A program made the translations under genes and the position numbers. Of a stretch of 64,000 nt of DNA, positions 1-64,000 are shown in pieces. The DNA is from Synechococcus sp. AG-673-F03 (GTDB lineage Bacteria; Cyanobacteriota; Cyanobacteriia; PCC-6307; Cyanobiaceae): assembly GCA_003211205.1 (NCBI GenBank), contig QCTJ01000004.1, forward strand, positions 1-64,000. Reading direction: 5' to 3'. How positions within the stretch are numbered: position 1 is the first letter of the stretch; every line of letters starts with the position of its first letter. The notes under the pieces are model-generated. The model saw only the letters and a list, made by a program, of their open reading frames with translations. It searched no databases and was not told where the DNA came from.

Positions 1-806
1 GATTGAAGCTTGCCAGATAATCCCGAATCAGAAAAATGTATCGATTCTGGTCTCACGGCACGAAGATGACCTGACTCATCGTTCAGACAATTTATTTGTG
101 GCCGACCAATGAATCGCGCAACGAAAAGACTGCAAGGATTGCGGTAGAGATTGTACGGTGTATCAATCTGTTCGATTTTTCCTTCATGAAGTACAGCTAT
201 CCGTTGTGCCATCGCCATGGCTTCATGTTGATCATGAGTGACATAGATGGTTGGCTTGCTTTGCTCTAAGACCAGTCGACGAAGTTCCGGACGAATATCT
301 TCTCTTAATTGTGCGTCCAGATTACTCATTGGTTCATCGAGAAGATAAACCTCAGGGTTTCTGAGAAGTGCCCTGGCTAAAGCAACTCTTTGACGCTGAC
401 CACCTGAGAGCTCAGCAGGGCGGTTGCTGGCACGATTCCAAAGTTGCACCAGATCAAGAATCTGTTTGATCTTTGAGGTTCTTTCGCGTTTAGATATGCC
501 TCTGATCCGCAAACCAAGTTCGAGATTTTCAAATACCGTTAGGTGCGGAAGAAGTGCATAGCTTTGAAACACCATGCCAACGCTTCGCTCAGCAGGTGAA
601 AGGGTTGTAATATCACGACCACGAATGTGAATCGATCCGCAGCTAACAGGATCAAGTCCTGCAATTAAGCGCAATGTTGTGCTTTTGCCGCAACCACTTG
701 GTCCAACGAGAGCAAGACATTCATTGTCTGCGACCGTCATGGTCAGGTTCTCAACAATCCATTGGTTGTTGATGGCTCTTCCAACCTGCTTGAGTTCGAG
801 TGTCAT
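1..806 (-). CDS. ggtA: Glucosylglycerol ABC transporter, ATP-binding subunit GgtA (C-terminus cut by window edge)
   Basis: This is the ATPase of a MalK-type importer, placed as GgtA because it closes the ggpS-ggtBCD operon. Reading from the ATG at 806, the sequence shows Walker [10 protein letters not shown] near residue 34, the ABC signature LSGGQRQRVALARAL, Walker B VYLLDEPMSNLD and the H-loop THDQHEA. The domain then continues into a MalK-like regulatory region (FIGRPQ..., RPESI). About 268 codons are present; the frame is still open at base 1, so the C-terminus lies outside. The start overlaps the stop of ggtD (ATGA), which indicates translational coupling. A general MalK shared by several sugar importers is possible, but the neighbourhood argues for compatible-solute uptake. 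Confidence 0.88.
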   Translation of the reverse strand, partial: MTLELKQVGRAINNQWIVENLTMTVADNECLALVGPSGCGKSTTLRLIAGLDPVSCGSIHIRGRDITTLSPAERSVGMVFQSYALLPHLTVFENLELGLRIRGISKRERTSKIKQILDLVQLWNRASNRPAELSGGQRQRVALARALLRNPEVYLLDEPMSNLDAQLREDIRPELRRLVLEQSKPTIYVTHDQHEAMAMAQRIAVLHEGKIEQIDTPYNLYRNPCSLFVARFIGRPQINCLNDESGHLRAVRPESIHFSDSGLSGKLQ

Positions 807-1618
807 CCCTTAACAGCTCCAGTGGTTAAGCCCGAAACAATCGGTTTCTGGAACACCATGACCAATACGATGAGGGGAATTGAACCAATCACTGTCGCTG
901 CTGCATAAGGACCGTAAGGGACTGAATGAATTGATGAACCTGCAATTCTTGCCATCGCAACTGGCAGCGTCAATTGATCTGAGTCGCTGATCCATGTGAG
1001 TGCGATTGGATATTCATTCCAAGAGAACAGAAAAACAAGAATCGCCGTGCTGGCAATGGCTGGTGAAATGAGTGGAAGCAAAATCCAACGAAATCGTTCA
1101 AGAATGCTTAATCCTTCAACTCTGGCAGCATCCTCGAGCTCAGGAGGTAGATCTGAAAATGCATTCGTGAGTAGCAAAACTGCCAAAGGTTGCGATAGGG
1201 CTGCGTAGGGAATAGCAAGTGCAATCAGGTTGTTTCCAAGTTGTAGGTATCTGGCGATCTCCAGTAATGCCAGAAAGAGCAGAACATAGGGGAATAATGC
1301 ACATCCAATTAATACACATTTGATGATCAATGCACTTCGCTTCCCAAGTTTGCTTAGACTATAGCTTGCTGGAATTGCTAATAACAGTGTGAGGATTGTA
1401 GAGATTGCTCCTGCGAATAAACTATTCAATAGGTAGCGAATAAACGGTGGATTGCTCAGCAAAACACTTTGGTAATGGGCGAGTGTCCAGCGTTGATCAA
1501 GTGAAGCAAATGGTGTCACCAGAGCTTGATCCGTGCAGAATGAGGTGTAAAGCTGCCAGGCCAGTGGGCCGAGCGACCAGATCAATAAACTGATAATCAC
1601 GAAACGTGTTGCTTTCAT
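803..1618 (-). CDS. ggtD: Glucosylglycerol ABC transporter, inner membrane permease GgtD (MalG type)
   Basis: Integral membrane permease of the MalG class. The protein has about six hydrophobic segments, the first directly after the N-terminus, and the cytoplasmic EAA loop (LEDAARVEGLSILERFRWILLPL) that docks onto the ATPase. I start at the ATG at 1618 (MKATRFVIIS) because it overlaps the ggtC stop as ATGA; the longer frame to 1669 would add 17 residues inside ggtC. It ends as ATGA with ggtA. With GgtC it should form the transmembrane channel that recovers leaked glucosylglycerol and may also take related osmolytes. Substrate is inferred from the adjacent ggpS. Confidence 0.87.
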   Translation of the reverse strand: MKATRFVIISLLIWSLGPLAWQLYTSFCTDQALVTPFASLDQRWTLAHYQSVLLSNPPFIRYLLNSLFAGAISTILTLLLAIPASYSLSKLGKRSALIIKCVLIGCALFPYVLLFLALLEIARYLQLGNNLIALAIPYAALSQPLAVLLLTNAFSDLPPELEDAARVEGLSILERFRWILLPLISPAIASTAILVFLFSWNEYPIALTWISDSDQLTLPVAMARIAGSSIHSVPYGPYAAATVIGSIPLIVLVMVFQKPIVSGLTTGAVKG

Positions 1619-2490
1619 TTCGCGAAAGCTCCTGCCGAACGATTTCGTGCTAACGAGATCACAACCCAAGCAATCACAATCAGTGAACTGAGAATCACGA
1701 AGCTGCCAATCATGATGGTTGCGCTATATCCAAAATCGAGAAATCGCAGAGCGTTCCAATAGGCATACAGAGCAATACTCTCTGTACTGCTGGCCGGTCC
1801 ACCTCCGGTCATCACCTGCACAAGATCAAACACTCCGAATGCCTGCGCAAGTCGGAACATCAGTGCAAGACCTAAATAGGGAAGAAGTAGAGGAACCGTG
1901 ATACGCCTTAGGCAAATCCAGGGACCTGCTCCCTCCAGTTTTGCTGCTTCGTAGAGATCAGAAGGAATGGTCTGCAGGCCAGCAAGCAGGATCAGCGCAA
2001 CAAATGGCGTTGTTTTCCAGATGTCCGCGTAGACGGTGGTGATCCATGCAATTGATGGTTCTCCCAGTGCGTTGAGCGGTCGACCCAATCCCGATTGGAT
2101 CAGCCGGTCAATGGGTCCATAAGGAGTATTGAAAATCCATCTCCAGCCCAGCGCCATCACTGTTGTGGGTAAGGCCCATGGAATTAACGAGGAGGATCGG
2201 ATCAGTGCCCGCTTGCGCAATGGCTGATTGAGGATCAAGGCAATGATAAAGCCGAGCACGACCTCAGCCGTCACCGAGACAAAGGCGAAGCGCAGCGTCT
2301 GGAACAGATCCTGCCAATAACGGGAATCATGAATGAATCGCTGCCAATTAGCCCCCTGATTGGGGATGGCCAGCAGACCTGTCATCACCGAATCAGCATG
2401 GAAGCTGAGCCACACGTAGCGAATCAGCGGCAATGCAAATACCGCAATCAGGAAGATCAGGGATGGCAGCAGCAACAGCGTCAATGGCAT
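1615..2490 (-). CDS. ggtC: Glucosylglycerol ABC transporter, inner membrane permease GgtC (MalF type)
   Basis: A 291-residue MalF-type permease. It starts with a hydrophobic segment (LTLLLLPSLIFLIAVFALPL), has further membrane spans, and carries the EAA loop LYEAAKLEGAGPWICLRRITVPLLLP about 90 residues from the end. Its start codon at 2490 shares one base with the ggtB stop (TAATG) and its stop overlaps the ggtD start, so the subunits are probably made in fixed ratio. Assignment as GgtC rather than another sugar permease depends on operon context. Confidence 0.87.
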   Translation of the reverse strand: MPLTLLLLPSLIFLIAVFALPLIRYVWLSFHADSVMTGLLAIPNQGANWQRFIHDSRYWQDLFQTLRFAFVSVTAEVVLGFIIALILNQPLRKRALIRSSSLIPWALPTTVMALGWRWIFNTPYGPIDRLIQSGLGRPLNALGEPSIAWITTVYADIWKTTPFVALILLAGLQTIPSDLYEAAKLEGAGPWICLRRITVPLLLPYLGLALMFRLAQAFGVFDLVQVMTGGGPASSTESIALYAYWNALRFLDFGYSATIMIGSFVILSSLIVIAWVVISLARNRSAGAFAK

Positions 2491-3767
2491 TAGGGAGCTG
2501 CTCCTGCCGCTTCAAGCACCTGAATTGTCGATTGCTCGGCTTGTTGCATTCCTGCTGTGGGGGATGTCATGCCTGTGAGTGTGCCGCTGAGTTTTCGCTG
2601 TAGAACATCACTGACCTGCGCATAAACGGGAGTCTCTGGCCTGGAGCGTGCATACGCCAAGGCTTCACCAATGGATTGCAAGGAAGGATGCTTCTTCAGC
2701 AGGTCCTGATCATTGAAAATCGCTTTCTGGGTTGGTGTATAGCCGTATTGGCTATACAAATAGCGTTGCGATTCCTCGCTGGTGAGGAATTTAAAAGCTT
2801 CAACGGTTGACTCAGGATGTGCGGAACCCCTTAATAAACTCAGCCCCCAACTTCCCAGGGTTGCAGCAGGTTGATGGCCCGTTTGCGCCACCATCGTGGT
2901 GATTGCAATTTTATTCTTAACCTGACTGTCATTTTTTTGTAATTCAGCCCAGGCGTAGGGCCAGTTGCGCATGAAGGCAGCCTGGCCAGACTTGAAACTT
3001 TGCAAGGCTTCGGACTCAGAAAAGTTGGTTACGGCCCTTGGGCTGACGCCTCGTTGAATCAGGCCATCGAGCCACTGCGCAGCAGCAAGTCCCGCTGGCT
3101 TGTCCAAGCCAATCTGTCCGGATTCGGCTGAAAACCATTCACCGCCAAAGCCATCAATGACCTCAAGAAAAACACAGCTCAGCCCTTCATATTGCCTTCC
3201 CTGCCACACATACCCATAGGGGACCCTGCCGCTGGACTGAAGTTTCTGACTGATTCTCTCCAGTTCCTGCGGAGTTCGAGGGGGTTGATCCATCAGGTCT
3301 GTTCGCCAATACAGAAGACCGATATCTGCAGTGAGCGGCCAACGCAGGAGTGACCCCTGGTAATGATTTCCCTCACTGGCTCCTGAGGCAAGAGCACTCA
3401 CTTCGTTGTTGCTGAAATAGTTGTCAAGGGATTCGAGCCAGCCCGCCTTTGCATACTTCGGCACCCAGGTCACGTCCATCAGTAGTCCGTCAAAGGGCGT
3501 ATCACCCAATAAAAGACTGCTGATTGCCAAGTCTGAAATTGCCTCAGTTTCGAGAGGGCCCCTAATCACATTCAGATGAATCCGGCCGTGGTGTTGTTGA
3601 TTAAAACTTTTGACTAGATCAACAGTTGAATCAGCAAAGGGAGCCGGCATCAGGATCGAGACATGGTCTGGTTGCCTTGCAACCACAGAAAGACCAAAGA
3701 GAATGCTGGCGATGATGATGATGGGTACCATCAATAGCCTGAATGATCTCCTCCTGATCCAGAGCAT
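2490..3767 (-). CDS. ggtB: Glucosylglycerol ABC transporter, substrate-binding protein GgtB
   Basis: Extracellular solute-binding protein of family 1 (MalE-like), about 425 residues. From the chosen ATG at 3767 it opens with basic residues and a long hydrophobic stretch (LLMVPIIIIASILFGLSVV), a signal peptide or membrane anchor. The body contains the typical substrate-binding fold signatures such as GQAAFMRNWPYAW and a C-terminal FKFLTSEESQRY. A longer frame reaches 3836 but would overlap ggpS by 65 bases; the ATG at 3767 lies 4 bases after the ggpS stop. Works in the periplasm, delivering glucosylglycerol to GgtCD. Confidence 0.88.
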   Translation of the reverse strand: MLWIRRRSFRLLMVPIIIIASILFGLSVVARQPDHVSILMPAPFADSTVDLVKSFNQQHHGRIHLNVIRGPLETEAISDLAISSLLLGDTPFDGLLMDVTWVPKYAKAGWLESLDNYFSNNEVSALASGASEGNHYQGSLLRWPLTADIGLLYWRTDLMDQPPRTPQELERISQKLQSSGRVPYGYVWQGRQYEGLSCVFLEVIDGFGGEWFSAESGQIGLDKPAGLAAAQWLDGLIQRGVSPRAVTNFSESEALQSFKSGQAAFMRNWPYAWAELQKNDSQVKNKIAITTMVAQTGHQPAATLGSWGLSLLRGSAHPESTVEAFKFLTSEESQRYLYSQYGYTPTQKAIFNDQDLLKKHPSLQSIGEALAYARSRPETPVYAQVSDVLQRKLSGTLTGMTSPTAGMQQAEQSTIQVLEAAGAAP

Positions 3768-3771
3768 GGTT

Positions 3772-5262
3772 TTACTCCTGGGTCTCGAGTGCACCCATTT
3801 GTTCATCAGCCCAGTCCGAAACAGTGAACGCTTCAACTGCTGAACTCATTTTCTCCATTCTTTCGATTTGTTCTGAAGTGGGCATATCAATTGCTGCGTC
3901 AATCGCAGCATCCATCTGTTTATGCGAATAAGGGTTGGTCAGAACTGCACCATCTAGAATCACCGAAGCCCCTGTGAATTCAGATAGGACGAGAACTCCA
4001 GCCTGACCTTTCCTTGCGGCGGCATATTCCTTGGCTACCAGGTTGAGACCGTCACGAAGTGGTGTAATCCAACAGATATCTGCTTGTGAAAACCAGGCCA
4101 CCATCTCCTCGTAAGGGATTCTGCGTGTTGAGAACCGAATGGGAACCCAGTCCATTTTGCTGAAACGTCCATTAATACGACCAGCTGTTTCTTCAATGAG
4201 TCGCTGAGTCTCTTCATAGATCCGCATTCCTGAAGCTGCAGCAACACAGGCCAGCATCAGAACAACTGTTCCGTGTAGTTCGGGACGACGTTCAAGTAGT
4301 CGCTCAAATGCCAGCAACAACTCTTCGTTTCCTTTGGTGTAATCGACCCTGCTGGCAGAAAGAATCAGCTTTCGTCCTTTCTTTGTATCTTCATTGATCC
4401 GATCTGATAAATGACGAACATGCGAATCTTTTGTGAGCGCTTGAATGACATCTGGAGATGTTCCCACCGGAGACGATAGAAGGTGAACCTTTCGCCCTCT
4501 ATAGTTCAGCCAAGGGGTTTCAGAGGGCTCTGTTAAGGCAGATCCGCAACCAAGAAACCGAAGAGAAACGTTTTGTTTCTCTCCTTTTTCGACACCAAGT
4601 AGACAATTTGCAGCCCTCGCGAAATTCTCTGTATAGCGTGGAATATGAAATCCAACGACGTCGCAACTGAGTAAGCTTTCCACAATTTGTTTCCGCCAGG
4701 GAAGGATTGAAAAAACATCACTACTGGGGAATGGTGTGTGGTGGAAAAAAGCTATTTTTAAGTCTGAGCGCTTGCTGCGAATGTATCCAGGAACGAGCCA
4801 AAGGTTGTAATCATGAACCCATACAGTTGCCCCTGGGGCTGCTTCGGAGCAAGCAGCATCCGCAAAGCGTTGATTGACTTCTTCAAAAATGCCCCAATCT
4901 GTGTTGTTAACATCAAAGTAATTGGGGAAAGTATGTAATATCGGCCAGAATGACTCCTTGGAGGTAACGTGGTAAAAGCTTGAAATCTGTTCCTTTTCCA
5001 ACGGTATTCGTCTGAGCGTGAATGATGCAGGCTCATCCATTGCAATTCGTTCATCTTCGGCATTGGTTAGGTCATTGACCTGTCGCCAAGCAATCCAGGT
5101 TCCGTTGTCTCTGTCTCGGAAAAGGTTTCTCAGCGTCGGAATGATTCCATTCGGACTTTTTTGGTCACGCCAAATCCTTTGACCTGTTTCATCTTTTGCT
5201 TCATCGAAAGGTGTCCGATGATAAAGAATAATAAAATTACTACTGCCTACGTTCAAATTCAT
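3772..5262 (-). CDS. ggpS: Glucosylglycerol-phosphate synthase GgpS
   Basis: Glycosyltransferase family 20 enzyme (trehalose-phosphate-synthase fold) that joins ADP-glucose to glycerol-3-phosphate, the first step to the osmolyte glucosylglycerol. Visible marks are the N-terminal IILYHRTPFDE, the VHDYNLWLVPGYIR segment, SRVDYTKG, and the C-terminal PLRDGLNLVAKEYAA. About 496 residues, the usual GgpS length. Two starts are possible: GTG at 5268 and ATG at 5262. I prefer 5262 because a GGGAG ribosome site sits 9 bases upstream of it but only 3 from the GTG. First gene of the osmolyte operon; GgpP is not in the window. A trehalose-phosphate synthase is the main alternative, but the Ggt neighbours argue against it. 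Confidence 0.9.
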   Translation of the reverse strand: MNLNVGSSNFIILYHRTPFDEAKDETGQRIWRDQKSPNGIIPTLRNLFRDRDNGTWIAWRQVNDLTNAEDERIAMDEPASFTLRRIPLEKEQISSFYHVTSKESFWPILHTFPNYFDVNNTDWGIFEEVNQRFADAACSEAAPGATVWVHDYNLWLVPGYIRSKRSDLKIAFFHHTPFPSSDVFSILPWRKQIVESLLSCDVVGFHIPRYTENFARAANCLLGVEKGEKQNVSLRFLGCGSALTEPSETPWLNYRGRKVHLLSSPVGTSPDVIQALTKDSHVRHLSDRINEDTKKGRKLILSASRVDYTKGNEELLLAFERLLERRPELHGTVVLMLACVAAASGMRIYEETQRLIEETAGRINGRFSKMDWVPIRFSTRRIPYEEMVAWFSQADICWITPLRDGLNLVAKEYAAARKGQAGVLVLSEFTGASVILDGAVLTNPYSHKQMDAAIDAAIDMPTSEQIERMEKMSSAVEAFTVSDWADEQMGALETQE

Positions 5263-5322
5263 TGGCACGAACTCCCATATGTTTTTGGTTTAACTCCACG
5301 ATTCAGCTCATCAGAAGTTCTG

Positions 5323-5896
5323 TTAAGCAATGGAATTACTCTGTTCTGACACCAAAGTGTTTAGCACGTCCTGAGCATGCCCAACTGGTCTAACGCCAGT
5401 CCATCGTGCACGTAAAATTCCCTCTGGATCGATTAAAAACGTATGCCGTAGTGAGTAAGGGGCCATCCACGACCCATACTCTCGACTGACTTTGCCTTCT
5501 GGGTCGGATAGCAGCGTGAAGTCCAGTCCTTCGCTGCTGCAAAATGATTCATGATCATCAACGCTGTCAGCTGAAATTGCTGCGACATCGCACTGATGAG
5601 CGTTGAACTCTTTGAGTGATTCCTGGAAGCCGTGAGCTTCAATCGTGCAACCAGACGTGAAATCTCTCGGATAAAAATAAAGCACCAGCCAACGACCGGC
5701 CCAGTTGTCGAGTTTCCAATTTTTTGACGCGCCCCCCCCCCAGAGTGCCTGGTAGGTCGAAACCGGGAGCTTTGTCTCCAATCTCGGGGAGTTTGCCTCC
5801 AAGGGCCTTTGCCTTTGACGGTTTCCAGAACAGAACTGCTGCCCCAGTCATTGTGATGCCGAGGAAGTCTCGACGTTTCAGCACAAACTGAGGCAT
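5323..5896 (-). pseudogene. Tat-exported peroxiredoxin of the PrxQ/BCP type, frameshifted at a 10-base G tract
   Basis: Two frames together encode one peroxiredoxin. The first (from ATG 5896) gives a twin-arginine signal (KRRDFLG, hydrophobic stretch, AKA cleavage-like site) and then LPEIGDKAPGFDLPGTLGG. The second continues with KNWKLDNWAGRWLVLYFYPRDFTSGCTIEAHGF, including the peroxidatic cysteine in SGCTIEA, and ends at 5323. They meet at ten consecutive C on the plus strand (5732-5741); nine would restore a single 190-residue protein. The resolving cysteine found five residues after the first in many PrxQ proteins is histidine here. Likely location of an intact product: thylakoid lumen or periplasm. 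Sequencing error, true inactivation, slippage or phase variation cannot be told apart here. Confidence 0.8.
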
Positions 5897-5908
5897 GTCA
5901 GTAACGAT

Positions 5909-6145
5909 TCAGACTTTGGCCAAATCAATGCCAAGGGACTTGGCATAGGCACCAAGACCTTTCTTTTGAATGGTCTTCAGGGCACGGGTTGTGATCCGAA
6001 GGTTCACCCAGCGGTTGCCTTCAGCCCACCAGAGTCTTCGTTGCTGCAAATTGGCCTGCTGCAGCTTTTTGGTTCGGATATGGGAGTGGCTCACTGCCAT
6101 TCCGTTGTTGGCACGCGTACCAGTGAGCTGACACACCCGGGACAT
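5909..6145 (-). CDS. rpmB: 50S ribosomal protein L28 (bL28)
   Basis: A 78-residue basic protein that reads as bL28 throughout: [11 protein letters not shown] at the start, [14 protein letters not shown], then [24 protein letters not shown] and a [13 protein letters not shown] ending. Length and start match the family. It is a structural protein of the large ribosomal subunit. It lies 12 bases upstream of the peroxiredoxin gene and about 60 bases downstream of htpG on the same strand. Confidence 0.97.
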
Positions 6146-6206
6146 GATGACGATCCTTTGTTTCAGTGGCCATTGGCCAAGCAGTCAATTTAGCAAACAG
6201 ACCTGG

Positions 6207-8108
6207 TCAGGTCCCTTTGCTGACGAGTTCGGACATCAGCTTGGCACTGCGTGTCTGGAAGCCCGCCAGCTCATTGGGTTCCAGTCCTCCCACGCCCAAA
6301 CGTGCCATGTCGTAAAGGTGCAAAGCGAGCTGGGAGGCCAGTTGCTTGCTCGGGGATGCCTGTTCGGTTCCAACAAGAACACCGCCTGCAGATAATCGCA
6401 GCAGGCCTTCGACAAGTGGATGCCGACGGTTGATCAGCAGCACGTGATGGTCAGGAAGACCGGGTAACCGTTGATCCATCAGTGCACCCATGTCATTCAT
6501 GCGTCGCATCTGCTCCGGAAGCAGGATCATGGCTGGAGGAGCGTCTTCGCCTCCTTTCAATGCCTGCACCTGGATCGTGACCTTGTCATTGCTGAGTGCT
6601 TCTTTGATCAGATTTCTGATCGACTCACTCTGCGTTTCGCCCTCCTGGTCACTGATTTCAGGTTTCTCATCGCGAAGACTTTCGTCGAGTTCCGCATCCA
6701 CTCTTTGGAATTTGAACTGATCATTGGTTGCCTCAAGCCAGGGCAGAAACTGACTATCAATAACCGTTTCGGCGAAAACCACTTCAGCTCCCTGGCTTTT
6801 CCAAAGTGACAGTGCACCTGCCTGGGCCACTTCATCAGTGCAGTAGAGAATCCGTTTGGATTGCGGGTCTGGAAGCCTGCCCTGATATGAGGACAAGGTG
6901 GTGTAACTGTTGTCTCCGGCCTTGATGGGTTCTGCTTGTCCTTCAGCGTGTTCTGCAGTTGTTGTAAACAGAATAAGGTCTGAGACCTGCTCCGCGAACT
7001 TTTCATCTTCCATGGCACCGATTTTTACAAAAGGTGCAAGTGAATCCCAGGCCTCTGCGTATTGTTTTGGTTGATCATTTTTTAAATACTTTAAACGATC
7101 GGCAACTTTTTTGGCCACAAAGTTGCCGATTGAGCGAACTTTGCGATCCGTTTGAAGAGCGCTTCTGCTCACATTCAGAGGAATATCGGGGGAATCAATG
7201 ACTCCTCTCAGAGGTAGTAGGTAGCGCGGAACAATTTCTTTGATTGAATCGCTCACATAAACTTGGTTGCAATACAATCGAATATCACCTGTCTCCCAGT
7301 CAGCTCGACCTACAGATTGAGGAAAGAAGAGGATGCCCTGCAGCGTGTAGGGGTAGTCGGTGTTTAAGTGAACCCAGAGCAAAGGATCTCCCTGGAATGG
7401 GTAGAGATAGTGGTAAAGATTGATATAGTCCTGGTCAGACATCTCTCTTGGATTTCTCCTCCAGGCTGGGTTGCGCTTGTTGACGCTTTCGCTCTCGAGT
7501 TGGACATCAATAGGCATGAAGTCGCAGTATTGAGTGATCAGTGTTCGCAACCTTGTCGGCTCCAGATATTCCATTTCATCATCCATTAAATGAAGGATGA
7601 CATCAGTTCCAGACTCAGATCTTTCGTGACTCTCCAATTTGAATGCTGGTGATCCGTCGCATACCCAACGAACCGCTTCACTGTCAGGACGAGCTGAACG
7701 TGTGATCAGTTCCACTTCTTTGGCAACCATAAAGCTGGAATAGAAGCCAAGACCGAAATGCCCGATGATGGCATCTGATTCCTGTTTGTATTTCTCCAGA
7801 AAATCCTCTGCGCTTGAGAATGCGACCTGGTTGATGTACTTTTTCACCTCGTCGGCAGTCATGCCGATTCCGTTGTCACTGATTTTGACCGTCTTCGCCT
7901 CTCTATCAACAGTGATGTTGATCAGTCCTTCGTCTCCTTCAGAACAATCGCCTGCCATTGCTGCCATGCGGCGCTTGCTGATGGCATCAGTACCGTTGCT
8001 GACAAGTTCTCTTAGAAAAACTTCGTGGCCTGAATAAACGGCCTTCTTGATGATTGGAAAAATGTTTTCGGTATGGATCTGAATTTGACCCTGTTCAAGC
8101 ACCGACAT
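6207..8108 (-). CDS. htpG: Molecular chaperone HtpG (Hsp90)
   Basis: Bacterial Hsp90, an ATP-driven dimeric chaperone of the cytoplasm linked in cyanobacteria to heat, light and phycobilisome assembly. The N-terminal GHKL ATPase is clear: FLRELVSNGTDAISKRR, then DNGIGMTADEV and GHFGLGFYSSFMV. The middle domain has LPLRGVIDSPDIPLNVSR with the catalytic arginine region, followed by a C-terminal dimerisation region. About 633 residues, normal for HtpG. A GTG at 8114 is possible two codons upstream, but the ATG at 8108 gives the family N-terminus MSVLEQGQIQIHTENIF. The 5' half looks more A+T rich than the 3' half. Confidence 0.96.
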   Translation of the reverse strand: MSVLEQGQIQIHTENIFPIIKKAVYSGHEVFLRELVSNGTDAISKRRMAAMAGDCSEGDEGLINITVDREAKTVKISDNGIGMTADEVKKYINQVAFSSAEDFLEKYKQESDAIIGHFGLGFYSSFMVAKEVELITRSARPDSEAVRWVCDGSPAFKLESHERSESGTDVILHLMDDEMEYLEPTRLRTLITQYCDFMPIDVQLESESVNKRNPAWRRNPREMSDQDYINLYHYLYPFQGDPLLWVHLNTDYPYTLQGILFFPQSVGRADWETGDIRLYCNQVYVSDSIKEIVPRYLLPLRGVIDSPDIPLNVSRSALQTDRKVRSIGNFVAKKVADRLKYLKNDQPKQYAEAWDSLAPFVKIGAMEDEKFAEQVSDLILFTTTAEHAEGQAEPIKAGDNSYTTLSSYQGRLPDPQSKRILYCTDEVAQAGALSLWKSQGAEVVFAETVIDSQFLPWLEATNDQFKFQRVDAELDESLRDEKPEISDQEGETQSESIRNLIKEALSNDKVTIQVQALKGGEDAPPAMILLPEQMRRMNDMGALMDQRLPGLPDHHVLLINRRHPLVEGLLRLSAGGVLVGTEQASPSKQLASQLALHLYDMARLGVGGLEPNELAGFQTRSAKLMSELVSKGT

Positions 8109-8186
8109 CAGCACGCATGAGTTTGCTGAAAATTAGTCATGGTGAGGGCTGCTGATCAAGAGGTTCCTTGGTGAGTTTTCCGTACG

Positions 8187-8417
8187 TCAGCGCGTCCTTG
8201 GGCGTTGGAGCTCTGATCGTTCCTCGGGCAGGATTGCGCCTTCGATGGGGCAGATCTGTAGACAGACGCTGCAGTTAATGCAGGTTTCGAAATCAATCCA
8301 GTAATACTCAGTACCTTTTGTGTTTTTACCGTTTCCAGCTGTGATGCAAGCGACAGGGCAGGCGTCGACGCAATCGCCCGCACCTTCGCAGACATCAGTC
8401 ACGATCGTATGAGCCAT
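8187..8417 (-). CDS. Two-cluster bacterial-type ferredoxin (7Fe/8Fe family)
   Basis: A 76-residue iron-sulfur electron carrier. From the ATG at 8417 it reads MAHTIVTDVCEGAGDCVDACPVACI, then a linker, then ETCINCSVCLQICPIEGAI. The second motif is a classic CxxCxxCxxxCP for one [4Fe-4S] cluster. The first is C-x5-C-x3-CP, which lacks one usual ligand and resembles 7Fe ferredoxins, so a [3Fe-4S] or atypical cluster is possible. A GTG at 8429 would add four residues; ATG 8417 is preferred. It is not PsaC, whose two motifs and N-terminus differ. Partner unknown. It lies 24 bases downstream of hisZ on the same strand. Confidence 0.9.
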   Translation of the reverse strand: MAHTIVTDVCEGAGDCVDACPVACITAGNGKNTKGTEYYWIDFETCINCSVCLQICPIEGAILPEERSELQRPRTR

Positions 8418-8441
8418 GTATCCATTCACTGGCGAGTGATA

Positions 8442-9620
8442 TTAGGGGTCGATCCATTCGAGACTGTCGCAGCCCGACTGTTTCAGTCGATCCAGCGCTT
8501 CAGCATGATCGCTGCAGGCACGATGATCCAGCACGCTGATCCTTCCCTGCTGGTGAAGTGCCATCTGGCGTTGCAGTGCCAATTCCAGAGTTTGGTTGGG
8601 CCCATAACAGATCAGTGCCGCGGTCTCTTCATGGGTTGTGGTGATGGAATCTCCCGGGAGATCCCTGATGTCATCAACGCAGTAGCTGAATCCAAGACCT
8701 GTTGCCTCAGCACCTTCACCACCAAGTCTTCTGACCAGTGAGTCGTATCGTCCGCCGCGCGCAATGACAACGGGAGCGGATGTTCCCTGACAGACCAGTT
8801 GCAGCACGATTCCGTCGTAGAGCTCGTAATGAGGTTGGAATGTGGGGTCGAGTTGCAGTTGCAGCCCCGACTGTTCAGCAAGAGGGTGCAGATGTCTGAA
8901 CAGTCTCTGCAGCTGCTTCAGCACCGCTTGATTCGGATACTGCAGATCCAGTGCGTTGAGGATGTCTTGGGGACTGCCTCGTCGGTCGAGCCAGTAAGCC
9001 AAGTTCTGATGGGCATCGTTGTCTAATCCCAGATCCTGTAGTCCCAGGCGGTCGTACTGACTGAGGCAGGCGCGGATCCTGTGTCTCTGCCTCGATTCAA
9101 ACGGTTCGAGCAACAGGTCCATCAAGCTGGTGTGTCCGATCAACAGCCTCGGTTGATGGCTTTCGTTCAGGTTCAGGCCCTTCAGCGATGCCAGCAAGAG
9201 ACTGAACAACTCCAGTTCTGACTCAACACCCAGGCCTCCGAACAGCTCAACACCGCAGTGCAGGTTTTCCTCAATGCACTGACCGCCTTCGTCGGCGGTT
9301 CTGGATTCAAAAACCGTTCCGCAACTCCAGAGTCGTAGTGGTCGTTGGCGTTCTAACAGTCGTGTGCAGGCTGCTCTGGCAATCGAGGCAGTCAGTTCTG
9401 GTCTCAATCCCAGTGGTTCATCCGAAACAAGTCGCACGATGTCTCGGCTGTCGATGGCTCCTCCTGCCTTGAGTGTGTCCATCCGTTCAATCCTGGGAGG
9501 TGTGACTTCCTCGTATCCCCAAAGACGAAACACCTCAGCCAGTGTTTCCCTGAGTTCCTGGTTGCGTTGAACCTGCTGAGGATTGAGATCTCTCACGCCT
9601 GAGGCGGGTTGCAGGGCCAT
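8442..9620 (-). CDS. hisZ: ATP phosphoribosyltransferase regulatory subunit HisZ
   Basis: A 392-residue paralogue of histidyl-tRNA synthetase that activates short-form HisG at the first step of histidine synthesis. The class II synthetase-like core shows: GVRDLNPQQ near the start, EEVTPPRIERMDTLKAG, LRPELTASIARAA (motif 2 region) and ARGGRYDSLVRRLGG (motif 3 region). It lacks the C-terminal anticodon-binding domain of HisS, and its length fits HisZ. HisS is the alternative, but the sequence pattern at the N-terminus and the missing domain favour HisZ. Confidence 0.93.
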   Translation of the reverse strand: MALQPASGVRDLNPQQVQRNQELRETLAEVFRLWGYEEVTPPRIERMDTLKAGGAIDSRDIVRLVSDEPLGLRPELTASIARAACTRLLERQRPLRLWSCGTVFESRTADEGGQCIEENLHCGVELFGGLGVESELELFSLLLASLKGLNLNESHQPRLLIGHTSLMDLLLEPFESRQRHRIRACLSQYDRLGLQDLGLDNDAHQNLAYWLDRRGSPQDILNALDLQYPNQAVLKQLQRLFRHLHPLAEQSGLQLQLDPTFQPHYELYDGIVLQLVCQGTSAPVVIARGGRYDSLVRRLGGEGAEATGLGFSYCVDDIRDLPGDSITTTHEETAALICYGPNQTLELALQRQMALHQQGRISVLDHRACSDHAEALDRLKQSGCDSLEWIDP

Positions 9621-9662
9621 CGCACCTATCGCTGCTTCGATCAGGATCCCATGGCCTGGGTT

Positions 9663-10532
9663 TCAGTCTGAGTAGAGCTGTTCTGCGAAAGGTTCGACCC
9701 CCTCGAGTTCTCTCTGAAGTGCGCTGTGCAGCCGGGGTCCAGTGGCCAGAATTCGACCGGATGACACGTCGTAACTCTGGGCTCGGTAATCACTGACCTC
9801 ACCACCTGCGATCACCACCAAAGCAGCGCCAGCTGTGAGATCCCAGGGAGATAAACCTCGCTCCCAGTAACCGTCGAGTCGTCCTGCAGCCACATAGGCC
9901 AAATCAACTGCTGCGGCACCACCGCGGCGTACACCCCTTGTTTTGTGGGTCAACCGGCAGAACTCCGCGTAGTTGTTGTCCACGCGTTCCCTGCGGTCAT
10001 AGGCGAATCCTGTAACTAGCAGGCTGTCTTCCAATGACGAGCAGCCACTCACCTCGATGCGATGGTCATGGAGGAACGCTCCTGTGCCTGGACAACACCA
10101 GAACACCTCCTCTAAAAACGGAACAGCCACTGCTCCAAGGATCGGAAGACCTCTCCAGAGCAAGCCGATAGATGTGGCAAAAAAGGGGTATCCGTGCGCG
10201 AAATTCGTGGTGCCATCGAGAGGATCAACACACCAGCACAGTTCGGAAACATCACCCTGAGCTCCTGATTCCTCCGACAACACTGGAATCTCGGGGGTTG
10301 CCTCGCTAAGACCGCTCAGCACGACTTTCTCGGCAGCTAGGTCTGCATCGGTGACCAGATCTCCGGCTCGTCCTTTCTCTCGGATCGAGACGCGTTGTCC
10401 GTAATGCTGCATCAGCACCGATCCACCCAGGGCAGCTGTCGCTCTGGCGACCTGACTGAGTTCTTCGAGTCTCATCGACGTCAGCCCGGCGTCTACTGCG
10501 ACTGCATCGCAATCAAGAAGTTGCTTTGTCAT
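9663..10532 (-). CDS. Inositol monophosphatase family protein
   Basis: A magnesium-dependent sugar or inositol phosphatase of about 289 residues. The metal-binding motifs are present: LSEESG, then CWCVDPLDGTTNFAHGYPFF and later LSPWDLTAGAALV. These are the two signatures of the IMPase family. In cyanobacteria such enzymes may act on inositol phosphate, histidinol phosphate or fructose bisphosphate; which one cannot be read here, although hisZ is the next gene downstream. The ATG at 10532 overlaps the stop of the upstream ferredoxin gene as ATGA, which supports this start over the internal ATG 19 codons in. Confidence 0.9.
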   Translation of the reverse strand: MTKQLLDCDAVAVDAGLTSMRLEELSQVARATAALGGSVLMQHYGQRVSIREKGRAGDLVTDADLAAEKVVLSGLSEATPEIPVLSEESGAQGDVSELCWCVDPLDGTTNFAHGYPFFATSIGLLWRGLPILGAVAVPFLEEVFWCCPGTGAFLHDHRIEVSGCSSLEDSLLVTGFAYDRRERVDNNYAEFCRLTHKTRGVRRGGAAAVDLAYVAAGRLDGYWERGLSPWDLTAGAALVVIAGGEVSDYRAQSYDVSSGRILATGPRLHSALQRELEGVEPFAEQLYSD

Positions 10533-10912
10533 TCCTTCCAGGTTTCGAGTTCCTCAAGAGGGATGTCTCGAGTGATCTTGCCCCGGCCGAAGTGGCGACC
10601 GAATTGCAGGTCGTAGACCTCATCCTCATCCTGAGTTTCCACGACAAGCGGGCCTACGGCTCTTGCCACGCAGAGAAGCCCATAGCCCTTGGATCTCAGT
10701 TCTTTAGAGAGTCCCATGGCTTCCCGTTGATCCAGTTCACCCTGCTGAACACGAACAGCGCAGGTTGTGCAACATCCGTTTCTGCACGAAAAAGGCAGTG
10801 GATCTCCCTGCTGTTCAAAGCTCTGCAGGATGTAGTCACCCTCTGGCACCTCATGGGAAATCACCCGACCTTGCTGTCTCCAGTGGATGGTGACCCGATG
10901 AGTCGGCCTCAT
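10529..10912 (-). CDS. [2Fe-2S] plant-type ferredoxin with C-terminal extension
   Basis: A 127-residue electron carrier. The cluster motif is FSCRNGCCTTCAVRV with the fourth cysteine in GYGLLCVARAVGPLVVET, the plant-type pattern C-x4-CxxC-xn-C. After the fold comes a charged tail of about 30 residues (DLQFGRHFGRGKI, DIPLEELETWKE) not found in photosynthetic PetF, so this is one of the minor ferredoxins. It is translationally coupled to the IMPase-family gene downstream. It lies divergent to tRNA-Ser. Confidence 0.92.
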   Translation of the reverse strand: MRPTHRVTIHWRQQGRVISHEVPEGDYILQSFEQQGDPLPFSCRNGCCTTCAVRVQQGELDQREAMGLSKELRSKGYGLLCVARAVGPLVVETQDEDEVYDLQFGRHFGRGKITRDIPLEELETWKE

Positions 10913-10964
10913 TCAGTTCGGATGGAAACGCCCTGCTACATTCTGACTTGCCAGACGAGCCCCT

Positions 10965-11051
10965 GGAGAGGTGGCCGAGTGGTCGAAGGCGCAGCACTGG
11001 AAATGCTGTATAGGGGCAACTCTATCGAGGGTTCGAATCCCTCCCTCTCCG
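10965..11051 (+). tRNA. tRNA-Ser (anticodon GGA)
   Basis: An 87-base class II tRNA. Acceptor arms GGAGAGG (10965-10971) and CCTCTCC (11044-11050) pair fully, with discriminator G at 11051. The D arm follows (TGGCCGAGTGGTCGAAGGC), then the anticodon stem CAGCA/TGCTG around loop CTGGAAA giving anticodon GGA. A long variable arm (TAGGGGCAACTCTA) is typical of serine tRNA. The T arm is GAGGGTTCGAATCCCTC. CCA is not encoded. It decodes UCU and UCC. Confidence 0.97.
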
Positions 11052-11059
11052 TTTTTCAG

Positions 11060-11083
11060 CCGGTCCTAAGGGACCGGTTTTTT
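11060..11083 (+). terminator. Rho-independent terminator of tRNA-Ser
   Basis: A perfect 7-base-pair stem, CCGGTCC (11060-11066) and GGACCGG (11071-11077), with a four-base loop TAAG and a run of six T. It begins 9 bases after the tRNA, so it should end its transcript. Confidence 0.92.
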
Positions 11084-11163
11084 ATTGCAATATTCGCAGT
11101 GATCGATCTCCAGTGATCAATCTCCAATACTCGATGACTCCAATCGATCCAACAAACGCTTGT

Positions 11164-11979
11164 TCAGCCGAATCGACCTGACACGTAATCCTGTGTGGCT
11201 TGTTGCGATGGTGAATTGAAGATCATTTCTGTTTCGTTGAACTCCACGAGATAGCCGACTTTCCCAGATCCTCCTTCGACCGCTTCAGCATTAAAGAAAG
11301 CGGTCATATCACTCACTCTCAAGGCCTGCTGCATATTGTGCGTGACAATCACGATTGTGAAACTCTTTTTCAATTCATGCATTGTTTCCTCGATTTTTAA
11401 TGTCGAGATTGGATCCAGAGCGGAGCAAGGCTCATCCATCAGGATCACTTCCGGCTGAATCGCAATTGTTCGCGCGATGCAGAGGCGTTGTTGTTGGCCA
11501 CCAGATAAGGAATAACCACTCTCATTAAGTTTGTCTTTGCACTCATCCCAAACTGCAGCTTGGCGTAGGGAACGTTCAACCAACTCATCCATATTTCCGG
11601 AATAGCCGTTGATTCGAGCTCCAAAAGCAATATTTTCGTAGATACTTTTTGGGAAAGGATTCGGTTGCTGGAATACCATGCCAATCCGTCGCCTCACTTC
11701 CACCGGATCAACTGATGGGCCATAAAGATCTGCTCCATCAAACAGCACGCTGCCTTTCAGGCTGCAGCCCTCAATCAGATCATTCATCCGATTCAGTGCT
11801 CTCAGAACCGTTGATTTTCCGCACCCTGATGGGCCGATGAATGCGGTGACTTTGCCTCGAGGAATATCGCAGTAAACGTTCTTCACGGCTTCATAACTGC
11901 CGTAGCTAATAGTGGTGTTCTGAATGGAGAGGCAGATGTCTTTTGAAGCTGCGGTGCTCTGTTGGCTGGAGGACGTCAT
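11164..11979 (-). CDS. pstB: Phosphate ABC transporter ATP-binding protein PstB
   Basis: ATPase of the high-affinity phosphate importer. Walker A is [20 protein letters not shown], the Q-loop is [13 protein letters not shown], the signature [14 protein letters not shown] and Walker [14 protein letters not shown]; the closing [17 protein letters not shown] is distinctive for PstB. The 271-residue length is normal. It sits 60 bases downstream of pstA in the order C-A-B. No phoU or pstS follows; marine Synechococcus generally keep pstS elsewhere. Confidence 0.96.
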
Positions 11980-12039
11980 GAGGTGTGACCGACTTTTTGA
12001 AAAAACTGGAAATCAAGTGATCGGTTAAATGTTGTTATC

Positions 12040-12945
12040 TCAAGTGGAGGCAAAGCGTCTTAGCCACCGAGCAAACAGATTGATGAGCAGGATAAATAGA
12101 ACAAGCACGAACGATGCTGCCCATGCGAGTTCGTTCTGGGATTCATAGGGCAGCGTCGCAAAGTTGTAGATGAGTACTGAAAGTGTTGCAATTGGGTTGA
12201 AAAACGCATCGAATCCCTCGGGCCAGAAGGGTGAAAACAAAGCTGTGAAAATCAATGGGGCTGTCTCTCCTGCTGCTCTCGCGATCGATAACACCACACC
12301 CGTGGCAATGGGTGTGAAGGCTGAAGGAAGGGTGATTCGCAGAATCGTGACGAACTTGGATGCGCCTACACCCAATGCGGCGCGTCGGAGGTCGTCGGGA
12401 ACCAACTTGAGGCCTTCGTCGGTGGTCTTGATGACCGTCGGCAACATCAAAATCGATAATGCAACTCCACCCGCAATTGCACTGTAGGAGTTTCCAAAAA
12501 TAATCTTTGTTTTGACGATCACGGCATAAACAAAGACACCGGCAATTATCGATGGGACACCCGCCATCACGTTGGTCCCGAAGCGAATAAAATTCGCAAA
12601 AACCCCACCTCCTGAATACTCAGCAAGGAAAATTCCACCTCCTACCCCGACTGGAATGGCGATTAGAGCAGATAGAAAGGTGACTATGATTGTGCCGATC
12701 ACCGCATTGCCAATTCCGCCACCTTCAAGTCCTGTGGATGCTGCAGTGAACAGAGTCAGGTTGAGTACACTACCACCCTTGATCAGCACATAAGCCAGTA
12801 CGGCAACTAACGGTAGAACAGCAATTAATGAAAATAATCCGACCAAAAATGTGAGAATTTTATTGAGTAAATTGCGCCTCAAGCCCTGCTTATACGACAG
12901 GTCAGGAATGTCTCGTCTCAGGCTTGCTGTTGGTGAAATTGCCAT
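12040..12945 (-). CDS. pstA: Phosphate ABC transporter permease PstA
   Basis: Inner membrane channel subunit of the Pst system, 301 residues with about six membrane segments. Typical stretches are GIFLAEYSGGG, GVPSIIAGVFVYA and LPTVIKTTDEGLKLVPDDLRRAALGVGASKF, the last being the EAA loop contacting PstB. It begins 3 bases after the pstC stop. Together with PstC it forms the phosphate pore. Confidence 0.96.
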   Translation of the reverse strand: MAISPTASLRRDIPDLSYKQGLRRNLLNKILTFLVGLFSLIAVLPLVAVLAYVLIKGGSVLNLTLFTAASTGLEGGGIGNAVIGTIIVTFLSALIAIPVGVGGGIFLAEYSGGGVFANFIRFGTNVMAGVPSIIAGVFVYAVIVKTKIIFGNSYSAIAGGVALSILMLPTVIKTTDEGLKLVPDDLRRAALGVGASKFVTILRITLPSAFTPIATGVVLSIARAAGETAPLIFTALFSPFWPEGFDAFFNPIATLSVLIYNFATLPYESQNELAWAASFVLVLFILLINLFARWLRRFAST

Positions 12946-12948
12946 GGT

Positions 12949-13896
12949 TCAGTACTTCAGACTCAGACGTTTGACCAACCATTGGGCCAGGAGGTTCACC
13001 ACCAGGGTGAGAATCATCAAGATGAATGCTGCATACATCAGCGACGAAACTTGGCTTCCGTCGGCTTCTCCAAACTGATTGGCAAGCATTGCTGAAATGG
13101 TGTTTCCCGGTGCCAGCAGTGACCAGCTGAAGGTGTTGGAATTGCCAATGATCATGGTGACGGCCATTGTTTCACCCATGGCACGTCCCAGGGCCAGCAT
13201 GACGCCACCCACAATTCCCGAAATCGCAGCGGGCAGCATCACGTTGAGAATCGCCCCCCAGCGCGTCGTGCCAACGCCGTAGGCGGCTTGACGCAGCTTC
13301 ATCGGCACCTGGTTGAGTGAGTCCCTCGAGATCGCCGTGATGATCGGCAGAATCATCACAACGAGAATCAAAACCGCAGGTGCGATTCCAGGTCCCATGG
13401 GATCTGTTGAAAAGAAAGGCAGCCAGCCCAGGATCTTGTGCAGGACTTCAAGGAATGGACGGATGAACGGTTCCATCACGAAGATGGCCCAAAGGCCTAA
13501 CACCACTGAGGGAATTGCCGCTAGCAGCTCCACCATCAATCCGATCAGCGTTCGGATTTTCAGGGGAATGATGTTTTCGGTGATGAAGATCGCTGTTCCT
13601 ACGCCGAGAGGTACTGCAATCAGCAATGCCAACAGCGATGTCAGCAGCGTTCCGTAAATGGCTGTGAAGGCTCCGTATTCATCTTTGACGGGATTCCAAT
13701 TGGAGGTCACCAGAAATGACCAGCCGTATCGGCCCATCGAATCCACCGATCCCCAGAACACCACAATGAGGATGGCCAGCAGCACCATTGCCACCACCGA
13801 GGCCAGCAGGAACGCCAGGATCCTGAAGCCGCCATCCACCGATTTCTCCATCGGCGGACGTCGCCGTAAGCGATAAAGCTCCAACGACCTGGGCAT
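12949..13896 (-). CDS. pstC: Phosphate ABC transporter permease PstC
   Basis: First gene of the pst operon, 315 residues. It has a cytoplasmic basic N-terminus (LYRLRRRPPMEKS), about six membrane segments, the family stretches GTAIFITENIIP and AAIPSVVLGLWAIF, and the EAA-like loop NQVPMKLRQAAYGVGTTRW. An ATG at 13896 is the start. Its upstream region is shared with divergent dnaK1 and contains a sequence resembling one half of a cyanobacterial Pho box. Confidence 0.95.
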   Translation of the reverse strand: MPRSLELYRLRRRPPMEKSVDGGFRILAFLLASVVAMVLLAILIVVFWGSVDSMGRYGWSFLVTSNWNPVKDEYGAFTAIYGTLLTSLLALLIAVPLGVGTAIFITENIIPLKIRTLIGLMVELLAAIPSVVLGLWAIFVMEPFIRPFLEVLHKILGWLPFFSTDPMGPGIAPAVLILVVMILPIITAISRDSLNQVPMKLRQAAYGVGTTRWGAILNVMLPAAISGIVGGVMLALGRAMGETMAVTMIIGNSNTFSWSLLAPGNTISAMLANQFGEADGSQVSSLMYAAFILMILTLVVNLLAQWLVKRLSLKY

Positions 13897-13951
13897 TCTG
13901 TTCTGAACAGACCCTTGAAACGTACCGTTCCAACGGGCCCCGCATCACTAA

Positions 13952-13963
13952 GTGCGGGTTAAC
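13952..13963 (-). promoter_or_regulatory. Possible Pho-box half site upstream of pstC
   Basis: On the minus strand GTTAACCC (13963-13956) is followed after three bases by CTTA. Cyanobacterial PhoB/SphR sites are tandem repeats built on a TTAACC core with short spacers. One repeat matches well, the other only in four bases, about 56-67 bases before the pstC start. Suggestive only. Confidence 0.3.
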
Positions 13964-14041
13964 GAACCCTTCGGGATTGCTTGTGTGAGGGCTGGGTGAG
14001 AGTTGTTTGGGCCGTTACCGTGGAATTTCACACAGGCTTTT

Positions 14042-16045
14042 ATGGGCCGGATCGTCGGAATCGACCTGGGTACCACCAATTCCGTCGTGGCTGTTCTTGA
14101 GGCCGGGCGGCCCGTGGTGATTGCCAATGCGGAGGGGACCCGTACGACCCCTTCTGTTTTGGGCTACACCAAAGACAACGAATTACTGGTAGGTCAACCG
14201 GCCCGTCGTCAGCTGGTTCTCAATCCGCGCAACACCTTCTCCAATCTCAAGCGTTTTGTCGGTCGGGCCTGGGATGAGCTCGATGACGGATCACTCACCG
14301 TTCCCTATACGGTCCGTTCCAACAGCCAGGGCAATGTCCGCGTGGCTTGCCCTCAGACCGAGCGGGAGTATGCCCCAGAGGAACTCGTGGCCAGCATCCT
14401 GCGCAAGCTGGTGGATGACGCTTCCACCTATCTCGGAGAAGAGGTGGAATCAGCAGTCATCACTGTTCCCGCGTATTTCAATGATGCCCAGCGTCAGGCC
14501 ACTCGTGATGCCGGTCGCTTGGCGGGTATCAATGTTGAGCGGATTCTCAACGAACCCACCGCTGCTGCTCTCGCTTACGGGTTTGATCGCAGTGCGGTCC
14601 GTCGCGCCCTTGTGTTTGATCTCGGCGGCGGAACCTTCGATGTATCGCTGTTGAGGATCGCCAATGGTGTTTTCGATGTCAAAGCCACCAATGGAGACAC
14701 CCAACTGGGTGGCAACGACTTTGATCAACGCATTGTTGACTGGCTTGCGGAAGCGTTTCTCAAGGAGCACGCTGTCGACCTGAGGCGTGATCGTCAGGCA
14801 CTGCAACGACTCATCGAAGCTGCTGAAAAGGCCAAGCAGGAGCTCTCCGGGGTGACCTCAACCGCCGTTTCTCTGCCCTTCATTTCTACCGGCGCTGATG
14901 GTCCTCTTCACATCGAAACAACACTCGACCGGGAGACCTTCGAGGGATTGTGCCCTGATCTTCTCGACCGGTTGCTCGTTCCGGTTCAGTCAGCGCTCAG
15001 AGATTCCGGTTGGGCCGCTGAAGACATTGATGACGTGGTGCTTGTTGGCGGAAGCACCCGCATGCCGATGGTGCAGCAGTTGGTCAGAACACTGATTCCC
15101 AATGATCCCTGCCAGTCGGTCAATCCAGATGAGGTCGTTTCTGTGGGTGCAGCTGTCCAGGCAGGAATTATCACCGGTGAATTGCGCGATCTGCTTCTCA
15201 ATGACGTCACGCCACTTTCGCTGGGCTTAGAAACCATCGGAGGGCTGATGAAGGTGCTGATTCCACGCAATACCCAGATACCAGTTCGGCAGTCCGATGT
15301 CTTCAGCACTTCGGAGCCCAATCAATCGTCTGTCGAAATTCATGTCTGGCAGGGAGAGCGTCAGATGGCGACAGACAACAAGTCACTCGGACGTTTCCGT
15401 CTCTCAGGTATTCCTCCCGCGCCCCGTGGTGTGCCTCAGATTCAGGTTGCCTTCGATATCGATGCCAACGGAATCCTTCAGGTGAGTGCAACGGATCGGA
15501 CGACAGGCCGTAAGCAGTCGGTGACCATTCAAGGAGGATCAACGCTCAGTGAGGATGAAATTCAGAGTCTCCTTGCTGAAGCCGAAGCACGCGCTGATGA
15601 AGACCGTCGCAAGCGCTCCACCATTGAGCGGCGTAATTCGGCGATGACCCTGGTGGCACAGGCAGAGCGGCGTCTTCGTGACGCTGCGCTGGAGCTCGGC
15701 CCCTATGGAGCTGAACGTCAGCAGAGAGCGGTGGAGATGTCGGTTCGCGATGTCCAGGATCTTCTGCAGCAGGATGATCTTCAGGAGCTCGAAATGGCTG
15801 TTAGCGGTCTTCAGGAAGCACTGTTTGGTCTGAACCGCCGTCTCACGGCTGAGCGTCAGACCGAAGCAGGTCCTTTGCAGGGACTGAAAAGCACTCTCGG
15901 CACTCTCAAGGACGAGCTGTTTGCCGAAGACGACTGGGATGATGACCCCTGGGCATCGCCACAATCCCGCTACGACCGCTACGACGGACGCATGAGCGGT
16001 GGACGAAGAGGGATGGACCCTTGGGATGATGACAACTTCCGCTGA
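14042..16045 (+). CDS. dnaK: Molecular chaperone DnaK (Hsp70, DnaK1 type)
   Basis: ATP-driven Hsp70 chaperone of about 667 residues. The ATPase domain opens with MGRIVGIDLGTTNSVV and contains LNEPTAAALAYGFDR, VFDLGGGTFDVSLLRI and VLVGGSTRMPMVQQL. The substrate-binding domain follows (NDVTPLSLGLETIGG, VFSTSEPNQSSVEIHVWQGER). The C-terminus is rich in aspartate and tryptophan (EDDWDDDPW) and lacks the EEVD-like end of the main DnaK, so this is one of several cyanobacterial DnaK paralogues, best matching DnaK1. I start at ATG 14042; a TTG-led extension to 14003 does not belong to the family. The overlapping J-protein downstream is a natural partner. Confidence 0.95.
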   Translation: MGRIVGIDLGTTNSVVAVLEAGRPVVIANAEGTRTTPSVLGYTKDNELLVGQPARRQLVLNPRNTFSNLKRFVGRAWDELDDGSLTVPYTVRSNSQGNVRVACPQTEREYAPEELVASILRKLVDDASTYLGEEVESAVITVPAYFNDAQRQATRDAGRLAGINVERILNEPTAAALAYGFDRSAVRRALVFDLGGGTFDVSLLRIANGVFDVKATNGDTQLGGNDFDQRIVDWLAEAFLKEHAVDLRRDRQALQRLIEAAEKAKQELSGVTSTAVSLPFISTGADGPLHIETTLDRETFEGLCPDLLDRLLVPVQSALRDSGWAAEDIDDVVLVGGSTRMPMVQQLVRTLIPNDPCQSVNPDEVVSVGAAVQAGIITGELRDLLLNDVTPLSLGLETIGGLMKVLIPRNTQIPVRQSDVFSTSEPNQSSVEIHVWQGERQMATDNKSLGRFRLSGIPPAPRGVPQIQVAFDIDANGILQVSATDRTTGRKQSVTIQGGSTLSEDEIQSLLAEAEARADEDRRKRSTIERRNSAMTLVAQAERRLRDAALELGPYGAERQQRAVEMSVRDVQDLLQQDDLQELEMAVSGLQEALFGLNRRLTAERQTEAGPLQGLKSTLGTLKDELFAEDDWDDDPWASPQSRYDRYDGRMSGGRRGMDPWDDDNFR

Positions 16046-16979
16046 ACCGGACTACTGGTCATTGCTTGGTCTGGAGCCTGGTGCTGCTCCCGACGCGCTC
16101 AAGCGTGCATTCAGGCGTGAAGCCAGACGCTGGCATCCCGATCTGAATGGTAATGATCGTCACGCCGAAGAACGCTTCAAGCTTGTCAATGAGGCCTATG
16201 CGGTACTCAGCAACCCTGACCGGCGCAAGGAATGGCAAACGCGCCAACGCGGAGGAGTTGCTGCAACTGACCCATTCAGCACTGGATTCCCCGATTTTGA
16301 GGACTACCTTGCTGTTGTGTTGGGGCTGGAACGAGAGCCTGTTCATCGAGAGCAGGCTCCAAGAGAACAGGTCCAGGACCTGCGAGAGCAGTCGTCAGAC
16401 CCCAGCACGGGGACTGATCAAGCTTATGGGGCTCACTGGCCTGAGGCCTCGCCGCAACCACCCCCTCCGGTCCGCAGTGAAGACGATCTGGAAACGGTCG
16501 TTGATCTTTCACCGGATCAGGCCCTTCAGGGCACAACCGTGGAGCTGGAACTAGGCGACGGCACCTTGGTTGAAGTCGGAACTCCGCCTCGGGCAGGAGA
16601 TGGTTGGCGGTTACGTCTGGAGGGTGTTGCACCCGGAGGACGCGATCATTTCCTGCATCTGCGTGTGATCACGGATGACGGTCTGCGTATTGATGGTCTT
16701 CGGGTGCATTACCGACTTGAGTTGCTGCCTCCGGATGCCGCGCTTGGCTGTGCCGTTGACGTGCCCACTCTTTCTGGCCCGGTGACCCTCCAGGTCCCTC
16801 CTGGTTCATCCAGCGGACGATTGTTGAGATTGCGCGGTCGCGGTCTTCAACTTGAAGACGATTGCGGCGACCAACTTGTGGAAATTGTGATTGTGATCCC
16901 AGCGGCTCTGGATGACGATGAACGGGCGCTTTATCAACGTCTGCAGGAACTCAGTCTCGAGCGAGCCAACGCTTTCTAA
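16026..16979 (+). CDS. J-domain co-chaperone, DnaJ/CbpA-like without zinc finger
   Basis: Hsp40 partner for DnaK, about 317 residues. The J-domain spans about residues 9-70 (DYWSLLGLEPGAAPDALKRAF, the HPD motif in RRWHPDLNG, then FKLVNEAYAVLSNP). A proline- and glutamine-rich linker follows, then a DnaJ C-terminal substrate-binding region (VVDLSPDQALQGTTVELELG through VPPGSSSGRLLRLRGRGLQ). The CxxCxGxG zinc repeats of type I DnaJ are absent. Starts at tandem ATG codons 16026 and 16029, inside the end of dnaK, so the two genes are coupled. This points to DnaK1 as the partner. Confidence 0.9.
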   Translation: MMTTSAEPDYWSLLGLEPGAAPDALKRAFRREARRWHPDLNGNDRHAEERFKLVNEAYAVLSNPDRRKEWQTRQRGGVAATDPFSTGFPDFEDYLAVVLGLEREPVHREQAPREQVQDLREQSSDPSTGTDQAYGAHWPEASPQPPPPVRSEDDLETVVDLSPDQALQGTTVELELGDGTLVEVGTPPRAGDGWRLRLEGVAPGGRDHFLHLRVITDDGLRIDGLRVHYRLELLPPDAALGCAVDVPTLSGPVTLQVPPGSSSGRLLRLRGRGLQLEDDCGDQLVEIVIVIPAALDDDERALYQRLQELSLERANAF

Positions 16980-17021
16980 GCCGCTGTTTCGATGAGAGAC
17001 TGCTGCTGACGATTGATCAGC

Positions 17022-17444
17022 ATGTTGGTTCACGTGCTCCTGTACGACGCAGGACAGGACAGCGAAGGCATTCACTCCCTCGAGCTTTCAGGTCAGACGG
17101 TGGTGTTGATGTTTGAGAACCGCGATGATGCTGATCGCTATGCCGGACTGCTTGAAGCGCAGGACTTTCCGACTCCCACCGTTGAAGCTCTCGATCGCGA
17201 GGAGATCGAGTTGTTCTGTCGTGAAGCCGGATATGAGGCCCGATTTGTCTCTGATGGTTTTGTGCCTAAGTCGGATGATGAACGCCTGATGCTGGCGCCA
17301 CCGAGTGCCAATCGTGACGTGGCCAATTGGCAGGAGCCGGACCAGGAGCCAACCCAGGGGCAGGGACTCCCATCCAAGGACGATTCCGATTCCTCCATCC
17401 AGGATCTTGATGATGTGAGGCGTCGCCTTGAGGGTCTTCTCTAA
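17022..17444 (+). CDS. DUF3110 domain protein
   Basis: About 140 residues, no known function. The N-terminal half (MLVHVLLYDAGQDSEGIHSL, then TVVLMFENRDDADRYAGLLEAQDFPTP, EEIELFCREAGY) matches the pattern of DUF3110, a small domain mostly limited to cyanobacteria and plastid lineages. The C-terminal third is acidic and glutamine-rich, probably disordered. ATG 17022 is chosen over TTG 17013. It sits 43 bases after the J-protein gene and 2 bases before murQ. Confidence 0.75.
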   Translation: MLVHVLLYDAGQDSEGIHSLELSGQTVVLMFENRDDADRYAGLLEAQDFPTPTVEALDREEIELFCREAGYEARFVSDGFVPKSDDERLMLAPPSANRDVANWQEPDQEPTQGQGLPSKDDSDSSIQDLDDVRRRLEGLL

Positions 17445-17446
17445 CC

Positions 17447-18424
17447 ATGGCTGACATTCCATCCATTGGCTCTGGGTCCAGCCCATCGCTGGTGTCTCCC
17501 TCGGATGACCGGGGTTATCTGCTCACCGAACAGGTGAATCCAGCGAGTGATCAACTTGATCAGCTCTCCACCGATGCACTGGTCGAGCTGTTCATTGACG
17601 AGGATCGAAGGCCCCAAGAAGCTGTGTTTGGTGCCAGAAGGGCTCTCAGCCAGGCGGTCGATGCGATTGCCGAACGACTTCAGCTGAACGGTCGATTGTT
17701 TTATCTGGGTGCAGGGACCTCAGGTCGGCTCGGTGTTCTGGATGCTGCTGAATGTCCACCCACTTTTTGCAGCCCACCGGAGCTGGTTCAGGGCATTCTT
17801 GCCGGGGGTGCGCCGGCGCTGTTGCGGAGTTCCGAGGGTCTCGAAGATCTTGAATCTGCTGCGGTCACTGATCTTCAGGAACGTGGTTTTTGCGGGGAGG
17901 ATTGTTTGGTTGGTATCGCTGCGGGAGGGACGACTCCTTATGTTCGCGGTGGGCTCAGCTATGCCAAGCAGCTCGGAGCACTCACGATTGCCATGGCTTG
18001 TGTTCCCTCGGAGCAGGCACCTCTTCCTTGCGCGATCGACGTTCGTCTGCTCACAGGGCCTGAGCTGTTGACAGGTTCAACCCGCCTGAAGGCTGGAACG
18101 GCCACAAAAATGGCACTCAATATCCTCTCAACAGGGGTGATGGTGCGGCTTGGCAAGGTCTACGGCAACCGGATGGTTGACGTTGCTGCCAGCAACAGCA
18201 AGCTTGTTGATCGCTCAATTCGGATGCTCAGGGACCTTCTCGGTATGAAACGCGAAGTCGCTCTTGTTCTGTTGGAACGCGCCCAGGGATCGGTGAAACG
18301 TGCCCTGCTAATGGGCAGCTGTGATCTGGGGGCGAATGAAGCTGATGCCCTGCTTGAAGCTCATGCCGCTGATCTGAGATCAGCGCTGGCCAGTCAGGGC
18401 AAGTCACTCCCTGTTCAGGGTTGA
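17447..18424 (+). CDS. murQ: N-acetylmuramic acid 6-phosphate etherase MurQ
   Basis: Cleaves the lactyl ether of N-acetylmuramic acid 6-phosphate, a peptidoglycan-recycling step giving GlcNAc-6-phosphate and lactate. The SIS domain is clear: GRLFYLGAGTSGRLGVLDAAECPPTF with glutamate, then GIAAGGTTPYVRGGL and TGSTRLKAGTATKMALN. 325 residues, slightly longer than usual through an N-terminal serine/proline-rich lead. No anmK or other recycling genes adjoin, though an amidase and a transglycosylase-like gene lie within 9 kb. Its last 10 bases overlap the convergent mtnP. Confidence 0.94.
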   Translation: MADIPSIGSGSSPSLVSPSDDRGYLLTEQVNPASDQLDQLSTDALVELFIDEDRRPQEAVFGARRALSQAVDAIAERLQLNGRLFYLGAGTSGRLGVLDAAECPPTFCSPPELVQGILAGGAPALLRSSEGLEDLESAAVTDLQERGFCGEDCLVGIAAGGTTPYVRGGLSYAKQLGALTIAMACVPSEQAPLPCAIDVRLLTGPELLTGSTRLKAGTATKMALNILSTGVMVRLGKVYGNRMVDVAASNSKLVDRSIRMLRDLLGMKREVALVLLERAQGSVKRALLMGSCDLGANEADALLEAHAADLRSALASQGKSLPVQG

Positions 18425-19329
18425 ACGCTTCCCCAGTAAGGACTGGTGAACAGGTCGAGGCGCTGACGTGTTGCAGCAGGAACCGCATCAGGAGCCGTCA
18501 TCAGCGCATGCTCCAGTGCACGGTGCGCTGGCGATTCGGGTCGCTCTTTGGTGAAGTGGCCCATCAACCGTTCCAGAATCGGGCCGGTTGCCGTTGCATT
18601 GGCTTTGAGGTTGCCGACCACCATCTCCACGGTGACGGCGTCATGGTCGTCATGCCAGCAGTCGAAGTCAGTCACCATGCTCAAAGAGGCATAGGCGATT
18701 TCCGCTTCTCTCGCCAAGCGTGCTTCGGTGTGGTTGGTCATGCCAATCACATCGCAACCCCAGCTTCGGTAGAGCTCGCTTTCTGCACGGGTTGAAAACG
18801 CTGGACCCTCCATGCAGAGATAGGTTCCACCACGATGCAGATGGTGACCCACGGGCATGGCTGCCGCTGCTGACGTTGCAAGCCATTCACTGAGGGTGGG
18901 GCAGAACGGATCAGCCAAGCTGACGTGTGCAACGCATCCATTTCCGAAAAATGACTGAGGGCGTCGCCTGGTCCGGTCGATGAATTGAAGCGGCACCACC
19001 ATGTCGCGTGGTCTCAGGTGTTCCCTCAGTGATCCCACGGCAGACACTGAAATCAGCCAGCGCACGCCGAGGCTTCGCATGGCCCAGATGTTGGCCTGAT
19101 AGGGAACTTCGCTGGGAAGCAGATGGTGCTGACTTCCATGACGAGCCAGAAAAACCACCTCAACACCATTGAGTGTTCCGACTCTCAGTGCATCCGATGG
19201 CTTGCCAAATGGAGTGTCGGTCTGCACCTCACGTACCGATTCCAGGTTGTTGATGGAATACAGACCGCTGCCACCGATTACTCCCACTCGGGCGGAATCA
19301 AGCTCTGGAGCTGAGGCTGTTTGACTCAT
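18415..19329 (-). CDS. mtnP: S-methyl-5'-thioadenosine phosphorylase MtnP
   Basis: Phosphorolyses methylthioadenosine to adenine and methylthioribose-1-phosphate in methionine salvage. Motifs: [11 protein letters not shown] near residue 16, [20 protein letters not shown], the SAVGSLRE loop, [17 protein letters not shown] and [16 protein letters not shown]. These fit family 2 purine nucleoside phosphorylases of the MTAP group. 304 residues; about 25 C-terminal residues go beyond the core fold. Confidence 0.94.
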
Positions 19330-19390
19330 GGCGTGGTTGAGGTCGGCCTACACAGCCACCTGCCTAGCATGGTGTTTTCGGATTGACGCC

Positions 19391-19834
19391 TTGACGACCG
19401 TTCTCATGTCCACGGACGCCGGCGATATCAAGTTGGAGATGTTCGAACAGGACGCTCCCAACACCGTTGCCAATTTCGTCAAGCTCGCGCGTGATGGCTT
19501 CTATGACGGGCTTGCCTTCCACCGGGTGATCGACGGTTTCATGTCTCAGGGTGGATGCCCCAATAGCCGTGAGGGTTCACGAGGAACCCCTGGCACAGGC
19601 GGTCCTGGTTACATGATCGATTGCGAGATCAACAGCAAAAAACACGTTCCAGGTGCCCTGTCGATGGCTCACGCTGGTCGCAATACAGGAGGCAGCCAGT
19701 TTTTCATCGTTCATGACGCTCAGCCTCACTTGGATGGTGTTCACACCGTCTTTGGATTGACCGGTGATATGGACGTGGTCATGGCCATCAAGAACGGCAC
19801 ATGCATCCAAAAGGTCACCGTTCAGGACCAGTGA
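19391..19834 (+). CDS. Cyclophilin-type peptidyl-prolyl cis-trans isomerase
   Basis: About 147 residues covering a complete bacterial cyclophilin: [32 protein letters not shown], then [20 protein letters not shown] with the catalytic and proline-pocket residues, and LDGVHTVFG. No signal peptide, so cytoplasmic. Start is uncertain: TTG 19391 gives the family-like [12 protein letters not shown], while ATG 19406 gives MSTDAGD. A longer frame back to 19328 overlaps mtnP and looks spurious. The 3' end overlaps ribBA by 13 bases. Confidence 0.93.
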
Positions 19835-21435
19835 ATCAAGGCGGCCTGGTTTCCTTCTGGGAACCAGGTTATGTCCTGTGACGCATCGGCCAATGAGCTG
19901 CGTTTGAGCTCCTTGCGTTCCAGTGTTTGGGGAGGGTGCGTGATCTGCTGTTCGTTCACGGTATGGAGGAGGCCGAGTCTTGAGGTTTCCGTCCAACCCG
20001 CCATGGTGATCAACATCGTCTTGATGGAGGCCGAGTCGGGCTCTGAGAGCTGCAGCGACCAGACGAAGCGTGGTCGTTCCCATAAGGCCAGAAGGCGTGG
20101 CCCTTGTTCGGCCTTCAACTGAAGGCCACTTGTCTCGCTGAGCTGTTCCACACGATGCAGCAGATCAGAAAGAACCCCGTCATCGGTGGAGTTGCTGTCG
20201 AGACAGAGAACCCAATGAGAGCTGAGTTCGATGGCATCCAGCAAATGCCCCAGCTTTTCTTTTTTGGTGGCCAGATATCTGGCATTGAAATCACCAATCG
20301 GTGGTTTCATCGGCACTCGATTCACCACCTCAAGGCCATAGCCACCAAGGCCGGCGATTTTTCTGGGGTTGTTGGTGAGCAGATTCAACCGGTGAATTCC
20401 AAGGTCGCTGAGAATCTGTGCGCCGACTCCGTAATTACGCAGGTCAGGTGCGAATCCGAGCTTCTCGTTGGCTTCAACTGTGTCGAGACCTCCCTCCTGC
20501 AGGCTGTAGGCCTTGAACTTGTTGATCAGACCGATGCCCCGTCCTTCCTGGCGCAGATAGACAACAACGCCTTCTCCTTCTTTTTCAATGTGCTTCATCG
20601 CAGTGTGCAGCTGGGCACGGCAGTCGCAACGCATGGATCCGAAGGCATCACCCGTGAGGCATTCGGAATGCATCCGCACCAGCACCGGTTCGCTCAGGTT
20701 GTTGGGATCGCCTTTGACCAGTGCGACATGCTCACTGCCGTCCAGCTCATTGGAATAACCAATGGCGAGGAATGATCCGAATTCCGTTGGTAGTGAGCAT
20801 TGAGCCGATCGCACCACAAAGCGTTCGTTATCGAGGCGATAGCGAATGAGGTCTTCGATGCTGATCAGCTTCAGCCCGCGTTCACGCGCATAGATCTTCA
20901 GCTCCGGAAGCCGTGCCATTGAGCCATCCGGATTCTGAATCTCACAGATGACACCGGATGGATAGAGGCCCGACATCTGGGCGAGATCCACTGCCGCTTC
21001 GGTGTGTCCTGCTCGCTTAAGAACACCTCCTGGCCGAGCTCTGAGCGGGAAAATATGTCCGGGTCGCCTCAGATCCGATGGTTTGGAACCCGGTTGGATC
21101 GCCACCTGGATCGTGCGCGAACGGTCGTCCGCTGAGATCCCTGTGGAGACACCATTCTCAGGGCCCGCATCAATGCTGACCGTGAAAGCTGTCTGATTGG
21201 AATCGGTGTTGCGATCGACCATGAGCGGCAGATCAAGCGCATCCAGCCGTTCTCCCTCCATGGCGAGACAGATCAGACCACGCGCGTCCGTGGCCATGAA
21301 GTTGATCTGTTCAGGAGTGGCGAACTGTGCTGCACAGATCAGATCCCCTTCGTTTTCCCGGCGTTCATCGTCCACAACCACGATGCACTCTCCATTTCGG
21401 ATGGCCGCGAGTGCCTCTGGAATGGAATCGAACAT
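19822..21435 (-). CDS. ribBA: Bifunctional riboflavin enzyme RibBA (DHBP synthase / GTP cyclohydrolase II) with C-terminal extension
   Basis: Catalyses both entry steps of riboflavin synthesis. Residues 1-200 are 3,4-dihydroxy-2-butanone-4-phosphate synthase ([43 protein letters not shown]). Residues about 205-400 are GTP cyclohydrolase II with zinc ligands in [15 protein letters not shown], the [12 protein letters not shown] loop, and [16 protein letters not shown] further segment of about 130 residues ([15 protein letters not shown]... to the end) is not part of either enzyme; its function is unknown. 537 residues against roughly 400 for the usual protein. Confidence 0.95.
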
Positions 21436-21544
21436 GGGAGTAGCACCCTCGGTATGAGCAACGGAATCGGGCAGCGTTCCAGGTGTCCTTCAATCTTTAC
21501 CCATTATCGACGTCGGTACGATCGATCGATGTGCCATCGCCGGA

Positions 21545-22609
21545 ATGGGGATTCAACGGGTTGCTGTGGTGGGTGCCTCCGGGTACGGAGGTCTGCAGAC
21601 CCTTCGCCTCCTGAACGCTCACACAGGGTTTGACATCACCTACCTGGGAGGTGAGCGATCCGCAGGTCGCTGCTGGAGCGAGATCTGCCCGTTCCTGCCA
21701 CTTGGTGAAGACCTCACCGTGGACAGTCCGGATCCGGATCGCATCGCAGCAGCAGCTGATGTCGCGGTATTGAGTCTCCCTAACGGTCTGGCGAGTCAGC
21801 TTGTGCCTCCTCTGCTCGATCAGGGCGTCAGGGTGGTGGATCTCTCCGCTGATTACCGTTACCGCAGCCTTGATCACTGGGCTTCGGTTTATGTGCATGA
21901 GGCCAGAACCCATCAGCGCACTGACGCTGATCTCTGTCAAGAGGCGGTGTATGGACTTCCTGAATGGCATGGCCCTGAGATCGCCGAGGCCAGGCTTGTG
22001 GCGGCTCCGGGATGTTTTCCCACCACAAGCCTTCTGCCCTTGTTGCCATTCCTCAAACAGGGGCTCATTGAGACCGAAGGTTTGATCATCGATGCCAAAA
22101 CCGGTACCTCCGGAGGCGGTCGGGCTGCCAAAGAAAATCTGCTCCTGGCCGAAGCATCAGAGTCGATCAGCCCTTATGGCGTGGTGGGGCATCGCCATAC
22201 ATCGGAAATCGAACAGCTCGCCAGCAGCGTGGCGGGATGCCCCATTCAGATTCAGTTCACTCCTCATCTCGTGCCGATGGTCAGGGGCCTTCTCTCGACG
22301 GTTTACGCACGATTGAGGGATCCCGGCCTCACCGCTGAAGACTGCACAACGGTTCTGAAAGCGGTGTATCGCCACCACCCCTGCGTCCGCGTGTTGCCTG
22401 TTGGAACCTATCCAGCCACCAAATGGGCCAAGCACACGAATCAGGCTCTTCTGTCCGTGCAGGTGGATGGGCGTACAGGTCGTCTGGTATTAATGAGCGC
22501 CGTCGACAACCTGATGAAAGGACAGGCTGGTCAAGGGGTGCAGTGTCTGAATCTGATGGCGGGACTACCGGTCAGTGAAGGTCTCCCACTAGCGCCCTTC
22601 TATCCCTGA
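21545..22609 (+). CDS. argC: N-acetyl-gamma-glutamyl-phosphate reductase ArgC
   Basis: NADPH-dependent reductase of the third arginine-synthesis step. The Rossmann start is VAVVGASGYGGLQTLRLLNA, the catalytic cysteine lies in LVAAPGCFPTTSLLPL, and the C-terminal part includes GTSGGGRAAKENLL, HRHTSEIEQ and FTPHLVPMVRGLL. 354 residues, normal for the family. Starts at ATG 21545, about 110 bases from divergent ribBA. The last 10 bases overlap purN. Confidence 0.96.
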   Translation: MGIQRVAVVGASGYGGLQTLRLLNAHTGFDITYLGGERSAGRCWSEICPFLPLGEDLTVDSPDPDRIAAAADVAVLSLPNGLASQLVPPLLDQGVRVVDLSADYRYRSLDHWASVYVHEARTHQRTDADLCQEAVYGLPEWHGPEIAEARLVAAPGCFPTTSLLPLLPFLKQGLIETEGLIIDAKTGTSGGGRAAKENLLLAEASESISPYGVVGHRHTSEIEQLASSVAGCPIQIQFTPHLVPMVRGLLSTVYARLRDPGLTAEDCTTVLKAVYRHHPCVRVLPVGTYPATKWAKHTNQALLSVQVDGRTGRLVLMSAVDNLMKGQAGQGVQCLNLMAGLPVSEGLPLAPFYP

Positions 22610-23259
22610 GTTGTTGCTGCGGTTCTCCAGCGTTGACCGGCAAGGGCCGTCGCCCAGGGAAGCAAACGGTGTTCTTGCGCCTGTATACGGCTGCTCAGTC
22701 GCTCCCTGGTGTCATCACTGAGGATTGGGACGGCAGCCTGAGCCAGGATTGGGCCGGCATCCACATCGTTCAGCACTTCATGCACCGTGCAACCAGTCAC
22801 GGTCGCGCCTGAGCTCAAACACTGACCGATTGCATCCATGCCCTTAAAAGATGGGAGAAGGGAGGGATGGATATTGAGCAATCTGCCCGGGAAGGCATCG
22901 ATCAGCACCGGGGTCACGATGCGCATCCATCCGGCCATCACAACGGCTTCAACACCTTCGTTCTGGAACGTGCGCACCAATTCGTGATCCATCGCCTTTC
23001 TGCTTGAAAACAGGCGGTGGTCTCTGAGCTCACACTGGACCCCCAGGCGCTCGGCTCGCTCACTGGCTCCACAGCCTGCTTTGTTCACAACGAGGACACG
23101 GATCTGGGCATCCAGGTCGCCGCAGGCGATGGCGTTGTGCAGCGCTTCGAAATTGGTTCCTGTTCCTGAGGCCATCACCCCCAGTCGCAAGGGTGAATCA
23201 AAACGGGGCCATGTCCCGATCGCTGGAACGATCAACGCGGGATAACACTCGCTGTCCAT
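22600..23259 (-). CDS. purN: Phosphoribosylglycinamide formyltransferase PurN
   Basis: Formyl-tetrahydrofolate-dependent GAR transformylase of purine synthesis. Signatures: LGVMASGTGTNFEALHNAI, VVMAGWMRIVTPVLIDAFPGRLLNIHPSLLPSFKG with catalytic N and H, and GCTVHEVLNDVDAGPIL. ATG 23259 gives about 219 residues with an 18-residue lead before the fold; an open frame to 23490 runs across the divergent ycf35 start and is not credible. Confidence 0.94.
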   Translation of the reverse strand: MDSECYPALIVPAIGTWPRFDSPLRLGVMASGTGTNFEALHNAIACGDLDAQIRVLVVNKAGCGASERAERLGVQCELRDHRLFSSRKAMDHELVRTFQNEGVEAVVMAGWMRIVTPVLIDAFPGRLLNIHPSLLPSFKGMDAIGQCLSSGATVTGCTVHEVLNDVDAGPILAQAAVPILSDDTRERLSSRIQAQEHRLLPWATALAGQRWRTAATTQG

Positions 23260-23295
23260 CTGGCTAGGATCAGATTGCGCGGGCATTCCGATTAC

Positions 23296-23637
23296 ATGTC
23301 CCATTTGACCATCCTGCCCACATTGGTGACCGATCTCGATCTGCTTGAGATCGCTCTCCGCAGCGAAGGATTCAAGGTCTTGCGAGCAGGGGTTGTGAGC
23401 TCCTTCGACAGTCATCAGTCGGTTGATCTTGCCGCCATGCATCCATCCGGTCTGCAGCTGGGCTGGAGACACAGTGACAACGAGCCTCATTTCGATCTGG
23501 TGGCGGACTTAGCCGCACCTGAGGGGTCCGGACAGACCGAACCCGCTCTGCGACGCGTCTTGCGTCGTTATGCCATCCATCAGGCCATGCGGCAGGCGGA
23601 GATTCTTGAAGCTGAGACGGTCACTACCGGCATCTGA
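23296..23637 (+). CDS. ycf35: Ycf35 / DUF1257 family protein
   Basis: A 113-residue protein found in cyanobacteria and red-algal plastids. It shows MSHLTILPTLVTDLDLLEIAL, a middle GVVSSFDSHQSVDLAAM, and RYAIHQAMRQAEI near the end, the pattern of DUF1257. Biochemical role is not established. ATG 23296 is the family start; a TTG-led extension to 23275 is unlikely. Its stop overlaps the start of the peptidase gene (TGATG). Only 36 bases separate it from divergent purN. Confidence 0.85.
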   Translation: MSHLTILPTLVTDLDLLEIALRSEGFKVLRAGVVSSFDSHQSVDLAAMHPSGLQLGWRHSDNEPHFDLVADLAAPEGSGQTEPALRRVLRRYAIHQAMRQAEILEAETVTTGI

Positions 23638-25334
23638 TGGCCGACGTTCACGTTTCGCTCGATCTCGGCACTCCCGCTTCACAGCTTCTCTGGGTCCAGC
23701 TTCGCTGGAGTCCCATTCAGGCTCGGCAAACCTGGACCCTGCCTGTTTGGACTCCGGGGTCATACACCGTTAGGGATCCTTCCCAGCATCTTCACAGCCT
23801 CAGCGTTGAGCAGGCTGGGCAAGCCCTCGTCCCCCGTCGCCGTTCACCGGAGACATGGGACTTGCAGTGCTGTGTTTCAGAACCGATCACGTTGCGCTAC
23901 GCCCTGGAAGCGAGGCAGCTGACCGTCCGCACCAATCATGTGGATCCCGTGTTTGCGTCACTCTGCCTTTCCGCAGTCGTGATGTTGGTGGAGGGTCAAC
24001 GCTGGAATCCACACGTTTTGGAGGTGTTGGTTCCTCGCTCTTGGTCTGTGGTCTGCCCGTTGCCAAGAAACAACAACTCTTTTTGGGCCGAAGACTTCGA
24101 CCATCTTGTGGACGCACCGGTCCATGCCGGTGAGCTTCATGTCGAGATGCTGAACGTCAGGACGGTGTCTCATGTGCTGGTGTTGATCGGCTCTCCGCCT
24201 TCGGGATGGTCGACAACGCTGCCCGCGGAGATCGAATCCATCTGCTCATCGGTGTGCGATCTGATGGGTTCCGACCCGCCTTCGCGAGAGCCTTATCAGC
24301 TGGTCTTGCAACTGTTGGATCAGGGTTACGGAGGGTTGGAGCACGACAACTCTTCGGTGATGCAGTTCCCCTGGACTCGCTTACTGGAAGAGGGAGGAAC
24401 CCGCAGTCTGTTGCAGTTGATCGGTCATGAATATCTTCATCAGTGGAACGTTCGACGACTCCGACCGAGTGAATATGTTCCTTACCGTTACGACCGGCCC
24501 GTGATCAGTGAGGGCCTTTGGTTTGCTGAAGGCATCACCAGCTATTTCGACCTGGCCTTGCCTCTGCTCTCCGGTTTTTCCAGTCGTCTGGATCTGCTCG
24601 AAGATCTGGCTGCGGATCTTTCTCACGTGCTGTTGAATCCAGGCACCGGCATTCAGTCCCTGGCTGACAGCTCGCGGGAGGCCTGGGTGCGGCTTTACAA
24701 GCAGTCCCCCGCCAATGCCCGGAGTCAGATCAGTTATTACCGGCTGGGAACCGCATTGGCCTTTTGCCTCGATGTGCGCTTGCGTCAGGTCGGTGGTTCT
24801 CTGGCTGAAACCCTGCGTTTGTTGTGGGCCCGACTTGGCATCCATGGGAGGGGTTATACCCGCCACGATTTGATGGAGGTCATCTCAGCCCACTCCGCTG
24901 AACTGGCCACACAACTGCCAACTTGGCTCGACGACTGTGACTCGATCCCGGTCGTGTCCTGTCTGAAAGCCCTTGGTCTTGAGCTCGAGCCTGTGATGGC
25001 AGCTCATCCCGATGCGGGATGGACCCTGCGTGAAGCGGATGGAAGTGTGTGGATTGATCGCACGGTGTCGTCTGGTTCCGCTGAATCCGCTGGTCTGGTT
25101 GCAGGTGATGAGTTGCTGTCACTCAGGAATTGGCGTTGCCGAAACCTGACACGCAGCCAGCAGCTGCTGCAAGGTTCGGAGCAATGTCAGGTGATCTACA
25201 GCCGTCGTGGCCGGATTGCCAGCACGGAGCTATTCCTGAAGAAGGCCGGGGTGGAACGCCACCGATTGGCCTGGGACCCTGGTGCTTCCAGGGAGGCTCG
25301 TTTGCTCCGCGATCAATGGTTCCAGATCATCTGA
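23637..25334 (+). CDS. M61-family (glycyl aminopeptidase-like) zinc metallopeptidase with PDZ domain
   Basis: About 565 residues. The N-terminal beta-rich domain resembles M61 enzymes (QTWTLPVWTPGSYTVRDPSQ). The zinc site is HEYLH at residues 264-268 with the third ligand glutamate in WFAEGITSYFD about 30 residues on. A PDZ-like domain closes the protein (IDRTVSSGSAESAGLVAGDELLSL). No signal peptide is seen, so probably cytoplasmic. M61 proteins cleave N-terminal glycine or alanine from peptides; the natural substrate in cyanobacteria is unknown. Coupled to ycf35 upstream; its end overlaps the amidase gene by 19 bases. Confidence 0.9.
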   Translation: MADVHVSLDLGTPASQLLWVQLRWSPIQARQTWTLPVWTPGSYTVRDPSQHLHSLSVEQAGQALVPRRRSPETWDLQCCVSEPITLRYALEARQLTVRTNHVDPVFASLCLSAVVMLVEGQRWNPHVLEVLVPRSWSVVCPLPRNNNSFWAEDFDHLVDAPVHAGELHVEMLNVRTVSHVLVLIGSPPSGWSTTLPAEIESICSSVCDLMGSDPPSREPYQLVLQLLDQGYGGLEHDNSSVMQFPWTRLLEEGGTRSLLQLIGHEYLHQWNVRRLRPSEYVPYRYDRPVISEGLWFAEGITSYFDLALPLLSGFSSRLDLLEDLAADLSHVLLNPGTGIQSLADSSREAWVRLYKQSPANARSQISYYRLGTALAFCLDVRLRQVGGSLAETLRLLWARLGIHGRGYTRHDLMEVISAHSAELATQLPTWLDDCDSIPVVSCLKALGLELEPVMAAHPDAGWTLREADGSVWIDRTVSSGSAESAGLVAGDELLSLRNWRCRNLTRSQQLLQGSEQCQVIYSRRGRIASTELFLKKAGVERHRLAWDPGASREARLLRDQWFQII

Positions 25335-26233
25335 ACCGTGTGTGGCTCAATTCTCTTGGCTTGCTGCGCCAGCCAGGAGCAGGAATTCTGCTCGCGACAA
25401 CATCCACGCTGGTGCTAGTGCTGTCGTTGGTTGGTTTCACCGCAGAAAAGTCCACTGATGGCGTCGCTCGCAAGCCTTCCCTCTTGGATTTGCTGGATGA
25501 AGTCGCTCGCGACTCCGATCCGGACAAGGTATTGCCTGGACAGCAACCTGATGCTCCAAATGGTGCGTCCTGGTCATCACCTCTTGCCCGGCAGTGTTCG
25601 GGGATTGATCAGTCGACGCGCAGTCGACTTCTCGCCAAGCGCAGCAAACTGCCTCAGCTGCGCCAATCCATTCCTGCTGATCCAACCAATTACGGAGATC
25701 GCTTCCGCAGCAACCCATGGGGCCAGGCCATCAACCCTGCTCCTCGGGTTGTGGTCCTCCATGAAACTGTCTATTCCCTCAGTTCGGCGGTGAACACATT
25801 TCTGACTCCCCATCCCCGTGATGAAGATCAAGTCAGCTATCACTCATTGGTCGGTCTGGATGGATCGATCGTGGATGTGGTGGATCCACTCAAGCGGGCC
25901 TATGGCGCTGGATACTCTGCGTTTCTCGGTGAGTGGGCCGTCACCAATTCAGAGTTCGATGGCTCTGTCAACAACTTTGCACTCCATCTCAGTCTTGAGA
26001 CACCGGATGATGGGCATGGCAGCCATGGCTACCACAGCGGTTACACGGCCGCTCAGTACGACGCCCTGGCTCTGGTTCTGGATGGATGGCTCGAACGCTT
26101 TGAGATCGATCCTGCTGCGATCACCACCCACCGGCATGTTGACCTGGGTGGAGCACGGGCTGATCCCCGCAGCTTCTCCTGGTCCGAACTCCAGAATCGC
26201 CTTGCTGCCCTAGGCAAGCTCTGCCAGGCGTAG
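25316..26233 (+). CDS. N-acetylmuramoyl-L-alanine amidase (Amidase_2 type), membrane-anchored or exported
   Basis: About 305 residues. An N-terminal hydrophobic segment (GILLATTSTLVLVLSLVGF, about residues 21-39) suggests a signal peptide or anchor. The zinc amidase domain follows: VVVLHETVYSLSSAVN, YHSLVGLDGSIVDVVDP, NNFALHLSLET and ITTHRHVDLGGARADPRSF. Histidine ligands typical of AmiD/AmpD-like enzymes are visible. It should cut the glycan-peptide bond of peptidoglycan in the periplasm. ATG 25316 is chosen; the frame is open to 25130 but that part lies in the peptidase gene. Convergent with the transglycosylase-like gene 17 bases away. Confidence 0.88.
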   Translation: MVPDHLNRVWLNSLGLLRQPGAGILLATTSTLVLVLSLVGFTAEKSTDGVARKPSLLDLLDEVARDSDPDKVLPGQQPDAPNGASWSSPLARQCSGIDQSTRSRLLAKRSKLPQLRQSIPADPTNYGDRFRSNPWGQAINPAPRVVVLHETVYSLSSAVNTFLTPHPRDEDQVSYHSLVGLDGSIVDVVDPLKRAYGAGYSAFLGEWAVTNSEFDGSVNNFALHLSLETPDDGHGSHGYHSGYTAAQYDALALVLDGWLERFEIDPAAITTHRHVDLGGARADPRSFSWSELQNRLAALGKLCQA

Positions 26234-26250
26234 GCAAAGGCGGCAGCTGT

Positions 26251-27072
26251 TCAGATCAAAGGAAGTGGTACCGGACGGATCGTGGAATAGATCAGTCCAT
26301 GAAGTGCAGGGTCTTGCATATAGCGCAGGACCCTGGCGGGATAATCCAATTTGCCGTTATGCAAGTAGGCCAGGGTGGCAATGGCTTTGGCATCGACATA
26401 GGAACGGCTTGCAATCAGGATTGCTTCTCGCTCCAGTCCGAGCTCACCTTTCAGTCGTGCCAGCTTCGCTGCCAGCAGCTCCACATTGGCATCTGGATCC
26501 ATCAGCAGGTCGCGGGCAGCTGCAATCTGCTGCGGGGAGGGATCGACAGGAAGCCGCCCTTGATGGATCAGTTCACTGATTCCGAGCTGCGCAGGACCAT
26601 GCGTCTCCACAAGACCTGAGTGAACGACGAACGGCAGATCTTCGCCTGGTTTGGAGTGCTGAATTTCGTCGAAGAGAATGGCCGTGATCAACATCGGATT
26701 GATCCTGTGGCGACCCGCTTCTCTTTGGATCACAGGTTTCAACCTGTGCAGTTTCGACAGGGTGTTGGCACGCAAAGGTTGGAGCTGATCCACCCCTCGG
26801 GTGAACAATTGAGCCAGTTGCGTCTGAGGTCCATGGACGCCAAACCGGCGTTGCAGATGTTCGAGCTCTTCGGCACTGAAATCGGTCGGATCGGGATCAC
26901 TCTCCTGAGACAGGGGTGAGGATGATTGCGCTAAATCGCTGTGGGGATTGATCCCACGCAGAGGAGGCCAACCCGTCATGGAAAAGGCAACAGCCGTGAT
27001 GGCCAGGGCTGTAAGGCTAGTGATCGCTCTCGGGACCATTGCGGAGCAGAAACTGAGCCTGTCAGGAAGCAT
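26251..27072 (-). CDS. Exported DUF1402-like protein with transglycosylase-type features
   Basis: 273 residues with an N-terminal hydrophobic segment (AITSLTALAITAVAFSM), likely a signal peptide. The core (VIQREAGRHRINPMLITAIL, FDEIQHSKPGEDLPF, HGPAQLGISELIHQG, ASRSYVDAKAIATLAYLHNG) resembles DUF1402 and, more distantly, lysozyme-like transglycosylases: an early glutamate, a GxAQLG-type turn and a late tyrosine-alanine segment. A role in peptidoglycan cleavage is inference, helped by the amidase gene next door. Otherwise unknown. Confidence 0.7.
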   Translation of the reverse strand: MLPDRLSFCSAMVPRAITSLTALAITAVAFSMTGWPPLRGINPHSDLAQSSSPLSQESDPDPTDFSAEELEHLQRRFGVHGPQTQLAQLFTRGVDQLQPLRANTLSKLHRLKPVIQREAGRHRINPMLITAILFDEIQHSKPGEDLPFVVHSGLVETHGPAQLGISELIHQGRLPVDPSPQQIAAARDLLMDPDANVELLAAKLARLKGELGLEREAILIASRSYVDAKAIATLAYLHNGKLDYPARVLRYMQDPALHGLIYSTIRPVPLPLI

Positions 27073-27157
27073 TGACGGAGATTAGCCGTGGTGTCTCAGT
27101 TCATGGGCATTCCGCAGGATCCTGGATAACTTCGGCACAGAGAGTTCTCTCCATTAG

Positions 27158-28756
27158 ATGAGTTTCCCGGATTTCAGTGCCACTGATGCCCAGATTCAAT
27201 GGCAGAGATTCTGTGATCTTCTCTGGCATCACGAGGACCTCGGAATGTGGCTGGATGTCAGCCGCATGCACCTGAACAATGCTCAGCTTGAGGAGCTCAC
27301 GCCCAGACTGGAGATGGCTTTTGAGGCCATGAAGGCCCTTGAGAACGGTGCCATCGCCAATGCCGACGAAAATCGTCAGGTTGGTCACTATTGGCTAAGG
27401 CATCCTCAACTGGCTCCTGATCCGGAAGTAGGTCAGCACATCTCCACTGAAATTGATCAGATTGAGCAGTTCGCAAAGGCGGTGATCGATGGAACGATCA
27501 AGTCTCCGACCGGTCAACCGTTCACGGATGTTCTTTGGATCGGCATTGGTGGCAGTGGACTCGGCCCCTTGCTGATGATCCGGGCCCTTCAGGAGAAGGG
27601 TGTCGGACTTCCTTTTCACTTTTTCGACAATGTGGATCCGAATGGAATGAGTCGGGTGCTCGCTGAGCTTGGCGATGCTCTACGGACCACCTTGGTTGTA
27701 ACGGTGAGCAAGTCGGGTGGTACACCTGAGCCCCATCTCGGGATGGAGCAGGCACGTCATCGCTTGGAAGCAGTCGGAGGTCAATGGTCGGCTCAAGCTG
27801 TGGCGATCACCATGGCTGACAGCAAGCTCGACCAGCAGGCCGTTGCTGAACAGTGGCTGCAGCGTTTCGACATGTTCGACTGGGTCGGCGGACGCACGAG
27901 CATCACCAGTGCTGTTGGCCTGGTTCCGGGAGCTTTGATCGGATCTGATATCCGCAGCTTCCTGGCAGGTGCTTCTCAGATGGACGAAGCCACTCGTGTG
28001 AATGATGTGCGCCGCAACCCTGCAGCTCTGATGGCCGCAGCTTGGTACTGCGCGGGGGGAGGCAAGGGCAAGCGCGACATGGTGGTGCTCCCCTATCGCG
28101 ATCGCCTGGAGGTGTTCAGTCGATACCTGCAGCAGTTGGTGATGGAGTCCCTCGGCAAGCGCCTCGATCGCAATGGTGATGTGGCCCATCAGGGCATCGC
28201 CGTTTATGGCAACAAGGGATCAACAGATCAACACGCGTACGTTCAGCAGCTGAGAGATGGTGTCGACAATTTCTTCGTGACCTTCATCGAAGTGCTTCGC
28301 GATGTGGAGGACATCCCTGAGATCAATGGTGAGCGGCCTGGAGACTTTCTTGATGGCTTCGTTCAAGGAACCCGTTCAGCTCTCACAGAGGGAGGCCGCC
28401 AGAGTCTGAGTATCAGCATGCGTCAGTTCGATGCCCGCCGACTCGGCGCTCTCATTGCTCTGTTCGAACGTGCCGTTGGCTTTTACGGAGAACTGGTCAA
28501 CATCAATGCCTATCACCAGCCTGGCGTGGAAGCCGGCAAGAAGGCAGCAGCTGCGATCCTCAAACTCCAGCTTCAGGTTGAGGACGTGCTCAGTGATGGG
28601 GTGTCCCGCTCGGTCGTGGAAATCCAGCAGGCCATCGGCGAAGGATCGGTTGAAGCCGTCTTCTGGATTGTGCGTCATCTCACCGGTAATAACCGGGGCT
28701 ATCAGGCACAGGGTGACTGGAACAAACCGGCAACTCTGCGTTTCAGTAAATGCTGA
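27158..28756 (+). CDS. pgi: Glucose-6-phosphate isomerase
   Basis: Interconverts glucose-6-phosphate and fructose-6-phosphate. The two SIS halves are clear: VLWIGIGGSGLGPLLMIRAL, HFFDNVDPNG, VVTVSKSGGTPEP, FDWVGGRTSITSAVGL, then YGNKGSTDQHAYVQQLRDG and the C-terminal YHQPGVEAGKKAA with the catalytic lysine and histidine. 532 residues, typical of the cyanobacterial form. Its stop is 7 bases from the convergent leuS stop. Confidence 0.97.
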   Translation: MSFPDFSATDAQIQWQRFCDLLWHHEDLGMWLDVSRMHLNNAQLEELTPRLEMAFEAMKALENGAIANADENRQVGHYWLRHPQLAPDPEVGQHISTEIDQIEQFAKAVIDGTIKSPTGQPFTDVLWIGIGGSGLGPLLMIRALQEKGVGLPFHFFDNVDPNGMSRVLAELGDALRTTLVVTVSKSGGTPEPHLGMEQARHRLEAVGGQWSAQAVAITMADSKLDQQAVAEQWLQRFDMFDWVGGRTSITSAVGLVPGALIGSDIRSFLAGASQMDEATRVNDVRRNPAALMAAAWYCAGGGKGKRDMVVLPYRDRLEVFSRYLQQLVMESLGKRLDRNGDVAHQGIAVYGNKGSTDQHAYVQQLRDGVDNFFVTFIEVLRDVEDIPEINGERPGDFLDGFVQGTRSALTEGGRQSLSISMRQFDARRLGALIALFERAVGFYGELVNINAYHQPGVEAGKKAAAAILKLQLQVEDVLSDGVSRSVVEIQQAIGEGSVEAVFWIVRHLTGNNRGYQAQGDWNKPATLRFSKC

Positions 28757-28763
28757 TTGGCCG

Positions 28764-31400
28764 TCAGGACGGCACCAGATTTACCAGCTTCCCTGGCACA
28801 ACAATCACCCTCCTGGGGGGCTTGCCCTCTAACCAGCGCTTGGCCACATCGCTTGCCAGAGCGAGGGCCTCCAACGTGTCTTTGTCGCACTCAGCTGGAA
28901 CCTGAATGGTTCCTCGGACCTTTCCCTTGATCTGAATCACCAGATCAACCGTGTCTTGCACGAGTGCAGCAGGGTCATGCTGAGGCCAGGTCTGGAGATG
29001 AACACTGCCCTGTCCTCCGAGTCGGAACCAAAATTCCTCTGCAAGGTGTGGAGCAAACGGAGCAAGCAGCCTGATCAGCGCTCCCATCGCTTCCACCTGG
29101 ACCGGCCTTGATGCATTAAGCACAGCTCCAGAAAGGCTGTTCGACAGTTTCATCAACTCCGATATCGCGGTGTTGAACTGAAACTCGCCGCTGAGATCAT
29201 CACTGACAGCCTGAATAGCCAGATGAACAGCCCGTCGAATCTCTGTTTCAGATTCGGACAGCTCTGCGGGAATGCCAGAAACATCGTTGCTCAATAGTTG
29301 ATCCGGAGCTGTCAGTTTGCTGACGCTGTCAACGAGCCGCCAGAGACGTTGAAGGAAGCGGAATTGACCTTCCACATCGGCGTCATCCCACTCAAGATCC
29401 TTCTCCGGCGGCGCTTTGAAAAGGATGAACATCCGAGCCGTATCCGCTCCATAGCTGTCAATCACCAGTGCTGGATCGACTCCGTTGTGCTTTGACTTGG
29501 ACATTTTTTCGAACAGCACCTCAAGCTCTTCGCCGTCGTGGGGGTCCCTCGGAGTACCCGGGTCGACCACAAGAGCGGGAGCGACATATCTCCCCGTCCG
29601 TGGATTGCGGTAGGTCACCCCCTGCACCATTCCCTGAGTCAAGAGGCGCTCGAAGGGCTCATTGATCGAGATCAAGCCGCGATCCTTCAAGGCTTTGGTG
29701 AAAAATCTCGAGTACAGCAAGTGAAGAATGGCGTGCTCAATGCCTCCGACGTATTGCTGAACAGGCAGCCACTTTTTGACGGCCTCGCTCTCAAATGGAC
29801 GATCGGAGTTCTGCGCATCAGCGAAGCGCAGGAAATACCAGGAGGAACACATGAAGGTGTCCATGGTGTCCGTCTCGCGTCGTGCCGGTTTCCCACAGAT
29901 TGGGCAGGGAACATTCACCCAGTCATCGAGTGCGGCGAGAGGTGATCCACCTTTGCCGGCAAGATTCACGTCTTTGGGCAGAGTCACCGGCAACTGATCT
30001 GTTGGAACGGGTTGGGCACCACAGTCCGCACAATGAATGATTGGAATCGGGCAACCCCAGTAGCGCTGACGCGAGATCAGCCAATCTCGCAGCCTGTACT
30101 GCCGCTTGGCTCGTGCCCATCCTTTTGTCGCGCCGTGTTCGGTGATGGCCTGCTTGGCTTGGTCATTGCTCTGGCCATCAAAGGCTCCGCTGTTGACCAG
30201 GGTTCCAGGGCCTGTCCAGGCCTCACCGTCATTGGAGTGTTCATCAGTGCCATCCATCTGGATGACACGCTGCACGGGCAGCTTGTAGGTTTTTGCGAAA
30301 CGGAAATCGCGTTCGTCATGGGCGGGAACTCCCATAACAGCTCCGGTTCCGTATTCCGCTAAAACGTAGTCAGCAACCCATATTGGAACCTTCTGACCGT
30401 TGGCTGGATTGACCGCTTCTGCACCGGTGGCCACACCCCGCTTGGGACGATCATCCGCTGTGCGCTCATCGTTGGACAGATCGCTGACCAAATCGCGGAA
30501 TGCTTCAACGGATTCTCTCTGATCCGCAGTGGTCAGAGCATCGACGAGTGGATGTTCAGGTGCCAGAACCACATAGCTGACACCAAACAGGGTGTCGGCT
30601 CTGGTGGTGAACACGGTGATCGTGGCGTCGTTGTAGCCATCGACCTGGAAGTCGATTTCTGCCCCGATGGAGCGTCCGATCCAATTGGCCTGCATCGTTC
30701 GGACCCGCTCAGGCCATCCCTGCAGCTGATCCAGGTCTTCGAGCAGAGCGTCTGCGTACTGGGTGATTTTCAGGAACCATTGCGTCAGGTTCTTCTGCTC
30801 GACCAGCGCACCGGATCGCCAGGAACGCCCCTCGGAATCAACCTGCTCGTTAGCAAGCACCGTCTGGTCGATGGGGTCCCAGTTGACAGTTGCTTCCTTC
30901 TGGTAGGCCAGACCTGCTGAATGCAACTCAAGAAAAAGCCATTGCGTCCAGCGGTAATAGTCCTCATGGCATGTGGCCTGTTCCCGAGACCAGTCGATCG
31001 ATAGCCCTAGACGACCAAGTTGACTTCGCATCTGTTCGATATTCCGGTCTGTCCAGACGCCGGGGTCAACATTGCGTTCGATCGCCGCGTTTTCAGCAGG
31101 CAAACCGAAGGCATCCCAGCCCATCGGATGCAGCACAGCGTCACCGCGCATCCGCTGAGCTCTGGCGATGACATCGGTGATCACGTAATTCCGAACATGC
31201 CCCATATGGAGGCTGCCGGAGGGGTATGGAAACATCGAAAGCGCATAAAAAGCCTTCTGGTCAGGCCTGGGATCATTTGTTTGATAAAGCGCTTCCTGTT
31301 CCCATTTGCGCTGCCACTGTTCTTCGAGAAGGGAGGGGTCGTAGCGATCGGACAGCCCCGAACTGGATTCGGGCATGGACAAGGACTGCGGGGCTGTCAC
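28764..31400 (-). CDS. leuS: Leucyl-tRNA synthetase
   Basis: Class Ia synthetase, 878 residues. The HIGH-type motif is in [19 protein letters not shown], the editing domain (CP1) includes [20 protein letters not shown] and [15 protein letters not shown], and the KMSKS loop is [13 protein letters not shown]. The C-terminal anticodon-binding region ends in [15 protein letters not shown]. Start: GTG 31400 (MTAPQSL) is the longest; ATG 31376 ([14 protein letters not shown]) is equally possible. Single-chain form, as in most bacteria. Confidence 0.97.
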
Positions 31401-31470
31401 ATCAGGAAAACACCTGCGAGAGATCGTGACACAGCTTGAGGCCTTCCTCTGGAAGCCGCCTCGAAGTCAC

Positions 31471-31692
31471 TCAGGCCAAAGGGCGAATGGTGAGCACCGC
31501 CAGGCGATTGATCAAGACGGGATCGTTGCTGTCTTCCCGTTGTAGTGCGAAGTACTGAGGATCCTGCCAGGCGAGACAGCCATCCAATCTGCTGCCATCA
31601 TTCAGCTCGATCCCGAGCACTCGCTGCTCACGAATCCACGACTGAATCAACCGGATACCGGGCAAGCTGGGATCGAAGCCCGTTGACTCCAT
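31471..31692 (-). CDS. hfq: Cyanobacterial Hfq-like Sm protein
   Basis: A 73-residue Sm-fold protein. MESTGFDPSLPGIRLIQSWI forms the N-terminal helix, IELNDGSRLDGCLAWQDPQYFAL the Sm1 strands and NRLAVLTIRP the Sm2 end. In cyanobacteria Hfq is known to have lost much of the RNA-binding surface and, in Synechocystis, to bind the pilus ATPase PilB1. I choose ATG 31692; an extension to 31752 is open but not family-like. Divergent to the small gene at 31871. Confidence 0.85.
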   Translation of the reverse strand: MESTGFDPSLPGIRLIQSWIREQRVLGIELNDGSRLDGCLAWQDPQYFALQREDSNDPVLINRLAVLTIRPLA

Positions 31693-31870
31693 GGTGTGGA
31701 AGGGAAAACGGAAAGTTGTCTGCACTCCAGCAAAGACGCTTGGCAACGTCAATCAGTCCTTGGGGATGCCTGGCTTGTGAGCGATTGATCCTTCAGACTG
31801 AATCTGTCTTGACCTGACGAGACGACAACACGTCTGAAAGAACCACCGAAGCACTCATCACAGTCTTGTT

Positions 31871-32101
31871 TTGAACTTAACCACTGAGAGAAGAGAGCAG
31901 TTACTCATCGCACTCACGAATCAGTGGGCCTCGATGTTGGATCAGCTGGATGAAGGTGATTTCACACCTGAAGATTTTTATGAAATTCGCAAATTGGATT
32001 CAGATGATGAGCTAATTAGGGAGAGTGGCTGTGACACCGATCAAGAGCTGGATAAATTCATTGATGACTGGTTTTACAGCGGTTTCTGGACAGCGCCCTA
32101 G
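31871..32101 (+). CDS. Small acidic hypothetical protein
   Basis: Up to 76 residues, strongly acidic (LDEGDFTPEDFYEIRKLDSDDEL, CDTDQELDKFIDDWFYSG), probably helical. I do not recognise the family. The start is uncertain: TTG 31871 (MNLTTERREQLLIALTNQWA) gives a plausible amphipathic first helix, ATG 31934 a 55-residue form. A 6-base-pair inverted repeat lies 14 bases after the stop. Codon use is consistent with a real gene, but evidence is limited. Confidence 0.55.
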   Translation: MNLTTERREQLLIALTNQWASMLDQLDEGDFTPEDFYEIRKLDSDDELIRESGCDTDQELDKFIDDWFYSGFWTAP

Positions 32102-32474
32102 TCAAGGCGATCTGCAGAATTGCGATTCTGAGATTGCATCGCACTATTGATGAACGTATCGTTTGATTCAGCTTTGTGCTGCAATCTTTGGATCGATACC
32201 TTTCTTATATCAGGTCCTTCCATTAATTCAATAATGTATTGCAGAGATTATTTTGTTGAATTTTTTGCTTCTTCTGATTTTGCCCCTGGTGGCAATGCTC
32301 GGAGGTTGGGCTGTTCTGTCATCAACAACTTGACTCGAGATCTTCAAGAGGTTGCGATGTAAAGCTCGGAATCCGTCAGCATCGCTCCGCAGAGCTACTG
32401 AGTTGAGCAGGATTGAGGATCGAATATCAGTTTTCGAAATCCTGTAACGTGTTGGTATCACAGGGTTGTTCTGA
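32102..32474. other. Gene-poor, A+T-rich spacer before dapF
   Basis: About 370 bases without a supported gene. It contains an inverted repeat CAGAAT-TGCG-ATTCTG (32115-32130) just after the small acidic gene, which may be a weak transcript end though no T-run follows. Short frames exist on both strands (for example 32147-32362) but none resembles a protein. The right end should carry the promoter of the dapF operon; no clear -10/-35 pair stands out. Confidence 0.5.
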
Positions 32475-33572
32475 ATGCTGACATTCAGCAAATATCAAGG
32501 GCTGGGCAACGACTTCATCTTGATGCAGGGACGTTCCGGGCAATTGTCCGTTGAGATTCATACCCCAGATCCAGGCTGGGTCCAACGCCTTTGCGATCGA
32601 CGCTTTGGCATCGGAGCGGATGGATTGATCTTGGCTCTCCCTCCGGAAGGCGATGCCGAGCTGCGCATGCGCATTTTCAACGCTGATGGCTCGGAAGCGG
32701 AGATGTGCGGCAATGGAATTCGATGTCTTGCGCGTTTCCTCGCTGACAGTGATGGGGATGGTCCAGGTCGTCGATGGTCGATCGAAACACCCGCTGGTTT
32801 GATCATTCCGGAACTTCAGAACGATGGTCAGATCCGTGTGGATATGGGAGCTCCTTTCCTTGATCCCGCTTCTGTCCCCACCACGCTCAATGCTGACTCA
32901 ACGGGTCTTCCGGTGGGTGAACTCACACTTGATGGAGACGCTCTTGCCCTGGCCGCTGTGGGCATGGGAAACCCTCATGCAGTCGTTCCCGTCGATGATC
33001 TCAACGCCATTCCCTTTGAACGCTGGGGAGCAGAGCTCGAGTGCCACGAGGTGTTTCCGGCCAAAACCAATGTGCATTTTTTAAAGGTGCACGGTCGTTC
33101 TCAGCTCGCAATCAGAGTGTGGGAACGAGGTGCTGGTCCCACGCTTGCCTGTGGCACCGGTGCCTGTGCCACGCTTGTGGCGGCTGTTCTGCTCGGTCTT
33201 AGCGATCGACAGGCCACCGTTGAGCTGCCAGGAGGGCCTCTTCAGATCAGCTGGGAGAAGCCTGGTGCATCGGTGTTCATGACTGGACCAGCTGTTGCAG
33301 TGTTCGATGGTGTTCTGAATCCTGAACTCGTCCCGTTTCAGAGTTCAACCACTGGTGGAACATCGGTAGAGGCTGAACAAGCAGCGTCTCTTAAGGCAGC
33401 CAGCAGTAAGCCCGAGAACCGCCAACCAGCTGAAGACTGTTCTGAGGAGGAAGCCCAGTCCAGAGTTAAGGAATTCCTTGCTTCCAACTCGCTGGATTCG
33501 ATGATCAACATCGCCACGGAGTCCCTGGAACAGCGAACGCTCTCGCGACTCCAACGCGATTCCCAATCCTGA
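32475..33572 (+). CDS. dapF: Diaminopimelate epimerase with long C-terminal extension
   Basis: Converts L,L- to meso-diaminopimelate for lysine and peptidoglycan. The fold starts MLTFSKYQGLGNDFILMQ; catalytic cysteines are C78 in EMCGNGIRC and C226 in TLACGTGACA. The enzyme normally ends near residue 282 (VFDGVLN). Here about 83 extra residues follow, glutamate-, serine- and alanine-rich first and then a predicted helix (RVKEFLASNSLDSMINIATE). Function of the tail is unknown. First gene of a five-gene plus-strand run reaching a D,D-carboxypeptidase. Confidence 0.96.
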   Translation: MLTFSKYQGLGNDFILMQGRSGQLSVEIHTPDPGWVQRLCDRRFGIGADGLILALPPEGDAELRMRIFNADGSEAEMCGNGIRCLARFLADSDGDGPGRRWSIETPAGLIIPELQNDGQIRVDMGAPFLDPASVPTTLNADSTGLPVGELTLDGDALALAAVGMGNPHAVVPVDDLNAIPFERWGAELECHEVFPAKTNVHFLKVHGRSQLAIRVWERGAGPTLACGTGACATLVAAVLLGLSDRQATVELPGGPLQISWEKPGASVFMTGPAVAVFDGVLNPELVPFQSSTTGGTSVEAEQAASLKAASSKPENRQPAEDCSEEEAQSRVKEFLASNSLDSMINIATESLEQRTLSRLQRDSQS

Positions 33573-33579
33573 GAGACGT

Positions 33580-34740
33580 GTGATTTATCTCGATGCTTGC
33601 GCCACTGCACCCCTCAGACCGGGGGTGCTTCAACGCATGATCGAGACCCAGGATCAGGCCTGGGCTAATCCCTCCAGCCTTCATGGATTGGGTCTGAAAG
33701 CCTCTGAAGCATTGGAGAGGGCCCGCTTTCAGATTGCTGAAAAACTCAGTGCAGATCACAGCGACGTGGTTTTCACCTCCGGAGCCACCGAGTCCATTCA
33801 TCTTGCGCTTCATGGGCTCGCCGCAACACGTTCGCCAGGCAGGCTTGTGATCTCCTCGGTGGAACATCCCGCCGTCACAGGCGCGGCATGTCTGCTGACT
33901 AAGAGCGGCTGGGAGGTGACCGAATGGCCTGTTGATCAGCTGGGCAGGATCAAACTGGAACATCTGGAGGAGCTGTTGGCGCCTCCCACTCAGATGGTCT
34001 CACTGGTCTGGGGCCAGGGTGAAGTGGGCACGATTCAGCCCCTGCTGAAGGTTGCAGAAGCTTGCAGAACAAGGGGCATCACGATTCATACCGATGCCAC
34101 GCAGGTGCTGAGCCAGGGCCTCCCCAGCTGGAAACATTTACCGGTTGATTTGCTCAGTGCTTCGGCCCACAAAATCGGAGGTCCAAGAGGAATCGGCCTC
34201 TTGATGATGCGTCAGTCGTACCGCTCTGAGCTGATGCCGCTCTTGTCTGGTGGTGGCCAGGAGGGTGGCCTCAGAAGTGGGACTGAATCTGTCGTTTTGG
34301 CTGCCGGGATGGCTGCTGCGCTCGATCAGATCGAGTGCTGTGCTCCAGCCGATCTCGCGCGATCAGGACACGGCGTTGCTGATCTACGCGATGCGTTACG
34401 CGACCGATTGCTGATAGATGAACGCTTGTTGGTCTGTGGTGATCCAGAGAACCGTTTGCCTCACCATCTTTCACTGCTGGTCTGCGATCACAACGGCCAG
34501 CCTGTTTCAGGACGTGGGCTCGTACGCAGTCTTGATGCCTGTGGATTGGCCGTCAGCAGTGGCAGTGCCTGTTCCTCTGGCAAAGATAGCGACAGCCCTG
34601 TTTTGGTTGCCATGGGGCTTCCTCAGACCAAGTGCCGATCCAGCGTCCGACTCAGTCTTGGCCCCTGGATTGAGCGTCAGCACCTTGATGAGATTGTGCA
34701 TCGCTTCCAAGCCGGACTTGAACAGTCACTCTGCAGTTGA
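33580..34740 (+). CDS. Cysteine desulfurase (NifS/IscS class V aminotransferase)
   Basis: PLP enzyme of 386 residues that releases sulfur from cysteine. Visible: MIYLDACATAPLRPGVL, FTSGATESIHLALHG, SVEHPAVTGAA, the PLP lysine in LSASAHKIGGPRGIG, and the mobile catalytic cysteine loop SSGSACSSGKDSDSP, which is the long-loop group I (NifS/IscS) type. Starts at GTG 33580, 7 bases after dapF, with GAGAG upstream. Which sulfur acceptor it serves (Fe-S clusters, tRNA thiolation or thiamine) cannot be read from context. Confidence 0.93.
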   Translation: MIYLDACATAPLRPGVLQRMIETQDQAWANPSSLHGLGLKASEALERARFQIAEKLSADHSDVVFTSGATESIHLALHGLAATRSPGRLVISSVEHPAVTGAACLLTKSGWEVTEWPVDQLGRIKLEHLEELLAPPTQMVSLVWGQGEVGTIQPLLKVAEACRTRGITIHTDATQVLSQGLPSWKHLPVDLLSASAHKIGGPRGIGLLMMRQSYRSELMPLLSGGGQEGGLRSGTESVVLAAGMAAALDQIECCAPADLARSGHGVADLRDALRDRLLIDERLLVCGDPENRLPHHLSLLVCDHNGQPVSGRGLVRSLDACGLAVSSGSACSSGKDSDSPVLVAMGLPQTKCRSSVRLSLGPWIERQHLDEIVHRFQAGLEQSLCS

Positions 34741-34786
34741 TGCTGCAGCGGCTGTACGCTCCGCCCAAACAATTTGACTGAGCCTG

Positions 34787-35482
34787 GTGATCGCTGTTCT
34801 CCCTGCTGACTTATCCGAAGCTGAACAGCGGACTTTCGTTGCTCTGAGTGAGGTTCTTGGCTCCAAACGTCGTGGTCGCTGGCAAGTGACCTGGAAGTTC
34901 GAGGGCCTGCGGTTGCTTGGGCCCTCGATTAGGATGTCTCAAGCCCTGAAGGACAGCGGGATTGGCTTGCTCCTTGCCTGGCCAGATGCAGGAGCCGCAG
35001 CTCTGGCCAAGCGTGATGGACCTGAGCTTGCAGACTGCTGCGTTGATCTGAATCAGCTTCAACGCGACCCTGCTTGGGCAGGCCGTGGTGATCTGTTGCT
35101 GATCGTCGGCGCTCAACCCAGCGATTACGAAACCGTCGAAGCAATCTGCAGTCAGTGGTTTGAACCGGTCGTGCTGTTGAACAGCCGTCTTGAAGATGCT
35201 GCGGTCGGAATCGGCAGCGTGGCTCGTCAGCGTCGAAAGGGATTCATGTCGACCTGGCAATCGGCCTTTCATTTGGAACCCTTTCTCCAAGGTGCTCTGA
35301 TGCAAGAACATCAGCAGCAATGGGAACTGTTCCGACAAGATTCGGACGGATATCGCTGGGTCAAGCAATTCGATGTCCGTCCGGATCAAGAACAAATTGA
35401 CCAAGCCCTCGCCGGTGCGGGCGACGGTTTGAGTCAGGCCCTCGGGGCGATGGATCGTTTTATCGATGATCTGCGTGGTTGA
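34787..35482 (+). CDS. DUF1995 family protein
   Basis: 231 residues, no signal peptide. The sequence shows VTWKFEGLRLLGPSIRMSQAL near the front, GIGLLLAWPDAGAAALAKRD, and a central VVLLNSRLEDAAVGIGSVARQRR. This fits DUF1995, a domain shared by cyanobacteria and plants, some members of which are linked to chloroplast gene expression or photosystem biogenesis. No function can be assigned. GTG start. 46 bases separate it from each neighbour. Confidence 0.7.
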   Translation: MIAVLPADLSEAEQRTFVALSEVLGSKRRGRWQVTWKFEGLRLLGPSIRMSQALKDSGIGLLLAWPDAGAAALAKRDGPELADCCVDLNQLQRDPAWAGRGDLLLIVGAQPSDYETVEAICSQWFEPVVLLNSRLEDAAVGIGSVARQRRKGFMSTWQSAFHLEPFLQGALMQEHQQQWELFRQDSDGYRWVKQFDVRPDQEQIDQALAGAGDGLSQALGAMDRFIDDLRG

Positions 35483-35528
35483 TTGCCAGGCCCATCACTT
35501 TTAGTGTTGCCGTCTCAAGCTTTCTCCC

Positions 35529-36044
35529 ATGGCCTTCTCTGAACGCCTTCGATCAATCTCCGTGATTGACGCAGCCGCGGCGGTTGTTGCTCTTGTGGCT
35601 CTGGGAGGTGTTCTGTGGAGTCCAAAGCTCAGTAACACGGTCGCCAGGGCCACAGGAGCCATCAAACCGGTTGAAGTCACCGTGGACGTCCGTAATACCA
35701 GTGCTGCGGATCCGGATCAATTCATTGCGGAAGCTCTCCAATCAGGCCGCACATCACTGGTGATCCGCAATCAGCCCGCTGGAAGCGTGCAACTCATCAG
35801 GGTCGACGACATCAGGCGCCAGCTTGCATCCGTCCTCCCAGATGGAAGCGTTGTGATGGCGGATGACCCCAACAGGGAGATTCAGGGCATGCTTGATGCC
35901 CGTTTCGTTCTCCAAGGTGACGCCACCGTGACCTCGTCCGGTGTTGTGATGGCAGGCACCAAGCTGAAAGTGGGAATTCCTGTAGAACTTGAGGGCCGTT
36001 TCTATCGGGTGAACGGAATTGTCAGTGGGGTCTCCCTTCAATGA
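35529..36044 (+). CDS. DUF4330 membrane-anchored protein
   Basis: 171 residues with one N-terminal membrane segment (VIDAAAAVVALVALGGVLW) and a soluble beta-rich remainder, matching the pattern of DUF4330, common in cyanobacteria and of unknown function. The soluble part is probably outside the cytoplasmic membrane. Its stop overlaps the start of the carboxypeptidase gene as ATGA, suggesting coupled production and perhaps a cell-envelope role. Confidence 0.75.
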   Translation: MAFSERLRSISVIDAAAAVVALVALGGVLWSPKLSNTVARATGAIKPVEVTVDVRNTSAADPDQFIAEALQSGRTSLVIRNQPAGSVQLIRVDDIRRQLASVLPDGSVVMADDPNREIQGMLDARFVLQGDATVTSSGVVMAGTKLKVGIPVELEGRFYRVNGIVSGVSLQ

Positions 36045-37342
36045 GCACAGCGTTCCTCACCTCAGGACTTCTTCTGACTCCACTCGCTATGCCCGTGGCT
36101 GCCAGTCAGTTGGTTCCGCTGACGATGCCACCGCCGCCACCGACCGAGCAGCCACTCCCCCAGTTGCAGCCAGGTCGTTCGTGTCCAGCTCTTCAAAGGG
36201 CTCTCAGATCCAATGTTGGTAGTGAAGCGAGGGTTTGGTCCGTCACTGTTCTCAACAGCGACGGAGATGTCCTCGGAACGATCAACGGTGCCGTTCCAAG
36301 AATTCCAGCGTCCAATCAAAAGCTCATCAGCACGGCCTACGCCCTCGATCGCCTCGGACCGGATTTTCGCTTGAAAACCCGTTTGATCCAGATACCGGAT
36401 GGTTCGCTGGAACTGAACGGCCAGGGAGATCCTGATCTCGGTATCGCAGGTCTTCAGCGATTCGTTCTTGCCGCCCTTCGTCAAGGCGGTGCCAGAGGCA
36501 ACTCAGTCGCTGGCGTGAAGCTGATGGTGCGCGAAGAGCCACGTAGCAACTGGTGGCCAAGCGATTGGCATCCTGCCGATCGTGGTTATGCCTATGGCGC
36601 TCCGATTACACGATTGGCCCTCACCAGCAATGCCGTTGGCGGCGCTGTCAGTGACCCCTACTCGCGGCTCCAGCGACTGTTCCAGCAAGAAGCGCTTCGT
36701 CGCGGGGGAACGATCCAGATCCAGAGGGGTCAACCTGTTGCTGAAACTCTTTCAGCTGTGCAGCAGAACACGGTCGTGTTGCACGAGGAAAGCTCGGCTC
36801 CTATGCACGCGTTGCTCAGTCTTGCGAACACTGAGAGCCACAATTTCACCGCAGAAGTGCTCATGCGCCAGGCTTCTGGTCTGTGGGATGTCAGGGCGGC
36901 CTCCCGGGCCACAGAGCGCTGGATGTTCGAGCAAGGTCTGCCGGTTCAGGGCCTGCGTGTGGCTGACGGCAGTGGTCTTTCACGCAACAATCGGGTCACG
37001 AGCAACACCATCGCTGCTCTGCTGATGCGCATGGATCAGCACCCGTTCTCCGCCTATTACCAAGCTTCAATGGCCATTGCCGGACAGAGAGGCACCCTGC
37101 GCAATCTGTATCGAGGCAGCGTTCTTGACGGTCGATTCAGAGGCAAGACAGGAACCATCAGCGGAGTTCGCAGCATTTCCGGTTATTTGCAGACCGTCGA
37201 TGGACCCAGGTACGTGAGCATGATTTCCAACGGATCGGTCCGCCCCAACACGGTGATGGGGCAAATCCTGCGATCCGTGAAGAGATTCAGCCCATGCCCC
37301 TCATCTGTCGCACCCGTGAAGCGGCCCGACGTGCTCGGCTGA
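36041..37342 (+). CDS. dacB: D-alanyl-D-alanine carboxypeptidase/endopeptidase, S13 family (PBP4/DacB)
   Basis: Penicillin-binding protein of 433 residues with an N-terminal hydrophobic signal. Active-site motifs: SxxK as SNQK at residues 91-94, SxN in DGSGLSRNN, and KTGT near the end (GKTGTISGVRSISGY). It trims or cuts peptidoglycan cross-links in the periplasm. Coupled to the DUF4330 gene, and in the same run as dapF, which supplies the meso-DAP of the same peptides. The last 56 bases are also coding for the opposite-strand coiled-coil gene. Confidence 0.94.
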   Translation: MSTAFLTSGLLLTPLAMPVAASQLVPLTMPPPPPTEQPLPQLQPGRSCPALQRALRSNVGSEARVWSVTVLNSDGDVLGTINGAVPRIPASNQKLISTAYALDRLGPDFRLKTRLIQIPDGSLELNGQGDPDLGIAGLQRFVLAALRQGGARGNSVAGVKLMVREEPRSNWWPSDWHPADRGYAYGAPITRLALTSNAVGGAVSDPYSRLQRLFQQEALRRGGTIQIQRGQPVAETLSAVQQNTVVLHEESSAPMHALLSLANTESHNFTAEVLMRQASGLWDVRAASRATERWMFEQGLPVQGLRVADGSGLSRNNRVTSNTIAALLMRMDQHPFSAYYQASMAIAGQRGTLRNLYRGSVLDGRFRGKTGTISGVRSISGYLQTVDGPRYVSMISNGSVRPNTVMGQILRSVKRFSPCPSSVAPVKRPDVLG

Positions 37343-38216
37343 TTGGGAAGGTTTTGCCGTCCTTGGCTTCAACCTCGGATGACTCCGGTCGACCCGTTTG
37401 GATTTTGACCAATTCCTGACGTCCGGCCAGAACAACCTGAGTCATCTCTTTGAGTCTCTGCTCGAGTTCACCGAGGGTCTGTTCCGCATAACGGTTGGCC
37501 CCGTCCTGAACATTCCCAGCTTCCTGGCGGCTGCGTTGAATCAGCGTTTCACATTGCTGCTGTGTCTGCTGTCGAAACTGCAGAGCATCTTGGTGCAGTC
37601 GCTCCGCTTCAGTCTGAGCTTCTTTCTGCAGGCGCAGTCCTTCCACACGAATTTGCTCGAGCTCCTGGAGTGACTGCTGCCGATTGCGCTCATGCTGCTC
37701 AGTTAGCTGTCGCTTGAGTTCGTTGGCTTCATGATCGAGCTGTTGCCGGCGTTGCAGTGATTCCTGCTCAAGCTGTTGGCGACGGGATGCAAATTGCTGC
37801 TCAAGCTGCGCGTGCTTCGACTGCATGTCCTGCTCCATCTGGGCGGACTGGTGGCGAACGCCCTGCAGCATCTGCTCGCACTGTTGACGAACTTGTTCAC
37901 GCATTTCGTTGACCTGACGTTCCGCCTCCTGACGGATGGATGCCTGAGCAAGTAGCTGTTCGCGCTGTTGTTGGGCTTTGTTGACGATCTCGTCGGCCTG
38001 CGCGCGCGCAGTGGAGATGAACTCATCCCGCTTCTGGAGCAGTTGGGCAGCTTGCTCGACCTGAGCGGGCATGGCTTCACGCACCGCGTCAAGCAACTCA
38101 ACAGCATCTTGCTCATTCACGAGCCGTCCACCACTAAAGGGGATGCGACTTCCCTCCAGCACGATCTCCTCGAGTTGGTCGAGCTGGTCGATTACGGAGA
38201 ACCGGATCTCGCTCAT
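37287..38216 (-). CDS. Coiled-coil protein, possibly DivIVA-like (Cdv3)
   Basis: 309 residues. After an N-terminal segment ([25 protein letters not shown]) and a helix ([14 protein letters not shown]), residues 60-260 form a long glutamine- and glutamate-rich coiled coil, ending with a basic tail ([16 protein letters not shown]). The N-terminal part and the coil recall the cyanobacterial DivIVA-like cell-division protein Cdv3, but no decisive motif is present. The start overlaps the coaD stop. The end overlaps dacB by 56 bases on the other strand. Confidence 0.75.
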
Positions 38217-38710
38217 CGCTGCGGTTGGTTGAAAGGCGAATTAAAGAACCTCATGAGGTCCTCCGCCACCACCGGCGGGACCATATGGACTACAGATCCA
38301 CCGAAACGAGCCACTTCCTTCACCACTGAACTGCTGAGAAAGCTGTAGTGAGCTGATGTGCTGAGGAAGACCGTCTCAAAATCAGGATCCAGTGACCGGT
38401 TGGTATGGGCGATTTGCAGCTCGTATTCGAAGTCGCTCATCGCACGCAGACCACGCAGGATGAGTCGCGTGCCATTGGATCTGGCGCATTCGACGGTGAG
38501 ACCGTCAAAACTGATCACACGCACATTGTTGAGATGGCTTGTGGAGAGACGGATCTGATGAAGTCGCTCATCCAGTGAGAAGGCGGGTGATTTCCCAGGG
38601 TTCTGAAGCACCGCAACGATGAGTTCCTCCACCAGGGATGATCCGCGTTCGATTAAATCAAGATGACCAAGCGTCAGAGGATCGAAGCTGCCTGGATAGA
38701 GCGCTTTCAT
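38213..38710 (-). CDS. coaD: Phosphopantetheine adenylyltransferase CoaD
   Basis: Fourth step of coenzyme A synthesis, transferring AMP to 4'-phosphopantetheine. The nucleotidyltransferase start [22 protein letters not shown] contains the TxxH motif; also present are [17 protein letters not shown] and [17 protein letters not shown]. 165 residues from ATG 38710; an extension to 38749 is not family-like. The stop overlaps the start of the downstream coiled-coil gene. Confidence 0.96.
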
Positions 38711-38772
38711 CGCAACAACTTCAGCGGGAGCTGGCCGGATCCTATGCACACCGGCATCACTAGATTCTCGGC

Positions 38773-40731
38773 ATGCCCACCTTGCTCGAGCAACCGGATC
38801 GCCTGGAACGTCGGCTGAAGGACATCCCGACCGAACCTGGTTGCTACCTGATGCGTGACGCTGAGGATCGTCTGCTTTACGTGGGCAAATCCAAGAGTCT
38901 GCGCAGCAGGGTGCGCAGCTATTTCCGCAGTCGCCACGATCTGAGCCCGCGCATTCGCTTGATGGTGCGTCAGATCTGTGAGATCGAATTCATCGTGACC
39001 GATAGCGAGGCAGAAGCTCTCGCGTTGGAATCCAACCTGATCAAGAACCAACAGCCGCACTTCAATGTGCTGCTCAAAGATGACAAGAAATACCCCTATC
39101 TCTGCATCACCTGGAGTGAGCCTTACCCGAGAATTTTCATCACCCGGCGTCGACGTTTTCGCAGTCCGTTGGATCGCTTCTATGGTCCCTATGTGGATGT
39201 GGGGTTGCTGAGACGAACCCTCTTTCTCGTGAAGCGAGTGTTCCCGCTCAGGCAACGCCCCAGGCCACTCCATCAGGACCGCACCTGTCTGAACTACAAC
39301 ATCGGACGTTGTCCTGGTGTTTGCCAGGAGCAGATCAGCTCAGAGGATTACCACCGCACGCTGCGCAAGGTGGCGATGGTGTTTCAGGGGCGCAGTGATG
39401 AGCTTCAGAAACTCCTTCATCAACAGATGGAGCGTTACGCCGAACGACTGGATTTCGAAGCAGCCGCAAAAGTGCGTGATCAGCTCAAGGGACTCGATCA
39501 GCTCACTGCAGATCAGAAAATGAGTCTGCCCGATGCCTCCGTTAGCCGTGATGTGATTGCCATGGCGGCCGATGAACGGCTGGCTGCTGTTCAGCTGTTT
39601 CAAATGCGTGCAGGAAAGCTCGTTGGTCGACTCGGGTATATGGCTGATGCTTGTAATCAGGATCCCGGACAGATCCTTCAGCGGGTGATAGAGGAGCATT
39701 ACAGCCAGGTTGATGCGGTTGAGATCCCGCCGGAGCTGCTCGTGCAGCATCCACTTCTCCAACAATCATTGCTCGAGGAGTGGCTGACGGAACAGCGCGA
39801 ACGCAAGGTTCAGATTCACTGCCCAAAGCAGCGCCAGAAAGCAGATCTGATTGAACTGGTTCAGCGCAATGCCGACTATGAGCTGCAACGGGCGAAACAA
39901 GGTCAGGAGCAGCAGGCGCTCGCCACCGAAGATCTGGCTCAGCTCCTAGAACTGCCCACGCCGCCTCGACGCATCGAGGGTTATGACATCAGTCACATTC
40001 AGGGCAGCGATGCCGTTGCATCCCAGGTGGTGTTCATTGATGGGCTGCCCGCTAAGCAGCACTACCGCAAGTACAAGATCCGCAGCAGCAGTATTAGGGC
40101 TGGGCACAGCGATGACTTCATGGCCATGGCTGAGATCATGCGGCGCCGTTTCCGACGCTGGGCACGCGCTAAGGCTGAAGGCGTCGATGTCGGAGCTCTG
40201 CGACACAGAGGCGGAAGTGCTCTGCAGACGGATGGTCTCAACGACTGGCCTGATGTGGTGATGATTGACGGCGGAAAAGGTCAGCTCTCCGCGGTGATGG
40301 AAGCTCTCAGAGAGCTGGACTTGCAGGAGGATCTCAACGTCTGCTCTTTGGCCAAGCAGAGAGAGGAAATTTTTCTGCCGGGTGATAGTCATCCGCTGGA
40401 GAGTGAACCCGACCAGCTCGGCGTGGCTCTGCTGCGTCGCCTTCGCGATGAAGCTCACCGTTTTGCCGTGAGTTTTCATCGACAGCAGCGGGGTGAGCGA
40501 ATGAAACGTTCACGTCTGTCTGACATTCCTGGTGTTGGACCAAAACGGGTGAAGGATTTGCTGGCCCATTTCCATTCCATTGACGCCATTCAGCTGGCAC
40601 CGGTGGAGACCCTCGCTCAGGCTCCAGGTGTCGGGTTGGCGCTGGCCCGAGATATCCATCGCTTTTTCCACCCTGATCAGGATGCAGAGCAGGATGGGCA
40701 GATTCCAGACCCGGGCTCCTCGACACCATGA
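38773..40731 (+). CDS. uvrC: Excinuclease ABC subunit C (UvrC)
   Basis: Makes both incisions in nucleotide excision repair. Domains in order: GIY-YIG nuclease ([19 protein letters not shown], residues 18-100), cysteine-rich region ([13 protein letters not shown]), UVR motif ([15 protein letters not shown]), RNase H-like nuclease ([32 protein letters not shown]), and a double helix-hairpin-helix end ([16 protein letters not shown]). 652 residues. Starts a six-gene tightly spaced run. Confidence 0.97.
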
Positions 40732-41027
40732 TCCGTGCTTTCACATTGGCCGCACTGGTGATGGGTCTCATGGTCGGTTTGATCTCTCCTCGTGCGGTCA
40801 TCGCCTCACCGGGACTCTGCACCGGACCTGTCTGTGCGGATGACATCACACGCAGCGCCAAGAACCATTGGCAGCTCGTGCTGAAACTCAACGACCAGCT
40901 GGGCCATCGAGAAAAGGTCGTGATGAACTGCAAAGCAGGCCAGCTCAGTCCCATGTCAGGTCCTGTGGATAGGGCTTATGCCACATCCATCGGACGACGT
41001 GCATGTCGTCTTGCCGGGGAGAGTTGA
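40728..41027 (+). CDS. Small exported hypothetical protein
   Basis: 99 residues. A signal peptide is clear ([22 protein letters not shown]), followed by a mature part of about 75 residues with four cysteines ([28 protein letters not shown]), which could form disulfides in the periplasm or lumen. No family recognised. Its ATG overlaps the uvrC stop as ATGA. Confidence 0.7.
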
Positions 41028-42517
41028 GATTGGAGCTCACCGTTGTCTACCCGCATCAGCTGTTTGCTGATCACCCAAGCTTGAACGCAGGCCGGGCGGT
41101 GGCGCTGATTGAGGATCCGCTCTTCTTTGGAACGGACCCGCACTGGCCGATGCAGGTACACCGTCAGCGTCTGCTGCTGCATCGATGTTCCATGGCTGTC
41201 TTCGCAGAAGACCTGCGTGCACGAGGCTTCACCGTGCTGGAACGACGCCACCAGCAGGCGCCTGATACGCAGGGACATCTCCAGGCTCTCTTCGCCATGG
41301 GCTACAAGCACTTCCATCTGGCTGATCCTGTCGACGACGTTCTGAGTAAGCGCCTGCATCGTTTTGCGGAGCAGAACGGCTGCAACCTCGAGATCAGTGC
41401 CACGCCGATGTTGCTGACGCCAGATTCCGTGATCAACAAGCACTTCGCCTCAGGACGCAAGCCGCTCATGGTCAAGTTCTATGAAATGCAGCGCAAACGT
41501 CTGAATGTTCTGCTTGAAGCGGATGGTGGCCCCGTTGGAGGTCGTTGGAGTTTTGATGCTGACAACCGCAAAAAGCTGCCCAAGAAAATCGTTGTTCCTC
41601 AGGAACCAAAAGTCAGCTCAGCTGCTGTGGTGGATCGGTCGCGTCAGGAGCTGGAACGAGAGAATCTGCCGCTGATCGGTCGCTGGGATCTGTTTGCCTA
41701 TCCCCTGGATCACAAGTCCGCGGAAGCCTGGCTTCAAGACTTCCTCAGCCAGCGATTAAGAGATTTCGGCTCCTATGAGGACGCCATCAGCACACAGCAT
41801 CGGGTGATGTGGCACAGCGTGCTCACGCCAATGCTCAATATCGGTCTGTTGACACCTCAGCAGGTTCTCGATCGCACGCTTGAAAGGGCTTCAGAGGGGG
41901 ATGTGCCGCTCAATTCACTTGAAGGTTTTATTCGCCAGATCATCGGCTGGCGCGAGTTCATGGCCGCGATGTACAAGCGCCATGGGGCGGAGATGCGCAC
42001 CGGCAATTTCTGGGACTTCGATGACAGGCCCATCCCCGAGGCCTTCTACCTGGGCACAACCGGCCTGCCCCCAATCGATGACGCAATTCACCACGCTCTG
42101 GACACTGGCTATTGCCATCACATCGAGCGTTTGATGCTGCTGGGCAATCTGATGCTGCTTTGCGGCTTTCATCCCAACCGTGTCTACTGCTGGTTCATGG
42201 AGCTGTTCGTCGATGCTTACGACTGGGTGATGGTCCCGAATGTGTATGGCATGAGTCAGTTTGCTGATGGAGGCCTGTTCTCCACCAAGCCCTATCTCTC
42301 CGGCTCAAATTACGTGCGCAAGATGTCGGATTACCGCAAAGGAGAGTGGTGCGACATCTGGGATGGATTGTTCTGGAGTTTCATCAAGACACACGAGGAC
42401 TTCTTCCGTGGTCAGTTCCGGCTGGCGATGATGGCTCGCAACCTGGACCGTATGGATCCAGAGGTGTTGCTGACTCATCAACGCCGAGCTGAGGCATTCC
42501 TTGACTCGATGACCTGA
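41003..42517 (+). CDS. Photolyase/cryptochrome-family protein of the prokaryotic (6-4)/FeS-BCP type, iron-sulfur ligands largely missing
   Basis: 504 residues. The N-terminal Rossmann part (LTVVYPHQLFADHP) and the C-terminal FAD-binding part (LEGFIRQIIGWREFM, HHIERLMLLGNLMLLCGFHP, AYDWVMVPNVYGMSQFADGG) match the family of Agrobacterium PhrB. Those proteins bind a [4Fe-4S] cluster through four cysteines. Here the CxxC after NYVRKMSDY reads RKGE (about residues 445-448) and the earlier cysteine site reads GLPP; only one candidate (C450) remains. It may repair UV lesions or be a light sensor. ATG 41003 overlaps the small exported gene by 25 bases; TTG 41030, preceded by GGGGAGAG, is an alternative start. 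Confidence 0.88.
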   Translation: MSSCRGELRLELTVVYPHQLFADHPSLNAGRAVALIEDPLFFGTDPHWPMQVHRQRLLLHRCSMAVFAEDLRARGFTVLERRHQQAPDTQGHLQALFAMGYKHFHLADPVDDVLSKRLHRFAEQNGCNLEISATPMLLTPDSVINKHFASGRKPLMVKFYEMQRKRLNVLLEADGGPVGGRWSFDADNRKKLPKKIVVPQEPKVSSAAVVDRSRQELERENLPLIGRWDLFAYPLDHKSAEAWLQDFLSQRLRDFGSYEDAISTQHRVMWHSVLTPMLNIGLLTPQQVLDRTLERASEGDVPLNSLEGFIRQIIGWREFMAAMYKRHGAEMRTGNFWDFDDRPIPEAFYLGTTGLPPIDDAIHHALDTGYCHHIERLMLLGNLMLLCGFHPNRVYCWFMELFVDAYDWVMVPNVYGMSQFADGGLFSTKPYLSGSNYVRKMSDYRKGEWCDIWDGLFWSFIKTHEDFFRGQFRLAMMARNLDRMDPEVLLTHQRRAEAFLDSMT

Positions 42518-42552
42518 ACCCTGCCTATGGTCAATTCATACCTTTCCTTGTG

Positions 42553-43200
42553 ATGTCGCTTCCCCCCGAGGCCTATCTCTGGTTCAAAACACTCCACATC
42601 GTTGGTGTTGTGGTTTGGTTTGCAGGCCTCTTCTATCTGGTGAGGTTGTTCATCTATCACGTTGAAGCTGAAGAGCTGGAACCAGAACTGCGCGTGCCGT
42701 TCCAGCAGCAATACAGCTTGATGGAGAAGCGCCTCGCCAACATCATCACGACCCCTGGGATGGTGGTCGCGGTTTCGATGGCGATTTGTTTGTTGATTGC
42801 CCAGCCTGCCTGGCTTCAGCAGGGCTGGATGCACGCCAAGCTTGCCTTTGTGGCAGCTCTGCTGGCTTATCACGCCTTCTGCTATCGAGTGATGGGTCAG
42901 TTGCAGGCAGGCACCTTCAGCTGGAACGGAAAACAGCTGAGGGCACTGAATGAACTGCCGACATTGTTGTTGGTGATCGTGGTGATGCTGGTGGTCTTCA
43001 AGACCCAGTTCCCCACCAGCGCTGCCACTTGGTTCATCGTCGCTCTGGTGGTGTTCATGGCGGGCTCCATCCAGTTTTATGCCCGCTGGCGGCGTCTACG
43101 GGCTGAGGCTGCTGCAAGCGAGGCTGCAGCGAGTGAGGTTGCTGCCCATGAAGCTTCAGCGAACAAAGCCGCCTCCTCAAAGGCGTCCCATGCCGGCTGA
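42553..43200 (+). CDS. hemJ: Protoporphyrinogen IX oxidase HemJ
   Basis: Membrane oxidase of heme and chlorophyll synthesis, formerly UPF0093. About 215 residues with an N-terminal YLWFKTLHIVGVVVWFAGLFYLVRLF that carries the conserved histidine, four to five membrane segments, a central EKRLANIITTPGM and RALNELPTLLLVIVVMLVVF. After the last span the tail is a run of pentapeptide repeats rich in alanine, glutamate and serine (EAAAS, EAAAS, EVAAH, EASAN...). I use ATG 42553; GTG 42550 adds one residue. The tail DNA overlaps the next gene's start by 11 bases. Confidence 0.9.
   Translation: MSLPPEAYLWFKTLHIVGVVVWFAGLFYLVRLFIYHVEAEELEPELRVPFQQQYSLMEKRLANIITTPGMVVAVSMAICLLIAQPAWLQQGWMHAKLAFVAALLAYHAFCYRVMGQLQAGTFSWNGKQLRALNELPTLLLVIVVMLVVFKTQFPTSAATWFIVALVVFMAGSIQFYARWRRLRAEAAASEAAASEVAAHEASANKAASSKASHAG
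43105..43194 (+). repeat. Imperfect 15-bp tandem repeat at the 3' end of hemJ
   Basis: Six consecutive 15-base units, beginning GAGGCTGCTGCAAGC, GAGGCTGCAGCGAGT, GAGGTTGCTGCCCAT, GAAGCTTCAGCGAAC, then two more diverged units. They encode five-residue units of the type E-A-A-A-S. The first two are closest, with divergence growing toward the 3' end. Confidence 0.8.
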
Positions 43201-43846
43201 TCACCATCCGCTGAGGTCTGTTCTGGAGACGGTTGGGCCTGACAGCTGTCCAGGTCAGTTCAATTTTCATTGCCATACCCTCTGCAGTGACGGCAGTCTT
43301 GAACCTCTGGCCTTGATTCGGCAGGCATCCTCCAGGGGACTGACCCAACTGGCTGTGACGGATCACCATTCCAGTGCGTCCTTCCAACCCATGCAGGACT
43401 GGCTCAAGCAACAGCGAGATCTTGGAGAGACGGTCCCCAACCTCTGGAGCGGCATGGAAATCAGCGCAATCCTGCGCGGTTGCCTGGTGCACGTGCTTGC
43501 CCTCGGTTTCGAACCTGCCCACAGGTCACTCGCTGTTTACAACCGGGGGGATGCAGCTGTGGGAGAAGCTCTCAGAGCTGAGAGCGTTTGTCAGGCGATT
43601 CATGACGCCGGAGGGCTAGCAATTCTTGCCCATCCAGGTCGATACAGAGTCGGCTTTGCGGATCTGATTGATGCCGCTGCAGAACTTGGATTTGATGGGG
43701 GTGAAGCCTGGTACGACTACGACATGCAAACCCGTTGGAGTTGGTCTCCCGTGGTCTGTGAAGCCATCGATCGCCGTTTGAAGAACCTTGGCCTTTTGCG
43801 TACGTGTGGAACAGATAGTCACGGCTTGAACCTGGAAGGTCGCTAA
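43190..43846 (+). CDS. PHP-domain metal-dependent phosphoesterase
   Basis: 218 residues. The polymerase/histidinol-phosphatase domain shows FNFHCHTLCSDGSLEPLALI (metal histidines), LAVTDHHSSAS, ILAHPGRYR and CGTDSHG near the end. Related proteins hydrolyse nucleoside 3',5'-bisphosphates or short RNA ends (YciV/RnaAM-like), or histidinol phosphate. ATG 43190 lies in the hemJ end. An open frame from 43079 is just the shadow of hemJ. Confidence 0.87.
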   Translation: MPADHHPLRSVLETVGPDSCPGQFNFHCHTLCSDGSLEPLALIRQASSRGLTQLAVTDHHSSASFQPMQDWLKQQRDLGETVPNLWSGMEISAILRGCLVHVLALGFEPAHRSLAVYNRGDAAVGEALRAESVCQAIHDAGGLAILAHPGRYRVGFADLIDAAAELGFDGGEAWYDYDMQTRWSWSPVVCEAIDRRLKNLGLLRTCGTDSHGLNLEGR

Positions 43847-43873
43847 GTTCGACTGAATTCCCTCTCTGCGGGT

Positions 43874-44431
43874 ATGGGCCTCTTCGATCGTCTGCTTAAT
43901 TCCAGCTCGGATCAAAACGAGTCTGCAAAAGGTCCTAAGGCCAAAAAGCCGAAACAGGAAGCTTTTTTCCTCGACAGCGACAGCGCTTCAACTTTTGGCG
44001 ATCGCGACTACATGCGTGAGTCCAAGACCATCCGCCACACGTTTCCAGGAACTCTTGATAGCCCTGGAATGAAGGAGATGGTCACAGAGGTGGACTCCAC
44101 GGATCTGAAAGTCGATCGACGCAGTGAGGGGTTGGGCGATCAGGTTGTCAAAAAGGAATCGGTCAGCGTCAATACGGGTGTCCCCAAGCCGGTGAAGAAA
44201 ACCTTTGCCGAAACAATGACCCAGTCAGAACTGGATCAAAGACTCAAAGGAAATGCTCTGATCCAAGCAGGAGTGAACGCTACGGCAGCCCCGGATGCGG
44301 CTCCTCTGGCCCGTAAGCAAGAGCTCAAACCCAAAGAGGAACCGAAAGCGTCCACTCCAAGTTCCCAGAAGAGCAACAAGCCCGGTTCAATCGATCCGTT
44401 CCTTTCGATGGTTCGCGATCTCAACAAATAA
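43874..44431 (+). CDS. Hypothetical lysine-rich soluble protein
   Basis: 185 residues, no signal peptide or membrane segment, low-complexity and probably largely disordered: KGPKAKKPKQE near the front, SESTF-like acidic stretches, then KQELKPKEEPKASTPSSQKSNKPG. Ordered-looking parts are MGLFDRLLNSS and KKTFAETMTQSELDQRLKGN. No family recognised. 27 bases after the PHP gene, 9 bases from convergent cobN. Confidence 0.7.
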   Translation: MGLFDRLLNSSSDQNESAKGPKAKKPKQEAFFLDSDSASTFGDRDYMRESKTIRHTFPGTLDSPGMKEMVTEVDSTDLKVDRRSEGLGDQVVKKESVSVNTGVPKPVKKTFAETMTQSELDQRLKGNALIQAGVNATAAPDAAPLARKQELKPKEEPKASTPSSQKSNKPGSIDPFLSMVRDLNK

Positions 44432-44440
44432 TTGTGCGTC

Positions 44441-47400
44441 TCAGCCGCTGAAGTTCCCTCCTTCAACCGCTCGCTCTGATTCGAGCAACACGCGTCTGAT
44501 TTCATCGAGCAACGTGGCATCCGGATCTGACCAGAGTCCCCTTGTAGCCGCCTCCAGACAGCGTTCAGCCATGTCTCTCATGACCCAGGGATTGCGCTCC
44601 AGCAGAAAGTCCCTGACATCAACGGTCAGCAGCCAACGCTCAGCGACTTTGCTGTAACACCAATCAGGAACAGCACCGGTTGTGGCGTCATAGGCGAACA
44701 GATAATCCAGGCTGGCCCCCATCTCGAAGGCGCCCTTGTATCCGTGCTGCTTCATCCCCTCGATCCAGCGTGGGTTTAGCAGCCTGCTTCGAACGACCTT
44801 GTCGATCTCACGACCCAGTCGATGAATCCGCAACCGTTCGCTTCGGGAGTGATCAGCGAAAAACAGTTTCGGATCGTTGCCGCTGACTCGGTTCACTGCA
44901 GCGGCCAACCCTCCCTGAAACTGGTAATAGTCATCGGAGTCGAGCAGGTCGTGTTCTCTGTTGTCTTGGTTGTGCAGCACAACCTGAACGTCCTGGAGAG
45001 CCTGTTCGAGTCCCTCCCGATCGTGATGAGCTGTCGCTTCGGCGTCATAGCTCCAGGAGCTCCAGGCCAGATAGGCCTCTCCAAGCTGATCACGCCGTTC
45101 CCATTGACCTGAATCAATCAGGGCCTGAAGACCAGCGCCATAGGAGCCTGGTGCTGATCCGAACAGACGTGCCTGAGGACCTCGGCTGCGTGTGACAGCT
45201 GCCAGGGGATTGTCCCTGTCGGCTTCATCAAGCCCAGCCACCATGGACAAGGCCCGGTCAACCCAGGCAAGCAGCTGTGGAAAGGCATCCCGGAACAGAC
45301 CCGACATGCGCAGCGTGACATCCACGCGCGGTCGCTCCAGCAGGGTCAAGGGAATCAACTCGAGATCCACCATGCGCCGTGTCGGGCCATCCCAGACGGG
45401 TCGCACCCCAAGCAGGGCAAACATCTGAGCGATGTCTTCGCCTCCATTGCGCATGGTGGCTGTTCCCCAGACCGACAAGGCCAGATGCCGCAGGGGTTCC
45501 CCCTCCTCGAGTTCGTAAAGATCCAGCAGCTGTTCCGCGCTGCGTCGACCCAGATCCCAGGCGGCTTCTGTGGGTAGACCTCTCAGATCCACGGAATAGA
45601 AGTTTCTCCCCGTCGGCAGAACGTCATCGCGTCCGCGTGTTGGTGCGCCAGAAGGACCGCTAGCGATACGTCGGCCGCTCGCTGCCGCCAGGACGGCCTG
45701 ATGTTCATGGCTGGCGGATTGCTGCAACCGAGGCCAGAGATCAGTCTTGATGAACTGGAGTGGACCGGGCAGTGGCTCTGATTCAAGTAATTGCTGAAAA
45801 CAGTGATCCAGCGGTTGGGCCTGGTCGTGCTGCTGCGATCCATCGCCGTTGATCATCAGCAGCAGAAGCCGTTCGGCCTGTGCCTCGATCCACTCCACCG
45901 CATCACTGAGTCGCCGAGTCTGATGGCAGCCATGGCGTTCCAGGATCTGCCGATCCTGGTCAGACAACAACGCTCCATCCTCGTCCTTCCAGGGATCGCA
46001 TTCCAGGCCGACACTGCGGCTCATCCACTGGGTGAGTCCAGGACGATCAGACGCCGGGGAGCGGGCGATCGCCAGTAACAATTCAACTATTTGGGTTGGT
46101 TGGGGATGGTCTCCCAGTCGATGCAGACCAGTCCTGATCTGTGCCTCCTTGAGTTCGCACAAGTAGGTCTCAACTTGCTCGAGCAAGGCACCGATCTCTG
46201 CTGGTGAACTCTGGTTCGCCAGGATCCTCCCCATCGACGGCCAGTTCAGATCGATCAGCTGTTGGATCAGCTGTTGTTGAATCTGATCGCATCGGGAGGC
46301 ACCGAGTTGCTTTGCTTCGACGTACTCATCCAGAAGTGATTCCAGAGCCAGCATGGGTCCATACAAACCGGCCCTGCCGAGGGGAGGTGTGAGATGGTCC
46401 AGGATCACCGCATGCCCCCGACGTTTGGCCTGCGACCCCTCACCCGGATCGTTGACGATGAAGGGATAGAGATGGGGGATGGCACCCAGCGCGAGCGCAG
46501 GTGCACAAAGCGGACTGAGGCCCACCGACTTGCCAGGCAGCCATTCCGCACTGCCGTGTTTGCCAACGTGCAGCATCAGTTGACAGTGGTGGATCTCCCG
46601 CAGCCAGAGGTACTGAGCCAGATAGCGATGGGGAGGGGGAAGATCCGGAGAATGCAGGTCACTGAGCTGATCTGCGTCATAGCCACGACTGGGCTGCACA
46701 AGAACCACCACACGTCCGAAACGCACACCGTGGATTGCGAAGCCCTTTAGCTCAAGATCAACCGCATGCTCTGGTTCACCCCAGCGATCGAGAATCGGTA
46801 ACCTTGCTGTCTCAGGCAGAGATGACCACCAGCGCAGATAGTTCGAGAGCGGCAGATAGGTGAGCGGTGGCCTGCTGTGACTTTCCGGATCGTTGGTTCG
46901 ACCGTTGAGAACCTGTTGGATCAACAGATCAGGATCCTCCGGCAGAGGCTGTTCACCGAGATCGAATCCTTCATCGCGAAGCCAGCGCATGATGTTGAGA
47001 CAACTTGCTGGTGTATCGAGACCCACGCCATTGGCCAGACGACCATTCCTCAGGGGGTAATTCGCCAAGACCAGTGCGACTGAGCGCTGTTTGGCTTCAG
47101 TGGAACGCAAGTCGACCCAGGCCCTGGCGTGCTCAGCAATCCAGTTCAGGCCAGCGCCATCAGGCTCCAGGCGTTTGACCGCTGTGCACAAGCGCTCATC
47201 CGCGTGGTCCACTTCGCGGAAGGCGCCTATCCGCGTTGTGATCCGACCATCCAGCTCCGGTAGAACAACCTGAAGGGACAGATCAATGGGATCAAGGCCT
47301 TGAAACGAGTCCTGCCATTGCTCACGGGAACGTCCGGAGCTCAGCATCTGCAGAACAGGACGATCCAGGTCATCCCAGAGGGGTGCACCCAGACCTGCTT

Positions 47401-48214
47401 CCGAAAACTGAACCGATGCGAATGATGTGGTGGTGATCACCAGCTCCACGGCCTGTTGCCGGTAAAGATCCTTCACAGCCCTCTGCACGACCGGATCACG
47501 CAGGCTGCTCACCCAGAGTGCTTTTGGCACCAGTCCATGCGCTCGTAGGGTTTCGAGCAGAACATCACACCAGTGAACATCCGCTGATTGGCGATGGGCG
47601 CGGTAAAGAAGCACCCCGATGTTCGACCCTTCTTCGTGTCGCCAGTCGTAGGGGTCAGGATCGGGGCTGGCCGTCAATGTCAATGACGGTGCATCGATGG
47701 CGGACGTTTCGCCTGAGGCCGTGGACAGGATCCATTCCAGACCATCGAGCCAACGCTGCAGGTTGTCTGCTCCTCCTTCCCGCAACAGCCTTGCCATGGC
47801 ATCACAGAAGGGCTCAGGCTGGCTGCTGAGTGGATGAAGTTCACTGTCCTGGTCCTGAGTTCCGGCCAAAACAAGCAGTTGACGACCCTTCTGTTTCGTA
47901 AGCCATGAGCAGCATTGTTCAAGGCCATAGGACCAGTGACCACGACCTCCGAGCAATCTGATCACGATCAGTTGCGTCTTATCCGTGCAGAGGGCCAGGT
48001 AATGATCGATCTGAGCCGGATGGGACAGGGCATCCAGCGGCAGCGCACGGATTCCGTGCTGCCAGAGCGGTTGTGTCTGCGTGTCTAGAACCCTTGCCAG
48101 GGCGGAGATGTCCGAGCTGGCGCTGGTGAGAAACAACACCGGCGCAGTGGGTTGCTCCACGTAGGAAATCGGCCCATCGGTGTCGGCCCCCGGCAGGCTG
48201 CTTAGACGATGCAT
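44441..48214 (-). CDS. cobN: Cobaltochelatase subunit CobN
   Basis: Very large subunit (about 1257 residues) of the ATP-dependent chelatase that inserts cobalt in aerobic cobalamin synthesis. It belongs to the CobN/ChlH family: HCQLMLHVGKHGSAEWLPGKSVGLSP, FYSVDLRGLPTEAAWDLGRRSAEQLL, and TMRNGGEDIAQMFALLGVRPVWD. The N-terminus MHRLSSLPGADTDG and VEQPTAPVLFLTSA are CobN-like; ChlH, needed for chlorophyll, has a different N-terminus. ATG 48214 is chosen over a frame open to 48241. metH, a cobalamin-dependent enzyme, lies 1 kb away. Confidence 0.93.
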   Translation of the reverse strand: MHRLSSLPGADTDGPISYVEQPTAPVLFLTSASSDISALARVLDTQTQPLWQHGIRALPLDALSHPAQIDHYLALCTDKTQLIVIRLLGGRGHWSYGLEQCCSWLTKQKGRQLLVLAGTQDQDSELHPLSSQPEPFCDAMARLLREGGADNLQRWLDGLEWILSTASGETSAIDAPSLTLTASPDPDPYDWRHEEGSNIGVLLYRAHRQSADVHWCDVLLETLRAHGLVPKALWVSSLRDPVVQRAVKDLYRQQAVELVITTTSFASVQFSEAGLGAPLWDDLDRPVLQMLSSGRSREQWQDSFQGLDPIDLSLQVVLPELDGRITTRIGAFREVDHADERLCTAVKRLEPDGAGLNWIAEHARAWVDLRSTEAKQRSVALVLANYPLRNGRLANGVGLDTPASCLNIMRWLRDEGFDLGEQPLPEDPDLLIQQVLNGRTNDPESHSRPPLTYLPLSNYLRWWSSLPETARLPILDRWGEPEHAVDLELKGFAIHGVRFGRVVVLVQPSRGYDADQLSDLHSPDLPPPHRYLAQYLWLREIHHCQLMLHVGKHGSAEWLPGKSVGLSPLCAPALALGAIPHLYPFIVNDPGEGSQAKRRGHAVILDHLTPPLGRAGLYGPMLALESLLDEYVEAKQLGASRCDQIQQQLIQQLIDLNWPSMGRILANQSSPAEIGALLEQVETYLCELKEAQIRTGLHRLGDHPQPTQIVELLLAIARSPASDRPGLTQWMSRSVGLECDPWKDEDGALLSDQDRQILERHGCHQTRRLSDAVEWIEAQAERLLLLMINGDGSQQHDQAQPLDHCFQQLLESEPLPGPLQFIKTDLWPRLQQSASHEHQAVLAAASGRRIASGPSGAPTRGRDDVLPTGRNFYSVDLRGLPTEAAWDLGRRSAEQLLDLYELEEGEPLRHLALSVWGTATMRNGGEDIAQMFALLGVRPVWDGPTRRMVDLELIPLTLLERPRVDVTLRMSGLFRDAFPQLLAWVDRALSMVAGLDEADRDNPLAAVTRSRGPQARLFGSAPGSYGAGLQALIDSGQWERRDQLGEAYLAWSSWSYDAEATAHHDREGLEQALQDVQVVLHNQDNREHDLLDSDDYYQFQGGLAAAVNRVSGNDPKLFFADHSRSERLRIHRLGREIDKVVRSRLLNPRWIEGMKQHGYKGAFEMGASLDYLFAYDATTGAVPDWCYSKVAERWLLTVDVRDFLLERNPWVMRDMAERCLEAATRGLWSDPDATLLDEIRRVLLESERAVEGGNFSG

Positions 48215-48286
48215 GTCCCCATTCTCCAGAGGACAGGACAATCGGGAACTGACGGGTGAGAAGATCTGGTCAACGGACCCTCAGCG

Positions 48287-49204
48287 ATGCATCAGTTCCT
48301 TCCCTACGCCTGGTTCCAGGGACGCTGCGTTCCTTTCGAGGATGCCAAGGTGTCGGTGGCGACACATGCATTGCATTACGGAACTGGTGCCTTTGGTGGG
48401 ATGCGGGCCATTCCCGACCCGATCAAACCCGGAGGAATGCTCCTGTTCCGTGCTGACCGTCATGCCCGTCGGCTGTCTCAGAGCGCCCATCTGTTGATGG
48501 CTGATCTCAGTGAAGAGACCGTGATGGAAGCTCTCACAGCGACGCTTCATGCCAATCAACCCACCACACCGATTTATCTGAGGCCATTTGTTTACACGAG
48601 TGATCTCGGAATCGCGCCACGACTGCACAACATCGAGACCGATTTTCTGATCTATGGGCTGGAGCTTGGTGACTATCTCTCCCCGGATGGAGTGAGTTGT
48701 CGGATTAGCAGCTGGACCCGCCAGGAAGATCGCTCACTGCCCCTGCGCGGCAAGATCAGCGGTGCCTACATCACCAGCTCGCTGGCTAAGTCGGAGGCCG
48801 TCGCCTGCGGTTTTGATGAAGCTCTGCTGATGAACACTCGCGGCAAGGTGAGTGAGGCCAGTGGGATGAATTTGTTCATCGTCCGTGACGGCCAGCTGAT
48901 TACTCCGGGAGTGGATCAAGACATACTCGAGGGGATCACGCGAGCCAGCGTGATTGAACTGGCCAAGGGCATGGGCATTGATGTGATCGAGCGGCCAGTT
49001 GATAAGACCGAGTTGTTCATCGCTGATGAGGTCTTTCTGACAGGAACAGCGGCCAAGATCAGTCCGATCCGTCAGCTGGAGTCAACGGTTCTCTCGCAAC
49101 AACGACCCCTGATGGAAGCGCTTCGCTCCAAGCTGGTGGCGATAACAGAGGGCCGAGATGAGCAATATGCCCACTGGGTCACCCGGATCGATCTGGAGAG
49201 ATGA
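48287..49204 (+). CDS. ilvE: Branched-chain amino acid aminotransferase
   Basis: PLP enzyme of fold type IV, 305 residues, for the last step of valine, leucine and isoleucine synthesis. Motifs: LHYGTGAFGGMRAIPD, RPFVYTSDLGIAP, the lysine region GKISGAYITSSLAKSEA, LMNTRGKVSEASGMNLFIV and DEVFLTGTAAKISPI. Divergent to cobN with 72 bases between. Confidence 0.94.
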   Translation: MHQFLPYAWFQGRCVPFEDAKVSVATHALHYGTGAFGGMRAIPDPIKPGGMLLFRADRHARRLSQSAHLLMADLSEETVMEALTATLHANQPTTPIYLRPFVYTSDLGIAPRLHNIETDFLIYGLELGDYLSPDGVSCRISSWTRQEDRSLPLRGKISGAYITSSLAKSEAVACGFDEALLMNTRGKVSEASGMNLFIVRDGQLITPGVDQDILEGITRASVIELAKGMGIDVIERPVDKTELFIADEVFLTGTAAKISPIRQLESTVLSQQRPLMEALRSKLVAITEGRDEQYAHWVTRIDLER

Positions 49205-49282
49205 GCCTGCCAAAGTCTGTGTCTTTGACGTCAAAACCGGGGTCCTGAGACCTGCATTTCTTAGGATGGATTCATCGATCCA

Positions 49283-52200
49283 ATGGTGATGCAGGCAGTT
49301 CAGACGAAGTCCATCACTGAATCATCCCGCTTCCTCAAGCGCCTGCACGATCCCAGTCGACCTGTTCTGGTGTTTGACGGTGCCACTGGCACCTCCCTGC
49401 AGCAGATGGATCTGTCGGCCGATGATTTCGGTGGGGAAGTGCTTGAGGGTTGTAATGAAAACCTTGTGGTCACGCGCCCAGACGCGGTGCAGGCCGTGCA
49501 TCGCCAGTTTCTGGAGGCTGGTTGTGATGTGATCGAGACGGACACCTTCGGTGCCGCGTCAGTGGTCCTGGCGGAATATGACCTTGAGGATCAGGCTTTC
49601 GTTCTCAACAAACGTGCAGCGGAACTGGCCCGTGAGATCGCAGATGAATACAGCACTCCGGATAAGCCGCGCTTCGTCGCAGGTTCAATGGGGCCGACCA
49701 CCAAGCTCCCCACACTCGGCCACATTGATTTCGACACGCTGAGAGCTTCCTTCCGAGATCAGGCGGCAGGCCTGATTGCCGGCGATGTGGATCTGTTCAT
49801 CATCGAGACCTGTCAGGACGTGCTTCAGATCAAGGCAGCACTTCAAGGCGTTGAGGATGCCTTTGAAGCCAGCGGCGAACGTCGGCCGTTGATGGTCTCC
49901 GTGACGATGGAGACCACGGGAACCATGTTGGTTGGCTCGGATATCGCTGCCGTGGTCTCCATTCTTGAACCGTTCCCGATCGATGTGCTCGGTTTGAACT
50001 GTGCCACCGGTCCAGAGCAGATGAAGGAGCACATCAAGTATCTGGCCGAATACTCGCCCTTTGTTGTGAGCTGCATCCCCAATGCCGGTCTCCCGGAGAA
50101 CATCGGCGGTGTTGCCCATTACCGGCTCACTCCCATTGAGCTGAAAATGCAGCTCATGCACTTCGTTGAGGATCTTGGTGTTCAGGTGATTGGTGGCTGC
50201 TGTGGCACTACACCAGCTCATATCAAAGCGCTGTCAGAGATTTCCGATGAACTGAAACCCGCCGAGCGGCAGGTGAGGACGCACCACCTTGAACGCCAGC
50301 AGCTGGGTTATGAGCCGGCGGCAGCTTCGCTGTACGGAGCAACACCCTATTTCCAGGACAACTCCTTCCTGATCATTGGCGAGCGATTGAATGCGAGCGG
50401 GTCCAAAAAGGTCCGTGAACTGCTGAATGAAGAGGATTGGGATGGCCTTGTTGGTCTGGCACGTGGGCAGGTGAAGGAGAACGCTCATGTTCTTGATGTC
50501 AATGTCGATTATGTGGGACGCGACGGCGAGAAAGATATGCATGAAATGGTGACTCGTGTGGTCACCAACGTGAATCTGCCACTGATGCTTGATTCAACTG
50601 AATGGCAGAAAATGGAGGCCGGACTGAAAGTTGCCGGCGGTAAATGCATCCTCAATTCCACGAACTATGAGGATGGTGATGAACGTTTTTTCAAAGTACT
50701 TGAACTTGCTCGCCGTTACGGCGCAGCTGTTGTGATCGGCACCATTGACGAGGAGGGCATGGCGCGAACGGCTGAGAAAAAAGTCGCTATCGCAAAACGT
50801 GCCTACAGAGATGCTGTTGAGTTTGGGATCCCAGCCCGAGAGATTTTTTACGATCCCCTCGCATTACCAATTTCAACAGGAATTGAGGAGGATCGCCGCA
50901 ATGCAATTGAAACGATTGAAGCGATTCGCCGGATTCGTAGCGAACTTCCCGGTGTTCACGTTGTGCTCGGTGTCTCGAATGTCAGCTTCGGACTATCTCC
51001 TGCCGCCAGAATTACGCTCAACTCTGTTTTCCTCCATGACTGCTGTGAGGCAGGTATGGATGCTGCGATTGTTTCTCCCGCGAAGATTCTTCCCCTGATC
51101 AAGATTGATGAGGGTCACCAACAGGTTTGTCGCGATCTAATCAAAGATTCTCGCCGTTTTGATGGAGACGTCTGTATTTATGACCCCCTAACTGAGCTCA
51201 CCACGCTGTTTGAGGGTGTCAGTACTAAGGAGGCCCGCTCTTCTGGGCCCTCTTTGACCGATCTCCCCGTTGAGGAAAGACTCAAGCAGCACATCATCGA
51301 TGGTGAACGGATCGGCCTTGATGTGGCTCTTAATGAGGGGCTTGAAAATTACAAACCACTCGAGATCGTTAACACTTTCCTTCTCGATGGAATGAAAGTT
51401 GTTGGTGAATTATTTGGCTCTGGTCAAATGCAGCTTCCATTCGTTTTGCAATCTGCTGAAACCATGAAATCAGCTGTTGCGTTCCTTGAACCGCATATGG
51501 AGAAAAGTGACGGCAAGAGATCAGCAAAGGCAAAATTTCTGATTGCCACGGTCAGGGGAGATGTACATGACATCGGCAAAAATCTCGTCGATATCATCCT
51601 CACTAATAATGGTTATGAGGTCATTAATTTAGGTATTAAGCAGGATGTTGGAGCCATTATTGCTGCTCAAGAACAGCATCAGGCGGACTGCATCGCGATG
51701 AGTGGACTTCTTGTGAAATCCACCGCATTCATGAAAGATAATCTCTCTGCTTTTAATGAAGCTGGTATCAATGTTCCAGTGGTTCTGGGTGGAGCTGCTC
51801 TAACACCGAGGTTTGTCAACAAGGATTGCAGTGAGGTGTACAACGGCAAAGTTCTTTACGGAAGAGACGCATTTACAGATCTGCGTTTCATGGATGCCTT
51901 TGTGGATGCCCGTCAGTCCGACTCCTGGGATAACGAAAAAGGCTTTTTGAATGGCACTCCTGAGGGACTGACCCTCGGAGGTGAATCGGGTTCGCAATCC
52001 GACTCCGCTACATCCGATGATTCGAAGCCGAGTGAAGGTGGAAAGAAGATCAAGGCAGACCCTGTGCCGGTCAGTTTCGATCGATCCGACACCGTGCCTG
52101 AGGAGGCGGCCATTCAGCCCTCGTTCCTGGGTCCAAAAGTGTTGCAGGGAGACGCTGAAATACCTCTGCCTGAGGTGATGGCCTACCTCGACCGACAGGC

Positions 52201-52915
52201 TCTGTTTGCCGGACAGTGGCAGATGCGCAAGGTCAAAGGCCAGTCAAGGGAAGACTATGAGGCTGATCTGCAAGCCAAGGCAGAGCCCGTTCTTCAGGCT
52301 TGGCTGCAACGCTCTATCGACGAAAGCCTGCTACACCCGGCTGTGGCTTATGGCTATTTCCCCTGCGGACGAGAAGGAAACGATGTTGTTGTTTTTGACC
52401 CGGACGGATCGCGCGAACTTGGCCGTTTTTCTGTGCCACGCCAGCGAGGCGGCAATCGCTACTGCATTGCCGATTTCTACAGAGACCTCGTTGACGGAGG
52501 TCCCAGCGATGTTTTGCCGATGCAAGCGGTCACGATGGGGGAGCAGGCCTCTGTCTTTGCTCAACAGCTGTTCGAGGCCGATTCCTACAGCGACTACCTG
52601 TTCTTCCATGGACTGGCCGTTCAGATGGCCGAAGCTCTTGCCGAATGGACCCATGCGCGTGTGAGACGCGAATGCGGATTTGCAGATCCTGAAGGGATGC
52701 AGCTCAGGGATGTGTTGGCCCAGCGCTACAGGGGCAGTCGTTACTCCTTTGGCTACCCGGCATGTCCCAACGTTGCTGATTCACGGCAGCAGCTGCTGTG
52801 GCTTGGCGCTGACCGTGTCGGCCTGAGCATGGATGAGGGCGACCAGCTTCATCCGGAACAGAGCACCACGGCACTGGTGGCATTGCACAGCAAAGCCCGC
52901 TATTTCAGCGCTTAA
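49283..52915 (+). CDS. metH: Cobalamin-dependent methionine synthase
   Basis: 1210 residues with all four modules. Homocysteine domain with zinc cysteines (VLGLNCATG and [12 protein letters not shown]); pterin domain ([31 protein letters not shown]-type [14 protein letters not shown]); cobalamin domain with the DxHxxG histidine in [16 protein letters not shown] and [10 protein letters not shown]; and C-terminal reactivation domain binding SAM ([27 protein letters not shown]). An acidic linker (about residues 880-925) joins the last two. The middle of the gene is lower in G+C than both ends. No cobalamin riboswitch is visible in the 78-base upstream gap. Confidence 0.97.
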
Positions 52916-52960
52916 GCAGGATCACTGCTGCAGACTGCAGCTTTCATCAACCGCATCACC

Positions 52961-53233
52961 ATGGATCTCAGTGGGCCCGGCGTCATCGACGAGGCGATCA
53001 ATGCAGGGATCGATCTGGATGGATCACCTCTGCCAGCTCAGATGCTGACGCTTTACAGAGAAGTGATGACCCTTGAAAGCCAGCGCAAGCGGAGCGGAGT
53101 CCGCAAATCGATGCGCAACCGTGTGGTCAAGACCGGCGCCAAACATTTCGACCAGGAAACGCTGAATCAGCGCTTGATCGATGCTGGATGGGAGGGTCTG
53201 AAGGCTAAGGAGATCAGCTTCTTCTACGGCTGA
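52961..53233 (+). CDS. Small conserved-looking hypothetical protein
   Basis: 90 residues, no signal peptide. N-terminal VIDEAINAGIDLDGSPLPAQML followed by a helix and a strongly basic stretch (ESQRKRSGVRKSMRNRVVK), then FDQETLNQRLIDAGWEGLKA and FFYG. The basic part could bind nucleic acid, but no family is recognised. It lies 45 bases after metH on the same strand. Confidence 0.65.
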   Translation: MDLSGPGVIDEAINAGIDLDGSPLPAQMLTLYREVMTLESQRKRSGVRKSMRNRVVKTGAKHFDQETLNQRLIDAGWEGLKAKEISFFYG

Positions 53234-53260
53234 CCCAAGCCGCTGATGGAGCTCTGTGGA

Positions 53261-53491
53261 TCATCCCTGGCAGAGCTTCTCCATCGTGTCGATCACTTCC
53301 TGTTGAAATTCCTCGAGGGCACTGGATTCGCTGAGGTCGATCCCCTCTCCCGCAGCATTCTGAGACAGGTCCTGAAAGTGGAATGCCCCCTCACCGTTGG
53401 CGAGGAACTCAATCGCTGAGGATTCCCCGCTTTCGCGGAAGGCGTCGCAGAGGGCGAGGAACGCTGCGTCTTCAGTGAACTCCCAATCCAT
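53261..53491 (-). CDS. Small acidic hypothetical protein
   Basis: 76 residues, acidic, no membrane segment: MDWEFTEDAAFLALCDAFRE then SAIEFLANGEGAFHFQDL and LEEFQQEVIDTMEKLCQG. The alternating helix-like pattern and ATG start look genuine. No family recognised. Convergent with the preceding gene, 27 bases apart. Confidence 0.6.
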   Translation of the reverse strand: MDWEFTEDAAFLALCDAFRESGESSAIEFLANGEGAFHFQDLSQNAAGEGIDLSESSALEEFQQEVIDTMEKLCQG

Positions 53492-53602
53492 CGAGGAGGC
53501 ATAACTGATTGACCTTTAACGCCTCGCCCCCGGGATCCGTCAACCATCTTGTCGCGCAATGTGCCAGTACTTCGGCAGACTCCTCATGGATTCCATGGCG
53601 CA

Positions 53603-54010
53603 ATGAGCTCTGAACCATTTCCCGAAACCGAAGTCCAGGCCAGCGATTTGAATGTTCTGGGTAAGCCTCTGGAGGTGTGCAGTTGTCAGCCCATGACCGG
53701 ATGGTTCAGAGATGGACATTGTCGAACCGATGTGGGCGATCTCGGACGTCACAGCGTCTGTTGCGTGATGACAGAAAGCTTTCTCAGTTACAGCAGGGCT
53801 CAGGGCAATGATCTGAGCACCCCGATGCCTCAGTTTGGTTTTCCGGGTCTTCAACCTGGAGATCACTGGTGTGTCTGTGCGCCTCGCTGGAAGGAGGCGC
53901 ATGAGGATGGAATGGCTCCCCCGGTTCTGTTGAACTCCACAGAACGCAGCACGGTAGAAATCATTTCACTGGATATCCTGCGAGAACATGCTCACCAGGG
54001 AATGTCCTGA
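53603..54010 (+). CDS. DUF2237 family protein
   Basis: About 135 residues. The conserved pattern is nearly complete: NVLGKPLEVCSCQPMTGWFRDG, GRHSVCCVMTESFLSYSRAQ, GNDLSTPMPQFGFPGLQPGD, HWCVCAPRWKEA and APPVLLNSTE. DUF2237 is widespread and uncharacterised; invariant cysteines suggest metal or redox chemistry. ATG 53603 is chosen; an open frame to 53549 adds non-family residues. Its last 19 bases overlap the convergent SDR gene. Confidence 0.85.
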   Translation: MSSEPFPETEVQASDLNVLGKPLEVCSCQPMTGWFRDGHCRTDVGDLGRHSVCCVMTESFLSYSRAQGNDLSTPMPQFGFPGLQPGDHWCVCAPRWKEAHEDGMAPPVLLNSTERSTVEIISLDILREHAHQGMS

Positions 54011-54720
54011 CCATCCCAGGCGATAAATCGACCGCTGTCGGATGGTGTCTGACCCAGCAGGACATCCAGGAGATGCCCTGCTGCCCTCTCAGGGCTAAAC
54101 AGCTTCTCCTTGGGTACAAAGCTCTGAAAAGGCTGCGAAAGGGCTGTGTCTGTCGTTCCAGGATGCAAAAGAGTCACGGTCGCCAGCGGCAGACGTCGAC
54201 CCCACTCAAGACTCAGGCAGCGCAACATCATGTTCTGTGCTGCCTTTGCGCCGCGATAGGCATACCAGCCTCCGCTGCGGTTATCGCCAATGCTGCCAAC
54301 CCTGGCACTCAGGCTGGCGAAATGAAAGGGTAAGTCCCTGCTCAGAACAGGCTCTACTGCCTTGGCTAGCAGCAGTGGACCAGCCGCGTTGATCGCAAAC
54401 GAGTCGAGCAATGCAGATTGCTCAGCATGTTGCAGTCGTTTTTCAGGTTGATAGCAGGGGCCGTGAAGACGTCCAGTGGCGTTGATCACCACTCTCAGAG
54501 GATGGGAGTCACCCCTGAGTTGTTCGGTCAGTTTGCTGAGACTGTCCGTGCACTGGAGATCAACCGTCCATTCCTGGTCCGACACCGTGTGACGCGTGGC
54601 CAGCGTCACCTGCAGGGATGACTGGCGCCGTGCCAGTTCCGCACTCAATGCCCGCCCGATCCCGCCTCCCCCGACAACGAGAGCTCGTCCCTGCCAGCTA
54701 TCGGTGCACATTTCAGGCAT
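53992..54720 (-). CDS. Short-chain dehydrogenase/reductase
   Basis: 242 residues of the classical SDR fold. Cofactor motif RALVVGGGGIGRALSAELAR near residue 13, VVINATGRLHG (NNAG-like), the FASLSARVGSI serine and YAYRGAKAAQNMM catalytic tyrosine-lysine pair, followed by LHPGTTDTALS. It resembles C-factor-type SDRs of unknown substrate. Divergent to the SpoIID-domain gene, 24 bases apart. Confidence 0.87.
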   Translation of the reverse strand: MPEMCTDSWQGRALVVGGGGIGRALSAELARRQSSLQVTLATRHTVSDQEWTVDLQCTDSLSKLTEQLRGDSHPLRVVINATGRLHGPCYQPEKRLQHAEQSALLDSFAINAAGPLLLAKAVEPVLSRDLPFHFASLSARVGSIGDNRSGGWYAYRGAKAAQNMMLRCLSLEWGRRLPLATVTLLHPGTTDTALSQPFQSFVPKEKLFSPERAAGHLLDVLLGQTPSDSGRFIAWDGQDIPW

Positions 54721-54744
54721 GATTCCAGCGCCGCCTCAGCGGGT

Positions 54745-55650
54745 ATGCGTCTCGTTCGACCACTGTTACTAACTCTGCTGGCGAGTGCGGGGCTGGCCTC
54801 ACTGATCGTCTGGTCCACCAGAGCTGGGCGTTTCCACTCAGGCAGCCAAGACGCAGAGCTCTTGCTCAGCACGTTGTTTGATGCAGAAACTCAGTCCAAA
54901 AGCGGTGATCAAGTGCCGCCAATAGCCTCTGTTCCTGAGGTGCCTGCACCCAGTGAGAGCCCTGATCCTCAGCTGCGTATCGCCCTGTTGAGTCAGCGGC
55001 CATTGCGACAGGTCAGCACCCAGGATGGAGCGAGCTGTCGGCAGCAGCGAGGAATCACCGTTCGTCCAGGACGGGTCAACGGGATGCTCGCCAAGGGATC
55101 GACAGGTCTTGTGAGTTGTGGTGGTACCAGTGGATCGGTGTTGGTGAACGGTCGTGCCTACGAAGGAACCATTCATCTGCTCAACAAAGGGCAGGGATGC
55201 CTCGCCATCAATCAGATCAACTTGGAGCGCTATGTGACGTCTGTTGTGGGAGCTGAAATGCCCAGCCACTGGAATGGCGAAGCTCTCAAAGCCCAGGCCG
55301 TGGCAGCCCGCTCCTATGGCCTCGTTCACATGCTCCGTCCGGCCAACAGCGACTGGAACCTTGGAGACACCACTCGCTGGCAGGCTTACGCCGGCAGAAC
55401 CAGCAGCAACGCGTCAACCATTCAAGCCACGGAAGATACGCGCGGGCTCGTTTTGAGTTTCAAGGGAGGCCTGGTTGAGTCGTTATATGCATCCACTCAG
55501 GAGATCTCCGAAGAAGCACACGGGCATCTCGGTGCGAGCATGAGCCAGCATGGTGCTCAGGAGCTGGCACAGCAGGGGCTTCGATTCAACGAGATCCTCG
55601 GCAGGTACTACGCAGGGGCATCGCTGGCGAGGATCAAATCCGATGGGTGA
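54745..55650 (+). CDS. SpoIID/LytB-domain exported protein
   Basis: 301 residues. Signal peptide or anchor at the start (LLLTLLASAGLASLIVW), a low-complexity segment, then the SpoIID domain: INLERYVTSVVGAEMPSHWN, GEALKAQAVAARSYGL, RWQAYAGRTSSNASTIQATE, GLVESLYASTQ, and MSQHGAQELAQQGLRFNEIL. SpoIID-type proteins act on peptidoglycan glycan chains or support amidases. Here the catalytic-type glutamate (GAEMPSHW) is kept. Overlaps the next gene by 8 bases. Confidence 0.88.
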   Translation: MRLVRPLLLTLLASAGLASLIVWSTRAGRFHSGSQDAELLLSTLFDAETQSKSGDQVPPIASVPEVPAPSESPDPQLRIALLSQRPLRQVSTQDGASCRQQRGITVRPGRVNGMLAKGSTGLVSCGGTSGSVLVNGRAYEGTIHLLNKGQGCLAINQINLERYVTSVVGAEMPSHWNGEALKAQAVAARSYGLVHMLRPANSDWNLGDTTRWQAYAGRTSSNASTIQATEDTRGLVLSFKGGLVESLYASTQEISEEAHGHLGASMSQHGAQELAQQGLRFNEILGRYYAGASLARIKSDG

Positions 55651-56539
55651 GAAGCAATTCTGGTCGAAGGCGCTGGAGCGCTCCGAACAGGCCTTGAATT
55701 GCGGTGCCCTGATCCCTCTCAGCACCTCCACCATCGAGCTTTCAGTGGCCAGTTCGGAGCAGTTTGAACTGCGTCAGCTGAATGCGGCTCTGCCCAAACA
55801 TCACAGACCTGAAGGGCCCAAGCCCAATCCTTTTCTTCCCTGGGACCCTCAACTGGAGATTGAGCGGATTCACAACCATCACGTTCTGATTCTCAACAAG
55901 TACCCCGTACAGCGTGGGCACATGCTGTTGATCACCCAAGGCTGGGCATCTCAAATCGACTGGCTTCAACCTGAAGACTGGCGTGCCCTGGTGCAGGTCG
56001 ACAGGGACAGCACAGGACTTTGGTTCTTCAACAGTGGTCCCAGGGCCGGAGCCAGTCAGCCCCATCGTCATCTCCAATTGTTGCCCCGTCATCCAGGTGA
56101 GTGCATCTGTCCGCGACTGTCCTGGTTTATGGAGCGTCTTCACAAACCTTCTGCATCGACAGGCAACGAACAAAGCATTGATCCGCTGTTCAGCAACTGT
56201 GTCATCGCTGATCGACCACTCTCGAGTGATCCAGACGAGGAGGCGAATCTCCTCAATGACCTCTACCGCTCCCTTGCCTTGCGACTGGGTCTTGGTGATC
56301 AATCCAGCCAACAACCACCAGCAATTCCCTACAACCTGCTGTTGACGAAGTCTTGGATGGCGTTGATCAAACGCAGTCAGGAGAAAGTCAAGGGATTCAG
56401 TGTCAATGCACTTGGATTTGCTGGTTACCTGCTGGCGACGGACCGATCAGATTTGACCTGGCTTCAGAGCCATGGTGGTGAACAGTTGCTCAGACAGGTT
56501 GTTCCTGACTTCCGTGATTCCACTGATGCAGTGAGTTGA
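55643..56539 (+). CDS. Ap4A phosphorylase-like protein (ATP adenylyltransferase)
   Basis: 298 residues. The HIT-superfamily motif is GASQPHRHLQLLP (HxHxQ) near residue 140, preceded by HHVLILNKYPVQRGHMLLIT and followed by a C-terminal domain with YNLLLTKSWMALIKRS and NALGFAGYLLA. This is the layout of Ap4A phosphorylase, which splits diadenosine tetraphosphate into ATP and ADP and is common in cyanobacteria. ATG 55643 is the start; the frame open to 55550 lies in the upstream gene. Confidence 0.9.
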   Translation: MGEKQFWSKALERSEQALNCGALIPLSTSTIELSVASSEQFELRQLNAALPKHHRPEGPKPNPFLPWDPQLEIERIHNHHVLILNKYPVQRGHMLLITQGWASQIDWLQPEDWRALVQVDRDSTGLWFFNSGPRAGASQPHRHLQLLPRHPGECICPRLSWFMERLHKPSASTGNEQSIDPLFSNCVIADRPLSSDPDEEANLLNDLYRSLALRLGLGDQSSQQPPAIPYNLLLTKSWMALIKRSQEKVKGFSVNALGFAGYLLATDRSDLTWLQSHGGEQLLRQVVPDFRDSTDAVS

Positions 56540-56588
56540 TCAGCGATGTCTGTCTGAAGGAGTCCATCAGCTCCACTTGAAGCGCTCC

Positions 56589-57182
56589 ATGAACAGACAG
56601 CAGATCAGACGCAATGCACGGGTTGAACATCACATTCAGGTTGTGGAACCGCTGGCCAGACATTACGCGGCAAAAAGTGGTCAAGACCCAGACGACCTTC
56701 TGCAGGTGGGCTTGATGGGGTTGCTGAGGGCTGCTGAAGGCTATGAAGGCCAAAGGGAGATTCCTTTCTCAGCCTTTGCTCGACCCCATATCCGAGGGGC
56801 GATCCTGCATTATGTGCTGGACAAAGTCGCGATCATTCGGCTTCAGCGAGCGCTGCAGAACAGCAATCGGGATGTCGGTGCCGGTTTTAATGCAGCCACT
56901 CAGCAACGTCGATTGGTGCTACTGGACGATTACCTGGTCAGCCAAGAGACTGACCCCACGAGTGAACTGGATCGAAGGGAGCATCTGAGGCAGCTCACTC
57001 AGGCGCTACAACGACTCTCAAGACAGGAGCGGACTGCGCTTGAGCAAGTGATCCTCAAAGGGCAAAGTTTGTGAGATGTGGGTAATCAATCCGGTGTGAG
57101 CGCGATGACCATTCAACGTCGAGTGAAGCGTGATCTTGCCCAGCTGCGTCAACAACTAACAGTTCAGTTGGAACCGACCTGA
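56589..57182 (+). pseudogene. Sigma-70 family (group 3-like) factor interrupted by an in-frame TGA in region 4
   Basis: A short sigma factor. Region 2 is intact: VEPLARHYAAKSGQDPDDLLQVGLMGLLRAAEGY, then FARPHIRGAILHYVLDKVAII. The C-terminal region 4 begins LTQALQRLSRQERTALEQVI, LKGQSL, and is then stopped by TGA at 57072-57074. The same frame continues for 35 codons as DVGNQSGVSAMTIQRRVKRD, LAQLRQQL, to TGA at 57180-57182. That is the rest of the helix-turn-helix; one CGA (arginine) changed to TGA explains it. The truncated product would lack the -35 recognition helix. ATG 56589 is chosen; a TTG exists at 56577. Confidence 0.75.
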
Positions 57183-57346
57183 TCGCGTTCGATCTGCTGC
57201 TCAAGTGTGCTGATAGCTGCTGTTACAGCCGCGATTTGACGTTCAAGACCGTCTCGCCAGAAGCGCATCATGCGCAATTTGCGCTCTTGGTGATGACGCT
57301 GCCAGTCGCCATCAGCACAGGGTGAGCATCCAAAAGGAGGAAACAT
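57164..57346 (-). CDS. Small hypothetical protein
   Basis: 60 residues from ATG 57346 (longer starts at 57367 and 57394 are possible). The sequence has FGCSPC at the front, then a helical stretch rich in arginine (QERKLRMMRFWRDGLERQIAAV) and a heptad-like end (ISTLEQQIERD). Looks like a short coiled coil. No family recognised. It overlaps the end of the broken sigma factor gene on the other strand by 19 bases. Confidence 0.5.
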   Translation of the reverse strand: MFPPFGCSPCADGDWQRHHQERKLRMMRFWRDGLERQIAAVTAAISTLEQQIERDQVGSN

Positions 57347-57480
57347 CCGGAGAGTTGTTAACTCCATCCATCCTGGCGAGAACGGCCCCCTCACTGCGTC
57401 ATCGAGATTGCTTGGCGGTTTTTACTCTGGCGATTAAGTTTGGAACTTGAGCCCTTCAAGGCCCCAGTCACCAGTCGCAA

Positions 57481-59100
57481 GTGTCTCACCGAATCCCACT
57501 ACTGGTCTTGATTGGCGTCTCGACTGCGACGGTCGCGAGCGAATTTGCGAGACCTGTTGAGGCCTATGTTCCCTTGATGGCTGGTCAACGAGCAAGGGCT
57601 CTGAATGGCCGCTTTAACAATGTGCCCGTTCTTCACTCCAATCAGCCGGAGATTGTCAAAGGGCCAGGGATTCTTGTAGATACTTCGCCTGGCAGTTCAA
57701 TTGCTGCCGAAACCAACCAACCGCTGAAGAACTCCACATTCACATTCAATGGTGAATTTGGGGTTCATATGCATCACAAATATTACCCACAGGATTCCAG
57801 CAAACTGGGAGGCCGCAGAGCCCGAGGCCTGTTGACTGTTGCTGCCATTGCCATCAACCCCGGCACAACACCCGTTACTTTGCGATTCAAAAGAGGTTCT
57901 GTCAAAAATAGTTTTGAAGCTCCATATCACCCCAACAAATTGATGGGAGTGAAGCCGTTAGGCCCCAGACCTTGGAACACGGGGCCTGGAGATGCTACGG
58001 CAGTTCAGATTCTTCGTGGCGAACTGGATCGCAATCTTTCAAGAGAAGTTGTGATTCCTCCTAACAGTCGCAAAGTAATTGTGAGCACGGTTCTTCCCGC
58101 TCGCGGAATCATGAATGGCCTTCTGCGTGGCAACAGCAACGGCCCCTTCCAAATTGCTGTAATTGCAGCTGAAGAAACCCAAGACGAAGATGCACTGATC
58201 GCTGTGCTTGATCGTGGACGACTTGCACCAGGAAGAATTTATCTCAATCGTATTCGTGAGATTCAGTCAGGACAAGTGTTCTCCCGCGTTGCAGGAGTTG
58301 CACTTGGCGATGAGTATAAAGCTTCAATTCAGCACGATCTCTCTCAAGGCTCATTGCATGTGCCTTTGACCAGCACACGAAAGCATCATTTCGGTACTCG
58401 AGATATTCAGGTCAATCAACTCAGTACCCGCATGGTGGATTCAGCTGTCAATAATGTTGGCACTTACGGAGTCCGTTTTGATGTTGATCTGAATCTTGCC
58501 GGCGAGGGTGCTCATGAGCTTGTTCTCAGTCATCCTGTTGCTTCGGGTCGTTCTCCATTTACAGCCTTCCGTGGATCAATCGGCATCAAGACTGAACTGG
58601 GATATCAAGAAGTCCATGTTGGTATGCGCTCCGGACAGAGTCTTTCCATTGCCGATCTAGATCTCAAACGTGGATCCAACAACCCTGTCACGGTGAGTGT
58701 CGTCTACCCAGCCGATGCCACGCCGGGTCACTTGCTCAGCGTGGTTCCAGTGACGCAGCTGGCCATGCTGCGTGAGCGTCAACAAATGTTGAAAGCCGCC
58801 CGTAAGGCGCAGGCCGAAGCCAAGGCGCGCAGGGTCAAGCCAGAAGTGGCTCCACCTGCTGTCAATGCGCAACCTGCACCTGAAGTGATGCCTGCTACGC
58901 CCGTTGCACAGCCAACTCTGCAGCCTGTCAGAACCACTGCAACTCCCCCACCACCTCTACTCGTGGCTCCCAGGGGTGGCACCAGTGTCATGACTCCTGC
59001 AATGATAATACCGACAAGAGTGAACAGCAGCCTCGAGCAGCGTTACCGTGACGCCATCCGTGCCCAACAGGACTGGTTGCGTCGCCTGCAGGGTCGATAA
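57481..59100 (+). CDS. DUF3370 exported protein
   Basis: 539 residues beginning at GTG 57481. A signal peptide (LLVLIGVSTATVASEFA) is followed by the typical cyanobacterial DUF3370 body: MAGQRARALNGRFNNVPVLHSNQPEIVKGPGILVDTSPG, VHMHHKYYPQDSSKLGG, VRVA-like GVALGDEYKASIQHDLSQG. The C-terminal 100 residues are low-complexity (VAPPAVNAQPAPEVMPATPV, PTLQPVRTTATPPPPLL) and end in RYRDAIRAQQDWLRRLQGR. Location probably outer envelope. Function unknown. Confidence 0.8.
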   Translation: MSHRIPLLVLIGVSTATVASEFARPVEAYVPLMAGQRARALNGRFNNVPVLHSNQPEIVKGPGILVDTSPGSSIAAETNQPLKNSTFTFNGEFGVHMHHKYYPQDSSKLGGRRARGLLTVAAIAINPGTTPVTLRFKRGSVKNSFEAPYHPNKLMGVKPLGPRPWNTGPGDATAVQILRGELDRNLSREVVIPPNSRKVIVSTVLPARGIMNGLLRGNSNGPFQIAVIAAEETQDEDALIAVLDRGRLAPGRIYLNRIREIQSGQVFSRVAGVALGDEYKASIQHDLSQGSLHVPLTSTRKHHFGTRDIQVNQLSTRMVDSAVNNVGTYGVRFDVDLNLAGEGAHELVLSHPVASGRSPFTAFRGSIGIKTELGYQEVHVGMRSGQSLSIADLDLKRGSNNPVTVSVVYPADATPGHLLSVVPVTQLAMLRERQQMLKAARKAQAEAKARRVKPEVAPPAVNAQPAPEVMPATPVAQPTLQPVRTTATPPPPLLVAPRGGTSVMTPAMIIPTRVNSSLEQRYRDAIRAQQDWLRRLQGR

Positions 59101-59135
59101 TTAAACCTGCTTGACGGTCAGCAAGTCAGATCCTT

Positions 59136-60218
59136 ATGAGCGGCAAGCGCATCAGCCTGGAATTACCCGAGGAGCTCGTCGACCAGATTGATCAGCTTCG
59201 CAAAGATTGGAAGACTCGTTCCAGGGGGGAATGTCTTCAACGGTTGCTTGAGGAAATCTTTCAGCCCGATCTTGATCAGGATGAGTCGCCCGGTTCACTG
59301 ATTGATCCACTAATTGATCAGTCTTCCGAGGGCACGGCGGAGCCAGCTGATTCTGAAGCTGCTGATGGTTCCAAGGCTTTGCTTGCTCCACAACCGATCC
59401 AACAGCCTCAGTACGATGAGGATCGAGCCATCGTTTTAGTTGGTTCAGCTGGGGGATTAGAGACGACAGGTCAGGACGATGACCGTCTCGCCCCTACACG
59501 ACCAACAACACGCAGTGAATCCCCTACGGGGGTTGGTATTGATCTGCCTGGTTTCGTTCGCAAGCGCAGCACTGCGATTCGCGAAAGCCTCACGCCACAG
59601 AATCAACCCAACACCGAGATTCCCGTTGTTCCGGTGATCAGTGATCAGCAGATCAAGGATTGGTTTGAAGTTGCTCTCAACCATTGGCTCAATCTGTATA
59701 GTTCCAACCCTGGCCCCACCGTGATGGAGGCTGTGATGTTGTGGATGGCTCGTGATATCTGGCCCCATATCGATGGATCCGAAGGGCGCACATTCACTTG
59801 GAGTCAGGTCAATCACTCCATGACCGAATTCTGCAAAAGCTGGATGGTTCCTTCTCCTCGCTTTGAGCAGGTGATCGTTGCTGCCGCTGTTCTTGAGGAT
59901 CCCTTTGCCAGCGCTTCAGTGCCAGACCGAATCCCAACGCTGATTCGTCGTTTCGTGAGTCGCTTCAAGCGCAGCCGTAAGGTCACATCCTTCGAAACGC
60001 TTGAGTCCACGATGACTCTGCATGGTGCGCTGAAACAACTTGAGTTGCCCACGCAGGCTGGCCAATCGTTGACATTGCGCTCGATCCGCGACGCCTACAA
60101 GCGCAAAGCCGTTGAGGTTCACCCTGACTCGGGAGGTTCAACCGATGCCATGCGCCGACTGAACGAGGCTTATCAGATGCTGAAAGAGCTTTATCGCCAG
60201 AAAGAACTGTCTCAGTAG
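59136..60218 (+). CDS. Ribbon-helix-helix-like protein fused to a C-terminal J-domain
   Basis: 360 residues with an unusual layout. Residues 1-45 (RISLELPEELVDQIDQLRKD, then SRGECLQRLLEEIF) look like a CopG/Arc ribbon-helix-helix DNA-binding domain. Residues 45-165 are acidic and low-complexity. Residues 168-285 form a helical, tryptophan-rich domain (KDWFEVALNHWLNLYSSNPG, EAVMLWMARDIWPHI). Residues 310-357 are a J-domain with HPD at 329-331 (VEVHPDSGG) and LNEAYQMLKELY. The J-domain should stimulate an Hsp70, so the protein could link DNA or an assembly to DnaK. Function unknown. Conserved J-proteins of similar size occur in marine cyanobacteria, to my recollection. Confidence 0.8.
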   Translation: MSGKRISLELPEELVDQIDQLRKDWKTRSRGECLQRLLEEIFQPDLDQDESPGSLIDPLIDQSSEGTAEPADSEAADGSKALLAPQPIQQPQYDEDRAIVLVGSAGGLETTGQDDDRLAPTRPTTRSESPTGVGIDLPGFVRKRSTAIRESLTPQNQPNTEIPVVPVISDQQIKDWFEVALNHWLNLYSSNPGPTVMEAVMLWMARDIWPHIDGSEGRTFTWSQVNHSMTEFCKSWMVPSPRFEQVIVAAAVLEDPFASASVPDRIPTLIRRFVSRFKRSRKVTSFETLESTMTLHGALKQLELPTQAGQSLTLRSIRDAYKRKAVEVHPDSGGSTDAMRRLNEAYQMLKELYRQKELSQ

Positions 60219-60885
60219 GCTTTTTCGAGCCTCAAATTTGGACTTATCTCAGTTCTCATTTAAGACTGCTAAGAAACTCCTTATTCATTTGATTCAATCC
60301 CTCAGGCTCCCGGCCATTGAGATTCAATCGTTTCTATCAAGATCACTTTTTTTGATTGTTTTATTTGCGGCGTGTATGCCGTTTAGGTGAACCTTACGCG
60401 TTGGATTTTGATTGAGCTTGACGAAATTCAACATCTTGAGATGGTTCAGTGGCTGTCCAGCGAGCCAACGGGCCTGTCCAGCGGTATGGCCGGAGGCCCA
60501 TTAACCCAGTGAGAAAAGGCTTTTTCCGCTTTGCGTCTCTGCTGTTGACACAGTGACGCAAGTTTGTTGGACACAATGAGGGGGTCGAGGCTGGCGAGAT
60601 GTGATCAATCTGAACGGCGCGTCAAGTTCTGGGGGATGGGCTTGGCACTCAAAACCAGGCAATCCCATGATTCTTGGTCAAGACGCAGATAGGACTTGAT
60701 GTGAGTCTTGCCTGGGACATGCAAACGCTTTTGGGAGTGATGAGTTGCCACTGAAAGATCAATGAATAAGGCAATTATTCGTCTCAGTCGAGACGCAAAA
60801 GAGATCTTTCTGAGAATCTTGACTGAGACGGGCGACCCTAAGAATGACGGAATTGAACTGAGCAGTTGTCGATACAGCCGATCGA
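60219..60885. other. Longest gene-free stretch, with an inverted repeat downstream of apcD
   Basis: About 670 bases with no convincing gene. A short stem AGGCT/AGCCT (60217-60232) overlaps the stop of the J-domain gene and may be its weak terminator. Minus-strand frames exist (60394-60576, and a 51-codon GTG frame 60605-60751 rich in basic residues) but neither resembles a known protein. A 10-base inverted repeat is noted separately. Confidence 0.5.
60780..60830 (-). repeat. Inverted repeat downstream of apcD
   Basis: CGTCTCAGTC at 60780-60789 has its exact reverse complement GACTGAGACG at 60821-60830; inside, CGTCTC/GAGACG (60780-60795) forms a competing shorter hairpin. It lies 56 bases after the apcD stop, on its 3' side, and could stabilise or end the apcD transcript. 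No T-run follows. Confidence 0.45.
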
Positions 60886-61380
60886 TCAGGTGCTGGTTTG
60901 CATCCCCTTGATCAGGTAATCGAAATAAGGACCTGCAATTTTTTGTTGCTCTTCCGAAAGAAGCACCAGGGAGGCCTCCCTCATGCAACGCATGGCATCC
61001 ACCATCCCAGGCATGGGGACACCGAGGCTGTTGTACATCTCTCGTGCGCCGATCAAGCCGATCTGCTCAATCATGTCGGTGCTGCCCGCAAGCACTCCAT
61101 AGGTGACCAGCCTCAAATACCAGCTGTAATCACGCAGGCACTGGGCCCTTTGCTTCTGGCCATAGGCATTGCCGCCAGGAGCGACATATTCCGGTCGTAA
61201 GCCAAACAGCTGTCGTGCTGACTCATCGACGATCTTCTTTTCACTGTCGGTCAGGATCCTGACCACAGCCAGACGAACTGCACCCTGGCTGAGGTAATCA
61301 ACCATCGAGCGAAGTTCACCACTGCTCGGGTAACGCAGATCGTCATCCGCCTGGAGGATCAGATCCCTTACAACGCTCAT
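60886..61380 (-). CDS. apcD: Allophycocyanin alpha-B subunit ApcD
   Basis: Phycobiliprotein that acts as a terminal energy emitter in the phycobilisome core, passing energy mainly to photosystem I. 164 residues: MSVVRDLILQADDDLRYPSSGEL, EKKIVDESARQLFGLRPEYVAPGGNAYG, then the chromophore cysteine in QRAQCLRDYSWYLRLVTYGVLAG, and SLGVPMPGMVDAMRCM. The RDY-W-LRLVTYG and DESARQLF patterns distinguish it from phycocyanin. ATG 61380 gives the family start; ATG 61392 adds four residues. It stands alone, away from other phycobilisome genes. Confidence 0.93.
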   Translation of the reverse strand: MSVVRDLILQADDDLRYPSSGELRSMVDYLSQGAVRLAVVRILTDSEKKIVDESARQLFGLRPEYVAPGGNAYGQKQRAQCLRDYSWYLRLVTYGVLAGSTDMIEQIGLIGAREMYNSLGVPMPGMVDAMRCMREASLVLLSEEQQKIAGPYFDYLIKGMQTST

Positions 61381-61469
61381 GACGGCTGGCATGCTGTAGA
61401 TAGTTTAAGGGCCATGAACCCCAGCCATGGGTTGGAGCTGAGGGGTGTTACGCCATTGCAACGACAGCG

Positions 61470-62861
61470 ATGAATGAAACGCCGCATCCAGGACTGACCA
61501 TCGATGTTGTTGGAGAGGATCTCGACCAGCAGGGTCGTGGCCTGGCGCGTTGGAATGGTTGGGTCATCACGGTGCCTGAGCTGCTGCCTGGAGAAGAGGC
61601 CAAGGTCAAAGTTCAGCAGCGTCAGCGGCGGATGTGGCTGGCCCGAAGAGTGGAGATCATCTCCACATCTCCCCATGCCCGCCGACCACCATGCATTCTT
61701 GCTAGCGACTGCGGTGGTTGTTCGTTGCAGCATCTTTCGGTGGAGGCCCAAAACAACTGGAAACAGGAGCGATTGACCAACACGCTCACTCGCATCGGCC
61801 AGCTGGATCCGGATGTGAACGCCTTGGTGAGTCCAGACCAGGAATCACTGGGGTACAGAAACCGGGCCTTGATACCAGTCCGTCGCGATGGACTGAAGGT
61901 ACGTCTCGGTTACTACAAACGTGGCAGCCATCGCATCGTCAATCTCAACCACTGCCCAGTTCTTGATCCACGACTGGATGCATTGATTGCTCCAATTAAG
62001 CAGGACCTTGAATCAACCAGCTGGCCCATGGATTCTGACCTGCAGGGCGATCCAGGTCTTCGCCACTTGGGATTGAGAATCGGCGTCCGAACCAGTGAAG
62101 TGCTGATCACCCTGATTTCCGCCACTCGTTCGCTCCAGGGAGTTGAAGCGCTGAGCGCAGCGTGGATGCGTCGCTGGCCACAGATAAAGGGTGTGACGCT
62201 CAATCTGCAGCCGAAACGCAGCAATGCCGTGTTCGGTGATCAAACCATATGTCTTCAGGGCGAGAATGCGATCGAGGAGAGATTTTGTGATCTGTCACTC
62301 GAGCTTGGAACAACAACCTTTTTTCAGGTCAACACACCCCGGGCAGAACGGGTGGTGGAGCAGATCCGCGACTGGCTTACTCGCGCGCAGGCCAATCAAC
62401 GGGTGATTGATGCCTACTGCGGCATCGGCACCATTGCCTTACCGCTGGCTGCTGCTGGCCACAGAGTGACCGGCTTGGAAATCAGCTCTGCATCCATCCG
62501 CCATGCCGAACGCAATGCACGACGCAACAGGCTGAAGTCAACACAATTTCTTGATGGCGATGTCATTCGGCATTTGCGCGATGTATTGCCGCTGCACGAT
62601 GCCCTGGTTGTTGATCCACCTCGTAAGGGTCTGGATCCCTCAGTTCTGACCGTGATCCTGGACCATCCGCCGCAACGGCTGGTGTATCTGAGCTGTGATC
62701 CTGCAACCCTGGCGAGAGATCTCAAACAATTAGCGGGAGATTCGGGGCCTTATCGGATTGAACATGTTCAGCCGATGGATTTCTTCCCTCAGACCTCTCA
62801 CCTGGAATGTCTGGTCTTGATGTCGCGCTTCAACTGCGCAACTCCACCTGAAACTGCTTGA
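61470..62861 (+). CDS. rlmD: 23S rRNA (uracil-5-)-methyltransferase, RlmD/RumA-like
   Basis: 463 residues. A TRAM-like RNA-binding domain opens the protein (VVGEDLDQQGRGLARWNGWV), followed by iron-sulfur cysteines (CILASDCGGCSLQHL). The SAM-binding part has VIDAYCGIGTIALPLAAAGH, VVDPPRKGLDPSV and the catalytic cysteine in YLSCDPATLARDL. This is the TrmA/RumA family forming 5-methyluridine; which rRNA site, or whether a tRNA, cannot be decided. Divergent to apcD by 89 bases. Its last 32 bases overlap pheT. Confidence 0.9.
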   Translation: MNETPHPGLTIDVVGEDLDQQGRGLARWNGWVITVPELLPGEEAKVKVQQRQRRMWLARRVEIISTSPHARRPPCILASDCGGCSLQHLSVEAQNNWKQERLTNTLTRIGQLDPDVNALVSPDQESLGYRNRALIPVRRDGLKVRLGYYKRGSHRIVNLNHCPVLDPRLDALIAPIKQDLESTSWPMDSDLQGDPGLRHLGLRIGVRTSEVLITLISATRSLQGVEALSAAWMRRWPQIKGVTLNLQPKRSNAVFGDQTICLQGENAIEERFCDLSLELGTTTFFQVNTPRAERVVEQIRDWLTRAQANQRVIDAYCGIGTIALPLAAAGHRVTGLEISSASIRHAERNARRNRLKSTQFLDGDVIRHLRDVLPLHDALVVDPPRKGLDPSVLTVILDHPPQRLVYLSCDPATLARDLKQLAGDSGPYRIEHVQPMDFFPQTSHLECLVLMSRFNCATPPETA

Positions 62862-64000
62862 CCAGTGCCTGGCGCACCTTCTCATGTACAGGCTGAACCA
62901 TGTCGTCGGTGAGCGTGCTGTCTTTGCCGCGATAACGCAGCCTGAATGCCTGACTACATGCATCGGAGCCCAGCTGACCGCCTTCAAAACGATCGATTAA
63001 TTCGACCGACTCCAACAGTGGTTTGCCTGCTTTGCGAATGGCCTGCAGAAGCTCTCCTGCCGCCAGGCTGCGTGGAACAACCATGGCCAGATCCCGCTCC
63101 GACGAAGGAAGGGTGGAGTAGGGCTTGAACTGCGGGCTCCAGCGATTGCTGCGGGTGGCTGCTTCCAGAAGACGTGTCAGCTCCAGATCGAACAGATACG
63201 TCTCCGCCGGCAGCTCATGGCTTTCACACAGAGCAGGATGCAACTGACCGAAGCAGCCAAGGGGGCGGCCTTCAACAACCACGCTCGCTGCACGGCCTGG
63301 ATGCAGACGCGCGTCATCGGTGAGACGACGATCCTGAGACTCAATTCCGAAGGAATTCAGAACGATGGTGAGCACGCCTCTGGCGTCGAAATAGTTGAGA
63401 GGTTCGGGCTTGCCACTGGACTGCCATCGCGACAGGCGACGATCGCCGCAGATCACTCCCGAGAGCCGAGCTTCCTGATTGATCGCGGCGCCATCGGACC
63501 TGAACACATGCCCGATCTCGAACACCCAGCATCCAGGCTGTGAGGCCTGAAGATTGCGCTGACAAACCTGAAGATGCTCCAGCCAAAGCGCATTTCGCAG
63601 ATGGCTGGTCTCCGCCAACAGTGGATTGCTGATGGCAATGCGATTGGGATCAGCATCATTGGCACCGGTGAGTGACAACGTGGTGATTTCCTGAAGTCCG
63701 GAGGCACTCAGACGCTGACGCAAGCGTCGTTCGGCCTGCTGCATGAGCGTCAGCTGACCGGGCTGAAGCGGGTCTGGAAGCTGGGACTGGAAACGATCGA
63801 ACCCCACCAGTCGCGCCACCTCTTCAATCAGGTCAACCTCACGCAACAGGTCCATTCGCCTTGACGGGGGAACGATCACCTTCCATCCATCGGCAGCAGG
63901 AGAGAGTTCACATCCGAGTGCTGCGAGACAGGCCTCGACCTGAGCATCGGCGAGCTGCTCAGGCTGACCATTGCTGTCTGTGGATTCAAGAGGTCCGAGC
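62830..64000 (-). CDS. pheT: Phenylalanyl-tRNA synthetase beta subunit, C-terminal part (N-terminus beyond window)
   Basis: The frame enters from the right edge and ends at 62830, giving about 390 C-terminal residues. Visible: SRRMDLLREVDLIEEVARLVGFD (B5-type region), LRNALWLEHLQVCQRNLQASQPG, the catalytic-like core with VFEIGHVFRSDG, LHPGRAASV and GQLHPALCESHEL, and the anticodon-binding FDX-ACB domain (FKPYSTLPSSERDLAMVVP, RFEGGQLGSD, RLRYRGKDSTLTDDMV). The ATG-like start sometimes given at 63879 is a GTG within the gene. Partner PheS is not in the window. Confidence 0.95.
   Translation of the reverse strand, partial: LGPLESTDSNGQPEQLADAQVEACLAALGCELSPAADGWKVIVPPSRRMDLLREVDLIEEVARLVGFDRFQSQLPDPLQPGQLTLMQQAERRLRQRLSASGLQEITTLSLTGANDADPNRIAISNPLLAETSHLRNALWLEHLQVCQRNLQASQPGCWVFEIGHVFRSDGAAINQEARLSGVICGDRRLSRWQSSGKPEPLNYFDARGVLTIVLNSFGIESQDRRLTDDARLHPGRAASVVVEGRPLGCFGQLHPALCESHELPAETYLFDLELTRLLEAATRSNRWSPQFKPYSTLPSSERDLAMVVPRSLAAGELLQAIRKAGKPLLESVELIDRFEGGQLGSDACSQAFRLRYRGKDSTLTDDMVQPVHEKVRQALVKQFQVELRS

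Follow-up and report, generated by a model that had tools for sequence, protein, structure and literature searches.

The gene at positions 59136-60218 of the forward strand in the 64,000-nucleotide stretch of DNA that we analysed (the window) encodes a real, conserved and lineage-specific class C J-protein, in which a ribbon-helix-helix (RHH) domain and a J-domain, each conserved across relatives, are lastingly linked in one chain. This class C J-domain protein of picocyanobacteria (here the RHH-J protein) probably works as a DNA-anchored recruiter of Hsp70. The coordinates and the length of 360 residues agree with the preliminary description of the window, which was also correct in placing the RHH domain at the N-terminus and the J-domain at the C-terminus, an order that is kept across the family as judged from Pfam matches, an AlphaFold model and comparison with structures of NikR, CopG and J-domains. 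The model, which was built from 21 sequences and represents a single chain, contains helices at residues 12-25 and 30-42, a disordered linker, a set of helices within residues 139-279 and the terminal J-domain. The features of the gene are:

59136-60218, + strand: whole gene (open reading frame), 360 residues; RHH domain, acidic linker, helical middle domain, J-domain
59136-59270, + strand: RHH domain, residues 1-45, with a strand at about 4-10 and helices at 12-25 and 30-42 (Pfam RHH_1, model against NikR and CopG, invariant residues)
59271-59534, + strand: acidic linker, residues 46-133, low-confidence and variable in length (pLDDT mostly below 50; highest dN/dS of the four regions)
59412-59441, + strand: linker motif YDEDRAIVLV, residues 93-102 (E95, V100 and L101 invariant, 32/32)
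59535-59591, + strand: motif GIDLPGFVRKRSTAIRESL, residues 134-152, with a predicted helix at 139-152 (I135, L137, P138, F140 and V141 invariant, 32/32)
59628-59981, + strand: middle domain, residues 165-282, all-helical and tryptophan-containing (pLDDT mostly above 90 when predicted alone)
60012-60215, + strand: C-terminal J-domain, residues 293-360 (Pfam DnaJ in 21/21 relatives; structural matches to Tim16 and polyomavirus T)
60120-60128, + strand: HPD motif, residues 329-331 (32/32 non-redundant relatives)

For the single protein, Pfam DnaJ matched residues 312-351 at 28.0 bits against a cut-off of 27.8 (E = 2.4e-6), and Pfam RHH_1 matched residues 5-39 at 20.5 bits, exactly the gathering score (E = 4.5e-4). 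Since both scores were marginal, we scanned relatives with Pfam, and at E <= 1 DnaJ was matched in all 21 diverse relatives and RHH_1 in 17 of the 21, the best RHH_1 match reaching 4.4e-7. The J-domain was also recognised by its structure, a J fold in which HPD lies between helices II and III: residues 293-358 of the model aligned with Tim16 (Z 10.4) in a second look at the Foldseek candidates from the PDB, and the J-domain of polyomavirus T aligned with residues 293-360 (Z 8.1). Thus, the preliminary description was right about a J-domain with HPD at the C-terminal end, but its length of 50 residues was too short, the domain being nearer 68 residues (293-360). The residues through which DnaJ contacts DnaK are R22, K26, R27, K48 and K51 (PMC8215388). 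In our own residue alignment, with conservation scored over 32 non-redundant relatives, R22 corresponds to R318 (31/32, with K in the remaining one), K26 to K322 (29/32, R in the rest) and K48 to R340 (32/32); K51 corresponds to N343, and the equivalent of R27, position 323, is not kept (R in 12/32 and K in 3/32). The protein contains only two cysteines (33 and 233) and hence no CxxCxGxG zinc finger, no DnaJ C-terminal domain was matched in Pfam or NCBIfam scans, and the NCBIfam models of the DnaJ family matched within residues 313-358 only, at 12-17 bits against cut-offs of 338-403. These results bear out the earlier statement that neither a zinc finger nor a DnaJ substrate domain is present, and with a J-domain at 293-360 and two cysteines the protein is neither a class A or class B DnaJ nor a CbpA.

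The proposal that residues 1-45 form a CopG/Arc-type domain is upheld both by Pfam RHH_1 and by structural overlay. In the second look at Foldseek PDB candidates, residues 3-47 of the model aligned with NikR (Z 6.4, 45 aligned residues, 2.1 A) and residues 2-46 with CopG (Z 5.7, 44 aligned residues, 2.6 A), Z values that are middling and come from a small domain; the matches listed over residues 1-50 include NikR, CopG and CdbA. When the N-domain profile alone was compared with the PDB by sequence, no RHH chain was matched; therefore, the sequence support for the RHH assignment comes from Pfam, and the fold comparison provides independent support. DSSP assigned no strand to this region of the monomer model. 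The strand of an RHH domain pairs solely with that of the partner chain to form a two-stranded sheet between chains, so a monomer model cannot show this sheet. The overlay on strand-helix-helix structures distinguishes the region from a plain helical hairpin, and far from being unconserved, the N-terminus contains four residues (D19, R28, R30 and G31) that are invariant in 32/32 relatives. Three of these (R28, R30 and G31) fall where the second helix begins, the usual site of contact with the DNA backbone in RHH proteins. Related picocyanobacteria also contain stand-alone RHH mini-proteins of about 50-60 residues that match the N-domain profile, two of which pass the Pfam RHH_1 cut-off, and these are possible heterodimer partners of the N-domain:

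L140, 440-631, - strand: stand-alone RHH mini-protein
L141, 450-776, - strand: stand-alone RHH mini-protein
L142, 316-567, + strand: stand-alone RHH mini-protein
L143, 401-556, + strand: stand-alone RHH mini-protein
L144, 196-543, + strand: stand-alone RHH mini-protein
L082, 1510-1734, - strand: stand-alone RHH mini-protein

The region between the two terminal domains consists of a linker and a helical domain, as the preliminary description had held. The linker (residues 46-133) is indeed acidic, with 18 D/E against 5 K/R in 88 residues, and pLDDT is mostly below 50 over residues 44-133. Embedded in it is the motif at 93-102, which takes the form (Y/F)DExxA[IL]VL[VI] in most members, and directly after it lies the motif at 134-152, which follows the pattern GIDLPGFVxRR... 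across relatives; both probably either mediate interactions or belong to the fold. Six of the seven tryptophans of the protein fall within residues 134-292, where helices are confidently predicted, in keeping with the tryptophan-rich helical domain described earlier. Predicted alone, this middle region has a confident core, with blocks of pLDDT 88-97 across residues ~174-273. At E 0.001 its fold was matched by neither PDB nor viral entries, and T4 gp55 (in an RNA polymerase complex), the best second-look candidate, was rejected at Z 3.9, which is below a meaningful level. When 292 genomes of the phylum were searched with a profile of the middle domain, the only hits outside its own family (f1) were two weak ones (18.9 and 17.4 bits), which we took to be chance matches; one of them, L109, resembles an alpha/beta hydrolase on visual inspection. 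The middle domain is therefore lineage-specific and without a recognised fold.

Searching for the same domain order across cyanobacteria, as had been suggested, showed the full-length architecture to be confined to a single family, f1, which going by named loci comprises Synechococcus, Prochlorococcus and Cyanobium. Of 223 near-complete genomes in this family, 210 had a match to the family profile with an E-value of 1e-30 or lower, and each of these held one full-length copy; among 291 genomes of the class full-length matches occurred in f1 only, and the matches listed outside f1 covered the J-domain alone. No viral copy of the whole architecture was found, the one viral match being to the J-domain only. 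Because a single full-length copy is present in such a large fraction of the family, the fusion of the RHH and J-domains in one chain is not due to chance. All three folded domains are under strong purifying selection: in 13 pairs, in some of which dS is saturated, dN/dS was 0-0.10 for the J-domain, 0.02-0.20 for the RHH domain, 0.04-0.17 for the middle domain and 0.15-0.58 for the linker. The gene is absent from 13 of the 223 genomes, including all seven of genus g152. In genomes G421 and G372 and in three genomes of g152 the neighbours (apa2 or ApcF, and pheT) are present and the gene is missing, and G296 has a decayed copy at the matching site (L079, 4126-4566) with frameshifts and no middle domain, in which two RHH-side pieces and one J piece lie in different frames. 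Loss or decay in several lineages shows that the gene, though nearly universal in the family, is dispensable.

In most of 28 loci the gene order is apa2, a sigma factor, a small ORF, DUF3370, the RHH-J gene, a phycobilisome subunit that we take to be ApcF-like, an rlmD-like methyltransferase and pheT. These neighbours give no pointer to a role in chaperone function or replication, and genomic context was set aside as a functional clue, the order being conserved yet the functions mixed. Co-loss with the rlmD-like neighbour was likewise uninformative, since genome G121 keeps the RHH-J gene yet lacks the rlmD-like gene. The gene directly upstream, which encodes the DUF3370 protein (window 57481-59100), is kept in Synechococcus and Cyanobium loci and missing from Prochlorococcus loci L007-L010. 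In these four loci the phycobilisome gene is missing as well, and the RHH-J gene still lies between apa2 and the methyltransferase; its staying in place without these two genes speaks for a function that does not depend on its neighbours. No Rfam match was found around the RHH-J gene. The sigma-70 region 2 ORF further upstream (window 56577-57074, + strand) stops where its closest relative, L001, has an arginine and continues into a region-4-like stretch, and the frame in the window stays open past the stop to ~57180. Other residues differ from L001 as well, so this sigma factor gene may be decaying or have been misread.

A J-domain stimulates DnaK on a nearby client, and the rest of the protein brings that client. 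Since the rest of this protein consists of an RHH domain and a helical domain, targeting to DNA by an RHH dimer is the most economical reading. By analogy with the RHH fold, the N-terminal domains of two chains would pair and bind DNA, and the flexible acidic linker of ~90 residues would allow the rest of the chain to reach away from it. The helical middle domain would bind a client or a signal, and the C-terminal J-domain would offer its HPD motif to DnaK and so trigger the hydrolysis of ATP, the target being either a client kept at the DNA or the RHH dimer of the protein itself. DnaK is known to act on DNA-bound proteins (RepA, RepE, RctB and lambda O-P-DnaB), and we infer that the RHH-J protein most likely serves DnaK-dependent promoter control or the remodelling of a complex bound to DNA. 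More tentatively, the protein could be a dedicated DNA-targeted Hsp70 recruiter whose lineage-specific domain senses a signal or holds a client, so that one polypeptide would couple the state of protein folding to a promoter or to complexes on the chromosome. Prochlorococcus and marine Synechococcus rank with the most abundant phototrophs, and despite their streamlined genomes nearly all of them retain the RHH-J protein. If its RHH end binds DNA, this protein would by itself connect DnaK to a site on the chromosome.

The main rival to a DNA-anchored recruiter, rather unlikely in our judgement, is that the RHH domain is a dimerisation module only, so that a dimeric, soluble J-protein would use its middle domain to bind a dedicated client and would pass this client to DnaK away from DNA. 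The RHH strand is consistent with this reading, since position 9 is acidic (E or D) in 22/32 relatives and position 5 is non-basic in 7/32, and from these residues contacts with DNA may be weak or unlike those of CopG. In addition, the middle and J-domains are the best conserved parts of the protein, and no operator-like repeat stood out by eye in upstream alignments of five groups. Against this rival, the second-helix start is invariant in 32/32 relatives while much of the helices varies, and the related stand-alone mini-proteins of the same bacteria resemble ordinary CopG-type proteins. The lack of a visible operator-like repeat counts against an autoregulatory stress sensor, in which DnaK recruited in cis would act on the protein's own RHH dimer and set its activity as a repressor, much as in the HspR-DnaK pair. 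RHH proteins are typically repressors, and Hsp70 converts dimers of DNA-binding initiators, RepA for example, into monomers. A further precedent is the description of DnaK as the HspR corepressor in the title of a reference cited in PMC2687793; nevertheless, in close relatives of the window the RHH-J gene begins ~35 bases past DUF3370, and we consider such a sensor improbable.

It is more improbable still, to the point of being far-fetched, that the protein is a nucleoid or division factor in which GIDLPGFVRKR mimics the C-terminal peptide of FtsZ and competes for FtsZ partners while the protein is bound to DNA. A motif of the FtsZ-peptide type, [DR][IL]PxF[LV]xxR, which would be a putative binding site for FtsZ partners, is present and conserved at residues 134-152. 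In six relatives the C-terminus of FtsZ reads IPEFLR[LQR]RQ (e.g., IPEFLRQRQ), which is similar to LPGFVRKR, the pattern [IL]PxF[LV]xx[RK] occurs once in the 26,000 residues of window ORFs, and five positions of the motif are invariant. However, the likeness is short, was spotted post hoc and is internal to the chain rather than C-terminal, the model places residues 139-152 in a helix beside the middle domain, and position R142 varies (R in 24/32). In the genome of the window itself, whose assembly is 81% complete, no FtsZ was found.

The activity suggested in the preliminary description, recruitment of Hsp70 to DNA or to a nucleoprotein complex, would suit the anatomy of the protein. That description knew of no bacterial example, which was too strong a statement: class C J-proteins, in which the J-domain may lie anywhere in the chain, can carry DNA-binding domains among their extra domains (PMC8215388), and CbpA is associated with the nucleoid (PMC4063869). 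What appears to be undescribed so far is the architecture of RHH, helical and J-domains and its lineage-specific middle domain. In the literature searched we found no description of this arrangement; of the work that contains the relevant terms together, one paper concerns the Myxococcus RHH protein CdbA and separate PilZ-DnaK chaperones, and another Nostoc proteomics. Like the class C J-proteins of E. coli (DjlA, HscB and DjlB/C), the RHH-J protein has only the J-domain in common with DnaJ, and it would share with the class the use of other domains, including DNA-binding ones, for targeting. The literature examined, which takes in the survey of Barriot et al. 2020 through its citation in PMC8215388, makes no mention of an RHH domain joined to this middle domain; that survey may list one. 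A C-terminal J-domain is itself not rare in cyanobacteria, because two other kinds of protein also end in one (L075 and L076 of ~280 residues, and L104-L107 of ~510-560 residues). These likewise have HPDxGGS and NEAY motifs, but their N-terminal regions are unrelated to the RHH-J family and have no RHH match.

CbpA (curved DNA-binding protein A, class B) consists of a J-domain followed by DnaJ-type C-terminal domains, whereas no domain of the latter type was matched in the RHH-J protein, whose putative DNA-binding element is a dedicated RHH domain. The two would be alike in combining a DnaK co-chaperone with DNA binding and association with the nucleoid: in E. coli CbpA acts as a co-chaperone of DnaK, binds DNA and is one of the major proteins of the stationary-phase nucleoid (PMC4063869). 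They differ in that the J-domain of CbpA is N-terminal (PMC4063869) and that of the RHH-J protein C-terminal. The RHH-J protein resembles CopG/Arc/NikR regulators in its N-terminal strand-helix-helix and, as in NikR, has a large C-terminal effector region, which is a metal-binding ACT domain in NikR and ends in a J-domain here. HspR is MerR-like and has no J-domain. With the HspR-DnaK pair of Streptomyces the RHH-J protein would share the principle of a DNA-binding protein that works with DnaK, except that in the RHH-J protein the recruitment of DnaK would sit in the same chain.
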